Shown here: positions 1 through 64,000 of the stretch, piece after piece | Numbering within the stretch: the first letter of the stretch is position 1 | Layout: the number at the start of each line of letters is the position of its first letter | Assembly: GCF_029872055.1 (NCBI RefSeq) | Contig: NZ_JARXNQ010000001.1 | Coordinates: 62,001-126,000 of the forward strand | DNA length: 64,000 nucleotides | Reading direction: 5' to 3' | From: Sulfurimonas sp. C5 | GTDB lineage: Bacteria; Campylobacterota; Campylobacteria; Campylobacterales; Sulfurimonadaceae | Made by a program: the position numbers and the translations under genes | Notes under the pieces: model-generated | What the model was told of the DNA's origin: nothing | Databases searched by the model: none | The model's input: only the letters and a program-made list of their open reading frames with translations

Positions 1-1049
1 TAATAGGTATTGGCGGAAGTACATTAGGTACATATGCCATTTATAAATATCTTAAACATTCAAAAAAATTAGATAAAAAACTTTATTTTTTAGAAACAAC
101 TGATCCAATCGATATTCAATCAAAATTAGAGCAAGTAGAACTAGAAGATACATTGTTTATCGTAATTTCAAAATCTGGAACAACAGTTGAAACAGTATCA
201 ATTTTTAAATATGTACATTCCCTTGTAAAAATTGATCATAATAATTGTGTGGTAGTTACGGAAAATGATTCAAAACTAAGAAAATATGCGGATGCAAATG
301 GGATGAAAAGTTTTGAAATTCCTAAAAATGTTGGTGGAAGATTTTCCGTATTTTCAGCAGTGGGGCTATTACCTTTAGCAATAGTAGGTATTAATATCGA
401 TGATATTTTAAAAGGTGCAAAGCTAGTACATGATTCATTCTTCAGTCAAAGAAGTTTTTATTCACGTTTAATTAATAAAGCAAGATTTTTAGTTGAATAT
501 AAAAATAGTTTTAATGTTAATGTCGTATTTTCTTATTCTTCACGTTTAGAAGGGTTTAACAAATGGTATATCCAGTTATGGGGTGAGTCTTTAGGAAAAG
601 TCGATATTAATTCAACAAGACAGGGATTGACACCAATAGGTATTATAGGACCGATAGATCAGCACTCGTTCTTACAACTTATTATCGAAGGTAAAAGAGA
701 TAAAACTGTTACAGTAATCAAAGTAGAGAATTTTTCTAATGATCTAAAAATACCATCTGTAAATTTAGAAGGTTTAGAAGAATTAAATTATCTGGATGAC
801 TTAGAGTTTTCTTCTTTAATTAATAAACAAGCTGACGCTACAATAGAATCAATAAATGCATTAAACGATATACCATGTGATGTGATTACAATTGACGGTA
901 TGTGCGAAAGTGCTATTGCATCACTAATGTATGAGTATGAACTATTAACATCATTATGTGCTAAATTTATGTATATAAACGCATACGATCAGCCTGGTGT
1001 TGAAAGTGGTAAAAAAATTCTCAAAGAAAAACTTATACAAAAAAAATAA
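1..1049 (+). CDS. pgi: Glucose-6-phosphate isomerase, 5' end cut off by window
   Basis: Interconverts glucose-6-phosphate and fructose-6-phosphate in the cytoplasm. The frame is already open at base 3 and continues to the stop at 1047-1049, so the true start lies before the window. A TTG at 153 is only an internal codon. Visible family motifs are GIGGSTLG near the left edge (SIS fold, sugar-phosphate binding), SKSGTTVET and, near the C-terminus, YDQPGVESGKK, which matches the PGI signature carrying the catalytic region. About 349 residues are visible; the short bacterial PGI type of roughly 400-450 residues is expected. Read as a normal housekeeping gene. Confidence 0.95.
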   Translation, partial: IGIGGSTLGTYAIYKYLKHSKKLDKKLYFLETTDPIDIQSKLEQVELEDTLFIVISKSGTTVETVSIFKYVHSLVKIDHNNCVVVTENDSKLRKYADANGMKSFEIPKNVGGRFSVFSAVGLLPLAIVGINIDDILKGAKLVHDSFFSQRSFYSRLINKARFLVEYKNSFNVNVVFSYSSRLEGFNKWYIQLWGESLGKVDINSTRQGLTPIGIIGPIDQHSFLQLIIEGKRDKTVTVIKVENFSNDLKIPSVNLEGLEELNYLDDLEFSSLINKQADATIESINALNDIPCDVITIDGMCESAIASLMYEYELLTSLCAKFMYINAYDQPGVESGKKILKEKLIQKK

Positions 1050-1087
1050 CAAATTGCAATATTTTTACTGTTAAAGGCAAAAAATAT

Positions 1088-1093
1088 TATAAT
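1088..1093 (+). promoter_or_regulatory. Candidate -10 box for the comEA-like gene
   Basis: TATAAT lies 29 bases before the ATG at 1122, in the short gap after pgi. An all-A/T inverted repeat (1058-1066 with 1080-1088) just upstream might end pgi transcripts. No clear -35 box is visible, which is usual for Campylobacterota promoters. Confidence 0.4.
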
Positions 1094-1121
1094 AAACCAG
1101 ATTTTAACAAAAAGGAATAAA

Positions 1122-1370
1122 ATGAAAGTTTTATTAGGTCTGGTTTTAGGATTTAGTTTTTTGTTTTCTGCAGTTGATATAAACAATGCAAATCAAAAAG
1201 AGCTTATGAGCATCAAAGGAATTGGTGTGACAAAAGCGAAAGCAATTATTACTTATAGAGAAACTCATTGTTTCCAGAATGTTAATGAATTGCAAAAAGT
1301 AAAAGGTATAGGAAAAAAGTTTTTACAACAACATAAAAGTGAACTAAGTGCTGGAAGTTGTAAAAACTAA
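1122..1370 (+). CDS. ComEA-like helix-hairpin-helix protein
   Basis: An 82-residue protein with an N-terminal signal peptide (about residues 1-17) and then a double helix-hairpin-helix domain. The first unit begins at VDINNANQKELMSIKGIG and the second contains LQKVKGIGKKF. The family binds DNA without sequence specificity; in ComEA it holds incoming DNA in the periplasm during natural transformation. The minimal size (signal plus HhH only) is typical of short ComEA proteins in Campylobacterota and Gammaproteobacteria. An AAGGA ribosome site precedes the ATG. The periplasmic DNA-uptake role is inferred from the family; no other competence gene is nearby. Confidence 0.85.
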   Translation: MKVLLGLVLGFSFLFSAVDINNANQKELMSIKGIGVTKAKAIITYRETHCFQNVNELQKVKGIGKKFLQQHKSELSAGSCKN

Positions 1371-1377
1371 GAAAATG

Positions 1378-1396
1378 TCCAGAGTTTATCTCTGGA
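1378..1396 (+). terminator. Hairpin terminator between convergent genes
   Basis: A 7-bp stem (TCCAGAG/CTCTGGA) with loop TTTAT, followed by TTTATTTAATAA on the plus strand. It sits directly after the comEA-like stop and against the stop of the convergent minus-strand gene, so it probably ends transcription from the left. Confidence 0.65.
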
Positions 1397-1397
1397 T

Positions 1398-2573
1398 TTA
1401 TTTAATAATATGTCCTACAAATTTAGACATGTTATCTAAGATTTCACCGCCTTTTCTAAAGCTGAGACCGCATGCTTCATAAGCAAAAAATACTCCTGCC
1501 TGATATTTATCCCCATTATTATCTTTTGCAAATTCTATATACTCTTGATATACCTTTTTATAATTGCCGTAAGGGCCTTCTGTTTGAGAAATAACTTCGG
1601 TATTACCATCTAAAACTTTAGTATTTGCCCCTTCACGTCCAAAAACTGGTTTTTCGACCTGTTTAACTTTAAGTGGTTCAAAAGAAGTTTGAAGTAAATA
1701 CGATGAATCAGGAAAGAGATCACATAAAATTTTTAGCATCCCTTTTGATTGGAATAAAAGAGTGTATGCTGGATTTAAGATAATTGCTTCTTGATTGAGC
1801 ATAATAGATGTAAGCGTAGTTGCAAGTTCAGGTTCATCTATTGCTATATCTTCCCAAGGGAATAGTTTAAACCAATACTCATATTTATTTTCATGAGCAT
1901 CATAGATACCATTTTCATCAAACTTGACATTTTGTAAAAATTCAAACGATGTTGCAAAACCTGCATCAGTTGCCATTTGTTGTAACAACTTCGTTGTTGC
2001 TTCCTCTTCATCATTTCCTTCTACCGATGAAAATAATATTTTCCATCCATCATAAAACTCATCGAATTTTTCTGTCTCTTCAAAAAGGGTAATGAGTCTT
2101 TTAAAATTATTGGAGATAGCTTCATATACATGGTTAAACTGCTGTTCTTCATCCAAACTATTGTGTTTTAAAATTGCCCATTGAAGCAGGGCAGTTTCAA
2201 ATAGAGCAGTTGGTGTATCTGCATTAAACTCTATCAGTTTTATAGGTTTACCATCGATACCGCCTGCAAGATCAAACCTACCGTAAATATGCCAGTGAAC
2301 ATCATTTTCCCAAGACTTTTTGATAACATCAACTAGATTAAATGGAATGCCAAGTTCAAAAAATAGATCATTTTCAATAACATATTCAGCAGCTTCAACA
2401 TACATATCATAAAGCTCATTAACCGCATTATAATATGCCTCTGCTTCAGTAGCCGAAACTACTACAAGAGCATTACTGACATATTTACTACCGTCATGAT
2501 CCGTATGCCAAGAAAAACCAAGTTCTTCTAATTTATCATTACTCAGAGGAGTAACATTTTGGAGTTGAACCAC
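1398..2573 (-). CDS. Glutathionylspermidine synthase-like ATP-grasp protein (YgiC/YjfC type)
   Basis: A 391-residue member of the glutathionylspermidine synthase C-terminal (ATP-grasp) family, like E. coli YgiC and YjfC. It has the family features GRFDLAGGIDGKPIKLIEFNADTP spread over residues about 97-120 and a C-terminal PVFGREGAN loop that would bind the nucleotide. It lacks the amidase half of bifunctional Gss. The in vivo substrate of these stand-alone ligases is not settled. It starts 2 bases after the UPF0323 lipoprotein gene ends, so the two are co-transcribed, as ygiB-ygiC are in E. coli. The family call is firm, the reaction is not. Confidence 0.85.
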   Translation of the reverse strand: MVQLQNVTPLSNDKLEELGFSWHTDHDGSKYVSNALVVVSATEAEAYYNAVNELYDMYVEAAEYVIENDLFFELGIPFNLVDVIKKSWENDVHWHIYGRFDLAGGIDGKPIKLIEFNADTPTALFETALLQWAILKHNSLDEEQQFNHVYEAISNNFKRLITLFEETEKFDEFYDGWKILFSSVEGNDEEEATTKLLQQMATDAGFATSFEFLQNVKFDENGIYDAHENKYEYWFKLFPWEDIAIDEPELATTLTSIMLNQEAIILNPAYTLLFQSKGMLKILCDLFPDSSYLLQTSFEPLKVKQVEKPVFGREGANTKVLDGNTEVISQTEGPYGNYKKVYQEYIEFAKDNNGDKYQAGVFFAYEACGLSFRKGGEILDNMSKFVGHIIK

Positions 2574-2575
2574 TC

Positions 2576-3169
2576 TTATCCTCCGAAAGAACTGCTGCCA
2601 GTTTTACTAGAATAACTGCCACTGCTTTTATTGTATGTAGAACTGCTTGAAGAACCAAAAAAACTTTTTTTACTACTTGATGTTTTACTAGCTGATGATG
2701 TTGCTGAACGAGAGTATGCACTTCTGTTTGTAGTTGCTGCATTTCTTGCAAAACTTTTGTTATTCATGAGTGCATTTCCAATCATATTTCCAAGCAGACT
2801 TCCTGCAGCTACTGCGAGTATTGTTCCGGCAAGTCCCATACCTGCATCACCCGCACCGTCATGTAGCGTTTCACTTGTACCGTTTTGTACCTTGTCATAT
2901 TCTTGTTGTGCCAGAGCTTTCATCTCATCTTCATTCATAAAACGTTCACTAACATTGCCGTTTGCATCACGTTCACGAATTATTGCACGTGTAGGACCGT
3001 CAGTCGGCATCTCCTCAACTACTACATATTTCCCGTTAGTTTGTTGTTCAATTACTAAAAACTTGTTTTGAGCCTCTTGTTGCTGTGAACAACCGCTTAA
3101 AACACTCATCATAAGTACTCCGGCACTTCCTAGTGCAACACCACTGGCTAAAGATGAAAATTGTTTCAT
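2576..3169 (-). CDS. UPF0323-type lipoprotein
   Basis: A 197-residue predicted lipoprotein. It has a hydrophobic signal ending in lipobox LSGC, then a segment GKYVVVEEMPTDGPTRAIIR that resembles the Campylobacter/Helicobacter UPF0323 lipoproteins. A glycine-rich hydrophobic stretch (GLAGTILAVAAGSLLGNMIG) looks like a glycine-zipper, and the tail is very rich in Ser, Lys and Gly. Function is unknown. It abuts the YgiC-like gene by 2 bases and overlaps the upstream membrane-protein gene by 1 base. The Ser-rich C-terminus also resembles YgiB/DUF1190 proteins, the usual partner of YgiC. Confidence 0.75.
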   Translation of the reverse strand: MKQFSSLASGVALGSAGVLMMSVLSGCSQQQEAQNKFLVIEQQTNGKYVVVEEMPTDGPTRAIIRERDANGNVSERFMNEDEMKALAQQEYDKVQNGTSETLHDGAGDAGMGLAGTILAVAAGSLLGNMIGNALMNNKSFARNAATTNRSAYSRSATSSASKTSSSKKSFFGSSSSSTYNKSSGSYSSKTGSSSFGG

Positions 3170-3615
3170 TAAATTTTTCCTTTTATTTTCTTTTTGTCTA
3201 AGATGATGATTTTTTGTAGTTCCGTATCGTAGAATGTTACTGTTTTTCTTCCATTATAAAGGATATCTCCATGGTAAGAAAATCTGCTTGTTTGCAGGAT
3301 TACATTTTCTTTAGAGAGCATATATGCACCGACACTGTTTCCGATAGGGGCAATTAAAGTGGCAAAGCTCAGTAGAAATAAACTCCCGACAAATACAAGG
3401 GCCAGTTTTATATTTGTATAAAGCGTTACGTAGCCGATTAAAAGAGTAAAAAACAGAAATATCAAGAAGTCTTGATTATCTGCAAAAAGAATATTGTAAT
3501 AAAGATCTATCTCATAATAATCGATGTAATTGAGTTTAATTCCCAGAAAAAGAAAAAAGTCTAATATAAATGTAAAAAACATCCCCGATAACAAAGCTTG
3601 AAAAAATTTACTCAT
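3169..3615 (-). CDS. Small membrane protein, unknown function
   Basis: A 148-residue protein with about three hydrophobic segments near residues 7-27, 50-66 and 71-93, followed by a soluble tail (about 100-148) rich in beta-type residues and ending in a Lys run. No family recognised. Its start overlaps the Sua5-like gene by 4 bases and its stop overlaps the UPF0323 start by 1 base. It is therefore part of the carB-to-YgiC operon and is translationally coupled. An envelope role is likely from the two neighbours. Confidence 0.6.
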   Translation of the reverse strand: MSKFFQALLSGMFFTFILDFFLFLGIKLNYIDYYEIDLYYNILFADNQDFLIFLFFTLLIGYVTLYTNIKLALVFVGSLFLLSFATLIAPIGNSVGAYMLSKENVILQTSRFSYHGDILYNGRKTVTFYDTELQKIIILDKKKIKGKI

Positions 3616-4085
3616 CGTAATCTCTTTATTTTTTTATTGTTGATCTTAAAGAGTTTAGAAGCTGTTTTTTCTTCCAAATCATTGAGATCTTCTATAATTA
3701 TATCAGTTTTTGATTGACAAAATTCTCTGTCAAAATTTTTACCACTTTCATTTGCAGAGGTTGAATAAACCCAGTTTAAATTACGCAATATATTTGAATG
3801 TAAAGGGTAAGCAGCTATACGAAAGGCTTCATTTTTTACAATAAAGGTACTTTTATTAGCTCTGCGAAGAAGCCTTTTTTGAGTTTTTGGAACTCTTTTA
3901 TGTGCATCTTGCAAACTTTTCAGAGAATTGTAAACTTTAATAAATGGTTTACTGTTTGGACGAGTTTTTATATCTGCCAACGCATTGGCATTTTGAGACA
4001 CAAAACCGACAGTAGTATCGGTTTGTGTTAGAATGACTTGTTCGTTTATACTAAAAAGTCTTGTAGTGCTGTTGCTTTTGACCAT
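3612..4085 (-). CDS. Sua5/YciO/YrdC-family protein, short form
   Basis: A 157-residue protein with the YrdC-fold N-terminus: [12 protein letters not shown] followed by [11 protein letters not shown], the family's KxRP-xxKP-type nucleotide/L-threonine binding region. YrdC/Sua5 proteins make threonylcarbamoyl-AMP for the t6A37 tRNA modification. It is shorter than usual (about 190-200 or 330 residues), and the C-terminal half diverges after [11 protein letters not shown]. The ATG lies inside the end of carB (40-base overlap, different frame) and no later ATG fits the domain. Whether this is the functional t6A enzyme or a YciO-type paralogue is unclear. Confidence 0.7.
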
Positions 4086-7000
4086 GAATCATCTTTCATT
4101 TCGTCAAGTGCCAGAACTGCAGCACGTGCAGCACTTAAAGTTGTAAAGTAAGGGATATTACGTTTTAGAACTTCTTGACGAATTACAACTGCATCTTTTT
4201 TGCTTGTGTTATTATCTGAAGTATTGATTGCCATTGCAATCTCATCGTTTTTCATAGCATCTTCGATGTTAGGACGCCCTTCAGAGATCTTTAGAACCAC
4301 TTCACACTCTACACCAGCTTGTTCAAGAGTTTGTTGTGTACCTTTTGTAGCCACAAGTTTAAATCCATGACGTACTAAGTCTTTTGCTAAAGGAATAGCA
4401 TGCTCTTTATCTGCATCTACAAATGATAAGAAACATGTACCAGCTGTCGGGATATTGTTTCCTGCACTTAATTGAGCTTTTGCAAATGAGATACCGAAGT
4501 TAGAACTGATACCCATAACTTCACCGGTAGATTTCATCTCAGGAGAAAGAACTAAGTCAGCACCGTAAAGTTTATGGAATGGGAATACCGCTTCTTTAAC
4601 AGAGATATGACCTTTAAGTTTTGGACGCATTAAACCGTTAACTTCTTCAACAATATTGTATTTATCGTAGTATGCAAGAGAGTCTCTTAAGTTCTCACCC
4701 ATCATTACACGAGTTGCTACTTTAGCCAGAGGCATACCAGTCGCTTTAGAAACGAAAGGAACTGTACGAGAAGCTCTAGGGTTTACTTCAATTAGGTAAA
4801 TTTCACCTTCATAGATAGCGTATTGAACATTCATAAGACCACATACACCAAGACCAAGTGCGATAGTTTTAGTTTGTGCTTCAACTTTTTCGATCATCTC
4901 TTGAGAAAGGTTTACAGGCGGTAGTGAACATGCTGAATCTCCAGAGTGGATACCGGCTTCTTCAATATGCTGCATAACAGAACCGATATATACTTCATTA
5001 CCGTCAGAGATACAATCAACGTCTAGCTCGATCGCTTGGTCTAAGAACTTGTCAATAAGAACCGGAGCTTCATTTGAAACAGAGATAGCTAAATCCATAT
5101 ACTCATTTAATTCAGCTTCAGAATATACGATTTTCATACCACGACCACCAAGAACGAATGATGGACGAACAAGTACAGGGTAACCTATTTTTTCAGCGAT
5201 AGCAGGAGCTTGCTCTTTAGCACTAGCTAAACCGTTAGCCGGTTGTTTAAGACCGTGTTTGTTTACGAAATCAGAGAATTGTTCTCTATCTTCTGCTAGA
5301 TCAATTACAGCTGAAGGCGTTCCAGAAATTTTAGCACCGATTTTTGTAAGACCGTCTGCCAGTTTAAGTGGAGTTTGTCCACCAAAGTGTACGATAATTC
5401 CATCTGGGTTTTCAGTATCAATTACTTCTCTTACGTGTTCAAAGTCAATCGGTTCGAAATAAAGTACATCTGAAGTATCATAGTCTGTTGAAACAGTCTC
5501 AGGGTTACAGTTGTACATAATAGTTTCAATACCCATCTCTTTTAAAGCAAATGCTGCGTGTACACAACAGTAGTCAAATTCGATACCTTGACCGATTCTG
5601 TTTGGTCCACCACCTAGAATAAGAACTTTTTTCTTATCTGATTCTCTTTTAGAAACAGGAAGTTTTGTGATGTTAGTAGTTGAATAAAGGTATGGAGTCA
5701 GTGCTTCAAACTCTGCTGCACAAGTATCTACTTCATTGTATTCTTGTCTTACGCCAAGTTTTTTTCTTGCTTCAAATACATCGTTTTCAGTAACTTTGTT
5801 ATCAGTATTTTGAGACACTAGTTGTGCAATTCTTTTGTCTGAGAAACCGTCAACTTTAGCGATTCTCATAGCTTCTTCTTCAAAAAGAACTTTATCATCC
5901 ATAGCTTTTTCAGCTGCAATAAGCTCTTCGATTTGGTATAAGAACCAAGGATCGATATTACAAAGCTCAAAGATGTCTTCAACACTTAAACCGCGACGGA
6001 AACCTTCTGCAACATAAAGAATTCTGTCTGCATTTGGACGACGGATTTCGTGTTTAATAAAATCTTCATCAGCATCAATTGGATCAAGACCGCATAGTCC
6101 AGTCTCAAGTGAACAAAGTGCTTTCTGAAGAGATTCTTTAAATGTACGACCGATTGCCATTGCTTCACCAACAGACTTCATTGAAGTTGAAAGTGTACTG
6201 ATAGCTTCAGGGAATTTCTCAAACGTAAAACGAGGTACTTTTGTTACAACGTAGTCAATTACAGGCTCAAATGCTGCTGGAGTTCCCGTAATGTCATTTG
6301 TGATTTCATCAAGTGTAAAACCAACTGCAAGAAGAGTTGCTACTTTTGCGATCGGATAACCCGTTGCTTTAGATGCTAGTGCAGATGAACGAGATACACG
6401 AGGGTTCATCTCAATTACGATCATACGACCAGTTTTAGGATCAATTGAGAACTGAACGTTTGATCCACCAGTGTCAACACCGATTTCTCTTAGAATAGCA
6501 AAAGAAGCATCACGCATTCTTTGATATTCTTTGTCTGTTAGAGTAAGTGCAGGAGCAACAGTAATAGAGTCTCCAGTATGTACACCCATAGGGTCGAAGT
6601 TTTCGATTGAACATACGATGATACAGTTGTCCGCTTTGTCACGGATAACTTCCATCTCATACTCTTTCCAACCGAGCATAGATTCCATAATTTCGATTTC
6701 ATTAATAGGAGAAGCTGAAATTCCTTCTTGAGCAAGTTTCTCAAACTCTTCCATGTTGTATGCTACACCTGAACCACCACCGGCTAGTGTAAATGAAGCT
6801 CTTGAGATAACAGGGAAACCTATCTCTTTAGCAACTTCGATTGCTTCTTCAACACTGTATGCATTTTTACTTTTTGGTAAATCCATACCAATTTTAATCA
6901 TAGCTTCATTGAAAAGGTGTCTGTCTTCACCTTTACTAATAGCTTCAGGGTTTGCACCTAAAAATTCTACCCCTTCTAACATCCCTTTTTCATACATTTT

Positions 7001-7300
7001 CATAGCGACATTAAGTGCTGTTTGTCCACCCATCGTTGGAAGGATTGCATCAACATGCTCATCTTTGATGATTTTTGCAATAATATCTTCTTTGATCGGC
7101 TCAATATATGTTCTATCTGCAAATTCAGGATCTGTCATAATAGTTGCTGGATTAGAGTTGATAAGAACTACACGGTATCCAAGCTCTTTAAGAGTTTTAC
7201 AGGCTTGTGTACCAGAGTAGTCAAACTCACAAGCTTGACCAATAATAATTGGTCCAGAACCTATAAGTAAAATAGTTTTAATGTCGGTGCGTTTTGGCAT
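4046..7300 (-). CDS. carB: Carbamoyl phosphate synthase large subunit
   Basis: Full-length (1084 residues) large subunit making carbamoyl phosphate from ammonia, bicarbonate and 2 ATP for arginine and pyrimidine synthesis. Two ATP-grasp halves are visible: the first starts with [20 protein letters not shown] and the second near residue 557 with [20 protein letters not shown]. Each half has its own EMNPR/EVNPR metal-binding motif. The C-terminal MGS-like allosteric domain begins around residue 940. carA is not in the window. The start is preceded by GAGGG and lies just downstream of a small inverted repeat. It leads the operon through the Sua5-like gene. Confidence 0.97.
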
Positions 7301-7308
7301 TTTTTACC

Positions 7309-7336
7309 CTCTAAATAGTCTATATAAAATTTAGAG
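7309..7336. repeat. Inverted repeat in the carB leader
   Basis: An 8-bp inverted repeat (CTCTAAAT/ATTTAGAG, 12-base loop) ends 9 bases before the carB ATG. On the minus strand its 3' arm runs into the GAGGG ribosome site. It could terminate readthrough from mreC-mipA or shade the carB ribosome site; the A/T-rich stem is weak. Confidence 0.3.
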
Positions 7337-7371
7337 ATTATAGCCAAAAAGCACTTAATATTTGATGAAGT

Positions 7372-8127
7372 TTAGTACTCGAAGTTATATAAAATTGAAG
7401 CTAATCCTGAATAAATGTAATTATCTTCAACCAATGGAGAGTTTTTTGCACTGTTTGGGAGATAATCGTATCTTAAATTGAAAAGTGCAGAAAAGTTTTT
7501 TGTGAGTGGAAAACCGATGTAAGTTTGTACACCGAACTCAAAACCATCATTTGCTTTATATGCAGGACGATTAAGTGCTAAGTTGACTTCACTATCTTTG
7601 ACTCCGTAGTAGTAGTTCATAAATTTTTTACTCATATAAAGCATTACAACGCTTGGATAGAAATTTACTTTGCCAATAGAATATTTTGTTCCAAGTTCAG
7701 TTTTGTTAAGCCAAGAATCGTGATAACCAAGAAGATCGTGTAGTAACATGTTTTCTATATATGTACCTTTATATTTAGCACTAAAAGCTATACCGCCTTC
7801 AATTGAGCTTTTTCTCTCACTCATACCGCTTAAGATTAGTGAATCACTTCCTTTATAACCTAAAGTTCTTGGTTGTGCAGTAAGTGATAAACCCCAAGAA
7901 AAATCTTCATTTTTCTCCCCTAAAAAGTACATACCTACGCGTGTCCAACGTACATAAAATATTGAATTGTCAAAAAAAACAACAGGTGAAGGTAAAATAA
8001 TGTCAGATGTGTTTTTGTATGGCTGTGACTGAATATAAGGACCAAAACCTAAGCTGACTTCTTGTTTTGAATCTTGAGCTAAAAGTAAAGTTGAGAGTAA
8101 CAATAAGTTGACTAAAAGAAGTCTCAT
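7372..8127 (-). CDS. MipA/OmpV-family outer membrane protein
   Basis: A 251-residue protein with a signal peptide (about 1-17, cleaving after LLAQ) and alternating beta-strand character to the C-terminal aromatic residue (LYNFEY), as in outer-membrane barrels. The motif MNYYYGV is characteristic of MipA, the scaffold reported to link MltA and PBP1B in E. coli; other relatives are OmpV. It overlaps the mreC stop by 4 bases, which ties it to the cell-wall elongation operon. Confidence 0.8.
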   Translation of the reverse strand: MRLLLVNLLLLSTLLLAQDSKQEVSLGFGPYIQSQPYKNTSDIILPSPVVFFDNSIFYVRWTRVGMYFLGEKNEDFSWGLSLTAQPRTLGYKGSDSLILSGMSERKSSIEGGIAFSAKYKGTYIENMLLHDLLGYHDSWLNKTELGTKYSIGKVNFYPSVVMLYMSKKFMNYYYGVKDSEVNLALNRPAYKANDGFEFGVQTYIGFPLTKNFSALFNLRYDYLPNSAKNSPLVEDNYIYSGLASILYNFEY

Positions 8128-8885
8128 TTTACAACCTTAATCATATAAAAATAGTTTGGTTCTGTAGACTGATAATAGGGTTTGATAATTGCATTTTGAT
8201 ACCCTTCAGACTGGCTGATTGAGATCACTTTTCCAACTTTTAAACCTTTAAAAAAGATGTTGTCAAGTCCCGATGTAACTACTTCATCACCTTCATGGAT
8301 GATAAACCAAGCAGGTATGAAATTCACTACAATGTTCTCTTCATTATTTCCATGAGCTATGCCAGGTGCCTTAGAATCACCAATATAGACGGCATATGTA
8401 CTTTTAATGTCACTATTTAAAAGAGCAAGAGGTTTATCATCATATTTAATTACAATACCGGCAACAAGTTCTTTATAAACAAGACCATAAATTTTTGAAC
8501 CGTTATAATCTTTTACATTCAACCATAAACGATTGAGATTCCCTAATTTTTGGTAAGATATGGTACGAACAAGTTCTACTTCTGGATTGATACTCATGTT
8601 TGCATCGTTAGCTTGATATAAATCATCGATTTCAGAAGCAAGCTCCTGCATTACGAGATGGTTGTTCTCATAACGTTGTAACTCTTCTTTGAGTTTGTCT
8701 ATTGTATCGGCTTGAAAAAAGTGTCTGTTATAGCTGTCTGAGATATATTCTGTAGTGTTGTGGTAACCGTCTTTAATAAAGTTTAGCGCACTAATAAACG
8801 GTTTTTGTACTGTTGAGGAGTAATTCAGTGCACCCACAAAGAGTGCAAGAAGTATAAAGAAATATACAATCGAAGATTTATTCAT
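8124..8885 (-). CDS. mreC: Rod shape-determining protein MreC
   Basis: A 253-residue bitopic membrane protein with one N-terminal membrane segment (about residues 6-23), a coiled coil (about 60-95) and a periplasmic beta-rich domain. It bridges cytoplasmic MreB to the peptidoglycan elongation enzymes. The sequence around GDEVVTSGLDNIFFKGLKVG matches the conserved MreC periplasmic core. It overlaps mreB by 8 bases. mreD is not adjacent, as in other Campylobacterota. Confidence 0.93.
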   Translation of the reverse strand: MNKSSIVYFFILLALFVGALNYSSTVQKPFISALNFIKDGYHNTTEYISDSYNRHFFQADTIDKLKEELQRYENNHLVMQELASEIDDLYQANDANMSINPEVELVRTISYQKLGNLNRLWLNVKDYNGSKIYGLVYKELVAGIVIKYDDKPLALLNSDIKSTYAVYIGDSKAPGIAHGNNEENIVVNFIPAWFIIHEGDEVVTSGLDNIFFKGLKVGKVISISQSEGYQNAIIKPYYQSTEPNYFYMIKVVK

Positions 8886-9915
8886 TCTCGAAAAGTTCTT
8901 GTAGTAGGTCTATCTCTTCTAAAGCACGACCAGTTCCGCGAGCAACTGCTAAAAGCGGTTCATCTGCTACGAAAACAGGGATTTTAACGATATCTGAAAG
9001 ATATTTGTCCAGTTGACGGATTAGTGCTCCACCACCAGTTAAGATGATTCCGTGGTTTACGATATCACCTGCAAGATCAGGAGGCATAATCTCTAATACG
9101 TCACGAAGTGCTTCAGCAATCTCTTTAAGAGGTTCTTTCATAGCATCACGTGCATCGTCAGATGTAAGTTCAACTGAGCTTAAAAGTCCTTCTACTTGGT
9201 CACGACCGTTGATGATCATAGAAAGCGGCTCATCTAAAGTAACAGCAGTACCGATAGTGATTTTAATCTCTTCAGCAACTCTTTCACCGATAAGTAAGTT
9301 GTATTTTTTTCTTACGTAGTTGATGATACCTTGATCAATTTTATCACCAGCAGTACGGATAGATTTTGAAAGTACTAAACCACCAAGTGAAACAACACCG
9401 ATTTCAGTAGTACCGCCACCGATATCAACAACTAAGTTACCTTGTGGTTCACGAATGTCTACACCAGCACCGATTGCAGCTGCCATAGGCTCTTCAATCA
9501 GATAAACCTCTCTTGCACCTGCACTCATTGCAGATTCGCGAACAGCTTTTCTCTCAACTTGAGTAAGACCGTAAGGTACACAGATAATGATACGCGGAGA
9601 GATAAGTGAACTTCTCCCGTGTGCTTTTTCAATGAACTTTCTGATCATCTTTTCTGTCATATCGAAGTCTGCGATAACACCGTCTTTCATAGGGCGGATA
9701 GCTTTGATATTTCCTGGAGTTTTCCCAACCATCTCTTTTGCTTCATGTCCAACAGCAAGCACTCTGCTTTGTCCATATTTTTCTGTTTTTACTGCAACAA
9801 CTGAAGGTTCATTAATAATAATTCCTCTCCCTTTTGCGATAACGATCGTATTTGCAGTTCCTAAGTCAATCGAAAGATCGTTTGAAAAAAGCCCAATAAA
9901 TTTATTAAATATCAT
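8878..9915 (-). CDS. mreB: Actin-like rod shape-determining protein MreB
   Basis: A 345-residue bacterial actin that directs lateral wall synthesis. The phosphate-1 motif IDLGTANTIV lies near residue 17, and VVDIGGGTTEIGV (phosphate 2) and the adenosine motif GIILTGGGALI follow. The order clpX-mreB-mreC is conserved in Campylobacter. A 9-base gap separates it from clpX upstream. Confidence 0.97.
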   Translation of the reverse strand: MIFNKFIGLFSNDLSIDLGTANTIVIAKGRGIIINEPSVVAVKTEKYGQSRVLAVGHEAKEMVGKTPGNIKAIRPMKDGVIADFDMTEKMIRKFIEKAHGRSSLISPRIIICVPYGLTQVERKAVRESAMSAGAREVYLIEEPMAAAIGAGVDIREPQGNLVVDIGGGTTEIGVVSLGGLVLSKSIRTAGDKIDQGIINYVRKKYNLLIGERVAEEIKITIGTAVTLDEPLSMIINGRDQVEGLLSSVELTSDDARDAMKEPLKEIAEALRDVLEIMPPDLAGDIVNHGIILTGGGALIRQLDKYLSDIVKIPVFVADEPLLAVARGTGRALEEIDLLQELFENE

Positions 9916-9924
9916 ATCTCACCT

Positions 9925-11172
9925 TTATGCTGTTTTTTGTGTTGTTTTTTTAATATATGCCGGTTGTTCACCGTTTTGGATAACTTCTTTAGTAACAAGT
10001 ACTTCATAGCCGCTGTATTCAGGAAGTTCATACATAATATCTATCATCGCTTCTTCTAAAATAGCACGAAGTCCGCGAGCACCAGTTTTACGCTTGATAG
10101 CTTTTTGTGCAATTGCACGAAGAGCATCTTCTTCAAAGTTAAGTTCTACATTATCTATAGAGAAAAGTTTTACATATTGTTTGATAAGTGAATTTTTCGG
10201 CTCAGTTAGAATGCGCACCATATCATCTTCCGTAATTTCGTTAAGTGAAGCAATAATTGGTAAACGTCCGATTAGTTCGGGAATAAGTCCGTATTGTACT
10301 AGATCGTCAGGTTCAACCATGTCAAATGTAGGCTTTTTCTCATCTTTTGTTTTTTTATCGTGTCCAAAACCAAGTACATTTTCACCTTGTTTACGTTTTA
10401 AAATCTCTTCTAAACCGTCAAATGCACCACCACAAATAAATAAAATATTTGATGTGTCAACTGCTGTGAATTCTTGGTTAGGGTGCTTTCTTCCACCTTT
10501 TGGCGGAATGTTTACAACAGAACCTTCAATGATTTTAAGAAGTGCTTGTTGTACACCTTCGCCCGAAACGTCACGAGTGATTGAACGGTTTTCACTCATA
10601 CGTGAAATTTTATCTACTTCATCTAAGAAGATGATCCCTCTTTGAGCACGCTCAACGTCACCGTCTGCTGCTTGGATCAATTTTGTAAGGATGTTTTCAA
10701 CATCTTCTCCAACATATCCCGCTTCAGTTAAACTTGTAGCATCTGCGATGGCAATAGGAACGTTTAATACTCTGGCAATTGTTTGTGCCATAAGAGTTTT
10801 ACCACTTCCTGTCGGTCCGATAAGTAAGATGTTTGATTTTGCAATTTCTGTATCGTCATCTTCAACGTTATGAGTTTTGAAAATTCTTTTATAGTGGTTA
10901 TAAACAGCAACACTTAAAAGCTTTCTTGCTCTTTCTTGACCAATGATGTAATCCCCTAAAAAGTTATCTAACTCTTTTGGAGTCATCAGTTTATCAACTG
11001 CATCTAAAAGTTCTTTGTGCTCATGTTCGTTTTCAGAGACTTTATCATCACCGAACATAATCTTATATGCAGAAATTACACAGTTTTTACAGATGTAAAC
11101 ACCATTACCGGCTATAAGTGGATTTGTTTCACTCTCACTTGCGTCACAAAAGCTACAATGTCTATGAATCAT
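9925..11172 (-). CDS. clpX: ATP-dependent Clp protease ATP-binding subunit ClpX
   Basis: AAA+ unfoldase of the ClpXP protease, 415 residues from the ATG at 11172. That start was chosen because it begins MIHRHCSFC, the zinc-binding domain (CSFC...CKNC), and is preceded by GAAAGG. The frame is open 10 codons further upstream. Walker A is GPTGSGKT, Walker [11 protein letters not shown], and an LGFGHD loop stands where the ClpP-docking IGF loop occurs. Its ATG lies inside the last codons of lpxA. clpP is not in the window. Confidence 0.96.
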
Positions 11173-11956
11173 TTTCTGTTTTCCTTTCAAACGGGATACC
11201 ACGCTTTGTCTTAATTACAAAGTTACATAAATCGGTTACGTAATGATTTTTTGTAGCTTCTAAAATTTCACTTGCCGTATCTTTTAAAGGTTTACCCGAT
11301 TCAAAAAGTTCACGATAAGCAGCTTTTAGTGCATTGATGTCATCTCTTTCAATGTGGCGTCTAAGACCTGTCAGGTTTAGACCTCTTAAGTTGGCACGGT
11401 TTCCTTCAGCCATACAATACGGTGGAACATCCTGAGAAAGTGCAGATGCACCTCCAATCATTGCATAGTCCCCTATATGAACAAATTGATGTACAGGTGT
11501 CATTCCACCGATAACTACATAATCACCAAGTTCAACGTGACCTGCTAACGTAGCGGCATTTGCCAAGATACAGTGGTTTCCGATGATAACATCGTGACCC
11601 AAGTGAACGTAACCCATAAAAAGGTTGTGGTTTCCGATAATTGTTTTACCGCCGCCGCCTTTAGTTCCCGGGTTGAAAAGTGTAAATTCTCTGATCTTGT
11701 TGTTGTCACCGATAATCAGTTCAACATCTTCTCCTGCAAACTTAAGGTCTTGCGGAATTGAACCAATTACGGCATGAGAAAAGATCTCGTTATTTTTTCC
11801 GATCGTTGTTTTACCGTAGATACATGCACCTTGTGCGATCTTTGTTCCATCGCCGATTTTCGCTTCAGAAGATACGAAACAAAACGGTCCGATTTCAACA
11901 TTTTCACCGATAACTGCACCGTCTTCAATAACGGCAAGTTTGGAAATATTACTCAA
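11162..11956 (-). CDS. lpxA: UDP-N-acetylglucosamine acyltransferase
   Basis: First enzyme of lipid A synthesis, 264 residues. The N-terminal two thirds are hexapeptide repeats forming a left-handed beta-helix. The segment [19 protein letters not shown] contains the catalytic-His region of LpxA, and [14 protein letters not shown] the conserved HQF. The C-terminal helical part is typical. It lies 9 bases after fabZ and overlaps clpX by 11 bases. Confidence 0.96.
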
Positions 11957-11965
11957 TTTTTAACC

Positions 11966-12415
11966 TTATTTATCTACGATCATAGCTTTAAGTTCCGCTT
12001 CACTTGTCAACTTGTCATCAACGTAAGCTTCACCTTTAAGTAGCCAAATCGCACCTTTATGTTTGATAACAGAGATTCTGTACTCAAGACGATCTCCCGG
12101 TTTTACAGGGTTTCTGAATTTCGCTTTATCGATACTCATGAAGTAAACAACTTTGTTTTTTACTTCCTCTTCGCTTAGGTTATCCATACTTTTGAATGCT
12201 AATACACCGCCGGCTTGTGCCATACCTTCTAAAATCATAACACCAGGGTAGATCGGGTGACCCGGGAAGTGACCTTCAAATACAGGTTCTGAAATAGATA
12301 CGTTTTTATAACCTACAAGTGACTCGTTTTTAACGATTTCTGTAATTCTGTCAACTAGTAAGAAAGGGTAACGGTGAGGTAATATGTTTTGAATCTCTAC
12401 AACATCCATAATCAT
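11966..12415 (-). CDS. fabZ: (3R)-hydroxyacyl-ACP dehydratase FabZ
   Basis: Dehydrates beta-hydroxyacyl-ACP in fatty acid elongation and sits before lpxA, which draws on the same substrate pool. It has 149 residues with [11 protein letters not shown] at the N-terminus and the catalytic motif [19 protein letters not shown] (His and Glu). Two starts are possible, 12415 (MIM...) and 12409 (MDV...). First gene of the fabZ-lpxA-clpX-mreB-mreC run. Confidence 0.95.
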
Positions 12416-12465
12416 AATTTTAATGCCTTAAATGATATTTTTGGGATATTTTATCAAAAAATTCA

Positions 12466-13548
12466 TTATAAAATGATTAGCTTTTCTTTTGTGTCCTCAT
12501 AAGTTGTAGCATCAAGTTCTATGGAAAGCTTTGTATCCGGGAGGTTTGTAACTACAATTATAGGGCTTAAGTCATAATTGGTATCGTTGACTTTTTTTCT
12601 AAATTCAAGCTCTTTTTCGAACGAGAGGGGATTATAGATTAACTCTTTTATCGTTTTATAGTTTGTGGAGTTTTGTTCATTGAAAAATTCTAATGTAACA
12701 AACTTGATCTCCTCACGGTTAAAATAAGCAACGTTATGTGCTTCAAACTCTATGCGTCCTTGCGCTTTTTTTCTCGGAAGTGTAGAGTAGGAGAGTGCAT
12801 AGGCATCAAGCACATCTTTTTTTCCGCTGATAAGTTTAAAATTAAATTGACGGTAGTTTAAAAACTTCTGTTTGATAATATGGTAATTTATACCTTTGTC
12901 TTCGAGTTCATTGCGGTGTGCGTACATCTCTAAACGTTCTTCAATCGAAGCAGGCAGAGTTTGTCCAGAAATAGGGGAGAACATCTCATCCATAAGTTTC
13001 TCTTGATGCTCTCTTTGCATTGTAAGTCCATAGATACATCCGCAGTAGTCCTGACGGTAGAGTTGTTCCTCTTTTGTTACGCGTGATTGATCCTGTGTGC
13101 CGCCGCCGCTTCTGTAATCTACGGCAATAAATTCAACACCGTGCTTTGCATGAAAATCATCGCCGACACGTTTGAGCTGCTCTTGGGATTTTAGCGGGCT
13201 TACAAGCAGGGTAGTTGTGATCTTTTTCTCGCCTAGTTCTAGCGCTTTTTTTGCACTCGTGATGAAGCGTTTATCAAAACATACTTCACAGCGGGCACCT
13301 TTTTCAGGCTCTTTTTCTAGTCCGCGTACGGCATCAAGCCAAGCTTCAAAATCGTACTCGCCTTCAAGTAAATCAATGCCGAGTTTTTTGCAAGAACGCT
13401 GTACATCAAGGTAGCGTAGTTGGTATTCTGAGTATGGGTGAATGTTTGGATCGTAGAAAAATCCAGTCAGTTTTTCTTCGGGAAAATCATGTTGGAGCTT
13501 TTCCAAGAAAAAATGGCTGTCAACCGAACAGCAGATATGAACTAGCAT
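12466..13548 (-). CDS. queH: Epoxyqueuosine reductase QueH
   Basis: Non-cobalamin epoxyqueuosine reductase (former DUF208), the last step of queuosine synthesis in tRNA. Conserved cysteines: adjacent CC at residues 6-7 (HICCSVDSH), CEVC near 87-90, and YCGC near 170. These ligate a 4Fe-4S cluster and an adjacent second iron in the characterised enzyme. The catalytic domain ends around residue 200. A further roughly 160 residues form a C-terminal extension not found in the short QueH proteins. The start codon ATG is followed by LVHICC with no room for more upstream. Confidence 0.9.
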   Translation of the reverse strand: MLVHICCSVDSHFFLEKLQHDFPEEKLTGFFYDPNIHPYSEYQLRYLDVQRSCKKLGIDLLEGEYDFEAWLDAVRGLEKEPEKGARCEVCFDKRFITSAKKALELGEKKITTTLLVSPLKSQEQLKRVGDDFHAKHGVEFIAVDYRSGGGTQDQSRVTKEEQLYRQDYCGCIYGLTMQREHQEKLMDEMFSPISGQTLPASIEERLEMYAHRNELEDKGINYHIIKQKFLNYRQFNFKLISGKKDVLDAYALSYSTLPRKKAQGRIEFEAHNVAYFNREEIKFVTLEFFNEQNSTNYKTIKELIYNPLSFEKELEFRKKVNDTNYDLSPIIVVTNLPDTKLSIELDATTYEDTKEKLIIL

Positions 13549-13601
13549 TATTACCTTTCAAACTATTTATAGAATTATAGCAAGTTTTATTTACGACAGT
13601 T

Positions 13602-13796
13602 TCATAGTTCTTCTAAGGCTTTTTTGATCGCTTCAGGTAAAGAGATGTCTATTTTGGAACATTCATCAAACATACACATTTCACAAATAGTGCCAGCATC
13701 AGTTTCTTCTTGAATTGCTTCTAAATCATCACCGTATTTTTTTACACTTTCTACAATAGAATCATAATCAATATAGGCACATCTGCATACTTTCAT
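13602..13796 (-). CDS. Bfd-like [2Fe-2S] protein
   Basis: A 64-residue protein with cysteines C4-x-C6 and C38-x2-C41, the spacing of bacterioferritin-associated ferredoxin-type domains, plus an extra Cys at 46. Bfd domains bind a [2Fe-2S] cluster and donate electrons. No bacterioferritin or nitrite reductase gene is nearby. The Cys pattern gives the assignment; the partner is unknown. It stands alone between queH and the cyclophilin gene. Confidence 0.7.
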   Translation of the reverse strand: MKVCRCAYIDYDSIVESVKKYGDDLEAIQEETDAGTICEMCMFDECSKIDISLPEAIKKALEEL

Positions 13797-13885
13797 TGTA
13801 TATCCTTAATATCAATATTGACTTAGAAGATTCATAAAGTATTCCGACTTTGAGAGTATTTGGTTAGAGGTTGAAATGAGAGGGT

Positions 13886-13908
13886 ACTGGAGTAGAATAT
13901 ACTCCAGT
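13886..13908 (-). terminator. Inverted repeat downstream of the cyclophilin gene
   Basis: A perfect 9-bp stem (ACTGGAGTA/TACTCCAGT) with loop GAATA, 11 bases past the minus-strand cyclophilin stop. There is no U-run on the minus strand, so it may be a 3'-end stabiliser rather than an intrinsic terminator. Confidence 0.45.
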
Positions 13909-13918
13909 TTGTAGCAGT

Positions 13919-14416
13919 TTACGCTCTTTCTGCAAAAATCTCGATAGAGTTGATTGCATCTTGCATTTGGATAGAATCTAAAACTGCCATAGATTCAGCA
14001 TCGTCAGCTTCAATACCACCAAAAACTGTGTGAACACCGTCTAAGTGTGGACATGGAACGAAACAGATGAAAAATTGGCTACCACCAGTGTTTGGTCCAG
14101 CATGAGCCATAGATAATGTTCCTTTTACGTGTCTGTGAGTGTTTTTGTTTGTTTCACAAGCGATCGCCCAGTCAGGTCCGCCAGTACCAGTTCCGTGTGG
14201 ACATCCACCTTGAGCCATGAAACCTGGGATAACTCTGTGGAAGTTTAAGTCGTTATAAAAACCAGTATTAGCTAAGTAAGCAAAGTTTGCAACCGTATTT
14301 GGTGTTTCTTCAGGATAAAGCTTGATCCAGATATCACCTTTGTTTGTTGAAACTTTTGCCCATTGGAACTCATTAACATTTGATAAATCGTACTCTTTTA
14401 GTTGTCTTCCGAACAT
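13919..14416 (-). CDS. Cyclophilin-type peptidyl-prolyl cis-trans isomerase
   Basis: A 165-residue cytoplasmic cyclophilin (no signal peptide). Core motifs: FHRVIPGFMAQGGCPHGTG (catalytic Arg and Phe), HVKGTLSMAHAGPNTGGSQF and HLDGVHTVFG. The ATG at 14416 (MFGRQL...) is preferred over an in-frame ATG at 14452, because AAAAAGGCAC stands at the right distance and the upstream 12 residues are not family-like. It is transcribed divergently from the histidine kinase gene. Confidence 0.95.
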   Translation of the reverse strand: MFGRQLKEYDLSNVNEFQWAKVSTNKGDIWIKLYPEETPNTVANFAYLANTGFYNDLNFHRVIPGFMAQGGCPHGTGTGGPDWAIACETNKNTHRHVKGTLSMAHAGPNTGGSQFFICFVPCPHLDGVHTVFGGIEADDAESMAVLDSIQMQDAINSIEIFAERA

Positions 14417-14464
14417 ATTGTGCCTTTTTTGTTTTTTGAAATTATAGTGCAAAGTTTATAAATT

Positions 14465-15688
14465 ATGTATAATTCTTTTATGAAAGAATTCTTTATTAAG
14501 CTGCAAAACTATTTAGTCTTACGATTTAACAGTGTTACTATTCGTCAGGCAAATATTGTAACGACACTTGTTATTTTGCTTTTTACTATAGTTTTTGCCT
14601 ACTTGCTTATTAAAGAAAATTACCATGATTATGAGATAACGCTCTCTCAACAGCACCATGAACAAATGGCAGGTACTCCATATAATTATGATGTAGCGCA
14701 AGAGAAACTAAAATCCCTTTTAATTAAAAACACTTTAGCGATTGCAACGCTGGCTTTTATCCTTTTTGCGATCATGCTGGGGTTTTACAAGATCTTCAAT
14801 ACTCTGCTCCAAAGAGATATGGAGTCGTTTTTGATCTTCTTTAAAGATGCGGCACACAACGATCAGGTGATTAATCCAAATACGATCTTGTTTAAAGAGT
14901 TCAAAACAATGGGAACGCATGTAAACGAAATGGTTGATACAATCAATGAACAAAAGCGTACACTCAGAGAACTGAATTTACATTTGGAAGATAAAGTAAA
15001 AGCAAAAACACAAGACCTTGAACGCATTTTGGATGCACAAAAAGAGTTTTTGCGTTATACGGTACATGAAACAAATACACCGCTTAGTGTTATATTGACT
15101 TCGTTAGAACTGTATGAGATGAAGTATGAAAAAGATAGACATCTTGCAAAAGTAGAAGCGGCTGCGAAAAATATTTTTAATATTTATGATGATCTTAGTT
15201 ATCTGGTGAAGAAAGAACATATTAATTATCCTAAAGTATCTATAGATATTAACAAATTCATTAAAAGTAGAATAGACTTTTTCTCTGAAGTGGCAAACCT
15301 CTCAAGTGTATCTTTCTCATTTCATAGTGAAGTAGAAGGTGCATATATCTTTTTCAATAAAACAAAACTACAGCGTATTATTGATAACTCTATAACCAAT
15401 GCAATCAAATATACATATAGAAATGAAGTAGTAGATGTAAAGTTGACTAAAACTATGCATGAAGTTGAGTTTTCCATAGGAAGCAAGTCTCAGCCGATTA
15501 AAAATATTGATAAGATTTTTGATGAATATTATAGAGGGGAAGATGAACAAACTTCCAAAATAGAAGGCTTTGGAATAGGGCTTCGACTTGTAAAAAACAT
15601 ATGTGATGAAGAAGGTGTGAAGATTTCACTAGATCGCAGTGATGAAAAAAACACTTTTATATATAGATTTACGATAATGGGTGAATAG
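14465..15688 (+). CDS. Membrane sensor histidine kinase
   Basis: A 407-residue kinase with two membrane segments (about residues 30-50 and 90-112) enclosing a short periplasmic loop of about 40 residues. A coiled coil (about 150-190) and the transmitter domain follow. The phosphoacceptor is His201 in YTVHETNTPLSV. The N box is in RIIDNSITNAIKY and the G2 box is GFGIGLRLV. A canonical DxGxG G1 box is replaced by DKIFDEYYRG. It shares a TAGATGA junction with the response regulator gene. Position before porin, ActP and acs suggests control of acetate use. Confidence 0.9.
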   Translation: MYNSFMKEFFIKLQNYLVLRFNSVTIRQANIVTTLVILLFTIVFAYLLIKENYHDYEITLSQQHHEQMAGTPYNYDVAQEKLKSLLIKNTLAIATLAFILFAIMLGFYKIFNTLLQRDMESFLIFFKDAAHNDQVINPNTILFKEFKTMGTHVNEMVDTINEQKRTLRELNLHLEDKVKAKTQDLERILDAQKEFLRYTVHETNTPLSVILTSLELYEMKYEKDRHLAKVEAAAKNIFNIYDDLSYLVKKEHINYPKVSIDINKFIKSRIDFFSEVANLSSVSFSFHSEVEGAYIFFNKTKLQRIIDNSITNAIKYTYRNEVVDVKLTKTMHEVEFSIGSKSQPIKNIDKIFDEYYRGEDEQTSKIEGFGIGLRLVKNICDEEGVKISLDRSDEKNTFIYRFTIMGE

Positions 15689-16345
15689 ATGAAAATACTT
15701 GTATTAGAAGATGAAGTGATGCTCAACGAATCGATTTGTGAGTACTTACAATCATTAGGTCACATTGTTGAAGCGTTCTTCGATGGAGAGAGTGCATACG
15801 AAGCTATGCAAAACAATAAATACGATCTTTTTCTACTAGACATCAACGTACCGCAAATTGACGGTCTTTCTATTTTAGAACAGCTTCACAGCATGAAGAT
15901 TCATGTACCTACGATCTATATAAGTGCATTGGTAGATATAGAAGATATCTCCCGTGCATACAATTTAGGATGTTACGATTATCTCAAAAAACCTTTTCAT
16001 TTGAAAGAATTAGCTCTAAGAATAGACCGGATTGTTATGTCTGCAAAAACTCCAAATGTCCATATGGTGCTTTCAAAGAACTATAGTTACGATCAGGAAC
16101 ACTCAACACTCTATTTTCAACAAGAAGCACAAACACTTACAAAGAAACAATCACAGATTATCGATTTACTGGCTAGAAACCGTGGTTTGGTAGTAGACTT
16201 TGACCAGTTTCAAGAGTATGTATGGAATGACGCAATAGTAGACAATGCTACGATTCGTGCCGAGATAAACAGACTAAAGAAGGCTCTTAAAGAGGATATT
16301 ATAGTAAATGTTCGCGGTATGGGTTACATGATTGAAAAACCTTAG
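15689..16345 (+). CDS. OmpR/PhoB-type response regulator
   Basis: A 218-residue two-domain regulator. The receiver has acidic residues ED near 7-8, phosphoacceptor Asp51 (FLLDINVPQIDG) and Lys in YLKKPF. The C-terminal winged helix (about 130-218) includes NATIRAEINRLKKAL and ends VRGMGYMIEKP. It follows the kinase gene directly. The probable target is the porin-actP-acs run just downstream. Confidence 0.93.
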   Translation: MKILVLEDEVMLNESICEYLQSLGHIVEAFFDGESAYEAMQNNKYDLFLLDINVPQIDGLSILEQLHSMKIHVPTIYISALVDIEDISRAYNLGCYDYLKKPFHLKELALRIDRIVMSAKTPNVHMVLSKNYSYDQEHSTLYFQQEAQTLTKKQSQIIDLLARNRGLVVDFDQFQEYVWNDAIVDNATIRAEINRLKKALKEDIIVNVRGMGYMIEKP

Positions 16346-16391
16346 TTACTTTTTTACTCACTTTTAAAACTTTTATATTAATTTTCTTAAT

Positions 16392-16419
16392 AATAGCATT
16401 TTGCTACGTTCATGCTATT
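16392..16419. repeat. Inverted repeat between response regulator and porin genes
   Basis: AATAGCAT/ATGCTATT (8 bp, 12-base loop) followed on the plus strand by TTCATTTTTTAG. A further AGCATTA lies at 16430-16436 and GCTA in the loop. It may be a terminator for the two-component operon or a regulator site before the porin; the repeated TAGCAT motif favours a binding role. Confidence 0.4.
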
Positions 16420-16465
16420 TTCATTTTTTAGCATTAGACTTGAATACTTTAAATGGGGAGAAAAA

Positions 16466-17824
16466 ATGAAAAAAAGTATCACATTAAGTCTTATTGGATG
16501 TGGTCTTGTTGCTGGTGTTAATGCAAATGCAGCAGAAGATCTGAGTTCAATGTTTTCTGAGGGGAAAGCAAGCGGACAAATTAGAGAATTTAGCATTGTA
16601 AGAAGTGTTTCAGACACTAGAAGTGCTAAAAGTGACTACACAAGAAAAGCCAATGCTGTTGGTGGATATTTAAAATTTGAAACGGCAGATTTTAAAGGTC
16701 TTAGCTTAGGTACTGCATTTTATACTACAAACGGTTTTAACTTAGATAGCCCGAAAACTGACTATGTAAAGGTAGATCCATCACTTTTAGGTCCTGACAA
16801 CAAGAGTATCTCATATATTGGTGAAGCGTATGTTCAATATAAATATGAAAATACGGTTTTCAAAGGCGGTCGTCAAAAGTTAGATACTCCATTAGCGGGT
16901 AGCGATGATGCGAGAATGCTACCAAACTTATTTGAAGCATATCTTTTAATTAATAAAGATCTTCCAGATACTACTATCGTAGCAGGTCATGTAACAAGAT
17001 TTGCTCAAGGTACTTTCGGTCGTGTATACACTAATGGTATTTTACCAATAACATCAGGTTATTCTGCTGTTGATGCTCATAGTAACGTAGGTAAATTTGT
17101 GAATATGGGTACATACGCACTTGGTGAAGGCAAAGATACAAAAGGTGTAAGTGTGGCATCTGTTACATATACTGGTGTTCCTAACCTTAAAGTTCAATTA
17201 TGGGATTACTATGCTCACGATATTTTAAATGCAGTCTATGGTGAGTTAAACTATAGTATGCCGTCAAATTCAGTATCTCCATATGTTGGAGCACAATTCA
17301 TTAAAGAAGATGAAGTAGGTGATAAGCTTGCTGGAACTGTAAATGGATTGTATGGAGCTGCAAAAGTGGGTGTTAAAGTTGCAAACTTTAATGTATATGC
17401 TGCATACTCACAAACAAGTAAAAACAGTGCTAACGATGCATCTACTGCAAATGCTATTATCACACCATGGGGTGGTATGCCGGCATATACGCAAGGTATG
17501 GTTACACGTCATATGTTCCTAGCAGGAACAAAGGCTGCAAAAGCGGCTGTATCGTATGACTGGAAAGATTTTGGTGCGAAACTGACTTCTGCAGTATACT
17601 ATGCAAACTTTGATATGGCAGCGAATAATGGATACACAGAAGGTGATGCTTCTGAAGTAGGATTTGATGTGATATACTATCCGTCAATGATCAAAAACTT
17701 ACAAGTACGTTTTAGAGGAAACTTTACAAACGACTTTTATGTAAACAAAACTAATGCTGACACGACTTTACGTGGTGCGGTTGAGTGGGATGAGTATAGA
17801 TTTATCCTAAACTATAACTTCTAA
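16466..17824 (+). CDS. OprD-like outer membrane porin
   Basis: A 452-residue outer-membrane channel of the OprD/OMP-dehydrogenase-associated porin family common in Campylobacterota. The signal peptide is MKKSITLSLIGCGLVAGVNA-NA. The start at 16466 is chosen for GGGGAG just upstream, although the frame is open 18 codons earlier. Strand-like alternation runs to the C-terminal aromatic EYRFILNYNF. Motifs such as FKGGRQKLDTPLAGSDDARM match the family. Being upstream of actP, it probably passes small carboxylates such as acetate. Confidence 0.85.
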   Translation: MKKSITLSLIGCGLVAGVNANAAEDLSSMFSEGKASGQIREFSIVRSVSDTRSAKSDYTRKANAVGGYLKFETADFKGLSLGTAFYTTNGFNLDSPKTDYVKVDPSLLGPDNKSISYIGEAYVQYKYENTVFKGGRQKLDTPLAGSDDARMLPNLFEAYLLINKDLPDTTIVAGHVTRFAQGTFGRVYTNGILPITSGYSAVDAHSNVGKFVNMGTYALGEGKDTKGVSVASVTYTGVPNLKVQLWDYYAHDILNAVYGELNYSMPSNSVSPYVGAQFIKEDEVGDKLAGTVNGLYGAAKVGVKVANFNVYAAYSQTSKNSANDASTANAIITPWGGMPAYTQGMVTRHMFLAGTKAAKAAVSYDWKDFGAKLTSAVYYANFDMAANNGYTEGDASEVGFDVIYYPSMIKNLQVRFRGNFTNDFYVNKTNADTTLRGAVEWDEYRFILNYNF

Positions 17825-17837
17825 AAAGGGGAATATT

Positions 17838-18155
17838 ATGGAAAAAGATCTGATTGAAAAGATCAAGTCGAATGCAGACTATCAAACATTGATAAAAAAG
17901 AGAACATCTTTTGCAATTGTTTTAACAATTATCATGCTTGTTGTTTATTTCGCATTTATCTTAACTATAGCATTTGATCCGTCACTCTTGGCAGAGCCAT
18001 TAAATAGTGACAGTGTTACAACAATCGGGATTCCGATAGGTATTGCAGTAATCATTATTGCATTTATCTTAACAGGTATCTATACAAAAAGAGCAAACAG
18101 TGAGTTTGATGAGCTTGCAAACAAAGTCAAAAGCAGCATTAAAGGGGATAACTAA
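17838..18155 (+). CDS. DUF485 inner membrane protein (YjcH type)
   Basis: A 105-residue protein with two membrane segments (about residues 28-48 and 66-86), matching the DUF485/YjcH proteins always found next to ActP. It lies 13 bases after the porin gene, behind an AAAGGGG ribosome site. Its TAA overlaps the actP ATG by one base, implying coupled translation and an accessory role for the symporter. Confidence 0.88.
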
Positions 18156-19819
18156 TGAATAGAGCGTTTTTATTTTTAATACTTGGTTCAATTGCTGTTT
18201 TTGCTAGTGGTGCAATTGAAGGTGAAGTTGCGAAGCAAGAGTTGAACATCTCTGCAATCGTAATGTTTTTAATCTTTGTAAGTGGTACTTTAGGTATTAC
18301 ATACTGGGCTGCTAAACGTACAAAATCTGCAAAAGATTTTTATACTGCAGGTGGTGGTATTACTGGTTTTCAAAACGGTATGGCGATTGCAGGTGACTAT
18401 ATGTCAGCGGCATCATTCCTTGGTATTTCAGGTCTTGTATATTTAAAAGGATACGATGGTCTTATTTATTCAATCGGTTTCTTAGTTGGTTGGCCAATCA
18501 TCCTTTTCCTAATTGCTGAGCCTTTAAGAAATCTTGGTAAATATACATTTGCAGACGTTGCATCGTACAGATTACGTCAAACTCCAATCCGTACATTGGC
18601 GGCATTTGGTTCAATTGCGACTGTTATTCTTTATCTGATTGCACAAATGGTTGGTTCTGGAAAGTTAATTCAACTTCTTTTCGGTCTAAACTATGAGATT
18701 GCAGTTATCCTAGTTGGTGTACTGATGGTTCTTTACGTAACGTTTGGTGGTATGCTTGCAACTACATGGGTACAGATCATTAAAGCGTTCTTATTATTAT
18801 CTGGTGCAACATTTATGGCTGTAGCTGTAATGGCTCACTACGATTTTAACTTCGGTTCATTATTTGCAAAAGCAGTTGAGATGAAAGGGGAATCTGTAAT
18901 GAGCCCTGGTGGACTTGTTAGCGATCCTATCTCTGCTATTTCACTTGCTATCGCTCTTATGTTTGGTACAGCTGGTTTACCACACATCTTAATGAGATTT
19001 TTTACTGTAAGTGATGCAAAAGAAGCTCGTAAATCGGTTTTCTATGCAACAGGATTTATTGGTTATTTCTATATTTTAACTTTCATTATTGGTTTTGGTG
19101 CAATTGTTATGGTATTCCAAAATCCACATTACTTAGATATGGCAAAACAAGCTATTGAAGGTGGTTCACCGATTTTAGGCGGTAACAACATGGCGGCTAT
19201 TCACTTGTCTCATGCTGTTGGTGGTGACTTCTTCTTAGGATTTATCTCAGCTGTTGCTTTTGCTACTATCTTAGCGGTTGTTTCTGGTTTAACGTTAGCT
19301 GGTGCATCGGCTATTTCACACGACCTTTATGCTTCGGTATTTAAAAAAGGTGAAGTAGATTCTATGCAAGAAATGAGAGTTTCTAAAATTGCTACTATCG
19401 TTCTTGGTGTTGTTGCTATCATCATGGGTATTGCATTTGAGAAACAAAACATCGCATTCGTTGTGGGTCTTGCTTTTGCTATCGCGGCATCTGCTAACTT
19501 CCCGATTCTTTTCCTTTCAATGTACTGGAAAAAACTTACAACTCGCGGTGCTGTAATCGGTGGTACTTTAGGTTTGGCTACGGCAGTTATCCTAGTTATT
19601 CTTGGTCCAATTGTATGGGTACAAATTTTAGGCAATGCGGAAGCAATTTTCCCATATAAATATCCGGCACTGTTCTCAGTAGTTGTTGCATTTGTTGGTA
19701 TCTGGTTCTTCTCTATTACAGATAATTCTGAAGATGCTAAAAATGAACGTGAACTATTCGAAGCACAATATATTAGAAGCCAAACAGGTATTGGCGCTGA
19801 AGGTGCAGTTGAGCATTAA
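18155..19819 (+). CDS. actP: Cation/acetate symporter ActP
   Basis: A 554-residue sodium:solute symporter of the acetate/glycolate permease branch with about 13 membrane segments. The characteristic region [16 protein letters not shown] and [14 protein letters not shown] lie near residues 50-90, and [15 protein letters not shown] near 275. The N-terminus resembles a cleaved or signal-anchor segment. It supplies acetate to Acs encoded downstream. Confidence 0.93.
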
Positions 19820-19822
19820 TCA

Positions 19823-21631
19823 ATGAGCATATTAGATCAAAGACGTTTAATCGAGTCTATTCACCCATTTGAATTGTTGAGTTCCGTGGAACTCGACAAT
19901 CTGATGTCCAAAATAGATATTGCATACTATACAAAAGAAACACTCCTTGTTTCGCCAAGACTAGAAAGTATAGCCTTTTACATAATTATAAAAGGACAAG
20001 TCTCAGAATATGTTGACAATGAACTGTACAACATATACAATGAGGGTGATAGTTTTGATGCAGACGCTTTGATCTATCAAGAAACATCTTCACGATTTGT
20101 AGTAACCGAAGATCTTATATGCTACGAGATCAAAAAAGACGACTTTCTCGATCTTATGCAGAACAAAAAGATCCAAGGCTACTTTCTCCAAGATTTTATC
20201 TCACGTCACAAACAACTTAAAGAATACCATAACAGTAGTGAACTCACACCTTTTCTCGTGGCAAGAGTTTCAGACATCTACCTTCATGAAGCATGTATTG
20301 TCTCATCTCAAACTTCAATCTATGATGCCCTCCAAAAACAAAAAAGATTCAAAGCAAGTATTATTATAGTTGATGAAAAAGAGTGTGTAGTAACAGATAC
20401 CGATCTTAAAGAAAAAGTACTCTTAGGCAATGTGCAAATAGATGAACCAATTGAAACTATAGCTACATCAAAAATGGTGAGTGTTGAAAAAGAGGAGTTC
20501 TTATTTAACGCACTGCTTGTTATGACACATGAAGAGATTAAAAGAGTTGTCGTTCAAGACGGAGGAAAAATTATCGGAGTATTGGAGCAGCTGGATCTTC
20601 TTAGTTTTTTTGCCAACCATTCCCATTTGGTTGCCGTGCAGATAGACAGAGCAAACTCAATTGAAGATCTTCAAGGTATACAAGACGATGTAAAAAACCT
20701 GATCTTAGCCCTTACTGCAAAAGGAGTTAAGGTTCGTTACATAACTAAACTCGTCTCGGCACTTAATGAAAAGATTTATAAAAAAGCTTTTGAGATGTGT
20801 GTCGATGAGTCTTTACAAAATAAGTGTTCCCTGATTGTCATGGGCAGTGAGGGAAGAGAAGAACAGGGTGTCAAAAGCGATCAAGACAATGCTTTGATCG
20901 TAGATGACAGTGTAGACGTCGCTTTGTTTGAAAAACCGATGATGCAGATTAATAGTTTTTTACTGGATATCGGCTTTCCTGAGTGTAAAGGCGGTGTGAT
21001 GGTAAGCAATCCTTTTTGGAGAAGAAACGTTCGTTCATATCAAGAACTTATAGACGGATGGTCTTCATCTATGGATGAAAGTACATTGCAAAACTTGAGT
21101 ATATTTTTAGATGCAAAATGTGTGAGTGGAAACTGCGATTTGCTTGATGGGCTAAAAGATTTTCTATTTCAAAGATTTGAAGCTAGAGATGATGTTTTAG
21201 CACATTTGGCAAAAGCGACACTCAATTTTGAAACACCTTTATCTGTGTTTTCAAACTTTGTTGTTGAAAAAAGCCATGCAAATAAACTTGATGTCAAAAA
21301 AGGCGGTTTATTTGCATTGGTGCACGGTATAAGATGTCTGGCATTGAAATACCGTATAGAACAAACAAATACAGTTGAGAGAATTAAACAACTGAACAAT
21401 AAAGGTGTGATAGATAAAAATTTTGCATCAGAACTTATTGAGAGTTTTGATACGCTTTCTTCTATGAAGTTAAAAACAATGCTGGGTGCTACAAGTTTAG
21501 ATGATGACAACTTTATCGATCCGAACTCTTTGGAGAAAGTGCAAAAAGACCTCTTAAAAGACAGTTTTAAAATCGTAAATAAATTTAAGAAGTTTATCAC
21601 TTTCCATTTCCATTTGGAGATTGTGAGCTGA
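19823..21631 (+). CDS. cNMP-binding/CBS/DUF294 nucleotidyltransferase-like protein
   Basis: A 602-residue cytoplasmic regulator. Order: cyclic-nucleotide-type beta-roll (about 15-125), a CBS pair (about 150-270), DUF294 nucleotidyltransferase-like domain with MGSEGREEQGVKSDQDNA (about 335-355), and a helical DUF294 C-terminal domain (about 460-600). Such proteins accompany actP and a DnaQ-like exonuclease in many Proteobacteria, but their target is unproven. It resembles GlnD-type uridylyltransferase architecture. It lies 3 bases after actP and overlaps the exonuclease start by one base. Confidence 0.88.
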   Translation: MSILDQRRLIESIHPFELLSSVELDNLMSKIDIAYYTKETLLVSPRLESIAFYIIIKGQVSEYVDNELYNIYNEGDSFDADALIYQETSSRFVVTEDLICYEIKKDDFLDLMQNKKIQGYFLQDFISRHKQLKEYHNSSELTPFLVARVSDIYLHEACIVSSQTSIYDALQKQKRFKASIIIVDEKECVVTDTDLKEKVLLGNVQIDEPIETIATSKMVSVEKEEFLFNALLVMTHEEIKRVVVQDGGKIIGVLEQLDLLSFFANHSHLVAVQIDRANSIEDLQGIQDDVKNLILALTAKGVKVRYITKLVSALNEKIYKKAFEMCVDESLQNKCSLIVMGSEGREEQGVKSDQDNALIVDDSVDVALFEKPMMQINSFLLDIGFPECKGGVMVSNPFWRRNVRSYQELIDGWSSSMDESTLQNLSIFLDAKCVSGNCDLLDGLKDFLFQRFEARDDVLAHLAKATLNFETPLSVFSNFVVEKSHANKLDVKKGGLFALVHGIRCLALKYRIEQTNTVERIKQLNNKGVIDKNFASELIESFDTLSSMKLKTMLGATSLDDDNFIDPNSLEKVQKDLLKDSFKIVNKFKKFITFHFHLEIVS

Positions 21632-22242
21632 TGTTTGCATCTATCTTTAAAGCTTTTAAAAAGCGTCGAGATTTTAAACGACTCAAAGATAGAGAATTTG
21701 AATTTTTATTTCAAAAGAGTGACGATGGTACGGTAGTTGTTTTCGATACGGAGACAACGGGACTAAATCCGAAAGAGGATGAAGTTCTTTCCATTGGTGC
21801 AGTAAAAATAAAAGAGAATAAGATAATCACTTCACAGACCTTTGAAGTGTATCTTAAAAATACAAAAGAGATAGATCCAAAAAGTATCGAGATCCATAAA
21901 ATCCGACCTTGCGATCTAAAAGATGCTAAAGAGAGTCAAGAGGCTATAAAAGAGTTTCTTTACTTTATTGGGAGTTCAAAATTAGTTGGGTATTATTTAG
22001 AGTTTGATGTCGAGATGATAAACAAGTACATACGACCGCTTTTAGGAATAGAATTGCCTAATGAGATGGTCGAGGTTTCTGAATTATATTTTGATAAAAC
22101 AATTACTTTAATACCTCAAGGAAATATTGATTTACGCTTCGATACAATCATGCAAAGCTTAGATTTGCCTCGTATGGGAGCGCACAATGCGGTTAATGAT
22201 GCGATTATGACCGCAATGATTTATTTAAAATTGACAAATTAA
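21631..22242 (+). CDS. DEDDh 3'-5' exonuclease (DnaQ/PolC epsilon-like)
   Basis: A 203-residue exonuclease. Exo I is [12 protein letters not shown] with the two acidic metal ligands, Exo II is in [16 protein letters not shown], and Exo III is [11 protein letters not shown] with His and Asp. About 45 basic N-terminal residues precede the domain. It is probably not the replicative epsilon subunit, since it sits inside the actP-acs block, a placement seen in many bacteria. Confidence 0.85.
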
Positions 22243-22258
22243 TTTAAGGAGAATATTA

Positions 22259-24223
22259 ATGTCAGAGATTCAAGCTAAACCGGTTTTCCAACCAAACAAA
22301 GAATTTGCTAAAAATGCAAGAATTAAAAACATGTGTGAGTACAATGCGCTTCAACAAGAAGCTATGGAAGACTATGAAGGTTTTTGGGGTCGCTATGCGA
22401 AAGAAAAACTAGATTGGATCGAACCGTTTTCTGATGTTTTGGATGAATCAAACTTCCCATTTGTTAAATGGTTCAAAGGTGGTAAATTAAACGTTGCTAG
22501 CCAATGTATTGATCGCCATTTAGAGTCTCGTAAAAATAAAGCAGCGATTATTTTTGAGGGTGACAGAGGTGATAAACAAATTATTACTTATCTTGAACTT
22601 TTCTACCAAGTGAACAAATTTTCTAATCTTTTAAAAGAAGATTTCGGTGTAAAAAAAGGTGACCGTGTAGTTATCTATATGCCAATGATTCCTGAAGCTG
22701 CATATGCAATGCTTGCATGTGCTAGAATCGGTGCAATTCACTCGATCGTATTTGGTGGTTTTTCTTCAGAAGCTTTACGTGATCGTATTGAAGATGCTGA
22801 AGCTAAAGTTGTAATCACTGCTGACGGTGCATTTAGAAAAGAAAAACCATATATGCTAAAACCTGTTGTAGATAAAGCATTAGAAGGTTGTGATGTTGTT
22901 GAAAAAGTACTTGTTGTTGAGAGAAACAATGAAGATGTAGAGTGGGTTGCAGGACGTGATTACTCTTACAACGAGTTAATTAAAAACAAATCTTCTGTAT
23001 GTGATGCTGAGCCTATGGATAGTGAAGATCCATTATTCTTACTTTATACATCAGGTTCAACTGGTAAACCAAAAGGTGTTCAACATAACCAAGCTGGATA
23101 CATTCTTTGGGCACAAATGACTATGGAATGGGTATTTGACGTAAAAGAGAATGATACTTACTGGTGTACGGCTGATATCGGTTGGATTACAGGTCATACT
23201 TACATCGTTTACGGTCCACTTGCAATGGGTGCGACAACTGTTATGTTTGAAGGTGTTATTACATACCCTGATGCTGGTCGCCCATGGCAAATGGTTGAAG
23301 AGTATAAAATTAACCAATTCTATACAGCTCCAACTGCAATCCGTGTATTACATAAAACTGGTGAAGATGAGCCTGCAAAATACGACATCTCATCTCTTAA
23401 AGTTCTGGGAACTGTTGGTGAGCCTATTGATCCACCGGCATGGAAATGGTATTATGAAGAAGTTGGTCAAAGCAAATGTGCAATCGTAGATACTTACTGG
23501 CAAACAGAAACTGGTGGACACATCGTTTCTCCATTACCGGGTGCTACTCCTATCAAACCTGCTTGTGCTACTTTACCGTTACCGGGTATTATGGGTGAAA
23601 TTTTAGATCCAGAAACTGGTAATAAAGTAGGCGTAGGTGAAAAAGGTTATATGTGTGTTACTCGTCCTTGGCCATCTATGATCCGTGGTGTATGGGGTGA
23701 TGCTGACAGATTCATCAAATCATACTTCGGTGATGTTAAAAAAGACGGTAAAGCTGTTTACTTCACTGGTGACGGTGCTATCTACGATGAAGACGGTTAC
23801 ATTACAATTACTGGTCGTACAGATGACGTTATCAACGTTAGTGGTCACAGAATGGGAACAGCTGAAGTTGAAGCTGCAATCAAAAAACACTGGAATGTTG
23901 CAGAAGTTGCTGTAGTTGGTAAACCACACGAAATTAAAGGTGAGGGTATCTTTGCTTACGTTGTACTAAAATCTGATAACGGTGTAGCTGATGAAGTTGA
24001 AGAGATGAAAATCATTAACTCTCACATTAAAGAAGAGATCGGTAACATCGCTGTATGTGATGATATCGTTTTTGCTCCGGGACTTCCAAAAACTCGTTCT
24101 GGAAAAATTATGCGTCGTATCCTTCGCTCAATTGCTAAAGGCGAGGAGATCACGCAAGATATTTCAACACTTGAAGACCCTTCAGTAGTTGAGAAAATCG
24201 AAACTATGGTTAAGTCTAAATAA
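22259..24223 (+). CDS. acs: Acetyl-coenzyme A synthetase
   Basis: AMP-forming acetate-CoA ligase, 654 residues, a typical length. The A3 motif is [14 protein letters not shown], the acyl-adenylate motifs are WQTETGG and YFTGDGA, and the C-terminal [14 protein letters not shown] holds the lysine that is acetylated in regulated Acs enzymes. AAGGAG precedes the ATG. It follows the exonuclease by 16 bases, which makes a seven-gene acetate block with the porin and the two-component genes. Confidence 0.97.
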
Positions 24224-24232
24224 GACTTAACC
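24208..24232 (+). terminator. Hairpin over the acs stop codon
   Basis: A perfect 10-bp stem (GGTTAAGTCT/AGACTTAACC) with loop AAATA. The TAA stop of acs begins in the loop and runs into the second arm. No U-run follows, so it probably acts as a 3' stabiliser or a factor-dependent end. Confidence 0.5.
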
Positions 24233-24296
24233 AACAACCTTCTTCTATACTTTTCATTTACAATCTTTTGTGTACTATTATGCAAAGGAATTTCCA

Positions 24297-24629
24297 ATGA
24301 ATAAAATTACAGTTTTCTCTTTATCTTTGTTTTTAGCATCTTCTTTATATGCAGTTTCAGGAGCATGTTGCTCTTCACAAGGTGGATGTGGAGATCAAAA
24401 AAGTTGTCAAATGCAAACTGATCAAAAGGTCATAGAAGAGATGATGAACTTAGAACTAAACGTTATACAAAGAGATAGACTCAGAGCAATGTTGATGAGA
24501 CACAAAATGGAAAGAAAAAATTCTTTTAGTGCACTTCGAGACAATATGTACAATGTTTTAACTGTAGAACAAAAGCAAGAGTTAGCAAAAAGATTAGAAA
24601 AGAAAAAAGTTTTACAAGCTTGTAAATAG
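24297..24629 (+). CDS. Small periplasmic Spy/CpxP-like protein, Cys-rich N-terminus
   Basis: A 110-residue protein with a signal peptide (MNKITVFSLSLFLASSLYA). A short Cys cluster (GACCSSQGGCGDQKSC) follows, then an amphipathic helical part ending LTVEQKQELAKRLEKKK, which resembles the LTxxQ repeat of Spy/CpxP periplasmic chaperone-like proteins. The start at 24297 has AAGGAA upstream; an in-frame ATG at 24270 lacks a site. The cysteines suggest metal binding or disulfides; this is inference. Confidence 0.65.
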   Translation: MNKITVFSLSLFLASSLYAVSGACCSSQGGCGDQKSCQMQTDQKVIEEMMNLELNVIQRDRLRAMLMRHKMERKNSFSALRDNMYNVLTVEQKQELAKRLEKKKVLQACK

Positions 24630-24636
24630 ATAAAAA

Positions 24637-25305
24637 CTATTTGAAAAATTCTTCGGGTTTATCCCATAACATTATCTGCCCTTGACACTCCTTTGTTAAA
24701 AACAGCTCCCCTTCATCGGGTGGAAGTTTAAAAGAGAACGAATCCCCGTTTAAATCAAATTTTAAAGCATAAGCATGCAGATAGCCGCGATCGAGCTTTT
24801 TAGCATCTTCAGCAGCTGCATATCTTTCATCTCCGGCAATTGGTGAACCGACAGATTTCATAGCTACTCTAATCTGATGGGTTTTTCCTGTATATGGTTT
24901 TACTAAGAAAAGCTTTTCTCCCGGATTTAGAGATACTGAGATAAAACGGGTGATGGCAGGATTGTCTTTAGTGTGCATTAGTTTCCAGCTCCCACGTCTT
25001 CCCTTTGCCATGTCACCTACAATTTTTCCCATCTTTTTTTTAGGTTTTCGAAGACTGATTGCCAGATAATATTTTTCAATTTTACGAGACTCAAACAGTT
25101 GTAAAAAAGCATTCGCAACTTCAGAGCTTTTGGCAAGGATAACAAGTCCGGAAGTCATCTTGTCCAAACGATGAACTGGAAAAAGTTTACAGTCAAGCAT
25201 CTCAGATGCCAGTACTACAAAACCCGCTTCATCTTCTGAGTGAAAGTTCATTCCTGCAGGTTTTGAGACAATTGCAAAATCATCATTTTGAAAAAGAAGT
25301 TTCAT
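24637..25305 (-). CDS. RluA-family pseudouridine synthase
   Basis: A 222-residue pseudouridine synthase with catalytic Asp in VHRLDKMTSGLVILAKS and the substrate-binding KPYTGKTHQIRVAMKS. No N-terminal S4 domain, so it is of the short RluA/TruC-like type. The target (rRNA or tRNA) cannot be told from the sequence. It converges on the Spy-like gene. Confidence 0.9.
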   Translation of the reverse strand: MKLLFQNDDFAIVSKPAGMNFHSEDEAGFVVLASEMLDCKLFPVHRLDKMTSGLVILAKSSEVANAFLQLFESRKIEKYYLAISLRKPKKKMGKIVGDMAKGRRGSWKLMHTKDNPAITRFISVSLNPGEKLFLVKPYTGKTHQIRVAMKSVGSPIAGDERYAAAEDAKKLDRGYLHAYALKFDLNGDSFSFKLPPDEGELFLTKECQGQIMLWDKPEEFFK

Positions 25306-25402
25306 AGTTAGTCAAATGCCTTGTTTAAAATATTAATGACATTATAATGCCGCAATCTTAATTCACTCTAGCTAAATAAGGCGCAATCAAACTCCAAAGT
25401 GT

Positions 25403-25408
25403 TATAAT
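25403..25408 (+). promoter_or_regulatory. Candidate -10 box of pyrF
   Basis: TATAAT 27 bases before the pyrF ATG in the 130-base divergent gap. No clear -35 box is seen. Confidence 0.4.
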
Positions 25409-25435
25409 TTCATAAATTAATGTATTGGACTGATT

Positions 25436-26119
25436 ATGGAATTATGTGTTGCACTAGACCTTTCTACTAAAGAGGAAAACCTTGCTCTCGTTGAAAAAAT
25501 AAAAGACTATAATATTTGGCTCAAAGTAGGGCTTAGAACTTACATTCGTGATGGAGAAGAGTTCTTAAAAGCACTCAAAGCAATCAACCCTGATTTTAAA
25601 ATATTTTTAGACCTGAAACTTTATGACATCCCAAATACAATGGCAGATGCTGCTGAGTCTATTATGGGCCTTGGCGTTGATATGTTTAACGTACATGCAA
25701 GTGCAGGGCGCCGTGCTATGCAAGAGGTTATGGACAGACTTTCATCATATGAGAAACGTCCAATAGTATTAGCCGTGACTGCTCTTACATCATTTACAGA
25801 AGAAGAGTTTAGTGCAGTATACGAAAAAGGAATTGCCCAAAAAGCTGATCAGTTTGCAAAAGATGCACATGAGTGTGGACTTGACGGTGTAGTATGTTCT
25901 GCATTTGAGAGTGAGTCTATTAAAAATCTTACATCAAAAGAGTTTATGACATTAACACCGGGAATTCGTCCGTTTGGTGAAGATGCAGGTGATCAAAAAC
26001 GTGTAGCTGACGTAGCATTTGCACAGAGTGCTTTAGTAGATTTCATTGTTGTAGGACGACCTATTTATAAGGCTGAAAATCCTGCTGAAGTAGTAGAAAA
26101 AATATTACAACAACTATAA
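25436..26119 (+). CDS. pyrF: Orotidine 5'-phosphate decarboxylase
   Basis: Last step of UMP synthesis, 227 residues. The catalytic Lys-Asp motif is FLDLKLYDIPNTM. LKVG and TPGIRPFGEDAGDQKRV, the phosphate-gripper region, are intact. It stands alone between divergent and RNA genes. Confidence 0.96.
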   Translation: MELCVALDLSTKEENLALVEKIKDYNIWLKVGLRTYIRDGEEFLKALKAINPDFKIFLDLKLYDIPNTMADAAESIMGLGVDMFNVHASAGRRAMQEVMDRLSSYEKRPIVLAVTALTSFTEEEFSAVYEKGIAQKADQFAKDAHECGLDGVVCSAFESESIKNLTSKEFMTLTPGIRPFGEDAGDQKRVADVAFAQSALVDFIVVGRPIYKAENPAEVVEKILQQL

Positions 26120-26120
26120 T

Positions 26121-26144
26121 GCTTAAAACTTCTTAGTTTTAAGC
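26121..26144 (+). terminator. Hairpin after pyrF
   Basis: Perfect 9-bp stem (GCTTAAAAC/GTTTTAAGC) with a 6-base loop, beginning 2 bases after the pyrF stop. There is no T-run directly after it, so it is a plausible but not classical terminator. Confidence 0.5.
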
Positions 26145-26165
26145 AAAGTATTATCTAAAGACTAT

Positions 26166-26171
26166 TATAAT
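26166..26171 (+). promoter_or_regulatory. Candidate -10 box of tRNA-Ser
   Basis: TATAAT within TATTATAATG, 13 bases before the mature tRNA 5' end. Confidence 0.5.
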
Positions 26172-26184
26172 GTCGACCTCCAAA

Positions 26185-26275
26185 GGACAGATGGGTGAGC
26201 TGGCTGAAACCACATCCCTGCTAAGGATGCGTATGGGTAACTGTACCGAGGGTTCGAATCCCTCTCTGTCCACCA
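26185..26275 (+). tRNA. tRNA-Ser (GCT)
   Basis: A 91-base class II tRNA with encoded CCA. The acceptor stem is GGACAGA/TCTGTCC, the D arm GGT/ACC, and the anticodon stem CATCC/GGATG with loop CTGCTAA (anticodon GCT at 26220-26222). A long variable arm marks tRNA-Ser, and the T arm is GAGGG-TTCGAAT-CCCTC. It reads AGC/AGU codons. The discriminator base is A rather than the G common in bacterial tRNA-Ser. Its 3' end is the attachment core of the adjoining element and remains intact after integration. Confidence 0.95.
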
Positions 26276-26278
26276 CTA
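26259..26278 (+). repeat. attL core repeat in the tRNA-Ser 3' end
   Basis: The 20-bp sequence TCCCTCTCTGTCCACCACTA covers the 3' T stem, acceptor stem and CCA of tRNA-Ser. It is repeated perfectly at 37391-37410. The integrase gene starts 188 bases inside the left copy. Confidence 0.92.
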
Positions 26279-26388
26279 ATTAATCTTATACAATTTAATA
26301 ACACCTAAATAAATCCCTAAAATACGAACTTTAAAAGAAACCACAACCTAATGTAATCTAACTTATGTTATAGTAATCCTCAAAATAT

Positions 26389-26447
26389 GGGGGCTATTAT
26401 AGGGGCTTAGAAAAATCAAGCCCTTATTGCCAAGATGAAAAGCCCCT
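26389..26447 (+). promoter_or_regulatory. Candidate integrase arm-type sites, left end
   Basis: GGGGCT occurs at 26390-26395 and 26402-26407 (12-base period), and inverted as AGCCCCT at 26441-26447, with a weaker AAGCCCTT at 26418-26425. The same pair with the same 12-base period lies at the right end of the element (37325-37342). They sit just before the int ATG, so integrase binding here could also control its own promoter. Confidence 0.5.
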
Positions 26448-26466
26448 ATTTAGATGAGGTTATAAA

Positions 26467-27690
26467 ATGGCTAGACCTACAACACAACTCACAGCAACAC
26501 AAATCAAAGAAGCTAAATCAAAAGACAAGAACTATAAGCTTTTTGATGGTGGGGGCTTATTCCTCGAAGTAACCCCTACGGGTAATAAATCATGGAAATT
26601 AAAATATCGTTTCGAAAATAAAGAGAAAAAATATACTATTGGTAAGTATCCAAGTATATCTTTGGCAACTGCAAGACAAAAAAGAGAAGAGTTAAAAACT
26701 CTTATTGCAGAAGGTATTGATCCTAATGAGAAAAAGAAACAAGATAAACAACTTCAAGAACTACAGAAAAATAAAGAGACTAACACATTTAAAAAATTAG
26801 CATTACAAAGACTTGAGAAAGTACAAGAAGATATTAGTGAAAGTCATTACAAGAGAATGATGAGAGGTTTTGTTAATGATGTCTTTCCGTTTATAGGGGC
26901 TAAGCCTATAGATGATGTAACAGCTGATGATATTATCGATATAATGCAAAGAATGGAGAAGAGAGGAGTTAAAGAAAGTGCAAGAAAACTCTATCAAGCT
27001 ATCAGTAAAACATACAAGTGGGCTGTAAGTAATCGTTATGCTAAAAGAAATCCTGCTAATGATATTGATTTAAATGAACTTTTAGGAAAACGACAAGTAA
27101 CACATCATGCGACTTTTACAGATGATGTAAATATTTCAAGATTACTATTTGCAATAGAAAAATATCAAGGTGAAATAACTACAAAACATGCTTTAAAACT
27201 TATGGCTTATACTAGTTTAAGAACAGCCAATATTGTTGAAGCAGAATGGAGTGAGATTGACTTTAGAAATAAACAATGGAATATTCCTGCTAGAAAAATG
27301 AAAACAAGAAGCGATCATATTGTCCCTCTTACAAATACTACACTAAAAATATTTGAAGAGATGAGAGAATATACAGGTAAGAATAAATATATTTTTACTG
27401 GTACAAAAGGGAAGAATACACATATTGGTAGTGAAACACCAAGAAATGCTATAAGAAATATGGGCTTTACATCAAAAGAATTTACACCTCATGGATTTAG
27501 AGCTATGTTCAGTAGTATCGCACATGAAAAAAGTCCTTTTAAATATGAAGTCATTGAAGTGCATTTAGCTCATAGTATAGGTAATAGTGTTTCTAAAGCA
27601 TATAATCGTGCAAAGTATCTTGATGAAAGAAGAGAGCTTATGCAATGGTGGAGTGATTATTTAAATGGGGTGATATCTAATGAAACCTAA
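26467..27690 (+). CDS. int: P4-type tyrosine integrase
   Basis: A 407-residue site-specific recombinase. The N-terminal DUF4102 (arm-binding) domain has FDGGGLFLEVTPTGNKSWKL and YTIGKYPSISLATAR; a SAM-like core-binding region (about 105-195) and the catalytic domain follow. Catalytic residues are visible as Arg252 (TSLRTANIVEAEW), His342-x-x-Arg345 (HGFR), a later His in HLAH and the nucleophile Tyr379 (KAYNRAKYL). It presumably inserts and excises the element at the tRNA-Ser repeat. Its end overlaps the next gene by 11 bases. Confidence 0.95.
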   Translation: MARPTTQLTATQIKEAKSKDKNYKLFDGGGLFLEVTPTGNKSWKLKYRFENKEKKYTIGKYPSISLATARQKREELKTLIAEGIDPNEKKKQDKQLQELQKNKETNTFKKLALQRLEKVQEDISESHYKRMMRGFVNDVFPFIGAKPIDDVTADDIIDIMQRMEKRGVKESARKLYQAISKTYKWAVSNRYAKRNPANDIDLNELLGKRQVTHHATFTDDVNISRLLFAIEKYQGEITTKHALKLMAYTSLRTANIVEAEWSEIDFRNKQWNIPARKMKTRSDHIVPLTNTTLKIFEEMREYTGKNKYIFTGTKGKNTHIGSETPRNAIRNMGFTSKEFTPHGFRAMFSSIAHEKSPFKYEVIEVHLAHSIGNSVSKAYNRAKYLDERRELMQWWSDYLNGVISNET

Positions 27691-28264
27691 AATAGATCAA
27701 AATGAATTTGATAAGTTTATGTGTATTTTTGAAAAAGAAGCTGACAAAGAACTGATGGTAGACGAATATGTTTCCTATCAACAAAGAGAAGCAATACGAA
27801 CATATGGTTACTTTTTAGTTCTTGTTGGAGAGGAAAACTATCAGAAAGTAGCTAGTAAATTGGCAACAGAATTAAAATTTTATAATTTCATATGTGAAGA
27901 TCGCATAGCAGAGATGCCTAATGATACTAAAGTTGAAAGAGAAAAATATTTAAAAATTGCAACAAAATTTAGAAATACTTTAGTTAAACCAGGTAAGCCA
28001 CGAGAAGATGGTAGAGGTAATCAAAAAAAAATAAATGATTATATAGAGTTAGTCAGATTAATTGACCTATATATTGAAGACCTTCATGAGCCTGAACCTA
28101 ATCATTGGCAAATATTACCATTCGACAATTTTATTAAAAAATATAAAAAATCAAAAACTAAAATGAAAGATTGTATAAATGAAATCATAAAACAATACAA
28201 CATTACTGGTTTTTCAAAGGAAGCAAAACAACTTATAGATTATCTAGACGACTTACCAAAATAA
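27680..28264 (+). CDS. Unknown 194-aa helical protein of the island
   Basis: No family recognised. The protein is charged and largely helical, with no signal or membrane segment and a Lys-rich C-terminal third. It starts inside the integrase gene (11-base overlap), so its expression is tied to int. By position it might help excision or control, but nothing in the sequence shows this. Confidence 0.6.
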   Translation: MKPKIDQNEFDKFMCIFEKEADKELMVDEYVSYQQREAIRTYGYFLVLVGEENYQKVASKLATELKFYNFICEDRIAEMPNDTKVEREKYLKIATKFRNTLVKPGKPREDGRGNQKKINDYIELVRLIDLYIEDLHEPEPNHWQILPFDNFIKKYKKSKTKMKDCINEIIKQYNITGFSKEAKQLIDYLDDLPK

Positions 28265-28368
28265 CTGTACTTTCCCTGCTTTTCAATTCTTTACCAGCTT
28301 TTTTTAAAAAATAAAATACTTGGTAAAGCTTTGATCATACTATTTCACTGTTTAAACAATACAAAATA

Positions 28369-28398
28369 ACTTAGTACTAAGTAATCTAAAGGGATTAC
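28369..28398 (+). promoter_or_regulatory. Palindrome and RBS hairpin before the AlpA-like gene
   Basis: A perfect 14-bp palindrome (ACTTAGTACTAAGT, 28369-28382) is followed at once by a hairpin GTAATC-TAAAGG-GATTAC (28381-28398) whose loop carries the ribosome-binding AAAGG of the gene at 28402. Further upstream, CTTTACCA and TGGTAAAG form another inverted repeat (about 28308-28328). The palindrome is a likely operator. Confidence 0.5.
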
Positions 28399-28401
28399 CA
28401 C

Positions 28402-28578
28402 ATGAGTAAAAAATATATAAGAGCCAAAGAAGTTGCTCAATATTTGGGTATAGGGTTAAGTACTGTTTGGTTATATGCTAAACAAGGAAAATTACATCCT
28501 AAAAAAATTAGTGACAGAGTTACAGTTTTTGAAGTATCAGAATTAGATGCTTTATTTAATAGTGAAGTGGAGGTATAA
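28402..28578 (+). CDS. AlpA-like HTH regulator/excisionase
   Basis: A 58-residue protein with a single winged HTH of the MerR/AlpA type: KYIRAKEVAQYLGIGLSTVW (residues 4-23), then YAKQGKLHPKKISDRVTVF and a short acidic tail. In P4-like elements AlpA activates int or acts as an excision factor, and in Gram-negative PICIs it is the island activator. Its stop is 4 bases before the primase-helicase ATG, so the two are one operon. The palindrome just upstream may be its own operator. Confidence 0.85.
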   Translation: MSKKYIRAKEVAQYLGIGLSTVWLYAKQGKLHPKKISDRVTVFEVSELDALFNSEVEV

Positions 28579-28582
28579 GATT

Positions 28583-31093
28583 ATGAAAAAGCAAGAGACC
28601 TCTAAAAAGAAGCCTATTGATATTATAACAAATACTTTATCAATGAGCTTTGCAAGAGTAAGAAAAGATAAAGTAACAACTTTTGGCTATAAAATGAAAC
28701 ATTTTAACAATGCTGAAGAATTCATAGTTCAACTAAACTCTGAAGCCACTATACCTGTATCTGTAGAAGGTGGACATAGAAAAACTTCAAACATTACTGA
28801 GGTGTTTGGTTGGATTAGATTTGATACTGACCTTGAAGGTGAAGCTGATGAGTTAGAGAAATTGTTTATAGAATACAATTTGTGGTTTATTAAAAAACCT
28901 TCAACGAATCATAAAAGTAATCCTTATAAGTTTCACTTTTTAATTCAAGTGACTAATGTGGCTCAACATCCAACAGCTTATAAACTTCAAGTGGCTGAAT
29001 TTATGGAACGTTTTAATGTTCCTAAAATACAGGATATGAGAGCTACAACCTCTTTAGCTCAAAACTTGAATCCCTGTAAAGAAGATGTGTCTTATTGTAG
29101 AAAACATACAGTAATAAATGAAGGTGAAGTGGTTGAACTTAAAACAATTGATGAAGAATTTGAACCTATAAAAGAGGGTAGATATGCTAATTGTCAAATT
29201 AAAGGTGATTTAGAATTACCAGAGTTTATCGGTGAAAAAGCACTTAAAATTCCACCTGTAAATAAAAAAACGGGTGAAGTACAAACTCCAATACTTTCAA
29301 GAGATGGATTTATATTATCTGAAGATGGATGGATTAAGTTTTCAGAAATTGAAGAGTTTTTACATACCCAACCTAAAGGTACAAGATATTCTCAATTAGC
29401 TTGTCCAATATGTAATAAAGAACATTCTGATGGTACAGGTTTTACCACTGGGTATGCTTTTGCGTATATAAGTAATAATGAGAAAAAACAGTTAATTGTA
29501 CAGTGTGGAGGTTCTGGATGTAGTGGACATTCTTTGTATATTTTAGATGATGGAAGAAAAGAAGCAAATAAGACTCTTACACAAACTGAGGTTATGAAGA
29601 TGATTGAAGATGCTGAGTTTTTTGAATATACAGCAATAGAACCACTTTTAGATGCTATAGCATGTGTAGATGTAAAAGCTGTAAGAGGATCATTGTGTAA
29701 TCAATTAAAAGATCGTGCTGAAAGAACATACAAATATTCAGTAGTTGATCTAAAAAAAGATGTTGAAAAACGTGTAAAAGATCAAAAAGATGCAACAGGT
29801 TCATTTTCACTTACTTCTTTATTTGAACATCCTCTTTTTTGGGATTCTAATAAAGCTGTAATGGCTGAAGTTGGTGAAGGTGTATTTAGAATTTATAAAC
29901 CTACAGACTTTAATCAGACTGTGGCTAGTAGATCAAAAGGTGCAATTACTGTCAAAGATGTAACTAACTACAGACATACAATACCTGAAAAGATTTTAGT
30001 TTATAAACCTGACCATGATAATTCAAAAAAATTATTTGAAGATGGTTTAGAGGCAATTAATATTTATCAAACTCCCCCATTTAAAAGAGATAAGTCTATT
30101 AAAACAATGCCTCCTTATACTAAACAGTTTTTAAACACTTTATTTGAAAGTGATAAAAAGGCAAAAAAATATTTTATCCATTGGTTAGCCTATATTGTTC
30201 AAAAAAGAAAAAAAACTGGTATAGCATGGGTATTTCATGGTTTACAAGGATCTGGAAAAGGAATTACAGCGACTATAATAAGTCATTTAGTAGGTAAAAG
30301 GAACTGTAGATTAAATCTTGGAAATACGGATTTAGAAAGTCAGTTTAATGGTTATATGTTTCAGTCTATGTTTTTAGAATTTAATGAAGTAGCTATAGAT
30401 ATAAAAAGTAGAACGAAAATATCTAATACTTTAAAAACAATTATTACTGATTCAGCAGTAGAGATTAATCAAAAGAATGTGAAACAATTTTCAGCGATTA
30501 ATTATACAAATGTAATCATAAGTAGTAATAGTTCAAAACCCATCCAAATTGAACCTGATGATCGTAGATTTAATGTTGTAACAACTAAGAATAAATTGAT
30601 TGAACAATCTTGGTGGAATGAAAAGGCACACGATCAAATAATGTTTGAAGTGGAAGAATTCTATAACTACTTGATGAATTTAGTTATAGATGTAAAAAAG
30701 GCTACAAGGGTAATGAAGAATTCTATTGCCAAGGAAAATATGGTTGGATTGACTAATAATAAAATGAATCAGTTAATTGATGCTTTGAGAATAATGAGTT
30801 TTGAAAAATTTACAAATCTCTTTGGATTTGAACCGAAAGATAAACAATATCAAGAAGCCAAATGGTCATTTAAACATAAAAGATTTAGAACCACTTTTTT
30901 AATTGATTGTCTTGCTCAAAGTGGTATAGAGTCATTTGCGTTTACGAAAGATGAACATAAATTCGATAGAGCTTATCAAACAAGGACAAGTAAATTACTT
31001 CATTGTGAATTAAAGTCTATATTGGAGTATGAAAAAAGTTCTTCTATACGAGGTTTTGATAAAAAACAATCAAGTCACCTTATTTTTAAGTGA
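28583..31093 (+). CDS. Primase-helicase replication protein
   Basis: An 836-residue protein from the ATG at 28583, chosen for GGAGG at 28569-28573; an in-frame ATG at 28547 lies inside the AlpA-like gene. The N-terminal region (about 20-170) looks like an archaeo-eukaryotic-type/RepB-type primase domain, e.g. WIRFDTD and PYKFHFLIQV. A zinc-binding segment begins with CPIC at 274-277 and ends CGGSGCSGHS. A superfamily 3/DUF5906-type helicase has Walker A GLQGSGKG at 553-560 and MFLEFNEVA as a likely Walker B. Comparable to P4 alpha and PICI Pri-Rep proteins. It should start replication at the iterons just downstream. Confidence 0.88.
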   Translation: MKKQETSKKKPIDIITNTLSMSFARVRKDKVTTFGYKMKHFNNAEEFIVQLNSEATIPVSVEGGHRKTSNITEVFGWIRFDTDLEGEADELEKLFIEYNLWFIKKPSTNHKSNPYKFHFLIQVTNVAQHPTAYKLQVAEFMERFNVPKIQDMRATTSLAQNLNPCKEDVSYCRKHTVINEGEVVELKTIDEEFEPIKEGRYANCQIKGDLELPEFIGEKALKIPPVNKKTGEVQTPILSRDGFILSEDGWIKFSEIEEFLHTQPKGTRYSQLACPICNKEHSDGTGFTTGYAFAYISNNEKKQLIVQCGGSGCSGHSLYILDDGRKEANKTLTQTEVMKMIEDAEFFEYTAIEPLLDAIACVDVKAVRGSLCNQLKDRAERTYKYSVVDLKKDVEKRVKDQKDATGSFSLTSLFEHPLFWDSNKAVMAEVGEGVFRIYKPTDFNQTVASRSKGAITVKDVTNYRHTIPEKILVYKPDHDNSKKLFEDGLEAINIYQTPPFKRDKSIKTMPPYTKQFLNTLFESDKKAKKYFIHWLAYIVQKRKKTGIAWVFHGLQGSGKGITATIISHLVGKRNCRLNLGNTDLESQFNGYMFQSMFLEFNEVAIDIKSRTKISNTLKTIITDSAVEINQKNVKQFSAINYTNVIISSNSSKPIQIEPDDRRFNVVTTKNKLIEQSWWNEKAHDQIMFEVEEFYNYLMNLVIDVKKATRVMKNSIAKENMVGLTNNKMNQLIDALRIMSFEKFTNLFGFEPKDKQYQEAKWSFKHKRFRTTFLIDCLAQSGIESFAFTKDEHKFDRAYQTRTSKLLHCELKSILEYEKSSSIRGFDKKQSSHLIFK

Positions 31094-31175
31094 TCTTAGA
31101 GAGTGGTGGGGAATGTATATTATATATATTTACCATCATGTAGAGTAGTATTTTTTAAGGTCTTGGAGAGATTAT

Positions 31176-31351
31176 GGTGAACATGGTGAATATATTCTAA
31201 GTATTATATTCTTATATAAAGAAAAAATAGTTATAAAAATTATTTCTATAAAATTCTATATTAAAAATGTTCACCATGTTCACCAATTAGTGTATTAAGC
31301 CCAAAAATAGGTTTGAAAACGCATAAACATTATATTCACCAAATGTTCAAC
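31176..31351. other. Putative replication origin with iterons
   Basis: Six 9-bp iterons. On the plus strand, GGTGAACAT (31176-31184) is joined to GGTGAATAT (31185-31193). In the opposite sense lie ATGTTCACC twice in tandem (31267-31284), ATATTCACC (31332-31340) and the one-mismatch ATGTTCAAC (31343-31351). The two tandem pairs create a perfect 16-bp inverted repeat (31175-31190 with 31270-31285) around 79 bases that contain only 8 G or C. GGTGAACA-type iterons are, from memory, what P4 alpha binds. The whole non-coding stretch 31094-31552 holds this, plus a tandem CGTAGGAAA repeat near 31391-31410 and nothing else clear. Confidence 0.75.
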
Positions 31352-31552
31352 GTATACCATCACGAAAGTTCCTTATAAACATTAAAATAAACGTAGGAAA
31401 TCGTAGGAAAATACACTAACCAGAGTGACTTTTGACCGTTTTCTATACCCCTTTTCTTCTAAAATAATCACACAGTACCTTTTTTAAAGAGACCGTTAAG
31501 AATTTAGTATTCTATCGGACTGGCACGAAATTTCTAATACTCCAATAAAAAA

Positions 31553-32392
31553 CTATTTATAGTCTTCAACTACTTTATATGTAATATCTAGATTTGTCGC
31601 TTTTAACACTTCAATTCGTAAACCCTTGAACCCAATTAAAGTAGTTTCTTTATCATCAAGTTCATATTCAATATTTTGTGTAAAAGCAGGTCTTGCCATA
31701 TCATTTAAAAATTCTCTAAATGATATTTTAATTTTATTTCCTATTTTACCTTGATATAAAACTATGTATTTAAAACTTTCTTTTGAATATTCTGTTGATT
31801 GGATATCTGTATAGTCTATTGGTTTTACTAATTCAAAAAGTTCTTGGCCATTATACAAACTAATATGAGTAAATTGATTTGTATTATTAAGATCAATTAG
31901 ACATTTATCATAATATGAATAGTTATTATAATTGGCATTAGGAAATGAACAAACTGCTTTTAATTGTTTGTCAGACCATGACACTAGTTTACGACCTATT
32001 GAATCAATATTTATTGATGAAGTAGGGATAGAATCACCCCCAGTCATTACATCCACTGCACCATTAATCATATTCCTGAGAGAGTTTAAACTACTTTCAT
32101 CTTGATTATTATTTACAGTTTTTTGAGAGGCATAATATGTAATTTGCTTATTAACATTTTTTAAGACAACATCTCTTGTATCAAATATGTATAAATAATT
32201 TTTTTGATACATATTATCACCAATTTCAACTGTATTAACAATATTTAAGTCAGGTGTACGTAAGGTATGCATACCCGAAGTAATATTTGTATCATGATAA
32301 ATAGTAGCTAAACTTTTACTGGGCTGTGGTTGCGTACAGCCTGTAATAAAGCTGATAGTCAAAATTCCTAATATTAGGTTGATTTTTTTCAT
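31553..32392 (-). CDS. Predicted lipoprotein of the island, unknown function
   Basis: A 279-residue lipoprotein with a signal ending in lipobox ITGC (Cys19), then a soluble domain with mixed beta and Ser/Asn-rich loops. No family recognised. It is the only element gene on the minus strand and diverges from the cargo operon across a 208-base gap. A surface lipoprotein on a satellite could act in superinfection exclusion; that is only a suggestion. Confidence 0.65.
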   Translation of the reverse strand: MKKINLILGILTISFITGCTQPQPSKSLATIYHDTNITSGMHTLRTPDLNIVNTVEIGDNMYQKNYLYIFDTRDVVLKNVNKQITYYASQKTVNNNQDESSLNSLRNMINGAVDVMTGGDSIPTSSINIDSIGRKLVSWSDKQLKAVCSFPNANYNNYSYYDKCLIDLNNTNQFTHISLYNGQELFELVKPIDYTDIQSTEYSKESFKYIVLYQGKIGNKIKISFREFLNDMARPAFTQNIEYELDDKETTLIGFKGLRIEVLKATNLDITYKVVEDYK

Positions 32393-32444
32393 GTTTACTT
32401 CCTTGTATAAATTAATGAATAGTTGTATTTATATCAATAACATC

Positions 32445-32473
32445 TATTTACAATAATAGTTTATTTACAATAA
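32445..32473. repeat. Tandem 12-bp direct repeat in the divergent promoter region
   Basis: TATTTACAATAA at 32445-32456 and 32462-32473, spaced by 17 bases, between the lipoprotein gene and the cargo operon. It may be an operator; the A/T-rich sequence makes chance likely too. Confidence 0.3.
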
Positions 32474-32600
32474 AAATTCAATATACAAGAATAGGATAAA
32501 GAAGTTTATAAATAAAGAAATAGGTGAATAAAGGAGCATAAAAGTTGTTTTTTTCTAGAATAGTTTTATTATATTAAATAAAGTTAAAAAAGGAAGTAGT

Positions 32601-33896
32601 ATGTTAAAAAAAGTAAACTTTGGCTCAACCAGTTTTTATGATATTCATGAATTATTTGGATTAGACGAACATGAAGATTTAGAACAACGTAGTTCAAGGT
32701 TATTTCCACTTGGAAAATCTGAAAGTGAAACATCTACTACATCAATTTTTTTAGCGACAATGAGTGCTGTTAAAGAGTATAGAGAAGAGCTACTTTCAAC
32801 TATCGGCATTAAAAAAATCACTAATAAAAATGTGCAACTTCACACATATACTGAATTATCCAATGATGATGGTGATAGACCTGATGGTGTAATAGTTATT
32901 ACAAGCGGTAAAAATAATCCTATTGTTGAATGGATGTGTTTTGTTGAGTCAAAAGTTGGCAATCAAGTATTAGAACAGACACAAGTAGATAGATATGTGA
33001 AATTTGCAAGAGACATAGGTATAACTTCTATTATTACAATTTCAAACCAGTTAGAGACTACTCCTTTTGATAGTCCTCTTCAAGCACCAAGAGGTAAATT
33101 TGAGCTATTCCATTGGTCGTGGGCATACTTGAAAGTTATGGCAACAAGATTGATAAGAACAGATAGTATTGAGGATGAAGACCATATTTACATTTTAAAT
33201 GAATTTAGAAGATATTGTGATACTCATCCATATTTATCTCATTATGAAAACATGGGTAAAGAGTGGAAAGATGCTGTTAATAAAATTCAAGATTTATCCT
33301 CTGACCAAAAAGTAGATAATGCATTATTAAATAGTATTATTGATTCATATAAGCAGGAAGAAAAAGACATAAGTTTACAGTTGACTGATAAAACAAAACA
33401 TTATATTGAGTTGGTAAGTAAAAATGATAGAGTAGAAGAAATGATTAAATCCCTTAATACTAATAAAACTATTACTTCTGAATACACTATTAACCATGAT
33501 AAAAGTAAAACTTTTTATATAAGAGTTAATTTTCATCAACAGTCTGTAGAATGTTTTACAAATATACAAATTGATAAAGGGAAAGCTCACGCACAGACAA
33601 CAGCTTTAGTTAAAATGTTAGAAGATGAATCAGGCACAACTGACTTGATAGCTGTAACTGCTTATTACCCAAGAAATAAATGTATAGAACCAGCTTATCT
33701 AAGTAAACTGATAGAGGAAAAAGATAAAGCTCTTCAATACTCAATAATTAATAAAGAGCTAGGGGATACGATTAAAACATTCGAAATAAAAACGAAAGAT
33801 TTATTAGGTAGAAATTTTCAAGGTTCTAAAAACTTTATTACTAATCTTGAAGAATATGCACTTCGTTTTGTTACACAAGTAATGAATAATTTATAA
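32601..33896 (+). CDS. PD-(D/E)XK-like protein, first cargo gene
   Basis: A 431-residue cytoplasmic protein. A nuclease-fold core is suggested by GDRPDGVIVI (Asp95) followed by CFVESKVGNQVLEQTQ, giving Glu116-x-Lys118 and a Gln near 126-128, the order of a PD-(D/E)XK site. Before it lies a conserved-looking RSSRLFPLGKSESETSTTSIFLA block; after it come helical and coiled regions and a second beta-rich part (about 300-350). It resembles uncharacterised proteins sometimes called stress-response proteins; function unknown. Ribosome site AAGGAAG; first of five same-strand genes with gaps of 19-60 bases. Confidence 0.65.
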   Translation: MLKKVNFGSTSFYDIHELFGLDEHEDLEQRSSRLFPLGKSESETSTTSIFLATMSAVKEYREELLSTIGIKKITNKNVQLHTYTELSNDDGDRPDGVIVITSGKNNPIVEWMCFVESKVGNQVLEQTQVDRYVKFARDIGITSIITISNQLETTPFDSPLQAPRGKFELFHWSWAYLKVMATRLIRTDSIEDEDHIYILNEFRRYCDTHPYLSHYENMGKEWKDAVNKIQDLSSDQKVDNALLNSIIDSYKQEEKDISLQLTDKTKHYIELVSKNDRVEEMIKSLNTNKTITSEYTINHDKSKTFYIRVNFHQQSVECFTNIQIDKGKAHAQTTALVKMLEDESGTTDLIAVTAYYPRNKCIEPAYLSKLIEEKDKALQYSIINKELGDTIKTFEIKTKDLLGRNFQGSKNFITNLEEYALRFVTQVMNNL

Positions 33897-33956
33897 TGAA
33901 TCGTAAGCTTGCTTATTCGCTTTCAAGTTATTGAATTTATGAGGTAGGATAAAACA

Positions 33957-34742
33957 TTGGCATTAAAAGGTAGTGAAAAATTTGTAGCTAAAACTTTAGA
34001 AGAACATTTCAAAAAATCATCTCATAGCGTATGTGTTGAAGAAGGCAATGATCCTCCAGACATTTATTTAACAATAGATGATAAAAAAATTGCCGTAGAA
34101 ATCACCGATATTGATCAAAATGTTTTAAAAAATGCTAAATCTATAAATTATGGATATTTAAATTTAATTGAAAATTTAGAGAAAGAACTTGGAGACTCCA
34201 TTGATGATGATAAGAAACTGTTTATAGTTTTTTATAATAATCATGTCAAGGTAAGTAAAATAAATAAAAAGTTTAGAAAATATCTTCAAGATTTTATAGA
34301 AAAAAATGAATTATCAATTAATGATTTTATTGAAGATAGTATAGACAATGTCAATTTTAAGATATCTGTTTTGGATATGCCAAAAAAAGGGAAAAATAAA
34401 ATTGCTGGTACTTCAACAACGCATGCTGGTAGATCCCAAAAATCCAGAGATATTAGTGAAGTTAATAATGCAATATACGAGAATGATTTATCAATGCAAA
34501 CTCTTGATATTCTGGAAAATCGAATAGATGACAAGAATAGAAAATGTGAAAATATTGTGGAGTTAAAATGGTTGGCATTATATGATAACTATTATGATAA
34601 ATTTACAAATTTTGAGAATGATGAGCATCTTGTGCATTACCAAAATATATTTGAAAGTATTACTGATTTTAAATGTTTTGAAAAAATATTGGTGATTTTT
34701 AAAAATGGGGATATTCTAGAGTTCGATAATCAAAAAAGTTGA
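33957..34742 (+). CDS. Restriction-endonuclease-fold-like protein, second cargo gene
   Basis: A 261-residue protein starting at TTG 33957 behind GAGGTAGG. PPDIYL (Asp35) and KKIAVEITDID (Glu48-x-Thr50) fit a PD-(D/E)XK-type core in which the usual Lys is Thr, a variant found in several hypothetical families. The rest is charged and mostly helical (KKGKNKIAGTSTTHAGRSQK near 142-161 is strongly basic). No membrane segment. Assignment rests on the short motif only. It lies 60 bases after the preceding nuclease-like gene. Confidence 0.55.
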   Translation: MALKGSEKFVAKTLEEHFKKSSHSVCVEEGNDPPDIYLTIDDKKIAVEITDIDQNVLKNAKSINYGYLNLIENLEKELGDSIDDDKKLFIVFYNNHVKVSKINKKFRKYLQDFIEKNELSINDFIEDSIDNVNFKISVLDMPKKGKNKIAGTSTTHAGRSQKSRDISEVNNAIYENDLSMQTLDILENRIDDKNRKCENIVELKWLALYDNYYDKFTNFENDEHLVHYQNIFESITDFKCFEKILVIFKNGDILEFDNQKS

Positions 34743-34786
34743 TATTAACAGCTTGATGTCAATAAAAATTTATTTAAGGAATAAAA

Positions 34787-36010
34787 TTGAGTTTATATCT
34801 ACCTGATGAGTTATATGTAATATTAGAAAAAATTGGATGGGATAAGTCTGAAAATGTAGCTGATTTTTGGTTTAAGCATAGAAATGATATCTCGAAAGAA
34901 CTCTTTAAATCATTTTCTGAAACAAGCTTTATAGTTTTTGAAAACCAAATTAGATGGAAAAGTGATATTGGTCAAGAATGCGAAAAACAAGTAAAAAGCT
35001 TTTTAGAAAATGAAGTGGCAAGAATAAAAAAACTACACGAAGAGGCTTATAAAGTTAGTGCTCAATTAACTTCAAAGCAAAAGACAGTTAATTTTAGTAA
35101 TTTTACTTTTACTTTTAATGGAATATCATATACACTTAATGACTTTCAACACTATTATAAAAATTGTCCAAAGATCTTTCCTAATGCAAACTTGCAAGGA
35201 ATTAATTTAGAAGGGATAAAATTACATCATTGCATAATCGAAAATGTTAGTTTTGCATATGCAAATCTTAATAACTCTGCACTAGGGGCTACATTTAGTA
35301 ATTGTAGTTTTGTAGGTACTATTTTGACGAACTCTCGTTTAGGCTTCAGATTAATGAATAACACTTACATTGAAGGTTCTAATCTAGAAGGTGCAAGGAT
35401 AAATGCTGTAAATTTTGGTGATGATGCTCTTTCTAGTAAATTTCAATATAAAAAAGTATCATATTTATATTTATTAAAGTGTATGTTTTTAGTTTTAATA
35501 TTAAGACAAAAACATTTTATTGAAAAAGAGAATCAAAAACATACAGTCTTTATTTCTAATTTTACGGATAGGCTTACAACAACTTATAATAAACCAATTA
35601 AGTCTTATATAAATTGGTATGAATATGTATTTTCTCAATTAAGAAACTTTCACTCATTATCGTTTGCAGAAAAAACATTATTTACTATGTCACTAATATT
35701 TACAAAGTCGTGGACTTCTTATTTAGTATTAGCGTCTTGGGCATTAATAGCTAATTTATTATTTGCATATTTTTATTATGTTATCTATGTTATTGATGCA
35801 ACAAGTTTCAATATACCAGAAAAGTCCATCATAGATTATTTTACTATGTTTTATTACAGTATTGTGACTTTTACGACATTAGGTTATGGCGAAATTACAC
35901 CTGTGACTTATTTTACTAGGTTGCTTGTAATAGGTGAAGTTCTTTTAGGTTATATAACTTTAGGTTCATTCGTATTCTTAATTGGACATAAAGCTAGTGA
36001 TAGATTTTAA
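34787..36010 (+). CDS. Pentapeptide-repeat protein fused to a two-TM potassium channel
   Basis: A 407-residue membrane protein with a TTG start behind AAGGA. Residues 1-130 are a charged helical region. About 131-212 are pentapeptide repeats (NANLQGINLEGIKL..., SFAYANLNNSALGATF), forming a beta-helix. A link with a further helical part follows. The C-terminus is an ion-channel domain with TM1 about 310-335, pore helix, selectivity filter TLGYG (Thr364-Gly368) and TM2 about 379-400. The filter is that of K+ channels. A soluble sensor coupled to an ion pore inside a mobile element suggests a membrane-depolarising effector; this is inference. Confidence 0.85.
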   Translation: MSLYLPDELYVILEKIGWDKSENVADFWFKHRNDISKELFKSFSETSFIVFENQIRWKSDIGQECEKQVKSFLENEVARIKKLHEEAYKVSAQLTSKQKTVNFSNFTFTFNGISYTLNDFQHYYKNCPKIFPNANLQGINLEGIKLHHCIIENVSFAYANLNNSALGATFSNCSFVGTILTNSRLGFRLMNNTYIEGSNLEGARINAVNFGDDALSSKFQYKKVSYLYLLKCMFLVLILRQKHFIEKENQKHTVFISNFTDRLTTTYNKPIKSYINWYEYVFSQLRNFHSLSFAEKTLFTMSLIFTKSWTSYLVLASWALIANLLFAYFYYVIYVIDATSFNIPEKSIIDYFTMFYYSIVTFTTLGYGEITPVTYFTRLLVIGEVLLGYITLGSFVFLIGHKASDRF

Positions 36011-36060
36011 GAATAAGTTTTTAGTATATAAATAGATATAATGAAAAAGAAACGAAAAGT

Positions 36061-36495
36061 ATGATGAAAACATTTTTAATATTACTAATTTTATTACTTA
36101 ACTTAAATGCTCAATCTTTAAAAGACATAGACTATGGAAATGCTATTGTAGATGAGGTGACAAGCATTTATGATGGAGATACATTCAGAGCAAATATAAA
36201 AGACTATCCTAAAGTAGTTGGTTATCGTATGTCTATTAGAATAAATGGCATAGATACACCAGAGATGAAAGGCAAGTGCAGTCAAGAAAAAGATTTAGCA
36301 CGAAAAGCAAAACAAGTTACAGTATCAATGCTAAGAAGTGCTAAGGTAATAGAACTCAGAAATATAAAACGAGGAAAGTATTTTCGATTATTGGCTGATG
36401 TATATGCTGATGATGTATTAATAGCAGATGAACTTATTAAAAAAGGCTATGCTATTAGATATAATGGTGGGACTAAGATAGACTGGTGTAAATAA
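36061..36495 (+). CDS. Secreted staphylococcal-nuclease-like nuclease
   Basis: A 144-residue protein: signal peptide about 1-18 (MMKTFLILLILLLNLNAQS) and an SNase/thermonuclease domain. Visible are SIYDGDTFRA, IRINGIDTPEMKG with catalytic-type Arg, Asp and Glu, and a later Arg in KRGKYFRLLADVYADD. The fold cuts DNA or RNA with Ca2+. Predicted to work in the periplasm or outside the cell. Genes of this type recur on mobile elements. It lies 50 bases after the channel gene and 19 bases before the last cargo gene. Confidence 0.85.
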   Translation: MMKTFLILLILLLNLNAQSLKDIDYGNAIVDEVTSIYDGDTFRANIKDYPKVVGYRMSIRINGIDTPEMKGKCSQEKDLARKAKQVTVSMLRSAKVIELRNIKRGKYFRLLADVYADDVLIADELIKKGYAIRYNGGTKIDWCK

Positions 36496-36514
36496 TATAC
36501 ATTAAAGGAAGAAG

Positions 36515-37303
36515 TTGATTGAAACAATATTAGGCTCAAGTGGATTAACACTTTTTATTTTATGGATTTCGAAAAACTGGATATTAACTAGATTAACTAA
36601 AGCCGTTCAACATGAATACGATACTAAACTAACACTATTAAAAAATAATCTTCAACAGAATGAAAAGGCATTAAATGTACTTCGCAATGGAGCTCTTGAA
36701 AACTCAGTATATACTCAAAAATTATTATATGAACATAAGCTAAAAGCGACCCATGACCTTTGGGATAATATAATATCACTCGCACCACTAAAGAGTCTTT
36801 CAACTCATGTATTTTCATTAAATTATAATGAAATGATGAAACTTTCAGAGCAAGAACCAGAAGTTCAAGATTTCTTTAAAAAAATAGATATGCTCAAAGA
36901 TAGAGACATAAAAGAAGTATTGGATATTACAAAGGCACAAAAATCTCGTCCCTTTGTATCGCATACAGTATGGGCATTATTTAGTGCTTACCATGCTATT
37001 TTACAACATGATTTTGTCCGATATGAACTTTTAAAAATAGGTACTCCAATTGATATGAAAGACTCAAGTGTATTTAAAGTTGTAAAAGTTGCATTACCAG
37101 AACATGAAAAGTACATCGAGCAGTATGGTGAAAGCGGTTTATATCACTTAATACAAATTCTTGAGGATAAAATACTAACTGAATTAAAACAATTTCTTCA
37201 AAATACTCAAGAGAATTTAGAGAACATAGAAAGAGCTAATGAGATTTTAAATACTGCTAATAAATTGTATGAAGAAAATAATAAGTTAAAAAATGAAGAT
37301 TGA
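36515..37303 (+). CDS. Membrane-anchored coiled-coil protein, last cargo gene
   Basis: A 262-residue protein with a TTG start behind AAAGGAAG. It has one N-terminal membrane segment (about residues 4-20), a helical coiled coil (about 25-60), a helical middle and a Glu/Lys-rich coiled C-terminus. No family recognised. It is the last gene before the right end and 19 bases after the secreted nuclease, so probably the same transcript. Confidence 0.6.
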   Translation: MIETILGSSGLTLFILWISKNWILTRLTKAVQHEYDTKLTLLKNNLQQNEKALNVLRNGALENSVYTQKLLYEHKLKATHDLWDNIISLAPLKSLSTHVFSLNYNEMMKLSEQEPEVQDFFKKIDMLKDRDIKEVLDITKAQKSRPFVSHTVWALFSAYHAILQHDFVRYELLKIGTPIDMKDSSVFKVVKVALPEHEKYIEQYGESGLYHLIQILEDKILTELKQFLQNTQENLENIERANEILNTANKLYEENNKLKNED

Positions 37304-37323
37304 TAAGAAGTTACTTTCAAAAT

Positions 37324-37342
37324 AGGGGCTTTTTTAGGGGCT
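37324..37342 (+). promoter_or_regulatory. Candidate integrase arm-type sites, right end
   Basis: AGGGGCT at 37324-37330 and 37336-37342, 12 bases apart, matching the motif and period at the left end (26390-26407). They lie 49 bases inside the right core repeat. CTTATACAATT also occurs beside both cores (26285-26295 and 37381-37391). Nothing else is seen from 37343 to 37380. Confidence 0.5.
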
Positions 37343-37390
37343 AATTTTAATAATTGTTTGTTTAGATACCTATTTATTAGCTTATACAAT

Positions 37391-37410
37391 TCCCTCTCTG
37401 TCCACCACTA
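37391..37410 (+). repeat. attR core repeat
   Basis: A perfect 20-bp copy of the tRNA-Ser 3' end (T-stem arm through CCA and CTA) without the rest of the tRNA, marking the distal end of the element. Confidence 0.92.
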
Positions 37411-37584
37411 CTACTTAAAATCCATAAAATAAACATTTTTACAACATAAAAAATCCAGATGTATTATATTTGTGCCAAAATGTTCAATTAGTTATCTAAT
37501 AAACTAGTTCTTTTTACTGCATAATATTACAAAAAGCAATGATATAGAAAAGTATTGAAGTATAGAAATTTTTTGAGGGAATAG

Positions 37585-37613
37585 GGAAGAGACTGCTGAT
37601 GGCAGTATCTTCC
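37585..37613. repeat. Long imperfect hairpin outside the right end of the island
   Basis: GGAAGA-G-ACTGC pairs with GCAGT-A-TCTTCC: 12 positions, one mismatch, loop TGATG. It lies 46 bases beyond the stop of the 44-aa minus-strand gene and could be its 3' end; no U-run is present on either strand. The rest of 37411-37658 shows nothing clear. Confidence 0.4.
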
Positions 37614-37658
37614 AAGACATATTGGGAATACTAGTTAAAAAAACGTAAAGTCTATAAC

Positions 37659-37793
37659 TTAGAATTCCATCAATAAATGAGGTGACCACTCTGGAATGTA
37701 AATTCCAGCATCTTCATACGCCGCCATATGGTGAGCGAATGCATTAGACGCAATAGCTCCAAGAATCATCAGTGTAATTAAAACTTTTTTCAT
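37659..37793 (-). CDS. 44-aa secreted peptide, unknown
   Basis: MKKVLITLMILGAIASNAFA is a textbook signal peptide, followed by a 24-residue mature part beginning HHMAAYEDAGIY and ending HLLMEF. AGGAG stands upstream of the ATG (reverse strand, start 37793). No family recognised. It is too short for routine gene calling; the strong signal peptide plus ribosome site make it believable. The HH start might bind metal. Confidence 0.6.
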   Translation of the reverse strand: MKKVLITLMILGAIASNAFAHHMAAYEDAGIYIPEWSPHLLMEF

Positions 37794-37947
37794 AATTTTT
37801 TCTCCTTTGTTTGATGGAGGAAGTATATGATATTTACGTTAGCGGAGTGTTAGCAGTGGAGAAAGGCAGATCCTTACAGTTTTTGTAATACTACGGTAAT
37901 TTATATCTTTTAAAATTATGATGTTATAAAAAACAAAGGATATAACA

Positions 37948-38034
37948 ATGGCAAAATCAAAACTTAGTACACTAGATAGATTAAAATTAAAAAAACTAAA
38001 AAAGAATAAGGCTGCTAGCTGGATGGTTAAATAA
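37948..38034 (+). CDS. 28-aa basic peptide, unknown
   Basis: ATG at 37948 behind AAAGGA; the peptide MAKSKLSTLDRLKLKKLKKN then KAASWMVK is a Lys/Leu-rich amphipathic helix. It ends 3 bases before the convergent P-type ATPase stop. It could be a real small protein (membrane or nucleic-acid binding) or chance. Confidence 0.4.
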   Translation: MAKSKLSTLDRLKLKKLKKNKAASWMVK

Positions 38035-38036
38035 GA

Positions 38037-40604
38037 TCATTCATGTCTATGCACTACTTTTTTACGATAAAAATCTAATACACTTATTTTCACCATATCG
38101 TTAAATACAAACCAAACCATGGCATACGCCCACATAGCTAATGCCCACGTCCAACCTATAGGCTCCATTATTCCAAAACCGTATACCGCTATAATTGTTC
38201 CGATAACTCTACTTAAAAAGGTTGCACTAAAGAGTGTTAAAGAGGGGTAAGGCTTTTTGAAAAACCATTTTTCTGTACGTGTATTGTATATAGTTCCGTG
38301 ACCTGCTACAACGAGTTTTGCAAAAAAGATGCTCTGAACCAACTCTAATGGTAGTTTCATTACATTTACCGTATACCAAAATAGTAAAAATGACGAGATT
38401 ACCCCTGCCAGTCCAAGCCACGAGGAAAGTACCAATAGCTCTTTCATATTCCAACGTATAGGCTTGTCTTGAACAATTGTATTGTCGTATGCTATTGCCA
38501 AGATTGGAATGTCATTTAGTAGTGCCAACACAATGATCATTAAAGCAGTTACAGGATAAAACTGAAACACTACGATAGCCAGCGTCATAAAGATGATTAT
38601 ACGGATAGTTTCCGCTATTCTGAAAATAGTGTAGCTTTTCATTCTCTCAAACGTAATTCTTGCCTGTTTGATTGCATCTACAATTACATGTAGTCCTGGA
38701 GCAGTGAGAATAATGTCCGCTGCAGCTCTGGCAGCATCTGTAGCGTTACTTACTGCAATCCCGCAATCTGCTTTTTTAAGAGCAGGGGCATCGTTGACTC
38801 CATCACCCGTCATACCAACTATATGGTTGGCTTTTTGAAGCTCATCAACTATAAAGTATTTGTCTTCAGGGAAAACTTCTGCAAAACCGTTGGCGTTTTC
38901 AATTAAGGCAATAATTTCCGATTCGTGTTTTTGAACTGTCCCTGCAGGAAGGTTATGATGCAATTGGTCTTTTACATCGTTGACCACACCCTGCACAAGT
39001 CTTTCTAGTTTTGCTTCCGATATCTTTGGATCGACTACTTTGAGAAACGATCGCGATAGGAGTTCTGAAAGATATATGTACTCCTTTGTACTTTCACCTT
39101 TTAGATCTCTAATATTTTCTATATCGGTACCAATATTGAGGATGGATGAGATGTATTGAGCAACGGCGATATTGTCACCCGTAATCATCTTAATGGTTAC
39201 ACCCTCTTTGAGTGCTTGTTCTATCGCTTCTTTTGAGTCATCTCTTGGAGGATCATATAACGGGATCATCCCTACGAAAGTATACCTTTCATCCTCATTA
39301 CTTTTAAAACCTACACCTAGACTTCTAAAACCTTTTAAAGCGTACTGCGATATTTGATTTTCTATTTCTTCTCTGCTACCTGCAGTTGTATCGCTTAAAG
39401 AGAGTACAACTTGCGGAGCACCTTTGATGATATTAAAAGTTTTGTTATCTATTTTATAAGTAGTTTCGATCCGTTTCTTTACAGGATCGAAAGGGACATA
39501 TTTTATAAGGTCTACATTTTGTAGTTTGTCATCTAATTTATGTTCGTCAATATATGCAAATATAGGTTTTTCTATAGGATCTTCATTCTCTTTTTTACTT
39601 GCCAAGGCTCCATAGTAATAAAGATCGTTAGCCGTAAAGCCGCCCATTGTAAAAGCTTGGCTGAGAGTCATCTCATTTTTTGTAAGTGTCCCTGTTTTAT
39701 CTGAACATAGTATATCCATACCTGCCAATTCTTCAATAGCTGAGAGTCTGCTAACAATAGCTTTTTTCTTTGCCAATACTTTTGCACCTACTGCCATTGT
39801 AACGGTTAAAACAGCAGGCATCGCTACAGGAATGGCTGAAATGGTAAGAACCAGTGAGAAGATAAGCAGTTCACTTATACTTTCATCTCTATAGTAGCCA
39901 ATGGCAAGTATTAGAAGGATCATAACAACAGTAAGAGCAATTAAAAAGTTACCTACATTTAAAACCATTTTTTGGAAGTGGCTTTTTTGCTCATGTTGTG
40001 CTTTTGCAACAAGACCTACTGTTTTGCCAAAGTAGGTATTTGAGCCTGTATTTGTAACTTTTGCTAACATCTCTCCTTGCTTGATGATTGCATTTGCATA
40101 CACCTCTTCATCCGCTTTTTTCGTTACGGGTAAAGATTCTCCCGTTAAGGCTGATTGATCAACAAGTAAAAAATCTTCACTAGTTGTGAGTTTAACATCG
40201 GCAGGGACAATATCTCCAATTTTTAGCTTGATGAGGTCATCTGGTACCAGCTCTTTTGCTTGAACGGTTTGCCAAACATTATCACGAAAAACCAGCGCAC
40301 GGTGTTCAAGTTTTTTCTTTAGTACAGCAATAGCATTAAGGGCTTGGGATTCTTGGTAAAAGTCAACAAAAGCATTGACAAAAAGTAAAATCATTATGAT
40401 GATAAAGTCTTCATATTTGCCAACGGCATAAGAAAGAATTGCAGCGATTTCAATCATCCAAGGGATAGGTCCCCAAAATCTTTGAAAGAGTCTTTTAATC
40501 CAACTATCTTCTTTTTCATCAAGTTGGTTATAGCCGTATTTATTGAGTTTTTCTTCTACTTCTTGAGAGCTTAAGCCTTGTAAGTTTTCTGTACCTTTAC
40601 CCAT
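38037..40604 (-). CDS. PMA1-type (P3A) plasma-membrane H+-ATPase
   Basis: An 855-residue P-type ATPase. N-terminal cation ATPase domain, TM pair, actuator with DQSALTGESLPV, TM pair, then phosphorylation site DKTGTLTKNEM (Asp near 298), MITGDN, GMTGDGVNDAPALKKAD hinge and C-terminal TM segments. Length and motifs fit proton-exporting ATPases of the plant/fungal PMA1 branch, which occur in several Campylobacterota. Proton transport is inferred from the subfamily. It stands alone, next to the island's right end. Confidence 0.9.
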   Translation of the reverse strand: MGKGTENLQGLSSQEVEEKLNKYGYNQLDEKEDSWIKRLFQRFWGPIPWMIEIAAILSYAVGKYEDFIIIMILLFVNAFVDFYQESQALNAIAVLKKKLEHRALVFRDNVWQTVQAKELVPDDLIKLKIGDIVPADVKLTTSEDFLLVDQSALTGESLPVTKKADEEVYANAIIKQGEMLAKVTNTGSNTYFGKTVGLVAKAQHEQKSHFQKMVLNVGNFLIALTVVMILLILAIGYYRDESISELLIFSLVLTISAIPVAMPAVLTVTMAVGAKVLAKKKAIVSRLSAIEELAGMDILCSDKTGTLTKNEMTLSQAFTMGGFTANDLYYYGALASKKENEDPIEKPIFAYIDEHKLDDKLQNVDLIKYVPFDPVKKRIETTYKIDNKTFNIIKGAPQVVLSLSDTTAGSREEIENQISQYALKGFRSLGVGFKSNEDERYTFVGMIPLYDPPRDDSKEAIEQALKEGVTIKMITGDNIAVAQYISSILNIGTDIENIRDLKGESTKEYIYLSELLSRSFLKVVDPKISEAKLERLVQGVVNDVKDQLHHNLPAGTVQKHESEIIALIENANGFAEVFPEDKYFIVDELQKANHIVGMTGDGVNDAPALKKADCGIAVSNATDAARAAADIILTAPGLHVIVDAIKQARITFERMKSYTIFRIAETIRIIIFMTLAIVVFQFYPVTALMIIVLALLNDIPILAIAYDNTIVQDKPIRWNMKELLVLSSWLGLAGVISSFLLFWYTVNVMKLPLELVQSIFFAKLVVAGHGTIYNTRTEKWFFKKPYPSLTLFSATFLSRVIGTIIAVYGFGIMEPIGWTWALAMWAYAMVWFVFNDMVKISVLDFYRKKVVHRHE

Positions 40605-40726
40605 AATAGACCTTTTATCCTGTAGAAAGATTGTCTATTGTATCATTTTTTTTTAAAGTTAATAAGAATTTGTCAGTAGTAGTGTAGTTGAAAGATAAAC
40701 TGGTTAAATATGAAGGGTTAGAAATA

Positions 40727-40769
40727 AAGGATACTCTTCTATGGTTAATATGAGAAAAAGAGTATCCTT
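40727..40769 (+). terminator. Strong hairpin between ATPase and the 58-aa gene
   Basis: A perfect 12-bp stem (AAGGATACTCTT/AAGAGTATCCTT) with a 19-base loop, followed on the plus strand by AGTTTTTTAAT. It lies 7 bases past the stop of the minus-strand 58-aa gene and could end its transcript too (TTTATTTC on that strand). It also insulates the ATPase promoter region. Confidence 0.55.
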
Positions 40770-40775
40770 AGTTTT

Positions 40776-40952
40776 TTAATATTCTTCCCACATAATCTCC
40801 TCCATCAATTCAGTCGATGGTTCCATGCAGTCAAACTCGAAATTATATTCCAGTTGTTCGAGGTTACATTCGTCAAAATGATGTAAGTAGTGATTCACTC
40901 TTTCATCTTCAAACTCTATCATGTTGTATTCATCTGTAGTATTACTATACAT
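40776..40952 (-). CDS. 58-aa acidic small protein, unknown
   Basis: Runs from ATG at 40952 (AAGGA upstream) to TAA at 40776. Acidic and aromatic: MYSNTTDEYNMIEFEDERVN, then HHFDECNLEQLEYNFEFDC, ending MWEEY. Two cysteines; no signal or membrane segment. Good ribosome site and a hairpin straight after the stop support a real gene. No family recognised. Confidence 0.55.
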   Translation of the reverse strand: MYSNTTDEYNMIEFEDERVNHYLHHFDECNLEQLEYNFEFDCMEPSTELMEEIMWEEY

Positions 40953-41061
40953 TTTTTATTCCTTTTGTTGTGATAAAAAATATAATACATATAGTGTTCC
41001 ATAGAAAGATTTACAAAAATATAGATTGTAAAATTTCTTTGATATTTTGGAAAAAGTAGGT

Positions 41062-41265
41062 TTATGCCCCTTGAAGCAGGAATGTAAATCCAATACCAAA
41101 AAATAATACAATAAAAAGGATAATTGAAATGGGAAGAAGTAATGAAGTCAGATTGGACTTTTTTAAGCGTTTTTTTAATGAGGTACTTAAATAATAGATA
41201 CCAAATATAAACAATATTCCAATGATAACAAGGTTTAAAGCGAGTTCTTGGGGAATATTTGTCAC
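41062..41265 (-). CDS. 67-aa two-TM membrane protein
   Basis: Two hydrophobic segments (about residues 8-28 and 42-64) around a basic loop (KKRLKKSN). Its ATG overlaps the stop of the ThiF-like gene by 4 bases (ATGA), so translation is coupled. Function unknown. Confidence 0.6.
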   Translation of the reverse strand: MTNIPQELALNLVIIGILFIFGIYYLSTSLKKRLKKSNLTSLLLPISIILFIVLFFGIGFTFLLQGA

Positions 41266-41930
41266 TTTGGCAACCCGAATTTTTGAGTAATCAGTTCCCC
41301 TTCTTCGTTAAAGTACAGATAATAAAGCATATCTTTTTTCACAGATAATCCTGCAAGATATCTTAGTGCAAGATTTGCTTGTAGTGAAGCTATATGCATA
41401 ACGATAGGTGCTGCAATCCCTGCTGGAGTTTTTTGGATAATCTTAAAAGCGTCGGAAAAAGAAGATTCTTCAATAAAACAAACTTGTCCGTGAAAAGCTT
41501 CAACACTTCCATAAACCCATGGAAGATTTTTCTCTTTTGCGTAAGTGTTAATCTCTCCGCGAGTTGGTAGATTGTCTGTTGCATCAATGATGAGGTCAAC
41601 ATCAATGTTTTTTTGTATCCAGCCTGCAAAATCACAGTTATGAGGAATTGCTTTTGTAAAAGGGCATCTTTGCTCAATGAGCTGTGCATTGACTTCTGCT
41701 TTATTTTTACCTTCATCACCAGTTTTAAAAGCAATTTGTCTATGGATGTTATGGAGACTTACTTCATCAAAATCGATCATATGGATTTCGCCTATACCGC
41801 TAGCACCCAAAGCAAAAGCTAAAGAGGAGCCAAGTCCGCCAGAACCTATGATCGCAATTCTTTTTGATTGTAAGTTTGTTTGTGTCTCTTCGCCCCAAAG
41901 TTGTACTTGGCGGTGAAAGTATTTCATCAT
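41262..41930 (-). CDS. ThiF/MoeB/HesA-family E1-like adenylyltransferase
   Basis: A 222-residue Rossmann protein with IAIIGSGGLGSSLAFALGAS (ATP-binding, about residues 25-44), the NIHRQ motif of the family and IDATDNLPTR. The usual family reaction is adenylation of the C-terminal Gly of ThiS or MoaD. It is a little short and has no CxxC...CxxC zinc knuckle. No thi or moa genes lie nearby, so the partner is unknown. It precedes the small membrane gene and follows the nitrilase homologue by 42 bases. Confidence 0.82.
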   Translation of the reverse strand: MMKYFHRQVQLWGEETQTNLQSKRIAIIGSGGLGSSLAFALGASGIGEIHMIDFDEVSLHNIHRQIAFKTGDEGKNKAEVNAQLIEQRCPFTKAIPHNCDFAGWIQKNIDVDLIIDATDNLPTRGEINTYAKEKNLPWVYGSVEAFHGQVCFIEESSFSDAFKIIQKTPAGIAAPIVMHIASLQANLALRYLAGLSVKKDMLYYLYFNEEGELITQKFGLPK

Positions 41931-41972
41931 AATGCAGCCTTTAACATAAAAAAGTGATTATATCATAAAAAG

Positions 41973-42773
41973 TTATATAAGTTTTTCTCGTTTTTTGATC
42001 GCATCTCTAAAGCCCCATGCTCTTCTGGCACTCACAACCTCTTTATGAAAGAGATCTACGATCATAAGTTCCTCTTTGTTTCCTAAATGAGAGAGTATTT
42101 CACCATTAGGTGAAGCAAGTACGGAATCGCCATAAAATTTCCAGCTGAAATCACCGTCTTGGTACTCTCCAATTCTATTGGCACGTAATATATAGCTGTT
42201 ATTTGTAAAAGCACGTGTAGTAATGAGTGCTTTCCAGCGTTCGTATGAATCAAAAGTTGAAACGCTCGGCATTAAAATACAGTCAACATTTTTGTTTTTC
42301 AGTTTTTTAAATATCTCATCAAAATGAAGTTCAAACCCATTAATAACGGCAAACTTTAGATCATCTATTTTAAAAGTTAGCGGTGCTTTTAGTTTTTCTA
42401 TCTCATTTGCAAAAAATTTCTCTTCGTTCCAGTGTGTATAGTTGATAAGAATTTGTTGCTGATAATAAGATGTAGAGTTTGGTGCAAATTTTGCGATAGC
42501 CTTATAAAGTTTCTTTTTCTTTACAAGTACAATCGGTGCAATGATAGTAATCTCATAAGTACTTGAGAGGTCTTTTAAAATTTTTATTTGCTGAGAAGAT
42601 TGATCTTTAATCATTCCGATCGACATAGAAGTAAGTTCTTTGAAAAAAGGGTTTAAAATATACTCTCCTAAAAGAAGAAGTTTCACCCCTTTTTTATTGG
42701 CGATGCGGATATAGTTTAAAAGCTTTGTAGAACTAAGACCTTGTGAACTTAGTTGTAAGACGGCAGCTTTCAT
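41973..42773 (-). CDS. Nitrilase-superfamily protein lacking catalytic Cys and Lys
   Basis: A 266-residue carbon-nitrogen hydrolase-fold protein. The general base Glu37 is present (LLLLGEYI). At the place of the catalytic Lys (usually YRK-hL) stands SYYQQQIL. At the nucleophile position (usually ICYDxRFPE) stands ING-FELHFDE, so the Cys is replaced by Gly146. It is likely a non-catalytic or altered member. The TAATG overlap with xseB couples it to the metX operon. Confidence 0.75.
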   Translation of the reverse strand: MKAAVLQLSSQGLSSTKLLNYIRIANKKGVKLLLLGEYILNPFFKELTSMSIGMIKDQSSQQIKILKDLSSTYEITIIAPIVLVKKKKLYKAIAKFAPNSTSYYQQQILINYTHWNEEKFFANEIEKLKAPLTFKIDDLKFAVINGFELHFDEIFKKLKNKNVDCILMPSVSTFDSYERWKALITTRAFTNNSYILRANRIGEYQDGDFSWKFYGDSVLASPNGEILSHLGNKEELMIVDLFHKEVVSARRAWGFRDAIKKREKLI

Positions 42774-42967
42774 TATTTGTTTTTAATCTCTTGGATTTTG
42801 ATTTGAGCTTCTTCAAGGATTTTTTGTGCCTCTTGCAGCTCTTTCATACCCGCTTCGTACTCTTTTACACTGTCTTCAAGAGTGATTTCCGGATTCATCA
42901 ATTTCTCAAGCATTTTTTTTGCATTTTCGAGTTTGAGTTCGAAATTTGTTGTTTCTTCCTTAGCCAT
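42773..42967 (-). CDS. xseB: Exodeoxyribonuclease VII small subunit
   Basis: A 64-residue helical protein matching XseB: FELKLENAKKMLEKLMNPEI, then LEDSVKEYEAGMKELQ. With XseA (not in the window) it degrades single-stranded DNA. The start overlaps the metX stop by 8 bases and its stop overlaps the nitrilase-like start. Confidence 0.92.
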   Translation of the reverse strand: MAKEETTNFELKLENAKKMLEKLMNPEITLEDSVKEYEAGMKELQEAQKILEEAQIKIQEIKNK

Positions 42968-44066
42968 TCAGCACCTCCGTTATATATGTGTCGAATTTAT
43001 TTAATTCTACCAAGAAAGCGTCATGTCCGTAATCACTATCTACACATAAATAGTCACAGTTACTTTTTCCCAGTTTGTCCATCTCGTCTGCAATCTCTTT
43101 CATCTCGAAATCTCTAAAGAGTAGGTCATTTTTAAAGCTTATAAGGTGTAGATTCGCACTGATTTTATCTAAAGCATCACTCAGTGAATCAAAACCGCGA
43201 GAAAGATCGTAAATGTTGATCGCCTTTGTGATATAAAGATACGAGAGGGGATCAAACCATTTCGTAAAATTATAACCGTTATACTCCAGATATGATTCTA
43301 CTTGGAATTTTCCAAACAGCTCATAAAGTCCGTCTGTACGTTTGTATTCTCTTCCAAATTTACTTTGCATTGACTCAGGAGATAGGAAGCTGATATGACC
43401 TGCCATTCTTCCTATTGCCATACCTGAAAGGCCTTGTTCTTTGATCACTTCAGGATCGTAATATCCTTGTTGAAAATCAGGGTCTTTTAAAATAGCTTCT
43501 TGCGCTACTTTGTTAAATGCAATTGCCCATGGTTGTGTAGCATGTGTAGTTGCTAGTGCGATTACTTTATTTGCAAAATTAGGATAGTGGATTGCAAACT
43601 GAAGTGCCTGCATACCACCCATACTCCCACCGATAATTGCTTCAACTCTATGGATGTCAAGACGGTCAAAAAGGATTCTTTGAGCTTTAACCATGTCTTT
43701 GATGCTGATAACAGGAAATTTATAACGGTATGCTTCGTGATGTGGATGTTGTGTACTAATCGGTCCCGTTGAGCCAAAACAGCTTCCAACCACATTAGAA
43801 CAAATTACAAAATATTTATTTGTATCGATCGCTTTATTTGGTCCTATTAAACCGTCCCACCATCCGGCTTTACTTTCACCTTCGTAAATACCGGCAGCAT
43901 GGTGTGAACCTGTAAGAGCGTGACAAACTACGATCACATTAGACTTATCTTCATTCAAAGTCCCGTATGTTTCATATGTAATATCATAAGGCTCTAAGAT
44001 ACGACCACTTTCTAAATAAAGAGGGTTAGTAAAGTGCTCCGTATGTGTTTGCAGGTTTAAACTCAA
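42960..44066 (-). CDS. metX: Homoserine O-acetyltransferase
   Basis: A 368-residue alpha/beta hydrolase: nucleophile Ser in IGGSMGGMQALQFA, and catalytic Asp and His in VDSDYGHDAFL near the C-terminus. It forms O-acetylhomoserine, the substrate of the sulfhydrylase encoded 62 bases upstream on the same strand. Substrate choice between acetyl and succinyl cannot be read with certainty; acetyl is assumed from the partner and family. Confidence 0.93.
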   Translation of the reverse strand: MSLNLQTHTEHFTNPLYLESGRILEPYDITYETYGTLNEDKSNVIVVCHALTGSHHAAGIYEGESKAGWWDGLIGPNKAIDTNKYFVICSNVVGSCFGSTGPISTQHPHHEAYRYKFPVISIKDMVKAQRILFDRLDIHRVEAIIGGSMGGMQALQFAIHYPNFANKVIALATTHATQPWAIAFNKVAQEAILKDPDFQQGYYDPEVIKEQGLSGMAIGRMAGHISFLSPESMQSKFGREYKRTDGLYELFGKFQVESYLEYNGYNFTKWFDPLSYLYITKAINIYDLSRGFDSLSDALDKISANLHLISFKNDLLFRDFEMKEIADEMDKLGKSNCDYLCVDSDYGHDAFLVELNKFDTYITEVLNG

Positions 44067-44127
44067 AATTATGCGCTCTTTAAAATTGTTTTTGTAATTC
44101 TAGCAAAAGTCACTTAAGGATACCTCA

Positions 44128-45393
44128 TTAAGCATCTAAAGCTTGTTTCATATCTGCAATCAGATCATCTGCACATTCAAGTCCGCAGCTTATACGGATA
44201 AGTCCTGATGGTACGCCACACGCTTCTAGTTCTTCTTCATTAAGCTGTTGGTGTGTAGTTGAAGCAGGGTGTGTAATAATTGACTTGCTGTCTCCAATAT
44301 TTACAACAAGTGAGTAAAGCTCTGTTGCATTTACAATTTTTTCAGCTTCTTCCAAAGAGTCCACTTCAAAACTAAGAAGACCGCTAGAAAGTCCGTTTTT
44401 AAAATATTTTTGTGCCATTGCATAGTTAGGATTACTTGGAAGTCCTGGATAGTTTACTTTTTTTACTTTTGGGTGAGACTCTAAAAATTCTGCAAGCTTT
44501 TGTGCATTGTTAGAGTGCTCCTTCATTCTGATAGCCAGAGTTTCAATCCCTTGAATAAACAGCCAAGAGTTAAAAGGTGAAACAACAGCACCTAGATCAC
44601 GTAAAAGAGAGAGTCTTGCACGAAGTGTAAAAGGCGGCAGTCCAACTTCTGTATATACAAGCCCGTGATACGATTCATCTGGTTCATTGAAATGTGCATA
44701 ACGAGGGTTGTTTTTTAGTTTTTCAACAATGTTTTCTCTTTCAACTAATATACCGCCAATTGCCAAACCTTGACCTGTAGTATATTTTGAAGCACTGTGA
44801 ACTACTACATCTACACCAAGTTTTAAAGGGTTACATAAAATAGGAGTTGCTACCGTATTGTCAACTACTGTTAAAATATTGTGTTTGTTGGCAATCGCTA
44901 CAATTGCTTCAATATCGGCAACATCAATACTTGGATTTGTAAGAGATTCAAAAAAGATTACTTTTGTTTTTTCATCAACTAAAGCTTCAATTTCAGAAGG
45001 ATTATGTACGTTATAAAAACGAGCTTCAATACCAAAACGTTTAAGTGTATGAGCAGTTTGCGTTAAACTCCCACCATAAAGTTGTTTTGCACAAACAATG
45101 TTGTCTCCTGCTTCAGCTGCATTTGCAAAAGCGTAAAAAATTGCACTCATACCACTCGAAGTTGCAAGTGCTGCAGCACCCCCTTCAAGTTCTGCAAAAC
45201 GTTTTTCAAATACGTCTGTTGTAGGGTTATTAAGTCTTGTATAAATGTTCCCTAGTTCTTTTAAAGCAAACAGGTTTGCAGCGTGTTCAACATCACGAAA
45301 TTCATATGCAGTTGTTTGATAGATAGGAACCGCCATAGTCCCTTGAGAGTCTTTTTCATATCCTGCATGGAGAGCTTTTGTTTGTATATCCAT
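44128..45393 (-). CDS. metY: O-acetylhomoserine sulfhydrylase
   Basis: A 421-residue PLP enzyme of the Cys/Met metabolism family. The PLP lysine is in VVHSASKYTTGQGLAIGG (about residue 206), with SSGMSAI near residue 80. It makes homocysteine from O-acetylhomoserine and sulfide (direct sulfhydrylation), which suits a sulfur-metabolising organism. It forms a methionine operon with metX. Confidence 0.93.
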   Translation of the reverse strand: MDIQTKALHAGYEKDSQGTMAVPIYQTTAYEFRDVEHAANLFALKELGNIYTRLNNPTTDVFEKRFAELEGGAAALATSSGMSAIFYAFANAAEAGDNIVCAKQLYGGSLTQTAHTLKRFGIEARFYNVHNPSEIEALVDEKTKVIFFESLTNPSIDVADIEAIVAIANKHNILTVVDNTVATPILCNPLKLGVDVVVHSASKYTTGQGLAIGGILVERENIVEKLKNNPRYAHFNEPDESYHGLVYTEVGLPPFTLRARLSLLRDLGAVVSPFNSWLFIQGIETLAIRMKEHSNNAQKLAEFLESHPKVKKVNYPGLPSNPNYAMAQKYFKNGLSSGLLSFEVDSLEEAEKIVNATELYSLVVNIGDSKSIITHPASTTHQQLNEEELEACGVPSGLIRISCGLECADDLIADMKQALDA

Positions 45394-45402
45394 AAATATC
45401 CT

Positions 45403-45849
45403 TTAATTGTTTTCTGTATATTCGTTTTTTAATTTACTAAGAAATTCAAGAATTCTCTCTTGATAGTCTATAGTTTCTTCATCTTTTGTCAGTAAAACTA
45501 ATGGTTTGAGTAGTTTCATATCTATTTTATTGGCATATCGAGGAACTATTTTTAACTCCTGCTGGATATGTAAAACTAGTTTGTCAATATCTAAACCATT
45601 GTCTGTTACAACTTTTTCAACAATCTCTTTAGTGTTAAGCATTAAGAGGTTCGCTCTGTTTTCATCATTGTTATATATATCCATTGCCATCTCTTTGACA
45701 AGAATATAGCTTTCTTCAGGCGGATTGTCATTAGCTGCAATCATAAGTGCAAAGACTTTTGCCCGGAATTCTAAAGAACCGTGATGATGTACAAATAACT
45801 CTCTAAAAGCATTAAAAAAGCGATATTTTAATTTAAAAGCAAAATTCAT
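45403..45849 (-). CDS. Unknown 148-aa helical protein
   Basis: Soluble, mostly helical, with no signal peptide. The sequence SLEFRAKVFALMIAANDNPP and the closing DYQERILEFLSKLKNE loosely recall TerB-like helical domains, but the match is weak. It lies 9 bases before metY on the same strand and diverges from the YebC gene. Function unknown. Confidence 0.55.
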   Translation of the reverse strand: MNFAFKLKYRFFNAFRELFVHHHGSLEFRAKVFALMIAANDNPPEESYILVKEMAMDIYNNDENRANLLMLNTKEIVEKVVTDNGLDIDKLVLHIQQELKIVPRYANKIDMKLLKPLVLLTKDEETIDYQERILEFLSKLKNEYTENN

Positions 45850-45925
45850 CTATATTCCTTAGGTGATATTATACATTGAAATGATATAATTCCAAAAAAA
45901 ATTGGATTTAAAAGAAAGGAAAAAC

Positions 45926-46636
45926 ATGGGTAGAGCCTTTGAATATAGAAAAGCATCAAAACTAAAGCGCTGGGGAGCAATGTCAAAATTATTCCCGAAA
46001 CTTGGAAAAGTTATCACGATGGCAGCGAAAGAGGGTGGCCCTGATCCCGATCTAAATCCAAAACTGCGTACGGCTATTTTAAATGCAAAAGCTGAAAATA
46101 TGCCAAAAGACAATATTGACGCGGCAATCAAACGTGCAACTGCAAAAGATCTTGCAGATATGAAAGAGGTAAACTTTGAAGGTAAAGCTCCTCATGGTGT
46201 TTTAATCTTCATTGAATGTGCTACTGATAACAATACAAGAACAGTTGCTAACGTAAAATCTATTTTAAACAAAAACAACGGTGAGATGTTAACAAACGGT
46301 TCATTGGAGTTTATGTTCTCACGTAAAGCAATTTTTGAATTTGTATTGAAAGAAGATATGGATTTAGAAGAGTTAGAACTAGAACTTATTGATGCAGGTT
46401 TAGAAGAGATTGAAGCAGAAGAGGGTGTTGTACTCGCAACAGCTGACTATACAAGTTTTGGTACAATGAACGAAGCATTAGAAGGTATGGGTGTAGAGAT
46501 GACAAAAGCAACTCTGGAGAGAATGGCAAATACACCGGTTGAACTTACAGAAGAGCAACAAGCTGATATCGATAAAATCTTAGAAAGATTAGAAGATGAT
46601 GAAGATGTTCAAAAGGTTTATACAAATATAGCGTAA
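45926..46636 (+). CDS. YebC/TACO1-family protein
   Basis: A 236-residue protein beginning [16 protein letters not shown] at 45926 behind AAAGGA; an upstream in-frame ATG at 45902 does not fit the family. It matches the YebC/PmpR family, annotated as transcription regulators and more recently linked to easing ribosome stalls. The family core [20 protein letters not shown] and a Glu-rich C-terminal half are present. Overlaps the next gene by one base. Confidence 0.92.
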
Positions 46637-47208
46637 TGCAGTATATTCAAGAACATTTTACTTCTACATTAGAGGTGAAGCAATCTAAGTTTATTGCTCA
46701 CCTTGTCCCTTACAAACTTTATGAAACTACATTAGAACAACTCAAAATTGAACATCCTAAAGCCAGACATTTTGTTACTGCATACCGATATTTGAATGAA
46801 TATGATCAAATAGTTGAACATTCAAGTGACGACGGTGAACCAAAGGGAACTTCAGGAAAACCTTCATTAATGGTTCTTCAAGGACAGGAGTTAATCAATA
46901 TAGCAGTCATTATCGTAAGATATTTTGGCGGAACAAAATTAGGTACTGGTGGTTTAGTACGTGCTTACAGTGATGCCGTAAATCAAGTATTAGATGATGC
47001 AAAGCTTTTTGAATATGAAAAAGAATTTATAAAAAAAGTTTCTGTTGATTATGCAGATGTAAGATTATTAGAATATGAATGTGAAACACTTGGAGTGAAA
47101 ATAGTTGATAAAGAATTTACTACACATGTAGTGTATACTTTAAAATCTACAAAAGAGAGTTTAGAAACTCTCTTTAATAAACTAGAACGTGTAATAAAAG
47201 AGTTGTAA
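46636..47208 (+). CDS. YigZ/IMPACT-family protein (UPF0029)
   Basis: A 190-residue protein with the N-terminal UPF0029 domain: HSSDDGEPKGTSGKPSL and IVRYFGGTKLGTGGLVRAYS are diagnostic. The family is linked to translation control through GCN1/GCN2-type contacts in eukaryotes; the bacterial role is unclear. Coupled to the YebC gene by a TAATG junction. Ends 3 bases from the convergent pilus cluster. Confidence 0.92.
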   Translation: MQYIQEHFTSTLEVKQSKFIAHLVPYKLYETTLEQLKIEHPKARHFVTAYRYLNEYDQIVEHSSDDGEPKGTSGKPSLMVLQGQELINIAVIIVRYFGGTKLGTGGLVRAYSDAVNQVLDDAKLFEYEKEFIKKVSVDYADVRLLEYECETLGVKIVDKEFTTHVVYTLKSTKESLETLFNKLERVIKEL

Positions 47209-47211
47209 GAA

Positions 47212-48459
47212 CTAATGCATTCCTTGAACTGCATTTCCCATATCCCACATTGGTAGGAAAATACCAAGAGCAAGTAAAATAACCATACCTGCAATCATAA
47301 ATAACATGATAGGTTCAATTGCTTCACTAAGACCGTCGATGATAGCATCAAAACGCATTTTGTAGTAATCCGCTACTTTTTTGACCATAGTATCTAAAGT
47401 ACCACTATCTTCACCGGCACGAACCATCTGTATAATCATATTTTCAAAAAGGCCAGTTTCTTCAAGACCTTTATTAAGTGCTCCACCTTTTTCAACAGTA
47501 GCTCTTACAGAAAGCAATTTTTGTTTCAGTGGCAGGTTGTCAATCATACTAATTGATGTATCCAATGCTTCTGCAATTGGAATTCCGGCACGAACAAGCT
47601 CAGAAAAAACAAGAGTGAATCTACTAAGTGTTGAAAACATAATAAGGTTTTTAATCAGATATGTTCTTAGTAGAAATTTATGCCATTTGAATCGTATGTG
47701 TTCATAATTATTAATCATATATTTAAAAATAATTAGTGCAATAAATAGACCAAGTAATACATAAGGGCCATAATTATTAAAAATATGTTCAAGAGTTAAT
47801 AATATCTTTGTCGGTAATGGAAGATCTGCATGAAGTTTTTCAAACATCTCTTTAAATTTAGGAACAACATAGGTAATTAAAATTGTAAAGGCGATGGCCA
47901 TTGCAATCATAACGTTTCTTGGATAGGCCATAGCTTTTTTAAATTTTACTACGTTTGAGCGAATTTCCTCAAGCATATCTGCTAAGGCATAAAGAGCTTC
48001 ATCCAAGTTACCTGTTTTCTCACCTAGTTGTACCATTGCTATTGTAAGATTACCAACTTCAAAACGGAAGTTTTGCATAGAATTTGATAATGATTGTCCT
48101 GAGTTGATATCATCTGCAACTTTTGAAAAAACAGTTTCAAGTGCTTGGTCTAATGTTGCATTGGCAATTTCAGTTAACGAATCATGAATAGAAATACCTG
48201 CATTGGTCATAACTGCTAACTGACGTATAGCTGCTATTAAAGAATCTGGTTTTATTTTCTTTTTTCTGTAGTTTTTAAGAAAATCAGCTTTTAACCTTTT
48301 GATTTTATCTTCAAAAGGTTCTTCAGCTTCTGCAATTTTAATAATAATACCGGTAAATTTCAGTTTAGCATAATTCATCGCTTCTTTTTTATCTTCAGCA
48401 TATAAACCTACTAATTCTTTTTTACCGTGTTTTAAGACTGTTGCTTCAAAATATTTCAT
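47212..48459 (-). CDS. mshG: MshG-like inner-membrane platform protein (GspF/PilC family)
   Basis: A 415-residue GspF-fold protein with two repeated cytoplasmic helical domains and three membrane segments (about residues 195-215, 240-262 and 388-408). It organises the pilus assembly motor in the inner membrane. Its start overlaps the ATPase gene stop by 4 bases. The gene name is given because of order E-G at the end of an MSHA-like cluster; GspF family membership itself is certain. Confidence 0.85.
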   Translation of the reverse strand: MKYFEATVLKHGKKELVGLYAEDKKEAMNYAKLKFTGIIIKIAEAEEPFEDKIKRLKADFLKNYRKKKIKPDSLIAAIRQLAVMTNAGISIHDSLTEIANATLDQALETVFSKVADDINSGQSLSNSMQNFRFEVGNLTIAMVQLGEKTGNLDEALYALADMLEEIRSNVVKFKKAMAYPRNVMIAMAIAFTILITYVVPKFKEMFEKLHADLPLPTKILLTLEHIFNNYGPYVLLGLFIALIIFKYMINNYEHIRFKWHKFLLRTYLIKNLIMFSTLSRFTLVFSELVRAGIPIAEALDTSISMIDNLPLKQKLLSVRATVEKGGALNKGLEETGLFENMIIQMVRAGEDSGTLDTMVKKVADYYKMRFDAIIDGLSEAIEPIMLFMIAGMVILLALGIFLPMWDMGNAVQGMH

Positions 48460-50192
48460 TCTTTTGCCACCTTTAAAACTTCTTCAATACTAGTGATTCC
48501 ATCAATAGCTTTTTGAATACCGTTTTGGAATATATTTACAAAGCCTTCTTTTTGTGCTTGTTCAAGTATAGCATCTTTTGATGCACCTTTTGCAATAAGT
48601 GTAGAAATTTCTTCAGAAACAGGTAATACTTCACAGATCATTTCTCTACCCATATAACCTGTTCCACCACACTCTTTACATCCTTTTCCTTTAAAAAAGC
48701 GTATTCCTTCTGGAACTGCACCATTAATCTCTTCCAAAACTGATGCCGATAATTCATCTTCTATTTTACAATGAATACATATCTTTCTAACTAATCTTTG
48801 TGCCTGGATAGCAACTAAAGCACCACTAATAAGATAGTGTTCAATTCCCATATCTGCCATACGAGGAATAGCACTGATAGCATCATTAGTATGGAGAGTT
48901 GAAATAACTAAGTGACCCGTTAATGCAGCTTTTACTGCAATTTCAAGTGTCTCTTGATCACGAATCTCACCAATCATGATTTTATCGGGGTCTTGACGAA
49001 GAATAGAACGGAGAGCATCTGCAAAGCTAAGGCCAACTTTTGGGTTGACTTGAACTTGCTGAATTAAGTTCATTCTATACTCAACAGGGTCTTCAACTGT
49101 AATAACTTTATCTTCTACATTTCTTAGTTCATTTAATGCACCGTAAAGTGTAGTAGTTTTACCAGAACCTGTAGGACCAGTTACTAAGATAATTCCATAA
49201 GGGGCTTTAAGTGCTTTAATCAGTTTACTATAACTGACTTGGTCCATGCCGGCTTCTTCAAGTTTTACAAGTGCTTTTTGTTTGTCTAAAACCCTCATTA
49301 CAATTGATTCACCGTATAGAATCGGTAATGTAGAGATACGGAAATCATATTCTCTAGCTCCAACACTTGTAGAAAAACGGCCATCTTGAGGTTTACGTTT
49401 TTCTGCAATATCTAGGTTAGATAACAGTTTTAGGCGAGATGCTAATGGTGGATAAATATCTTTTTCAAAGATAAACATCTCAGAAAGTCTTCCATCGACA
49501 CGACCACGAACAACACAGTTTTTTTCTGTAGGTTCAACATGAATATCACTTGCACGTCCATTAATACATGTTTTCAAGATAACATCAATAAGTTGTAAAA
49601 TAGAAGATGCCTCTTGTTGTTCTTCCAAAGATGTAATAGAATTTAATTCATCACGAATCTTTTTTACAAGACCTTTAACACTGTCTTTAAGACCAATTTT
49701 ATATAAATAAGAAGAAATTTGTTTTTTTGTAGCAAGAGCAATTTTTACTACTTTTCTTGGAAAAAGCCTTTGTAATGCTTCTTGAGCTTCAATGTTTAGA
49801 GGGTCATTTATAGCAATAGTTACACTCATATCATCATGAGAGATAGGTATTGCATTGTGCTTTTGTAATTGATTAAGTGGGACTTGTTCTGTAAGGTTAT
49901 AGTCCATGTCTATTGAATCAAGGTCAACGAACATGAGGTCTAGTTCATGAGCTAGTTTTTCTATAACTATACTTTCTTGAATATAGTCATAATTATCTAT
50001 AATAGAAAGATCATACACACCATCACGTACTTGCTGGACAATAAATCTTACAAGCCTATCCATAGTCATAAAACCGGAGAGTGTAATGTCTCTAAGAACA
50101 AGGTTCTCACTGACACCTTTTGCAAGGAGTCTGTCAACCTGTCCCTTCATAATAGAGCCGTTGGCTAATAAGTCTGTTGTTATTCTATCCAT
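48456..50192 (-). CDS. mshE: MshE-like assembly ATPase (GspE/PilB family)
   Basis: A 578-residue hexameric ATPase. N-terminal T2SSE_N domain (about 80-170), Walker A GPTGSGKT near 340, Asp box and Walker B DKIMIGEIRDQETLEIA, and a four-Cys zinc site (CIHC near the C-terminus and CKEC). It powers pilin polymerisation. In Vibrio MshE the N-terminal domain binds c-di-GMP; the RLG-type motif is not obvious here, so that control is uncertain. Confidence 0.9.
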   Translation of the reverse strand: MDRITTDLLANGSIMKGQVDRLLAKGVSENLVLRDITLSGFMTMDRLVRFIVQQVRDGVYDLSIIDNYDYIQESIVIEKLAHELDLMFVDLDSIDMDYNLTEQVPLNQLQKHNAIPISHDDMSVTIAINDPLNIEAQEALQRLFPRKVVKIALATKKQISSYLYKIGLKDSVKGLVKKIRDELNSITSLEEQQEASSILQLIDVILKTCINGRASDIHVEPTEKNCVVRGRVDGRLSEMFIFEKDIYPPLASRLKLLSNLDIAEKRKPQDGRFSTSVGAREYDFRISTLPILYGESIVMRVLDKQKALVKLEEAGMDQVSYSKLIKALKAPYGIILVTGPTGSGKTTTLYGALNELRNVEDKVITVEDPVEYRMNLIQQVQVNPKVGLSFADALRSILRQDPDKIMIGEIRDQETLEIAVKAALTGHLVISTLHTNDAISAIPRMADMGIEHYLISGALVAIQAQRLVRKICIHCKIEDELSASVLEEINGAVPEGIRFFKGKGCKECGGTGYMGREMICEVLPVSEEISTLIAKGASKDAILEQAQKEGFVNIFQNGIQKAIDGITSIEEVLKVAKE

Positions 50193-50204
50193 CTAAATTA
50201 CCAA

Positions 50205-50747
50205 TTACCAATATATATGTCGTTTAATTAACATAGTATCATAATATTCTTCAATTACCATTTTTGAAATTTTATAATCTTTCTCTAGATAGAGTTTATA
50301 TGAGACTTTATTATTACTTGGATCATCAAAAATATAAAGTGTTCTTTTTTCATGTTTACCTAGCTTTGCATAAAATTCAAATACTTTAGATAACACATAA
50401 TCGGTAGTTGGAAGATTAAACTTAGATAGGTCATTATCATCCAAAAGAGCATGGTATAAAAGCTTTTTTTGCATGAATATTACAGAAAAATATGCAGAAT
50501 TCGCGCGAGCTTCAGGAGAAAGTTTCAGCATAGCTATGGGCAAAGCTAATCTATCTATATAATCTGCTTTTAAACATGAAAAAGCATATAAGGAGAGATA
50601 CTCCTCATCTTTAGTATGTCTGGAAAACTTCTCAAAACCTAAATTACAGGCATCTTCATACTTTTTATTTTGATATAAATTTAAAATATCTTGTTTTACA
50701 TTACTATATAAATTTATTGCTAGAAAAAAAATAATAAAAATTTTCAT
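50205..50747 (-). CDS. Extra gene in the MSHA-like cluster, unknown
   Basis: A 180-residue protein with a signal peptide (about 1-16, MKIFIIFFLAINLYS) and a helical N-terminal half that looks TPR- or Sel1-like (QNKKYEDACNLGFEKF). Its ATG overlaps the MshN-like stop (ATGA), and it ends 12 bases before the ATPase start. The Vibrio MSHA cluster has no gene at this place. Probably a periplasmic pilus-assembly factor. Confidence 0.6.
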   Translation of the reverse strand: MKIFIIFFLAINLYSNVKQDILNLYQNKKYEDACNLGFEKFSRHTKDEEYLSLYAFSCLKADYIDRLALPIAMLKLSPEARANSAYFSVIFMQKKLLYHALLDDNDLSKFNLPTTDYVLSKVFEFYAKLGKHEKRTLYIFDDPSNNKVSYKLYLEKDYKISKMVIEEYYDTMLIKRHIYW

Positions 50748-51580
50748 TGAAACTTCCCTGTTGTAATATCATCTAAAAGTAGTTCAGCATTATTTGAATG
50801 AGAAAACTTTATATATTCACGTAATGCTTTTTTTGCTAACTCAGGTTTGCCCAGTTTTACAAGTGATCTTGAGAAAATCAACCAACTGTCTTCATTTTCT
50901 TTATCTAGCTGATTTGTAACAAGTGCATAATTATACGATTTTGAGTAATCTTCAAGAGCATAATATTGTTTCGCTAAAAAAAGACTAAGCGCAGGACTAT
51001 TGTTCTTTTTGAACCTTGTTTCAGCATCTCTAATATCCTGTAAGCTTGTTTTTTTGGCAATAACAATTTTTTTACTTGGTGCAGCTTTTTCCTCAATTTC
51101 TACATCTTCGGTAGTAACAGTTTGTTTAGCCGTAGGTTTCTGTTTTACCTTTGGTGGGTTGGCAGCTGTTGCATAAGATGTATTAAAAGTCTCTTCTTCT
51201 GGAGTATTACTATAGTATCCATCAGAAGACTCTTGAATTTTTTTCATAAAGTCTAAAGATGGTTTTAATACAACTTTATTATCTTGCTGAGGTGCTTCAA
51301 AAGACACTGATTGCGTATCTATAACATTTGAAATCATAGGCGTTGATTGTTGTTTTTCTTCTTGCTTTGTAGAAGTTACTACTGCTATTTTTGAAGTATT
51401 TTCTTCTACAGACTTTGGTTGTAGAATTCTTTGAGAAGAATTATCTTTATTAGCTGAAGAGATGTAAAAAGATACAGATGTAATTATTACAATTAAACTA
51501 AGTGTAATAATGGCATGTGGCAAAAAAGATTTGACTTTATATTTAAGCCATCTTCTTTCTAAGTCCCTTGTATTAAGCAT
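50744..51580 (-). CDS. mshN: MshN-like membrane TPR protein
   Basis: A 278-residue protein from the ATG at 51580, chosen for AGGA 8 bases upstream; an ATG at 51613 would overlap the previous gene by 41 bases. One membrane segment (about 22-44), a Pro/Lys/Thr-rich linker and C-terminal TPR-like helices (about 185-270, e.g. ALSLFLAKQYYALEDYSKSY). Same place and plan as MshN. Confidence 0.72.
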   Translation of the reverse strand: MLNTRDLERRWLKYKVKSFLPHAIITLSLIVIITSVSFYISSANKDNSSQRILQPKSVEENTSKIAVVTSTKQEEKQQSTPMISNVIDTQSVSFEAPQQDNKVVLKPSLDFMKKIQESSDGYYSNTPEEETFNTSYATAANPPKVKQKPTAKQTVTTEDVEIEEKAAPSKKIVIAKKTSLQDIRDAETRFKKNNSPALSLFLAKQYYALEDYSKSYNYALVTNQLDKENEDSWLIFSRSLVKLGKPELAKKALREYIKFSHSNNAELLLDDITTGKFQ

Positions 51581-52382
51581 TAATGAGTCCTGTATGTATC
51601 GCAGCCATTTCAATTAGTTTATTTGAAATTTGATCTGTTTTAATTTCGTAAAGTTGATTGTTTTTTTCATAAGTAGCTAAAATATCAAATAGAGAATAAA
51701 GCAGCTTATTAGTGTCTCTATAATTTCCATTCGTTAAAGAATGGATTCTTTTAACAGACTTTTGTGTAAATAAATTAGCACTATCAAAACAATTGGCTTT
51801 CATGAGTTTTTTTTGAATATATATTTTTAGTTCTAAACTTGATGCATTTTCTAGTTCAATTGTCTCCCAAATTCTTGTTTGAAAATGCTCTTTAGCAATA
51901 AGATCTTCTTTTTCTGTTTTATGTAAAGTTATAACAAATTTAATTGTTCTACTATCAGAAAGGAGTCTGATTTTTTCCATAAGTGTTTCAGAATAAAGCT
52001 GTGCTTCATCTAGTAAAACTACAGGAACATGTTCAAGCTCTTTGGAACCGACAATTTTCATAAACTGTGTAAAATTCAATTCACCGTTATATTTTGTATC
52101 AAAGATATCTTGAGCCAAAGTTTTGTAAAATTCACTTTCATCAATAATAGGGGTTTGATATAAATAGATGTGGTGTGTTTCTAATAGATCTCTATAAATT
52201 TTTGTCAAAAACATACTCTTACCTGTACCCGGCTTTCCAAAAAGAAGAATCATTTTAAGAGGTTTTTTTATAGAGTCTTTCAACGATTGATAAATCGTTG
52301 AAACTCTGTCAAGTTGAATATAATCATTTGCATTGACAGTATCTAAAAATACACTTTTAGATTTTATATAGATACTACTCAT
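51573..52382 (-). CDS. mshM: MshM-like AAA ATPase (ExeA/GspA family)
   Basis: A 269-residue ATPase with Walker A LFGKPGTGKSMF (about 47-58) and Walker B VVLLDEAQLYSE near 120-131. It belongs to the ExeA/GspA group that helps place secretins across the wall. Unlike ExeA it ends without a periplasmic part; the following MshN-like protein may supply it. Position between secretin and TPR gene matches MshM. Confidence 0.82.
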   Translation of the reverse strand: MSSIYIKSKSVFLDTVNANDYIQLDRVSTIYQSLKDSIKKPLKMILLFGKPGTGKSMFLTKIYRDLLETHHIYLYQTPIIDESEFYKTLAQDIFDTKYNGELNFTQFMKIVGSKELEHVPVVLLDEAQLYSETLMEKIRLLSDSRTIKFVITLHKTEKEDLIAKEHFQTRIWETIELENASSLELKIYIQKKLMKANCFDSANLFTQKSVKRIHSLTNGNYRDTNKLLYSLFDILATYEKNNQLYEIKTDQISNKLIEMAAIHTGLINA

Positions 52383-52400
52383 ATATATTACTACCTAGTT

Positions 52401-54056
52401 TTATTTATCATCATTTGATGAAGTTTCTTTAACTTTAGTAGTAGCTTTATCAATTTGATTTCTTGGAGCTGTTAATAGATCATTACTTAGACCTTCATAC
52501 CCTAGATCTGATAAAGATAGATTAGCTTTATCTTTATGAATAATATGCGGTTCAATAATGATAACTAACTCTTGTACCTCTTTAACATCTTCTTCATATT
52601 TAAAAAGATAGTTAAGTACTGGGATGTCTCCTAAAAGAGGTACTTTGTTGGAATCAACAGAATTTTTAGTATTAATTAGTCCCCCAAGAATAATTCTATT
52701 GCCATCTTTTACTGTTACAACAGAAGAGAGTTGACGACGTGTTAAGTCAGGTGGCATATCTCTACCTGTATTACTAGTACCTGTTATATCTTGTGTTGTT
52801 TCTGAAAGTGAAGGATTGATTTTTAATGTAATAGTATTGTCATTTGCAATTTCTGGTGTAATTGTTAAAAGTACACCTGCAAATACAGACTGGACAGTAT
52901 CACTTTGGGTAGTTGCAGCAACGCCACCACCTGTTCCTTGTTGATTAGTTGCAGATTTGATTTTATAAAAAAATTCAGTACCTGCTGTAATAAGTGCAGG
53001 CTGATTATTTAGTGTTAAGACCTTAGGGTTTGAAATAGATGTAACATCACCTTGCGTTTTCAGAAATTTAATTACCTCTTTAAGCGTACCACCAGCTTTT
53101 ACACTCATTAAATGCGCAGCACCGTTAGCCCCTCCAGCGGCGATAGCAGTTTCTGTAACATCAATATTTGTTCCGTCTGTACTATCCCATTTAGTAACAT
53201 TATTATTATCTAAGTAATGTACACCAAGCTCCACATTTTGAAGTGCGTAAAGTTGCTTCCAATCAATACCGGTAGTTTTACCTTCTTTCATTGTTACAGC
53301 TAAGAGTTGAACATCTATAAGAACTTGCAGTTGTACTTTTTCCTGAAGTCTTTTTAGATAATTTTCAAAACGCTTCATCTGTTTATTTGTTGCAGTTACA
53401 GTAATTAAACCAGCATTTTTATTAATTATTGGGTGAGATGCTTCATATTTATCACTAGGGCTGTTGAGAACTTTTACAAATTCTTCATCTAATTGATCCC
53501 AAAATTTTACTTCATCAGTACTTTCTATTTTAATACCCGTATCAGAAGTTGCAGATGTTGTTGATGAACCAGCTATAGGTTGACCGTCTGGCCCGATCGC
53601 TGTTGTCGTTGTTCCACTACTACTTGAACCACTTGTATTTTGAGTACCAGAAGAAGAACTTAAAGTAATATCAGTACTTCCCGTACTTTTTCTTTGTGAT
53701 AAGATATAGTCTATGTTATAGACCTTAGTTGTTAAATAAGAGATTTTTAATAAATTATTCTCAAGTGTATAAGAGAGGTTGTTTTCATTGAGAATAATAT
53801 TAAGAACTTCATCAATAGTCAAATTCTTTAGATTTGTCTTATTGAGTTTTGTCTCTAAAAACTTTTCTGCATAAGGATCTGTTACAACGATACTAAATCC
53901 ACATTCATCACTTAATTGATCAATAAAATCAATAATTTTCGTATTTTTAGCAGAACTAATACTAAAAAGTTCATAAGAACAATCAGCAAAACTACTTGTT
54001 GATACTACTGCAGTTAATAAAGCTGCGCAAATTGATGTTTTTATATGTTTCTTCAT
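52401..54056 (-). CDS. mshL: MshL-like secretin
   Basis: A 551-residue outer-membrane secretin from the ATG at 54056 (AGGGAT site). Signal peptide about 1-25; STN/N0 domain (about 45-110); Ser/Gly/Thr-rich linker (about 130-170); N-domain; and secretin core with VEVQ-like stretches and PLLGDIPVLNYLFKYEEDVK, the diagnostic C-terminal motif. No typical C-terminal S domain. It forms the pilus exit channel. Confidence 0.9.
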   Translation of the reverse strand: MKKHIKTSICAALLTAVVSTSSFADCSYELFSISSAKNTKIIDFIDQLSDECGFSIVVTDPYAEKFLETKLNKTNLKNLTIDEVLNIILNENNLSYTLENNLLKISYLTTKVYNIDYILSQRKSTGSTDITLSSSSGTQNTSGSSSSGTTTTAIGPDGQPIAGSSTTSATSDTGIKIESTDEVKFWDQLDEEFVKVLNSPSDKYEASHPIINKNAGLITVTATNKQMKRFENYLKRLQEKVQLQVLIDVQLLAVTMKEGKTTGIDWKQLYALQNVELGVHYLDNNNVTKWDSTDGTNIDVTETAIAAGGANGAAHLMSVKAGGTLKEVIKFLKTQGDVTSISNPKVLTLNNQPALITAGTEFFYKIKSATNQQGTGGGVAATTQSDTVQSVFAGVLLTITPEIANDNTITLKINPSLSETTQDITGTSNTGRDMPPDLTRRQLSSVVTVKDGNRIILGGLINTKNSVDSNKVPLLGDIPVLNYLFKYEEDVKEVQELVIIIEPHIIHKDKANLSLSDLGYEGLSNDLLTAPRNQIDKATTKVKETSSNDDK

Positions 54057-54065
54057 ATCCAATCC

Positions 54066-54569
54066 CTAATTGTTATTAAATTTTAAACTTTTATGTTTAG
54101 TTTTTGTAGATAGTACAATAGTAGTTTGACCTCTTTTTAAAACAACCATCTTGTTATCTACTTTTTCTAGCTTATAGCTATATACATTTTGTCCCTCTTT
54201 ATACCATTTACCATCAATAAGTGCTGACTTATTAATAATTGCCTCGAGTGAAAGCTTACCTTTTTTCTTTTCTGTGTCTTTTGCACTTTTAGTTGTTGAA
54301 GACACTTTAATTTTAGAAGGTGCTCTATATGAGCGAGGCATAGCACCTTTTTTCTTGTCATCTTCTTTTATTATAAAGATAAAAGGATCTTTGGCAGATA
54401 CAAGATAAGAGTTTTTTGCTCCAACACGAGCTGGTTTAATTGCAGCAACTTGTTCATCAACCCATGAAAGCTCACTCGCTTTACTATTAGAAGTAGTAGA
54501 AACAGTAGCAGCGATCAATCCAGTTGATACAAACAATGATGTTATGATTGCATATTGTAAAGTTTTCAT
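54066..54569 (-). CDS. mshK: MshK-like periplasmic assembly protein (PilP-like)
   Basis: A 167-residue protein from the ATG at 54569 (TAATG overlap with the previous gene), with a signal or anchor peptide (MKTLQYAIITSLFVSTGLIA), an extended basic linker (KSAKDTEKKKGK) and a C-terminal beta domain (LEAIINKSALIDGKWYKEGQ) like PilP/MshK/GspC. Divergent, named by position and plan. Confidence 0.65.
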   Translation of the reverse strand: MKTLQYAIITSLFVSTGLIAATVSTTSNSKASELSWVDEQVAAIKPARVGAKNSYLVSAKDPFIFIIKEDDKKKGAMPRSYRAPSKIKVSSTTKSAKDTEKKKGKLSLEAIINKSALIDGKWYKEGQNVYSYKLEKVDNKMVVLKRGQTTIVLSTKTKHKSLKFNNN

Positions 54570-55204
54570 TAGTATGTAATCCCCCAAACTGATATATTTA
54601 AATCTGAAGAGATTTTTTTATCTTTCGCCTCGACATTGAAGTCATGAAGATCTACAACTAGTTCACTTTGCTCTAATGCATTGATAAACTGCAGGGTATT
54701 AGTAAATCTTCCCGTCGATTCTACAGATATATCTAATACGTGACCAAAAGATTGATCTTTTTTTGCATGCTTGTTTATAAAAGTTTGAACTTTCATATTA
54801 TATCTTTGAGCATGTGTCGCAATTGAATCTATATATTCACCCCAGCTTCTTTCATCATAGATTAGAGCTGAAATAGTTTCAATTTTACTTTTAATATATG
54901 CATTGTTCTCTTTTGTAAGAGCGATTTTTTGATTAATAGTCTTAATCTCATTATTTAAATTTGTAATTACAGATTCAGGATTATTCTGTAAATAAACTTT
55001 ATCAACATTGATTTTATTTTGTAAAGCTACAACATTCGCTCTAGTTTTTTCAAAGCCAGCAAAAGAACTGTCCCAAAATAAAAGGTAAGAGAAAGCAAAG
55101 ATACCAACAACAATCATTACATAGATTAGTTGAGTGTCTTTTTTAGACTTATCTTTAAACGCCGTATCTATTTTATGTAAATAATCTTCTATATTTATCT
55201 TCAT
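54569..55204 (-). CDS. mshJ: MshJ-like PilO-family protein
   Basis: A 211-residue bitopic protein: short cytoplasmic N-terminus, membrane segment about 24-46, long coiled coil (about 55-110) and a ferredoxin-like periplasmic domain ending in LNISVWGITY. This is the PilO/GspM/MshJ plan. It overlaps the neighbours by 4 and 1 bases. Confidence 0.75.
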   Translation of the reverse strand: MKINIEDYLHKIDTAFKDKSKKDTQLIYVMIVVGIFAFSYLLFWDSSFAGFEKTRANVVALQNKINVDKVYLQNNPESVITNLNNEIKTINQKIALTKENNAYIKSKIETISALIYDERSWGEYIDSIATHAQRYNMKVQTFINKHAKKDQSFGHVLDISVESTGRFTNTLQFINALEQSELVVDLHDFNVEAKDKKISSDLNISVWGITY

Positions 55205-56736
55205 GGCAGTTTCACCTTAAGTTCACTAAGATACATTTTAGAAGAATCATCTAACATAATTTTTTCAAGTTCAAAAGTATATTTTCCTTCATAAACTTTT
55301 GTCAGGTGTTCAACTAATTCTGTAGTTTGTCTATCTCTTTTTGATGCTAAATAAATAGTGAGAACTTTTTTATCTTTAGTTTCTTCACTATAAGAAGTTC
55401 TTGTTGCTTTCACATCATATTTAGACATCTCTTTTGCAAAAAGAGCAAGTAACTTAGCTTTCATCGGATAATCGACTTTTACTTGATGAATTTTAATCAG
55501 AGTGTTTTTCTTATCATTATACTCTGTTTCTTCTTTTGTTAAAAGTTGCATCGATTTGTCTTTATCAGCTAGTCTATTCTTAATTGTAGCTTCTCTTGTA
55601 ACTCTTGTATTATGAAGTTCTTTATATTTCTGTTGTAAAAGATCTTCCTGTAAAGCTTGTGCATATGTTAAAACCCAATAAGTTATAGGATAAGCAAATG
55701 CTAAAGCAAGAGAAGCTGCAATTACTGTGATGAGACGTCCACTATCTCTTTCAATAAAGCGAGGAGGGCGTCTATAGTCTGTAAAGTTACATCTATATTT
55801 GTTTTCATTAGAAAGGTTTGAGTATAAATGCATCAATGCATGAAGCTGATCAACATATTCATTATTCTCAAATCCATAGTCAAAGTTAAACTGACTAGAT
55901 GGTATATTTAACTCTGCTTCAATCATTTCATGAAGTTCTGTAACAGTTTGTGTTTGCGAACCAATATAGATATGATCGATTTTGTCAATTTCAAAAGCTC
56001 TTTTTGTATACGTTAATATGTCATTAATATTTGCAAAAAGTTCTTTATAAAGTTTGATAATGTAGCTTTTATACTCACTATCAGTTTCTTTGAGGTTTGT
56101 TTGCGTAAAGAAGTTTAAGAATTCATGATAATCAATTCTTTCTCCGTAAAGTTCACAAAACCTTTCATGCATATCTATAAAAGAGTATTTAATAGATTTT
56201 GTATAGAGAAAATCTTTCTCTGAATAGAGTGTTAAGAATGCGTCGTTTTCTTGAAAATAAATATAACAATGTACACCTGAACCGTCAATTATCTCTTTTG
56301 TATATAAAGATTTAATTAATAATGGAACAGGGATGATAACATCTATATATTTGATTTTATCTACAACCGGCGAGAAAGTGTTTGTAACATCTAGCGGATC
56401 AACTATAAATACATGGAAGTGTCTGTTTTCTTCGTCAAGATTATTAAAAGATTCTATATATTGTATTTTGTATTCAACAGCTTGGTCAAGAGCAAGCTCA
56501 TCATACGCTTTATTACTTAGAGCATCGAATACATCTTCTTCTGGAATATTTTTACTTATTTCAATTTGAGCAGTAATAAACTCTTTTGTATTTAAGTAAG
56601 AAATAACCAGTTGTTCTTTTGAGAACTCTGGAGATTTTTCTTCGCTAATAAAGCTTGAAATACCTTTAAAATAGTTTTCTTTATATGGATTAACCGATAA
56701 TACACTTGAGAAAGAGCGTTGTTCTGATTTACTCAT
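55201..56736 (-). CDS. mshI: MshI-like PilM/PilN protein
   Basis: A 511-residue protein: cytoplasmic N-terminal half (about 1-325) with an actin-like/PilM character, one membrane segment (about 335-356, ITVIAASLALAFAYPITYWV), coiled coil (about 360-425), then a periplasmic PilN-like domain. This fits MshI/GspL, which joins ATPase to the periplasmic platform. First gene of the cluster, 11 bases after csd4. Confidence 0.75.
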   Translation of the reverse strand: MSKSEQRSFSSVLSVNPYKENYFKGISSFISEEKSPEFSKEQLVISYLNTKEFITAQIEISKNIPEEDVFDALSNKAYDELALDQAVEYKIQYIESFNNLDEENRHFHVFIVDPLDVTNTFSPVVDKIKYIDVIIPVPLLIKSLYTKEIIDGSGVHCYIYFQENDAFLTLYSEKDFLYTKSIKYSFIDMHERFCELYGERIDYHEFLNFFTQTNLKETDSEYKSYIIKLYKELFANINDILTYTKRAFEIDKIDHIYIGSQTQTVTELHEMIEAELNIPSSQFNFDYGFENNEYVDQLHALMHLYSNLSNENKYRCNFTDYRRPPRFIERDSGRLITVIAASLALAFAYPITYWVLTYAQALQEDLLQQKYKELHNTRVTREATIKNRLADKDKSMQLLTKEETEYNDKKNTLIKIHQVKVDYPMKAKLLALFAKEMSKYDVKATRTSYSEETKDKKVLTIYLASKRDRQTTELVEHLTKVYEGKYTFELEKIMLDDSSKMYLSELKVKLP

Positions 56737-56747
56737 AAACTATAATC

Positions 56748-58037
56748 CTATTTAAACTGTACCAATATCATAGCACAGAATTCATCTTTTTTGTAAAATT
56801 CTATCCTATAAACTCTATTGTCTTGATCGATAGAATAAAATTTATTCATATCATCTTTTCTAATAGTTATGTTACTTTCATCCTCTGTGTTTTTGGATGA
56901 AAAGCCTATAACGTTTACACGATAACCTTTTATACTTAAAACTTTAAAATCGTCAGATACAAAAAATTTTGAAGCTTTCTTGATGGAAAATAGTTTTCCA
57001 TCTATCTCGACTGCAAAATTTTCCGGGCTTTTCGGACAAATTTCAAAGTACTGAGGTTTAAGTTTAGTAACTAGGTTGTTACCGATATAAACCTCGTAAA
57101 CCCCTTTAGACTCTTTGATTTTCCCTAAAGAATGGGAAAAACTAAAGTCGTTACTTTTTGATTTTATCGGAATAAACCTTAAAATTTTTTTTATATTGTT
57201 TAAATCTAGGAAAAAATTGCCATTTATGCTTAAAGTACCATAATTTCGCAGAACTTTTGTTATCTCTTTTTCATTGAGTTCAAAGTCTCTACTATATTTA
57301 ATACCCATTATTTTCATATACTCTTCAATAGCTAAGAGTTGATAAAAAACTTTTTGTGCCAGTGAAGAGAGATTTTTACTTGTTTCAATTGCAAAAGCAG
57401 GTTTGTTATGGGTAACCGCAAAATATGTTAGTGAGAGCTGCATAGCTTCATCTTCATATTTTGTTTTTGTGTTTTTCACATCAAACTTGTGGTGTTTAGC
57501 CAAAAGTCTTTGGTTGATATTTTTTTTGACATTAACGGCAATGTCGTTCAAGTTTCCAAAAGTTTGGTTTTGCTTGAGTTGGCATTGGTCAATAACACAT
57601 GTCTGTCCCCATGCATTTGGGTTAAAAATACTTCCTTTATTCTCTTTTCTGTAAAATCCATGTCCATCATGTAAGTTTACAACTAACGAAACATTGGGTG
57701 ATAATATAATTTGTTTGATCTCATCCACAATCTTTTTATCTTGATCATTTGGTTTAATAAAAGAGAATTTCCTGTTCATATCCCCGTGAATTCCGCGTTC
57801 GTTTCTGAGGATGCTTTCTTGATTTAAATTAGGGATAATCCATAAGTTCTTAGAAGTTATTTGATAGTGTGTTGCCAGTAACGAAGCTGCGAAATACCCT
57901 CCCGGCTCATTTCCGTGAATTCCACCGATTACTAAAAGTGTTGTATTTGAATCCGGATTTTCTTTTTTTATAAGTTGGATATTTGAAGCGAATAATAGTG
58001 AGTAGCCAAAGAGACAGATTAAAAATAGTTGTTTCAT
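56748..58037 (-). CDS. csd4: Csd4/Pgp1-like cell-shape peptidoglycan carboxypeptidase
   Basis: A 429-residue periplasmic protein: signal peptide about 1-17, then an M14-type zinc carboxypeptidase domain with GGIHGNEPGG (His-x-x-Glu metal ligands), LHDGHGFY (third ligand region) and FAIETSK (catalytic Glu). Two smaller C-terminal domains follow. Length and plan match Csd4/Pgp1, which trim tripeptides in Helicobacter and Campylobacter and give helical shape. It directly follows csd6 with no gap. Confidence 0.85.
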   Translation of the reverse strand: MKQLFLICLFGYSLLFASNIQLIKKENPDSNTTLLVIGGIHGNEPGGYFAASLLATHYQITSKNLWIIPNLNQESILRNERGIHGDMNRKFSFIKPNDQDKKIVDEIKQIILSPNVSLVVNLHDGHGFYRKENKGSIFNPNAWGQTCVIDQCQLKQNQTFGNLNDIAVNVKKNINQRLLAKHHKFDVKNTKTKYEDEAMQLSLTYFAVTHNKPAFAIETSKNLSSLAQKVFYQLLAIEEYMKIMGIKYSRDFELNEKEITKVLRNYGTLSINGNFFLDLNNIKKILRFIPIKSKSNDFSFSHSLGKIKESKGVYEVYIGNNLVTKLKPQYFEICPKSPENFAVEIDGKLFSIKKASKFFVSDDFKVLSIKGYRVNVIGFSSKNTEDESNITIRKDDMNKFYSIDQDNRVYRIEFYKKDEFCAMILVQFK

Positions 58038-59027
58038 CTATCTCTCTGTAATAATAGAGATCCCGTTATTTTGGAATTTCACAATTAAAGTTTTGTCCCC
58101 AATAAAAGAAAAAGAATCTGATTTATAGTTTTCTTTAAAAGTGATCTTATAAATATTTTGAGTATCAGGATATGGTAATACATTAATATTTGTAAAGATA
58201 ATTGTTTTATCTTCTTTTTTATTAAAAATACGTGTTTTATAAGTTGTGAATTGTTCTATATCCATACCGTCAAAACGTTTAAAACTCTGATCGTAAAAAC
58301 TGAGATACTTTTCTAGATCGTTATAGATCCATGCATATCTCCACTTATATAAATCAGATAAAATGTGTGCAAGAGCCTCTTTTGGAACATCAGTTTTTAC
58401 ATCTGCTTCATCAATGAGAAGAACTGTTTTAGAGATGTCTATGTGTTTGTCTAAACATTCAATACTTGGATTATTGATCGCAATACAACCTTTTGTAAAT
58501 TCATCTCTTTCTTGATTAAGAGGTAAACCGTGAATCCATATTCCTTGACCTGTTTTATGGCGATATTGATCATAAACGTTAGGATAAGATGTTACAAAAG
58601 CTAAAGGACCGTAGAAAGGATCTACTTTAGCTATCTTTTGTGTAAGTTCATAAATTCCAATAGGTGTTTTGAGATCTCCTTCTCTTACTTTATCACCTTT
58701 CTCTTTTCCAGTAAATGCACTATACTCTTTCATGAGCTGATATTTTGAAGTGTTTTTGTCTTTGATGTAAATACAAAGTTTTGATTTTTCTTTGTTGCAT
58801 GCCAATACATTACAGTAAGATTCAAGATAACCGAACTTTGTATCTTTGTTTTTTAAAAAATCTGTCCAGTATTCTTTAGTAGTCAATTCTTTGTCAAGTT
58901 GTTTTTGAAGTGAATCTATGCCGTTAACTCTATAACTTGTCAGTATGTCAATACTAGAAGCAGAAATATTAATAGTAAGTGTGAATAGAAAAAAAAGTTT
59001 CAAAATCATATTATTTTTCATCATCAT
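58038..59027 (-). CDS. csd6: Csd6/Pgp2-like L,D-carboxypeptidase
   Basis: A 329-residue periplasmic protein with signal peptide, a YkuD (L,D-transpeptidase-fold) domain carrying IHGLPLNQERDEFTKGCIAI (His and nucleophile Cys), and a C-terminal NTF2-like domain. Csd6/Pgp2 remove the terminal D-Ala from tetrapeptides, making the substrate for Csd4/Pgp1. Helicobacter also has csd6 next to era. Start 59027 has AGATAGG; a second ATG at 59009 is possible. Confidence 0.87.
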   Translation of the reverse strand: MMMKNNMILKLFFLFTLTINISASSIDILTSYRVNGIDSLQKQLDKELTTKEYWTDFLKNKDTKFGYLESYCNVLACNKEKSKLCIYIKDKNTSKYQLMKEYSAFTGKEKGDKVREGDLKTPIGIYELTQKIAKVDPFYGPLAFVTSYPNVYDQYRHKTGQGIWIHGLPLNQERDEFTKGCIAINNPSIECLDKHIDISKTVLLIDEADVKTDVPKEALAHILSDLYKWRYAWIYNDLEKYLSFYDQSFKRFDGMDIEQFTTYKTRIFNKKEDKTIIFTNINVLPYPDTQNIYKITFKENYKSDSFSFIGDKTLIVKFQNNGISIITER

Positions 59028-59895
59028 AACCTATCTCTTTTAAAAAGTTTTTATTTTTTGACCACCCTTTTTTTACAACAACTTGAAGGTTTAAGTATAC
59101 TTGTTGGCCACTAAGTTTTTCTATTTTTTCACGTGCAGCTTTACCGATACGTTTAATTGCCGTACCGCCTTTACCTATAATGATCCCTTTTTGTGACTCT
59201 TTTTCTAAAATAATTGTTGCGTAAATTTTATCAATCCCTTCATTCTCATAAATTTTATCGATAATTACGTCTGATTCATAAGGTACTTCATCACTAATAT
59301 TTTCAAAAATTGCTTCGCGGATAAACCCTGCATAAATATCACGTACAAGTTCACTTGTTAAATCTTCCGGATCGAAAAGATAAGGTGACTCAGGTAAATG
59401 TTTAGAAATAGTGTTAAGAAGATCTTCATGTCCCACTTTTCTTGGAATAGCAACAGGAATAAGAGCTTCGAATTTATCTGCATACTGGTTATATTGCGCA
59501 ATCTTTTTAAAAAGCTTTTCTTGAGAAACTTGATCGATTTTACTCAGTGCCACAATATGTTTAATATTCTTTTTGTTTAATGTTAAGAATTTTTCATAGT
59601 GTTCTAAAGAATCTGTTACAGGTGCAAGGTATACAATAAGATCACAGTCTCCCATTGCTTTTAAAGCTTCATCAAGCATATATTGATTTAACATTTTCTC
59701 TTTTTCATGCAGACCTGGAGTGTCTATGAAAATAATTTGTGTGTCTCCATGCATTACAATAGCGTTAGAGCGTTTACGTGTAGCATTGGCTTTTTGGCTA
59801 ACCATGGCAATTTTTTCACCCAGAAGGGAATTCATTAGGGTACTTTTACCCGCATTAGGTCTACCTATAAGTGAAACGAAACCTGCTTTTGTCAT
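59011..59895 (-). CDS. era: GTPase Era
   Basis: A 294-residue ribosome-assembly GTPase: G1 GRPNAGKST, G3 DTPGLHEKE, G4 SKID, and a C-terminal KH domain (IIGKGGTAIKRIGKAAREKI) that binds the 16S rRNA 3' end. It lies 9 bases after hslU. Confidence 0.96.
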   Translation of the reverse strand: MTKAGFVSLIGRPNAGKSTLMNSLLGEKIAMVSQKANATRKRSNAIVMHGDTQIIFIDTPGLHEKEKMLNQYMLDEALKAMGDCDLIVYLAPVTDSLEHYEKFLTLNKKNIKHIVALSKIDQVSQEKLFKKIAQYNQYADKFEALIPVAIPRKVGHEDLLNTISKHLPESPYLFDPEDLTSELVRDIYAGFIREAIFENISDEVPYESDVIIDKIYENEGIDKIYATIILEKESQKGIIIGKGGTAIKRIGKAAREKIEKLSGQQVYLNLQVVVKKGWSKNKNFLKEIGYDDEK

Positions 59896-59904
59896 ACAGC
59901 TCCT

Positions 59905-61239
59905 TTAGAGAATGTAACGGGAAAGATCATCATCTTCTACGACAATGTCTAGTTTTTCATGTACGAGTTCACTTGTAATTCTGAACTCTTTACCTTTATA
60001 CTCATCTGCTTCAAAACTAATATCTTCCAAAATTCTTTCTAATACAGTGTGAAGACGACGAGCACCAATATCTTCAGCAGTTTCATTCGCACGATGTGAA
60101 AGCTGTGCAATTGCTCTGATAGCATCATCTTCAAAAATTAGTTCCATCTCTTCAACACCTAAGAGTGCTTGATACTGTTTTAATAAAGAGTTTTCAGTTT
60201 GTGTAAGGATCTGATAAAGTGTTTCTTCATCTAAACTTTCTAACTCAACTCTCAGAGGAAATCTTCCTTGAAGTTCAGGAATAAGATCACTTGGCTTACT
60301 TACGTGAAAGGCACCTGCTGCAATAAATAAAATGTGATCTGTCTGGATTGTTCCGTGTTTTGTAGAAACCGAGCTTCCTTCAACAATCGGAAGAAGGTCA
60401 CGTTGTACACCCTCTTTAGACGGATCGTTTCTTCCTTGAGATTTTTCGTTTAAAGCAATTTTATCAATCTCATCTAGAAAAATAATGCCACCATTTTCTG
60501 CACGTCTGAGAGCTTCAGCATTTACGGCGTTCATATCAAGAAGTTTTGCACTTGCTTCTTGACGAAGCAGTACTTTTGCATCTTTGACTTTGAGCTCTTT
60601 TTTATTTTCCTCTTTATTGATAGATGTAAAAAGTTTTGTAATAGATTCCTGCGCTTTAATCATTTCCGGAGGAAGATTAGTATCTGCAAATTCTACTTGC
60701 AGTGAAGCTGTATCAAGTTCAATTTCAATTGTTTTTTCATCCATTTCACCTGAATCAACTCTTTTTTCCATCGCCTCAAGAAGTCTTTGGTAGTCATCTT
60801 TTTTTGATTCGCTGGCATCTTTAGGAAGAGGCGGTAAAAGTTTTTCAACAATACGGTTAATCACGTAGTTGTCAATCTTTTCTCTATTCTCAGTTTCTAG
60901 TTCTTCTTTAACAATTGAAATAGAGTTTACAACTAAATCTCTTATCATAGATTCAACATCACGTCCAACAAATCCTACTTCTGTATACTTAGAAGCTTCC
61001 ACTTTGATGAAAGGAACTTTCATCATTTTTGCTAGACGGCGAGAAATCTCAGTTTTTCCTACACCTGTTGAACCGATCATAAGAATGTTTTTCGGTTTGA
61101 TCTCTTGACGCATTACATCATCAAGTTGCATTCTTCTGTATCTTGTACGAAGTGCCAAAGCAATAGTTTTTTTTGCGTTTTTCTGACCAATAACGTATTT
61201 GTCAAGATATTCGACAATCTGTTTAGGAGTCATATCCAT
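59905..61239 (-). CDS. hslU: HslU ATPase of the HslUV protease
   Basis: A 444-residue AAA+ unfoldase: N domain, Walker A GSTGVGKTE, I domain (about 110-230), Walker B IIFLDEIDKIA and the C-terminal SRYIL that inserts into HslV. One-base overlap with hslV. Confidence 0.97.
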   Translation of the reverse strand: MDMTPKQIVEYLDKYVIGQKNAKKTIALALRTRYRRMQLDDVMRQEIKPKNILMIGSTGVGKTEISRRLAKMMKVPFIKVEASKYTEVGFVGRDVESMIRDLVVNSISIVKEELETENREKIDNYVINRIVEKLLPPLPKDASESKKDDYQRLLEAMEKRVDSGEMDEKTIEIELDTASLQVEFADTNLPPEMIKAQESITKLFTSINKEENKKELKVKDAKVLLRQEASAKLLDMNAVNAEALRRAENGGIIFLDEIDKIALNEKSQGRNDPSKEGVQRDLLPIVEGSSVSTKHGTIQTDHILFIAAGAFHVSKPSDLIPELQGRFPLRVELESLDEETLYQILTQTENSLLKQYQALLGVEEMELIFEDDAIRAIAQLSHRANETAEDIGARRLHTVLERILEDISFEADEYKGKEFRITSELVHEKLDIVVEDDDLSRYIL

Positions 61240-61781
61240 TATTTATTATCCTCTAAAATGAGTGTTTTAATATTGTGGTTTGTATAGATACAAAGATCAG
61301 CAGCAATAGATAAAGACTCTTTTACTAAAGTCTCTTCATCAAGATCAGCATGTTTTTTTAATGCACGTGCCGCAGAGATAGCATAGTTTCCACCGCTGCC
61401 GATAGAAGCGATCTCTCCGTCTTCAGGCTCAACTACATCACCGTTTCCGGTTAAAATAAAAATATGTTCGTTATTTAAAACGATCATCATCGCTTCTAAA
61501 CGTCTTAAAACTTTGTCTTTTCTCCAAGCTTTAGAGAACTCTATTACGGATTTTAAAATATCCCCTTTTTTATTCTCTAAGAACTCTTCAAACATGTCAA
61601 AAAGATTAAAAGCATCGGCAGTACTTCCTGCAAAACCTGCAAGAATTTTTCCATGGTGCAGTGTACGGATTTTTGTAGCATTCCCTTTTAGAACACTGTC
61701 CCCGAATGTCACCTGACCGTCACCACCGATAACAGCTTTATTTTTCCCTTTATAGGCAAGTATTGTAGTTGCGTCAAACAT
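61239..61781 (-). CDS. hslV: HslV peptidase of the HslUV protease
   Basis: A 180-residue proteasome-beta-like peptidase. MFDA precedes TTILAYKG, and the first Thr becomes the N-terminal nucleophile after processing. [14 protein letters not shown] is the conserved core. It lies 7 bases after rplI. Confidence 0.97.
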
Positions 61782-61788
61782 GAATTCT

Positions 61789-62235
61789 CTATTCTCCCTG
61801 AACGTCTACGTGAAGTGTAGCATGAATACCGTGACCGAGTTTTAGATCAAGTGAATGCTCACCAATTGTTTTGATCGCAGTTTTGTCTGTAATATGTTTT
61901 TTGTCGATCTCTACAGAGTGTTGTTCTGATAAAGCTTGAGCAATTTCATCTTTAGTTACAGACCCGAAAAGGTGACCATTTTCACCTATTTTTTTCGTAA
62001 TTACAATTTCTGCTTTATCAAGTTTTGCAGCCATCTCTTTTAGTGTTGCGATCTCAGCAGCTTCTTCAGCAGCTAGTCTTTTTTGTTCAGCATCGTGCTC
62101 AGCTAACACTTCAGGAGTTGCAGGTTTAGCAAAACCTTTCCCGATAAGGAAGTTTTTACCGTAACCATCTTTAACTTCTTTAATTTCACCAGCTTTGCCT
62201 AAACTTTTTACGTCCTTGATAAGTAATACTTTCAT
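61789..62235 (-). CDS. rplI: 50S ribosomal protein L9
   Basis: A 148-residue L9, starting [17 protein letters not shown] at 62235. The frame is open 14 codons further upstream but those overlap the previous gene and are not family-like. Contains [13 protein letters not shown] of the N-domain and the long linker helix. Confidence 0.97.
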
Positions 62236-62239
62236 TCGA

Positions 62240-62971
62240 CTATCTTTCAATCTCACCAGGGTAAGAAACAATACCATGAGTTAAATTAGAGATTTTTGTA
62301 TAACCCATATCTGCTAAAATTCTAGCAACGTGAGCAGAACGGCTTCCAACATGACAATATACTAAGATGTTTTCATCTTTTGCAAGTCCTGCTTGGTCTA
62401 AAGTTTGGAAAAAGCTACTTGTAGGCACTAATTTGTCTGCACCTTTAATGTGACCCATTTGCCATTCCATATGCTCACGAACATCAACAATTGTAAAATC
62501 TACCATACCAAGAGAACGAGCTTCTAAAAGAGCTACCAGTTCATCACCATCTAATTCACTTTTGTTTACTAATGCTTCACACTCTTCTTGTGTCAAGCCT
62601 CTTGAATGTGTGTGGGCAGCTTCCTCCATACCCATTTCAATTCTTTGTTGTGCTGCAAATTCTGGCGTACAGAAAATTCCACAGTGACATTTCCCTTCAT
62701 CTGGGATTTCATGCTCAATTGCAGGTTTACATGGACAGATTCTGTCATCAACACTTCTTGCTTTTCCGTCTACTTCTTCAACCATAAAACAAGGACAGAA
62801 TCTTTTTCCGTACATCATTTTATTACGTGCAAGACCCATTTGCACACCTTCGTTTACTTCCTCTTGAGGGTTGTAAACCCAACCAAATTGAGCATTTACT
62901 TTATCTGTAAATTTAACTGTTTTCTCCATCTCAGCAATAAATTCAGGAGAATTCATATCGATTTTAATCAT
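62240..62971 (-). CDS. Ferredoxin-thioredoxin reductase catalytic-type domain fused to rhodanese
   Basis: A 243-residue cytoplasmic two-domain protein. The N-terminal FTR beta-like domain has CPC (59-61), CPC (79-81) and CHC (95-97) plus Cys101, the layout holding a 4Fe-4S cluster and redox-active cysteines. The C-terminal rhodanese domain has [17 protein letters not shown] and the active loop CHVGSRS (Cys206). It suggests passing electrons or sulfane sulfur between the two halves. AAGGAAAG precedes the ATG. It is inserted between argG and rplI, which adjoin in Campylobacter. Confidence 0.88.
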
Positions 62972-62990
62972 AACTTTCCTTTTTTAAGTT

Positions 62991-64000
62991 TTATCTAGCT
63001 TTACCAGCAATCATAAAGCGAAGTGCATTCAGACGAATGAAACCTTCCGCATCTTTTTGGTTATAAACATTGTCTGCTTCAAACGTTGAATGTGCTTCTG
63101 AGAATAAAGTTTTTGGAGAAGTTCTTCCAACAACCATTACATTCCCTTTGTAAAGTTTCAATCTTACCGTACCTTCAACGTGTTGTTGTGTATTGTCGAT
63201 TAATGCTTGTAGTGCTTCACGCTCTGGAGAGAACCACATACCGTTGTAGATCAGTTTTGCGTATTTAGGCATAATCTCGTCTTTCAGGTGTGCAGCTTCA
63301 CGATCTACTGTAATAGATTCGATAGCACGGTGAGCTTTTAACATGATTGTTCCACCCGGAGTTTCATAACATCCACGAGCTTTCATACCAACATATCTGT
63401 TTTCAACAATATCGATACGTCCGATACCGTGCTTGTTTCCATAATCATTTAATTTTTTAAGAAGTGTAGCAGGAGACATCTCTTCACCGTTTACTGAAAT
63501 AGGATCACCGTTTTTATATCCGATAGTGATGTATTCTGGCTCATCTGGTGCATTTACAGGATCTGTAGTCCATAGCCACATTGAATCTTCAGGCTCTGCG
63601 TTTGGATCTTCAAGGTGAAGACCTTCATAAGAGATGTGAAGTAAATTTGCATCCATTGAATATGGACTGATTTTTGGATTTCCATTTTCATCAACGTGTT
63701 TTTGAGAAATTTCAATACCATGTTCTTTTGCATATGCTAAAAGTTTTTCACGAGAGTTTAGATCCCATTCTCTCCAAGGAGCGATTACAGTGATGTCAGG
63801 ATTAAGTCCTAAATAACCAAGCTCAAAACGTACTTGATCGTTTCCTTTTCCTGTTGCACCATGGCTAACTGCATCAGCACCCATCTTCTCTGCAATTTCA
63901 ATTTGTTTTTTTGCGATAAGAGGTCTTGCGATTGAAGTTCCTAAAAGATATTCACCTTCATAGATTGTATTTGCTCTGAACATCGGGAATACGAAGTCTT
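62991..64000 (-). CDS. argG: Argininosuccinate synthase, N-terminus beyond window
   Basis: Joins citrulline and aspartate using ATP in arginine synthesis. The frame runs to the window edge (codons DFVFP before MFRAN at 63983), so the nucleotide-binding N-terminus is missing; about 336 of roughly 405 residues are visible. Diagnostic are [20 protein letters not shown] and the C-terminal GKAR region. First visible gene of the long minus-strand run. Confidence 0.95.

Follow-up and report, generated by a model that had tools for sequence, protein, structure and literature searches.

A putative iteron-type replication origin directly downstream of the primase-helicase gene of an integrative element in Sulfurimonas sp. 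C5

A cluster of short repeats follows a primase-helicase gene (rep) in a 64-kb stretch of the Sulfurimonas sp. C5 genome (here the window, meaning the whole stretch analyzed). Do these repeats form a replication origin and, if so, of which replicon and of which known type? A first-pass annotation had read them as an iteron origin with a layout of the P4/SaPI type and a very conserved pairing of rep and origin. The evidence below makes it very probable that an integrative element of 11.1 kb has its replication origin at positions 31126-31351. This reading is well supported, and what is new about the feature is its place rather than its kind.

Repeats and A/T-rich core

Six copies of a 9-bp iteron with at most one mismatch lie inside 180 bp, the first strong copy (31176) beginning 83 bp past the rep stop (31093) (Table 1). 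Four of them form two tandem pairs that face each other across the A/T-rich core (>> [73 bp] <<), and these arms contain a perfect 16-bp inverted repeat (31175-31190 and 31270-31285). The tandem iterons and their inverted copies had been annotated at exactly these positions. The 79 bases with 8 G/C reported between them proved to be the spacer of the inverted repeat, the distance between iteron pairs being 73 bp with 7 G/C, and the two further downstream copies, one mismatched, were recovered at 31332 and 31343.

The iteron cluster is not a product of chance. It has six copies in 300 bp, against no more than four in any of 200 dinucleotide shuffles or, among 213 tiles of 300 bp in the window, in any tile elsewhere. 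The inverted repeat is the only perfect 16-mer of its kind in the 64-kb window (spacers of 20 to 200), and the A/T richness of the core is equalled by just 0.016% of 73-bp windows. Repeats common elsewhere in the chromosome had been named as evidence that would speak against an origin; the doubled iteron (at most one mismatch) has no second site in the 2.06-Mb genome. Among 228 genomes of the family, an exact match to the doubled iteron was found only at this locus, and single matches with one mismatch were about as frequent elsewhere as those of a reversed-pattern control. GC skew, a check proposed in the first-pass annotation, shows no inversion at the repeats and is uninformative.

Table 1. 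Features of the integrative element and its putative origin (positions in the window)
Feature	Position	Strand	Basis or remark
tRNA-Ser(GCT)	26185-26275		ARAGORN
attL, 20-bp repeat TCCCTCTCTGTCCACCACTA	26259-26278	.	Exact repeat; overlaps tRNA-Ser(GCT) 3′ end
Tyrosine integrase (Arm-DNA-bind_3 + Phage_integrase)	26467-27690	+	Pfam, E 6e-28 / 4e-21
AlpA/excisionase-like small HTH protein	28402-28578	+	HTH_17, E 5e-9; weak AlpA match; phrog_66 excisionase and regulator
Rep	28583-31093	+	DUF5906, E 1e-17 (Pfam)
Degenerate iteron ATATTTACC	31126-31134	-	Two mismatches to GGTGAACAT; upstream of main set
Iteron GGTGAACAT	31176-31184	+	Sequence match
Iteron GGTGAATAT	31185-31193	+	Sequence match
A/T-rich core	31194-31266	.	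73 bp, 7 G/C, 90% A/T; presumed melting region
Iteron GGTGAACAT	31267-31275	-	Sequence match
Iteron GGTGAACAT	31276-31284	-	Sequence match
Outlying iteron GGTGAATAT	31332-31340	-	Sequence match
Outlying iteron GTTGAACAT, one mismatch	31343-31351	-	Sequence match
attR, second 20-bp copy	37391-37410	.	Exact repeat

The integrative element

The element is ~11.13 kb long, bounded by 20-bp direct repeats at 26259 and 37391, and carries an integrase, a small unknown protein, an AlpA/excisionase-like HTH protein, Rep, the repeats, and cargo. The order int - regulator - pri/rep - ori within an att-bounded region of this size matches that of phage-inducible islands of the PICI type. No PICI-specific morphogenesis, interference, or packaging genes were recognized in the island with Pfam, PHROGs, or PADLOC. 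In the product of one cargo gene (34787-36010), pentapeptide repeats are joined to a two-helix ion channel domain; this protein might act in defence or signalling. The word TAGGGGCTW occurs at both island ends (26400, 26440, 37323, and 37335) and likely marks the arm-type sites of the integrase.

Integrases 41-60% identical to that of the island are encoded in other Sulfurimonas genomes (L165-L184), most with an AlpA-like gene, and are followed by other replication modules. The possibility that the iterons travel with the integrase was rejected on these grounds, the doubled iteron being absent from those elements, and rep and origin appear to be swapped as one unit. One related island (L165) has ACTTGTCGGTGCCGATACATAA repeats after a second replication-like reading frame (~4730-4790, locus reverse complement), which resemble another iteron system.

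The Rep protein

Rep consists of an N-terminal primase domain of the AEP type (DxD..H, by motif), zinc-knuckle-like cysteines, an SF3/DUF5906 helicase, and a C-terminal region; DUF5906 is its only Pfam match. Its SF3 helicase places Rep in the clade of the phage NrS-1 polymerase. The helicase domain of that polymerase is the nearest solved protein (E 6e-54; 36% identity over 281 aa) and also ranked first when a moderate-confidence helicase model was searched with Foldseek (E 1e-30), followed by the SaPI5 primase-helicase (E 5e-10).

Residues D81, D83, and H118 are invariant across 13 aligned Rep relatives, and the N terminus is shared, at 29-41% identity, with the primase of a Thiohalocapsa phage and with proteins encoded on an IMG/VR contig and in one genome of the same family. 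A profile search found no solved relative of this domain, and its structure model is of low confidence; the assignment as an AEP-type primase is made at the level of motifs. The C-terminal region, in which AlphaFold pLDDT falls below 50 over the last half, is presumed to bind DNA.

Single-protein scans of genomes and viral contigs found no close homologue of Rep, the best matches being 36-38% identical over the helicase, and distant relatives were reached by alignment searches. The comparison below is thus one of arrays at the same place in more distant relatives rather than an alignment of the window's own repeats.

Repeats downstream of rep in relatives

In the helicase tree, Rep groups with L068 and L069 (support of 97/92) and, with moderate support (90/75), with NrS-1 and L148. 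Repeats directly follow rep in all five of these loci, those of L068 being fewer and looser, and the repeat words of the four nearest relatives differ from that of the window: AAAGTGTAACC in NrS-1, AAAGTGTTACC in L148, and TACTGTTTT in L069. Farther away, the words are GTGATACTAAA (L009 and L021), AGGGTCTAAA (L007), GTGTTCCTG (L015), GTGTTTCTG (L016), GGGTGAGTG (L047), TGTCTTATC (L044), and GTGAGCCAA (L046), with others in further loci. The Thiohalocapsa phage, which shares the N-terminal domain, has nine copies of GTGTTCCCA after rep. In the same phage (L150, 5428-5830), many TGTTCCCA / TGGGAACA repeats after the primase gene overlap an annotated hypothetical gene.

Dense repeats (at least five in 300 bp) were found downstream of rep in 20 of 95 loci, upstream in 6 of 84, and inside the gene in one. 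Their carriers are clustered on the helicase tree (6 changes versus 16.6 in shuffles). Many DUF5906 relatives, ~40 distant marine viral contigs among them, lack iterons after rep, which counts against the origin reading; iterons are thus no general trait of DUF5906 proteins. Judging from these sequences, position and, loosely, layout are conserved across relatives, and the iteron sequence turns over fast. The very conserved pairing of rep and origin that had been proposed is therefore not borne out at the level of the iteron sequence, as the nearest relatives have other iterons.

A single strict layout common to all relatives was also rejected. A module with 35-47-bp spacers and two or three leading copies (>>>< [35-47] >) is found in a subset (L044, L009, L021, L007, L041, and NrS-1) and is absent from the window. 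Within the L043/L044/L046 group, the Reps of L044 and L046 share 82-98% identity in their first ~200 residues but much less thereafter, which suggests recombination between replicases.

Covariation of the iteron with the C-terminal domain of the helicase was another check proposed in the first-pass annotation. Rep pairs with the same iteron (L009/L021 and L043/L044) have C termini at least as conserved as the rest of the protein, whereas the C termini of different-iteron pairs within related clusters are less conserved than the rest. The pattern is no more than suggestive: the rank correlation is only 0.49 (Spearman; P 0.07; the pairs are not independent of each other), and the pairs L015/L016 and NrS-1/L148, with iterons one base apart, run against the trend.

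Candidate origin of phage NrS-1

In phage NrS-1 (AB746912; 37,159 bp), all 11 genome copies of AAGTGTAAC lie at 17062-17377, and the array begins right after the polymerase gene (14895-17051). It sits within the annotated hypothetical gene NRS1_29 (17055-17456; L149), which is probably not a real protein gene. The 8-nt priming site of the polymerase, TTTGGTTA (PMC8718748), occurs once in AB746912, at 17198-17205, inside the array. Two copies of the priming site in the center of the genome, possibly an origin, were reported previously (PMC7102993), versus the single copy in this record. The array is a candidate origin of NrS-1.

The L148 protein is 68% identical to that of NrS-1, and the layout of the array is kept, but GTTAC has become GTAAC in most iteron copies. 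This concerted change took in tandem and outlying copies along with the others, as is expected if a single protein reads all of them.

Among solved proteins, the NrS-1 polymerase is closest to the Rep helicase, and iterons likewise follow its gene directly. Nevertheless, the two systems differ in several respects: the iteron is AAAGTGTAACC rather than GGTGAACAT, the NrS-1 array has more copies, another layout, and a 45-bp inner spacer, the zinc motif is missing from its polymerase (PMC8718748), BLAST does not align the two N-terminal domains, and NrS-1 is a complete phage.

Alternative explanations of the repeats

A hairpin or cruciform with 22-nt arms and a 67-nt loop could form from the facing arms and be read by structure, the iteron words being stem sequence only, as in plasmid pRN1, where the origin 3′ of an AEP-SF3 gene is a 100-nt stem-loop with a 21-nt stem and a 58-nt loop, BIP-1 being similar (PMC4234260). 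The arms of the window are 91% complementary, and their DNA fold has a z-score of -3.9. The stem would leave out the extra iterons at 31332 and 31343, which share a single orientation, and in NrS-1, L148, and L009, direct and inverted copies at irregular spacing stand in place of one long stem. The joint change of the tandem and outlying L148 copies with the rest also argues against reading by structure, which we consider unlikely here.

A role as operator in rep autoregulation, or as parS-like partition sites, with no origin involved, is far less probable. Operators can take the form of repeated words near a regulator-rich element, and dense repeats do precede rep in the few loci counted above. 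The repeats of the window follow the gene rather than preceding it, promoter or terminator signals at them are no better than chance, and no ParA/ParB-like protein was recognized in the island with Pfam or PHROGs. Furthermore, such a role would leave the 90% A/T core unexplained. Arm-type sites of the integrase, or a structured RNA, are scarcely credible readings of the repeats: the integrase does have an arm-binding domain, but TAGGGGCTW at both element ends fits that role and the iterons are 5 kb away, and an Rfam search at the repeats found no match.

Comparison with characterized origins

Position, statistics, and relatives support the first annotation in so far as it placed an iteron origin, with arms around an A/T core, immediately 3′ of the primase-helicase gene. 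An origin 3′ of rep is experimentally known for SaPI/PICI elements, in which two iteron sets flank an A/T-rich region (PMC6092414), and is backed by deletion analysis in pRN1 (PMC4234260). The window matches the SaPI/PICI arrangement of a primase-helicase gene followed by two such sets (PMC6092414), and SaPI5 is the next structural match to the Rep helicase after NrS-1. The differences are the lack of recognized PICI genes for morphogenesis, interference, and packaging, the phylum, and the location of the island in a tRNA gene.

According to the first-pass annotation, P4 alpha recognizes iterons of the GGTGAACA type, and the P4 record does contain this word 11 times. All eight of its bases are contained in the window iteron, crr follows the alpha gene directly, and both systems have iterons in both orientations. 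The P4 half of the proposed P4/SaPI-type layout did not hold, as P4 ori has the structure >>>< [35 bp, 83% A/T] >> and P4 has a duplicated crr, which the window lacks; the SaPI/PICI half stands, the window being nearer to the published PICI arrangement than to that of P4 (PMC6092414). Kinship with the P4 system was not supported either. The alpha primase is of the TOPRIM type (PMC4234260), whereas that of Rep is AEP-type by motif with no TOPRIM match in Pfam, and similarity of Rep to alpha is barely detectable (best E 0.001), so Rep was rejected as a P4 alpha protein. Descent of the word from P4 was rejected as well, since iterons of the nearest relatives match GGTGAACA at only 4-6 of 8 positions. 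The identity is probably coincidence or convergence rather than descent, because even proteins that are 68% identical can have different words. The word common to P4 and the Sulfurimonas island should not be taken as shared descent.

The Sulfolobus plasmid pRN1 resembles the window in its AEP-SF3 protein (ORF904) and in an origin ~54 bp 3′ of the gene with inverted arms and a long loop (PMC4234260), but it has no iterons. In SCCmec (Cch2 / CCPol-MP), AAGTG iterons after the helicase gene form a putative origin, are bound by a C-terminal domain, and are also used for priming (PMC7581432). Unlike in the window, primase and helicase are separate proteins and there are three direct iterons only.

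Proposed replication of the element

By analogy with SaPI, P4, pRN1, NrS-1, and SCCmec (PMC6092414, PMC4234260, PMC8718748, and PMC7581432), the integrase and the AlpA-like protein would first excise the element. Rep, encoded just upstream, would then bind the GGTGAAYAT iterons, probably via its C-terminal region, and may assemble on the two facing pairs as two hexamers, as SaPI Rep does. Its SF3 helicase would open the 73-bp core, its AEP-type domain would lay the first primers, and the excised circle would be copied in theta mode.

In the NrS-1-type clade, the Rep helicase could conceivably land on the same iteron that the AEP domain of this protein recognizes for priming, although we regard this as rather doubtful. 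GTG occurs in 7 of 13 iteron families versus 2.7 expected (P 0.006) and is the core of the second priming motif of the NrS-1 polymerase, whose 8-nt priming site falls within the NrS-1 array; pRN1 tolerates loss of GTG motifs (PMC4234260). Uniform outward priming from the orientation of GTG was rejected, as the inner pair is > < in the window and < > in P4, L009, and L044. If the dual role is real, one polypeptide would use a single word to link priming with origin recognition.

Implications

Iteron origins after AEP/SF3 primase-helicases are now extended to islands and phages of Campylobacterota. The more useful part of the work is a by-product: phage NrS-1 now has a candidate origin, which the cited papers treat as a possibility only although the polymerase of this phage serves as a biochemical model. 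In addition, the concerted change of the iteron word between NrS-1 and L148 offers a natural experiment on the joint change of an initiator and the sites that it binds.

What the first reader, a model, noticed from the sequence alone, without database searches (positions are those of the whole stretch)
32601..37303. Five-gene cargo operon: candidate undescribed defence system
Five same-strand genes with gaps of 60, 44, 50 and 19 bases fill the distal end of the element, the place where P4-like satellites and PICIs carry anti-phage cargo. The set combines two PD-(D/E)XK-like proteins, a K+-channel-like protein with a pentapeptide sensor, a secreted SNase and a membrane coiled-coil protein. I recognise no described defence system with this composition. 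A plausible scheme is sensing and nucleic-acid attack inside, with membrane depolarisation as the abortive arm.
Basis: inference. Interest (0 to 1): 0.85.

Follow-up and report, generated by a model that had tools for sequence, protein, structure and literature searches.

The report
Mobile-element cargo of five independent genes
A small mobile DNA element in a Campylobacterota bacterium carries five neighbouring accessory genes whose relatives elsewhere travel separately, several of them on phages and mobile islands, so they are best read as a string of single-gene tools against rival DNA and phages and not as one new defence system.

Summary
Five same-strand genes (gaps 60, 44, 50 and 19 nt) fill the distal end of an 11.15-kb element integrated in tRNA-Ser, with 20-bp att repeats at 26259-26278 and 37391-37410. 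A is a PD-(D/E)XK nuclease: D95, E116-x-K118, Q128 and Y132 are invariant in 13 sequences, and the model has pLDDT 87. B has only part of the motif, with Thr in place of Lys. C is a K+-channel protein (filter TLGYG) with pentapeptide repeats. D is a secreted SNase with intact catalytic residues. E is a membrane-anchored coiled-coil-like protein.

The reading as one five-gene system is not supported. No relative found for any of the five has another of the five beside it. A occurs alone, or fused to TerD in actinobacteria (68 of 80 loci). D recurs alone in 12 viral contigs and in a Mu-like prophage. E is a moron inside the structural genes of two phages and the only cargo of a gamma-mobile-trio island. 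B's one relative stands upstream of Lamassu.

Best reading: an array of separately acquired anti-competitor genes, perhaps co-transcribed. D probably degrades naked DNA, as Campylobacter prophage Dns does; E is probably a single-gene exclusion or defence factor. No function has been tested.

The parts
26259..26278 (+). attL: 3' end of tRNA-Ser(GCT), TCCCTCTCTGTCCACCACTA
   Evidence: 20-bp perfect direct repeat with 37391-37410; tRNA 26185-26275
26467..27690 (+). tyrosine integrase (Arm-DNA-bind_3, Phage_int_M, Phage_integrase)
   Evidence: Pfam
27680..28264 (+). 194-aa protein of unknown family, overlaps the end of the integrase gene
   Evidence: no match in Pfam, PADLOC, NCBIfam or PHROGs
28547..31093 (+). 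phage/satellite-type primase-helicase (DUF5906; P4-family primase C-terminus)
   Evidence: Pfam PF19263 E=1.3e-17; TIGR01613 E=6e-12 but below its cut-off; PHROG DNA primases
31553..32392 (-). 279-aa predicted lipoprotein (N-terminal LTISFITGC), phrog_1353 family of unknown function, divergent from A
   Evidence: (E=1.2e-24)
32601..33896 (+). A: PD-(D/E)XK nuclease (D95, E116-x-K118, Q128, Y132) with a C-terminal domain
   Evidence: alignment A6, AF2 pLDDT 87, VRR_NUC in 7 of 13 sequences, fold matches to restriction enzymes
33957..34742 (+). B: PD-(D/E)XK-like protein (PPD35 ... E48-I-T50; Thr in place of Lys)
   Evidence: alignment with the Polaromonas relative; model not usable
34787..36010 (+). 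C: pentapeptide-repeat domain plus two-TM K+-channel pore (filter TLGYG)
   Evidence: Pfam, PDB matches to KcsA and other K+ channels, TM segments at 311-338 and 378-400
36061..36495 (+). D: secreted staphylococcal-nuclease homologue with the catalytic residues conserved
   Evidence: Pfam SNase E=6e-11, alignment to S. aureus nuclease, 12 viral-contig relatives
36515..37303 (+). E: N-terminally membrane-anchored coiled-coil-like protein of a moron family
   Evidence: relatives in phages, a GMT island and plasmids
37391..37410 (+). attR

Best explanation
The region is the cargo module of a small tRNA-Ser integrative element. It is an array of separately acquired accessory genes (morons) that now share one strand and probably one transcript. 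Each gene would act alone, at a different point, against rival DNA or phage. D: exported nuclease that destroys naked DNA outside the cell or in the envelope, so that transformation and incoming DNA are blunted. E: membrane-anchored protein that excludes or disables infecting phage at the envelope. A: cytoplasmic PD-(D/E)XK DNase that cuts foreign or damaged DNA. B: nuclease-fold protein, perhaps inactive. C: K+ channel whose opening would depolarise the cell, trigger unknown. Shown: the element, the genes, the domains of A, C and D, and the independent travel of A, D and E. Inferred: every function, and transcription as one unit.
For: A: 232 relatives of the profile in genome contigs, best 80 kept; 68 of these 80 are fused to TerD (actinobacteria), the rest mostly stand alone, and none has B, C, D or E within the fetched flanks. 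The closest one (48%) stands alone about 0.3 kb after a tRNA-Ser beside ribosomal genes. D: relatives of 57-63% identity in two genomes of the order: in a Mu-like prophage beside a repressor, in an island near a NACHT protein with a Cap4-like nuclease end, and just downstream of a tRNA-Thr; 12 viral contigs, up to 72% identity, none with A, B, C or E in the fetched stretch. E: read against the structural genes of two phages, between neck and terminase genes or beside the head-tail adaptor; only cargo between gmtX and a resolvase in a Photobacterium gamma-mobile-trio island, an element described as rich in anti-phage cargo (PMC12715929). B: its one relative is about 490 nt upstream of LmuA-LmuB, Lamassu. 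The host has ComEC, and prophage nuclease dns blocks natural transformation in Campylobacter jejuni (PMC10893306). P4-like satellites carry 1-5-kb hotspots of anti-phage cargo (PMC9122126).
Against: Short gaps and uniform base composition would also fit a co-evolved operon. B and C have too few relatives for a co-occurrence test. Some stand-alone relatives of A sit among metabolic genes, which does not favour defence. No phenotype is known for any member. No helper phage and no packaging genes were found.
Confidence: 0.72

Rival explanations
1. One five-component defence system: A and B sense and cut nucleic acid, C depolarises the membrane as the abortive arm, D and E assist at the envelope.
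For: Same strand, gaps of 19-60 nt, location at the distal end of the element; nuclease plus membrane effector is a common logic of abortive systems (general knowledge).
Against: No locus outside this genome holds any two of the five. D carries an export signal, so it is unlikely to act with cytoplasmic A and B. A, D and E each exist alone in unrelated hosts.
Confidence: 0.06
2. A smaller real unit is hidden in the array, for example A+B as a two-nuclease system or C with one partner, with the other genes added beside it.
For: B and C have almost no independent relatives, so they may depend on a neighbour; A and B both carry PD-(D/E)XK signatures.
Against: A's closest relatives lack B; B's relative lacks A.
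Confidence: 0.16
3. The cargo is not about phage or rival DNA: A is a stress-linked DNA-processing enzyme (as the TerD fusions suggest), C a stress or osmotic channel, D a scavenger of extracellular DNA for nutrition.
For: TerD fusion of A in 68 of 80 loci; metabolic neighbours of stand-alone A; pentapeptide-channel proteins among ordinary genes in haloarchaea.
Against: D and E are phage or prophage passengers; E is GMT-island cargo; the carrier is a mobile element.
Confidence: 0.15

Closest known systems
Anti-phage cargo hotspots of P4-like satellites and P2-like phages (PMC9122126)
   Same: Small integrative element with integrase and P4-type primase; a few kb of accessory genes at one end
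   Different: No psu, sid, delta or other hijacking gene was recognised; several unrelated genes in a row instead of one known system; Campylobacterota host; one primase relative in the order lies in a prophage with terminase and head genes
Prophage-encoded extracellular DNases (Dns) of Campylobacter jejuni CJIE1/2/4 (PMC10893306)
   Same: D is inferred to work like them: exported nuclease on prophages and integrated elements of the same phylum, also on a Mu-like prophage
   Different: D is of the SNase family; whether Dns proteins are homologous to it was not tested here
Single-gene phage morons for superinfection exclusion (such as P22 SieA)
   Same: E is one membrane-anchored protein, read against the late genes of two phages
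   Different: No sequence relation tested or claimed; no exclusion phenotype is known for the E family
TerD-PD-(D/E)XK fusion proteins of Streptomyces
   Same: The nuclease part is homologous to A over 58-93% of its length
   Different: A has no TerD domain and lies on a mobile element
Lamassu (LmuA-LmuB)
   Same: Neighbour of B's relative in Polaromonas
   Different: B itself matches no Lamassu model

Membership tests
P4-like satellite / PICI | site-specific integrase at a tRNA with att repeats | tested here: met
P4-like satellite / PICI | P4-type primase-helicase | tested here: met
   PF19263 and PHROG primases; TIGR01613 below its cut-off
P4-like satellite / PICI | helper-hijacking or packaging genes (psu, sid, delta, terS) | tested here: not met
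   no such family among the element's proteins; a diverged one in the 194-aa protein cannot be excluded, so the element is called satellite-like only
P4-like satellite / PICI | mobilisation by a helper phage | not testable with these tools
   needs an induction or transduction experiment
PD-(D/E)XK nuclease superfamily (A) | D ... E-x-K on the core strands, plus Q-xxx-Y motif | tested here: met
   invariant in 13 sequences; strands 96-102 and 108-117, helix 126-139 in the model
PD-(D/E)XK nuclease superfamily (A) | similarity to known members | tested here: met
   VRR_NUC in 7 of 13 sequences (best E=0.0011); PDB fold matches MspJI, EcoT38I, AspBHI (E 0.018-0.045, prob 0.69-0.93); viral PD-(D/E)XK protein prob 1.00
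PD-(D/E)XK nuclease superfamily (B) | D ... E-x-K motif | tested here: inconclusive
   D35 and E48 kept, Lys is Thr in both sequences; model pLDDT 35
K+ channel (C) | pore domain with TxGYG-type filter between two TM helices | tested here: met
   PF07885 E=3.9e-10, TLGYG in the sequence, TM segments
SNase (D) | catalytic residues of S. aureus nuclease (Asp21, Arg35, Asp40, Thr41, Glu43, Arg87) | tested here: met
   matching residues in the alignment to 4qb4, invariant in four relatives
known anti-phage system | match to a PADLOC model | tested here: not met
   no match for A, B or E; C and D only weak or domain-level matches
one co-inherited five-gene system | components recur together in other genomes | tested here: not met
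   no second locus with two of the five; weak test for B and C

The most novel reading that the evidence does not exclude
A composite system in which at least the A-B-C part is functionally linked (two nuclease-fold proteins controlling a pentapeptide-repeat K+ channel as a depolarising abortive effector), with D and E as added single-gene barriers. B and C have too few relatives to exclude it.
Probability: 0.08. Interest if true: 0.8.

Novelty: new member of a known kind. Interest (0 to 1): 0.4.

Why it matters
It shows a satellite-like element in the little-studied Campylobacterota collecting single-gene passengers into one array. It also points to two concrete uncharacterised families worth testing: E, a membrane-anchored moron found in phages, a GMT island and plasmids of several proteobacterial classes; and D, an exported SNase recurrent on prophages that could be an anti-transformation barrier. 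Testing the genes singly would quickly settle the claim of a new five-gene defence system.

Tried and rejected
A two-nuclease system of the GAPS4 kind for A+B: recalled from memory; the GMT paper is not held, and A's relatives lack B, so it was not filed. The first genome-contig scan with A alone found nothing; the profile A1 then found 232 relatives. Phage collection: no match for A, B, C or E by tblastn. Viral contigs: no match for A, B or C. PDB sequence searches with the A, B and E profiles gave chance-level hits only. Structure of B from the single sequence failed; the alignment with the plasmid relative was not accepted for folding. Profile searches for B and E in 298 Campylobacterota genomes found only this genome. 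Promoter scan: no excess over shuffles. Rfam: only the tRNA.

Full report
What is there. The ORF listing gives five + strand genes at the coordinates named, with gaps of 60, 44, 50 and 19 nt. They lie at the distal end of an integrative element bounded by a perfect 20-bp repeat of the tRNA-Ser(GCT) 3' end (26259-26278 and 37391-37410). The element is 28.6% GC against 36.0% and 33.5% in the flanks. Gene order: integrase, a 194-aa orphan, a DUF5906/P4-type primase-helicase, a divergent lipoprotein-like gene, then A-E. No psu, sid, delta or terS relative was recognised, so 'satellite-like' is as far as the evidence goes. The host is placed in Campylobacterota because G130, which the tool puts in the same order, has a contig of the same length and match as a record titled Epsilonproteobacteria.

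A. Thirteen aligned sequences keep D95, E116-x-K118, Q128 and Y132. The AlphaFold2 model is good (pLDDT 87, pTM 0.84) and puts these residues on the expected core strands and helix. Seven of the 13 match Pfam VRR_NUC weakly. The best solved-structure matches are restriction enzymes (MspJI, EcoT38I, AspBHI), with weak E-values but fair probabilities; the best viral match is a PD-(D/E)XK protein. The family is widespread: 232 relatives in the species-level collection. Of the best 80, 68 are fused to an N-terminal TerD domain in actinobacteria. The stand-alone ones have neighbours such as an SDR enzyme, an MFS transporter, a flavocytochrome-like oxidoreductase or a polyphosphate-kinase-like protein, by my reading of their sequences. 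The closest (48%) is alone, just after a tRNA-Ser, although its contig ends 0.9 kb downstream. None has B-E beside it.

B. Only one relative was found, on a Polaromonas plasmid (22-26% identity), about 490 nt upstream of a Lamassu LmuA-LmuB pair. Both keep PPD...E-x-T, with Thr where the catalytic Lys would be. Whether B cuts DNA is open; the single-sequence model failed.

C. Pentapeptide repeats (residues about 131-205) and a two-TM pore with a canonical TLGYG filter. In 200 genomes of the order nearly all matches cover only the pore part. The same architecture, distantly, exists in haloarchaea.

D. A signal-peptide-like N-terminus and an SNase domain with the catalytic residues kept. Relatives at 57-63% lie in a Mu-like prophage next to a repressor, in an island with a NACHT protein bearing a Cap4-like nuclease end, and directly after a tRNA-Thr. 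Twelve viral contigs carry D, up to 72% identical, often near integrase or repressor-type genes by inspection, and none carries A, B, C or E in the stretch fetched. In Campylobacter jejuni, dns on a Mu-like prophage goes with non-transformability, and strains with broken dns are transformable (PMC10893306). The window's host has ComEC. An anti-transformation or DNA-clearing role for D is therefore plausible by analogy; homology between D and Dns was not tested.

E. A hydrophobic N-terminus followed by a helical, coiled-coil-like body. In two phage contigs it is read against the structural genes: between the neck gene and the large terminase in one, and beside the head-tail adaptor, near the major head gene, in the other. 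In Photobacterium it stands alone between gmtX and a resolvase in a gamma-mobile-trio island; such islands are described as rich in defensive cargo (PMC12715929). In Thauera it lies next to an integrase on a plasmid. This is the distribution of a self-sufficient moron.

Conclusion. The genes are real and the place is right for anti-competitor cargo, but the five are not a conserved set. The most likely reading is an array of single-gene passengers, perhaps co-transcribed. Hidden pairs that involve B or C remain possible. All functional steps are inference.

Noticed in passing
window 26391-26447 and 37324-37342: AGGGGCT copies cluster near both ends of the element (26401, 26441 on the minus strand, 37324, 37336; 8 in the window against 1.9 expected): candidate arm-type integrase sites.
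   Followed up: partly
window 31553-32392 (-): Predicted lipoprotein of phrog_1353 (unknown function) divergent from the cargo; it could be a further cargo gene.
   Followed up: no
window 31175-31285: 22-nt inverted repeat (91% complementary, 67 nt apart) between the primase and the lipoprotein gene; no Rfam match.
   Followed up: no
L057 (G064): Relative of the element's primase (36-37%) in a prophage with terminase and head genes, by inspection of the ORFs.
   Followed up: partly
L035:4616-10402: 1928-aa NACHT/AAA protein with a Cap4-like nuclease N-terminus (below cut-off), 1.5 kb from a D relative: candidate NLR-like defence protein.
   Followed up: no
L016:5218-7263 and 68 of the 80 loci L061-L140: TerD fused to a PD-(D/E)XK nuclease in actinobacteria, a conserved architecture for which the family libraries name only the TerD part.
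   Followed up: partly
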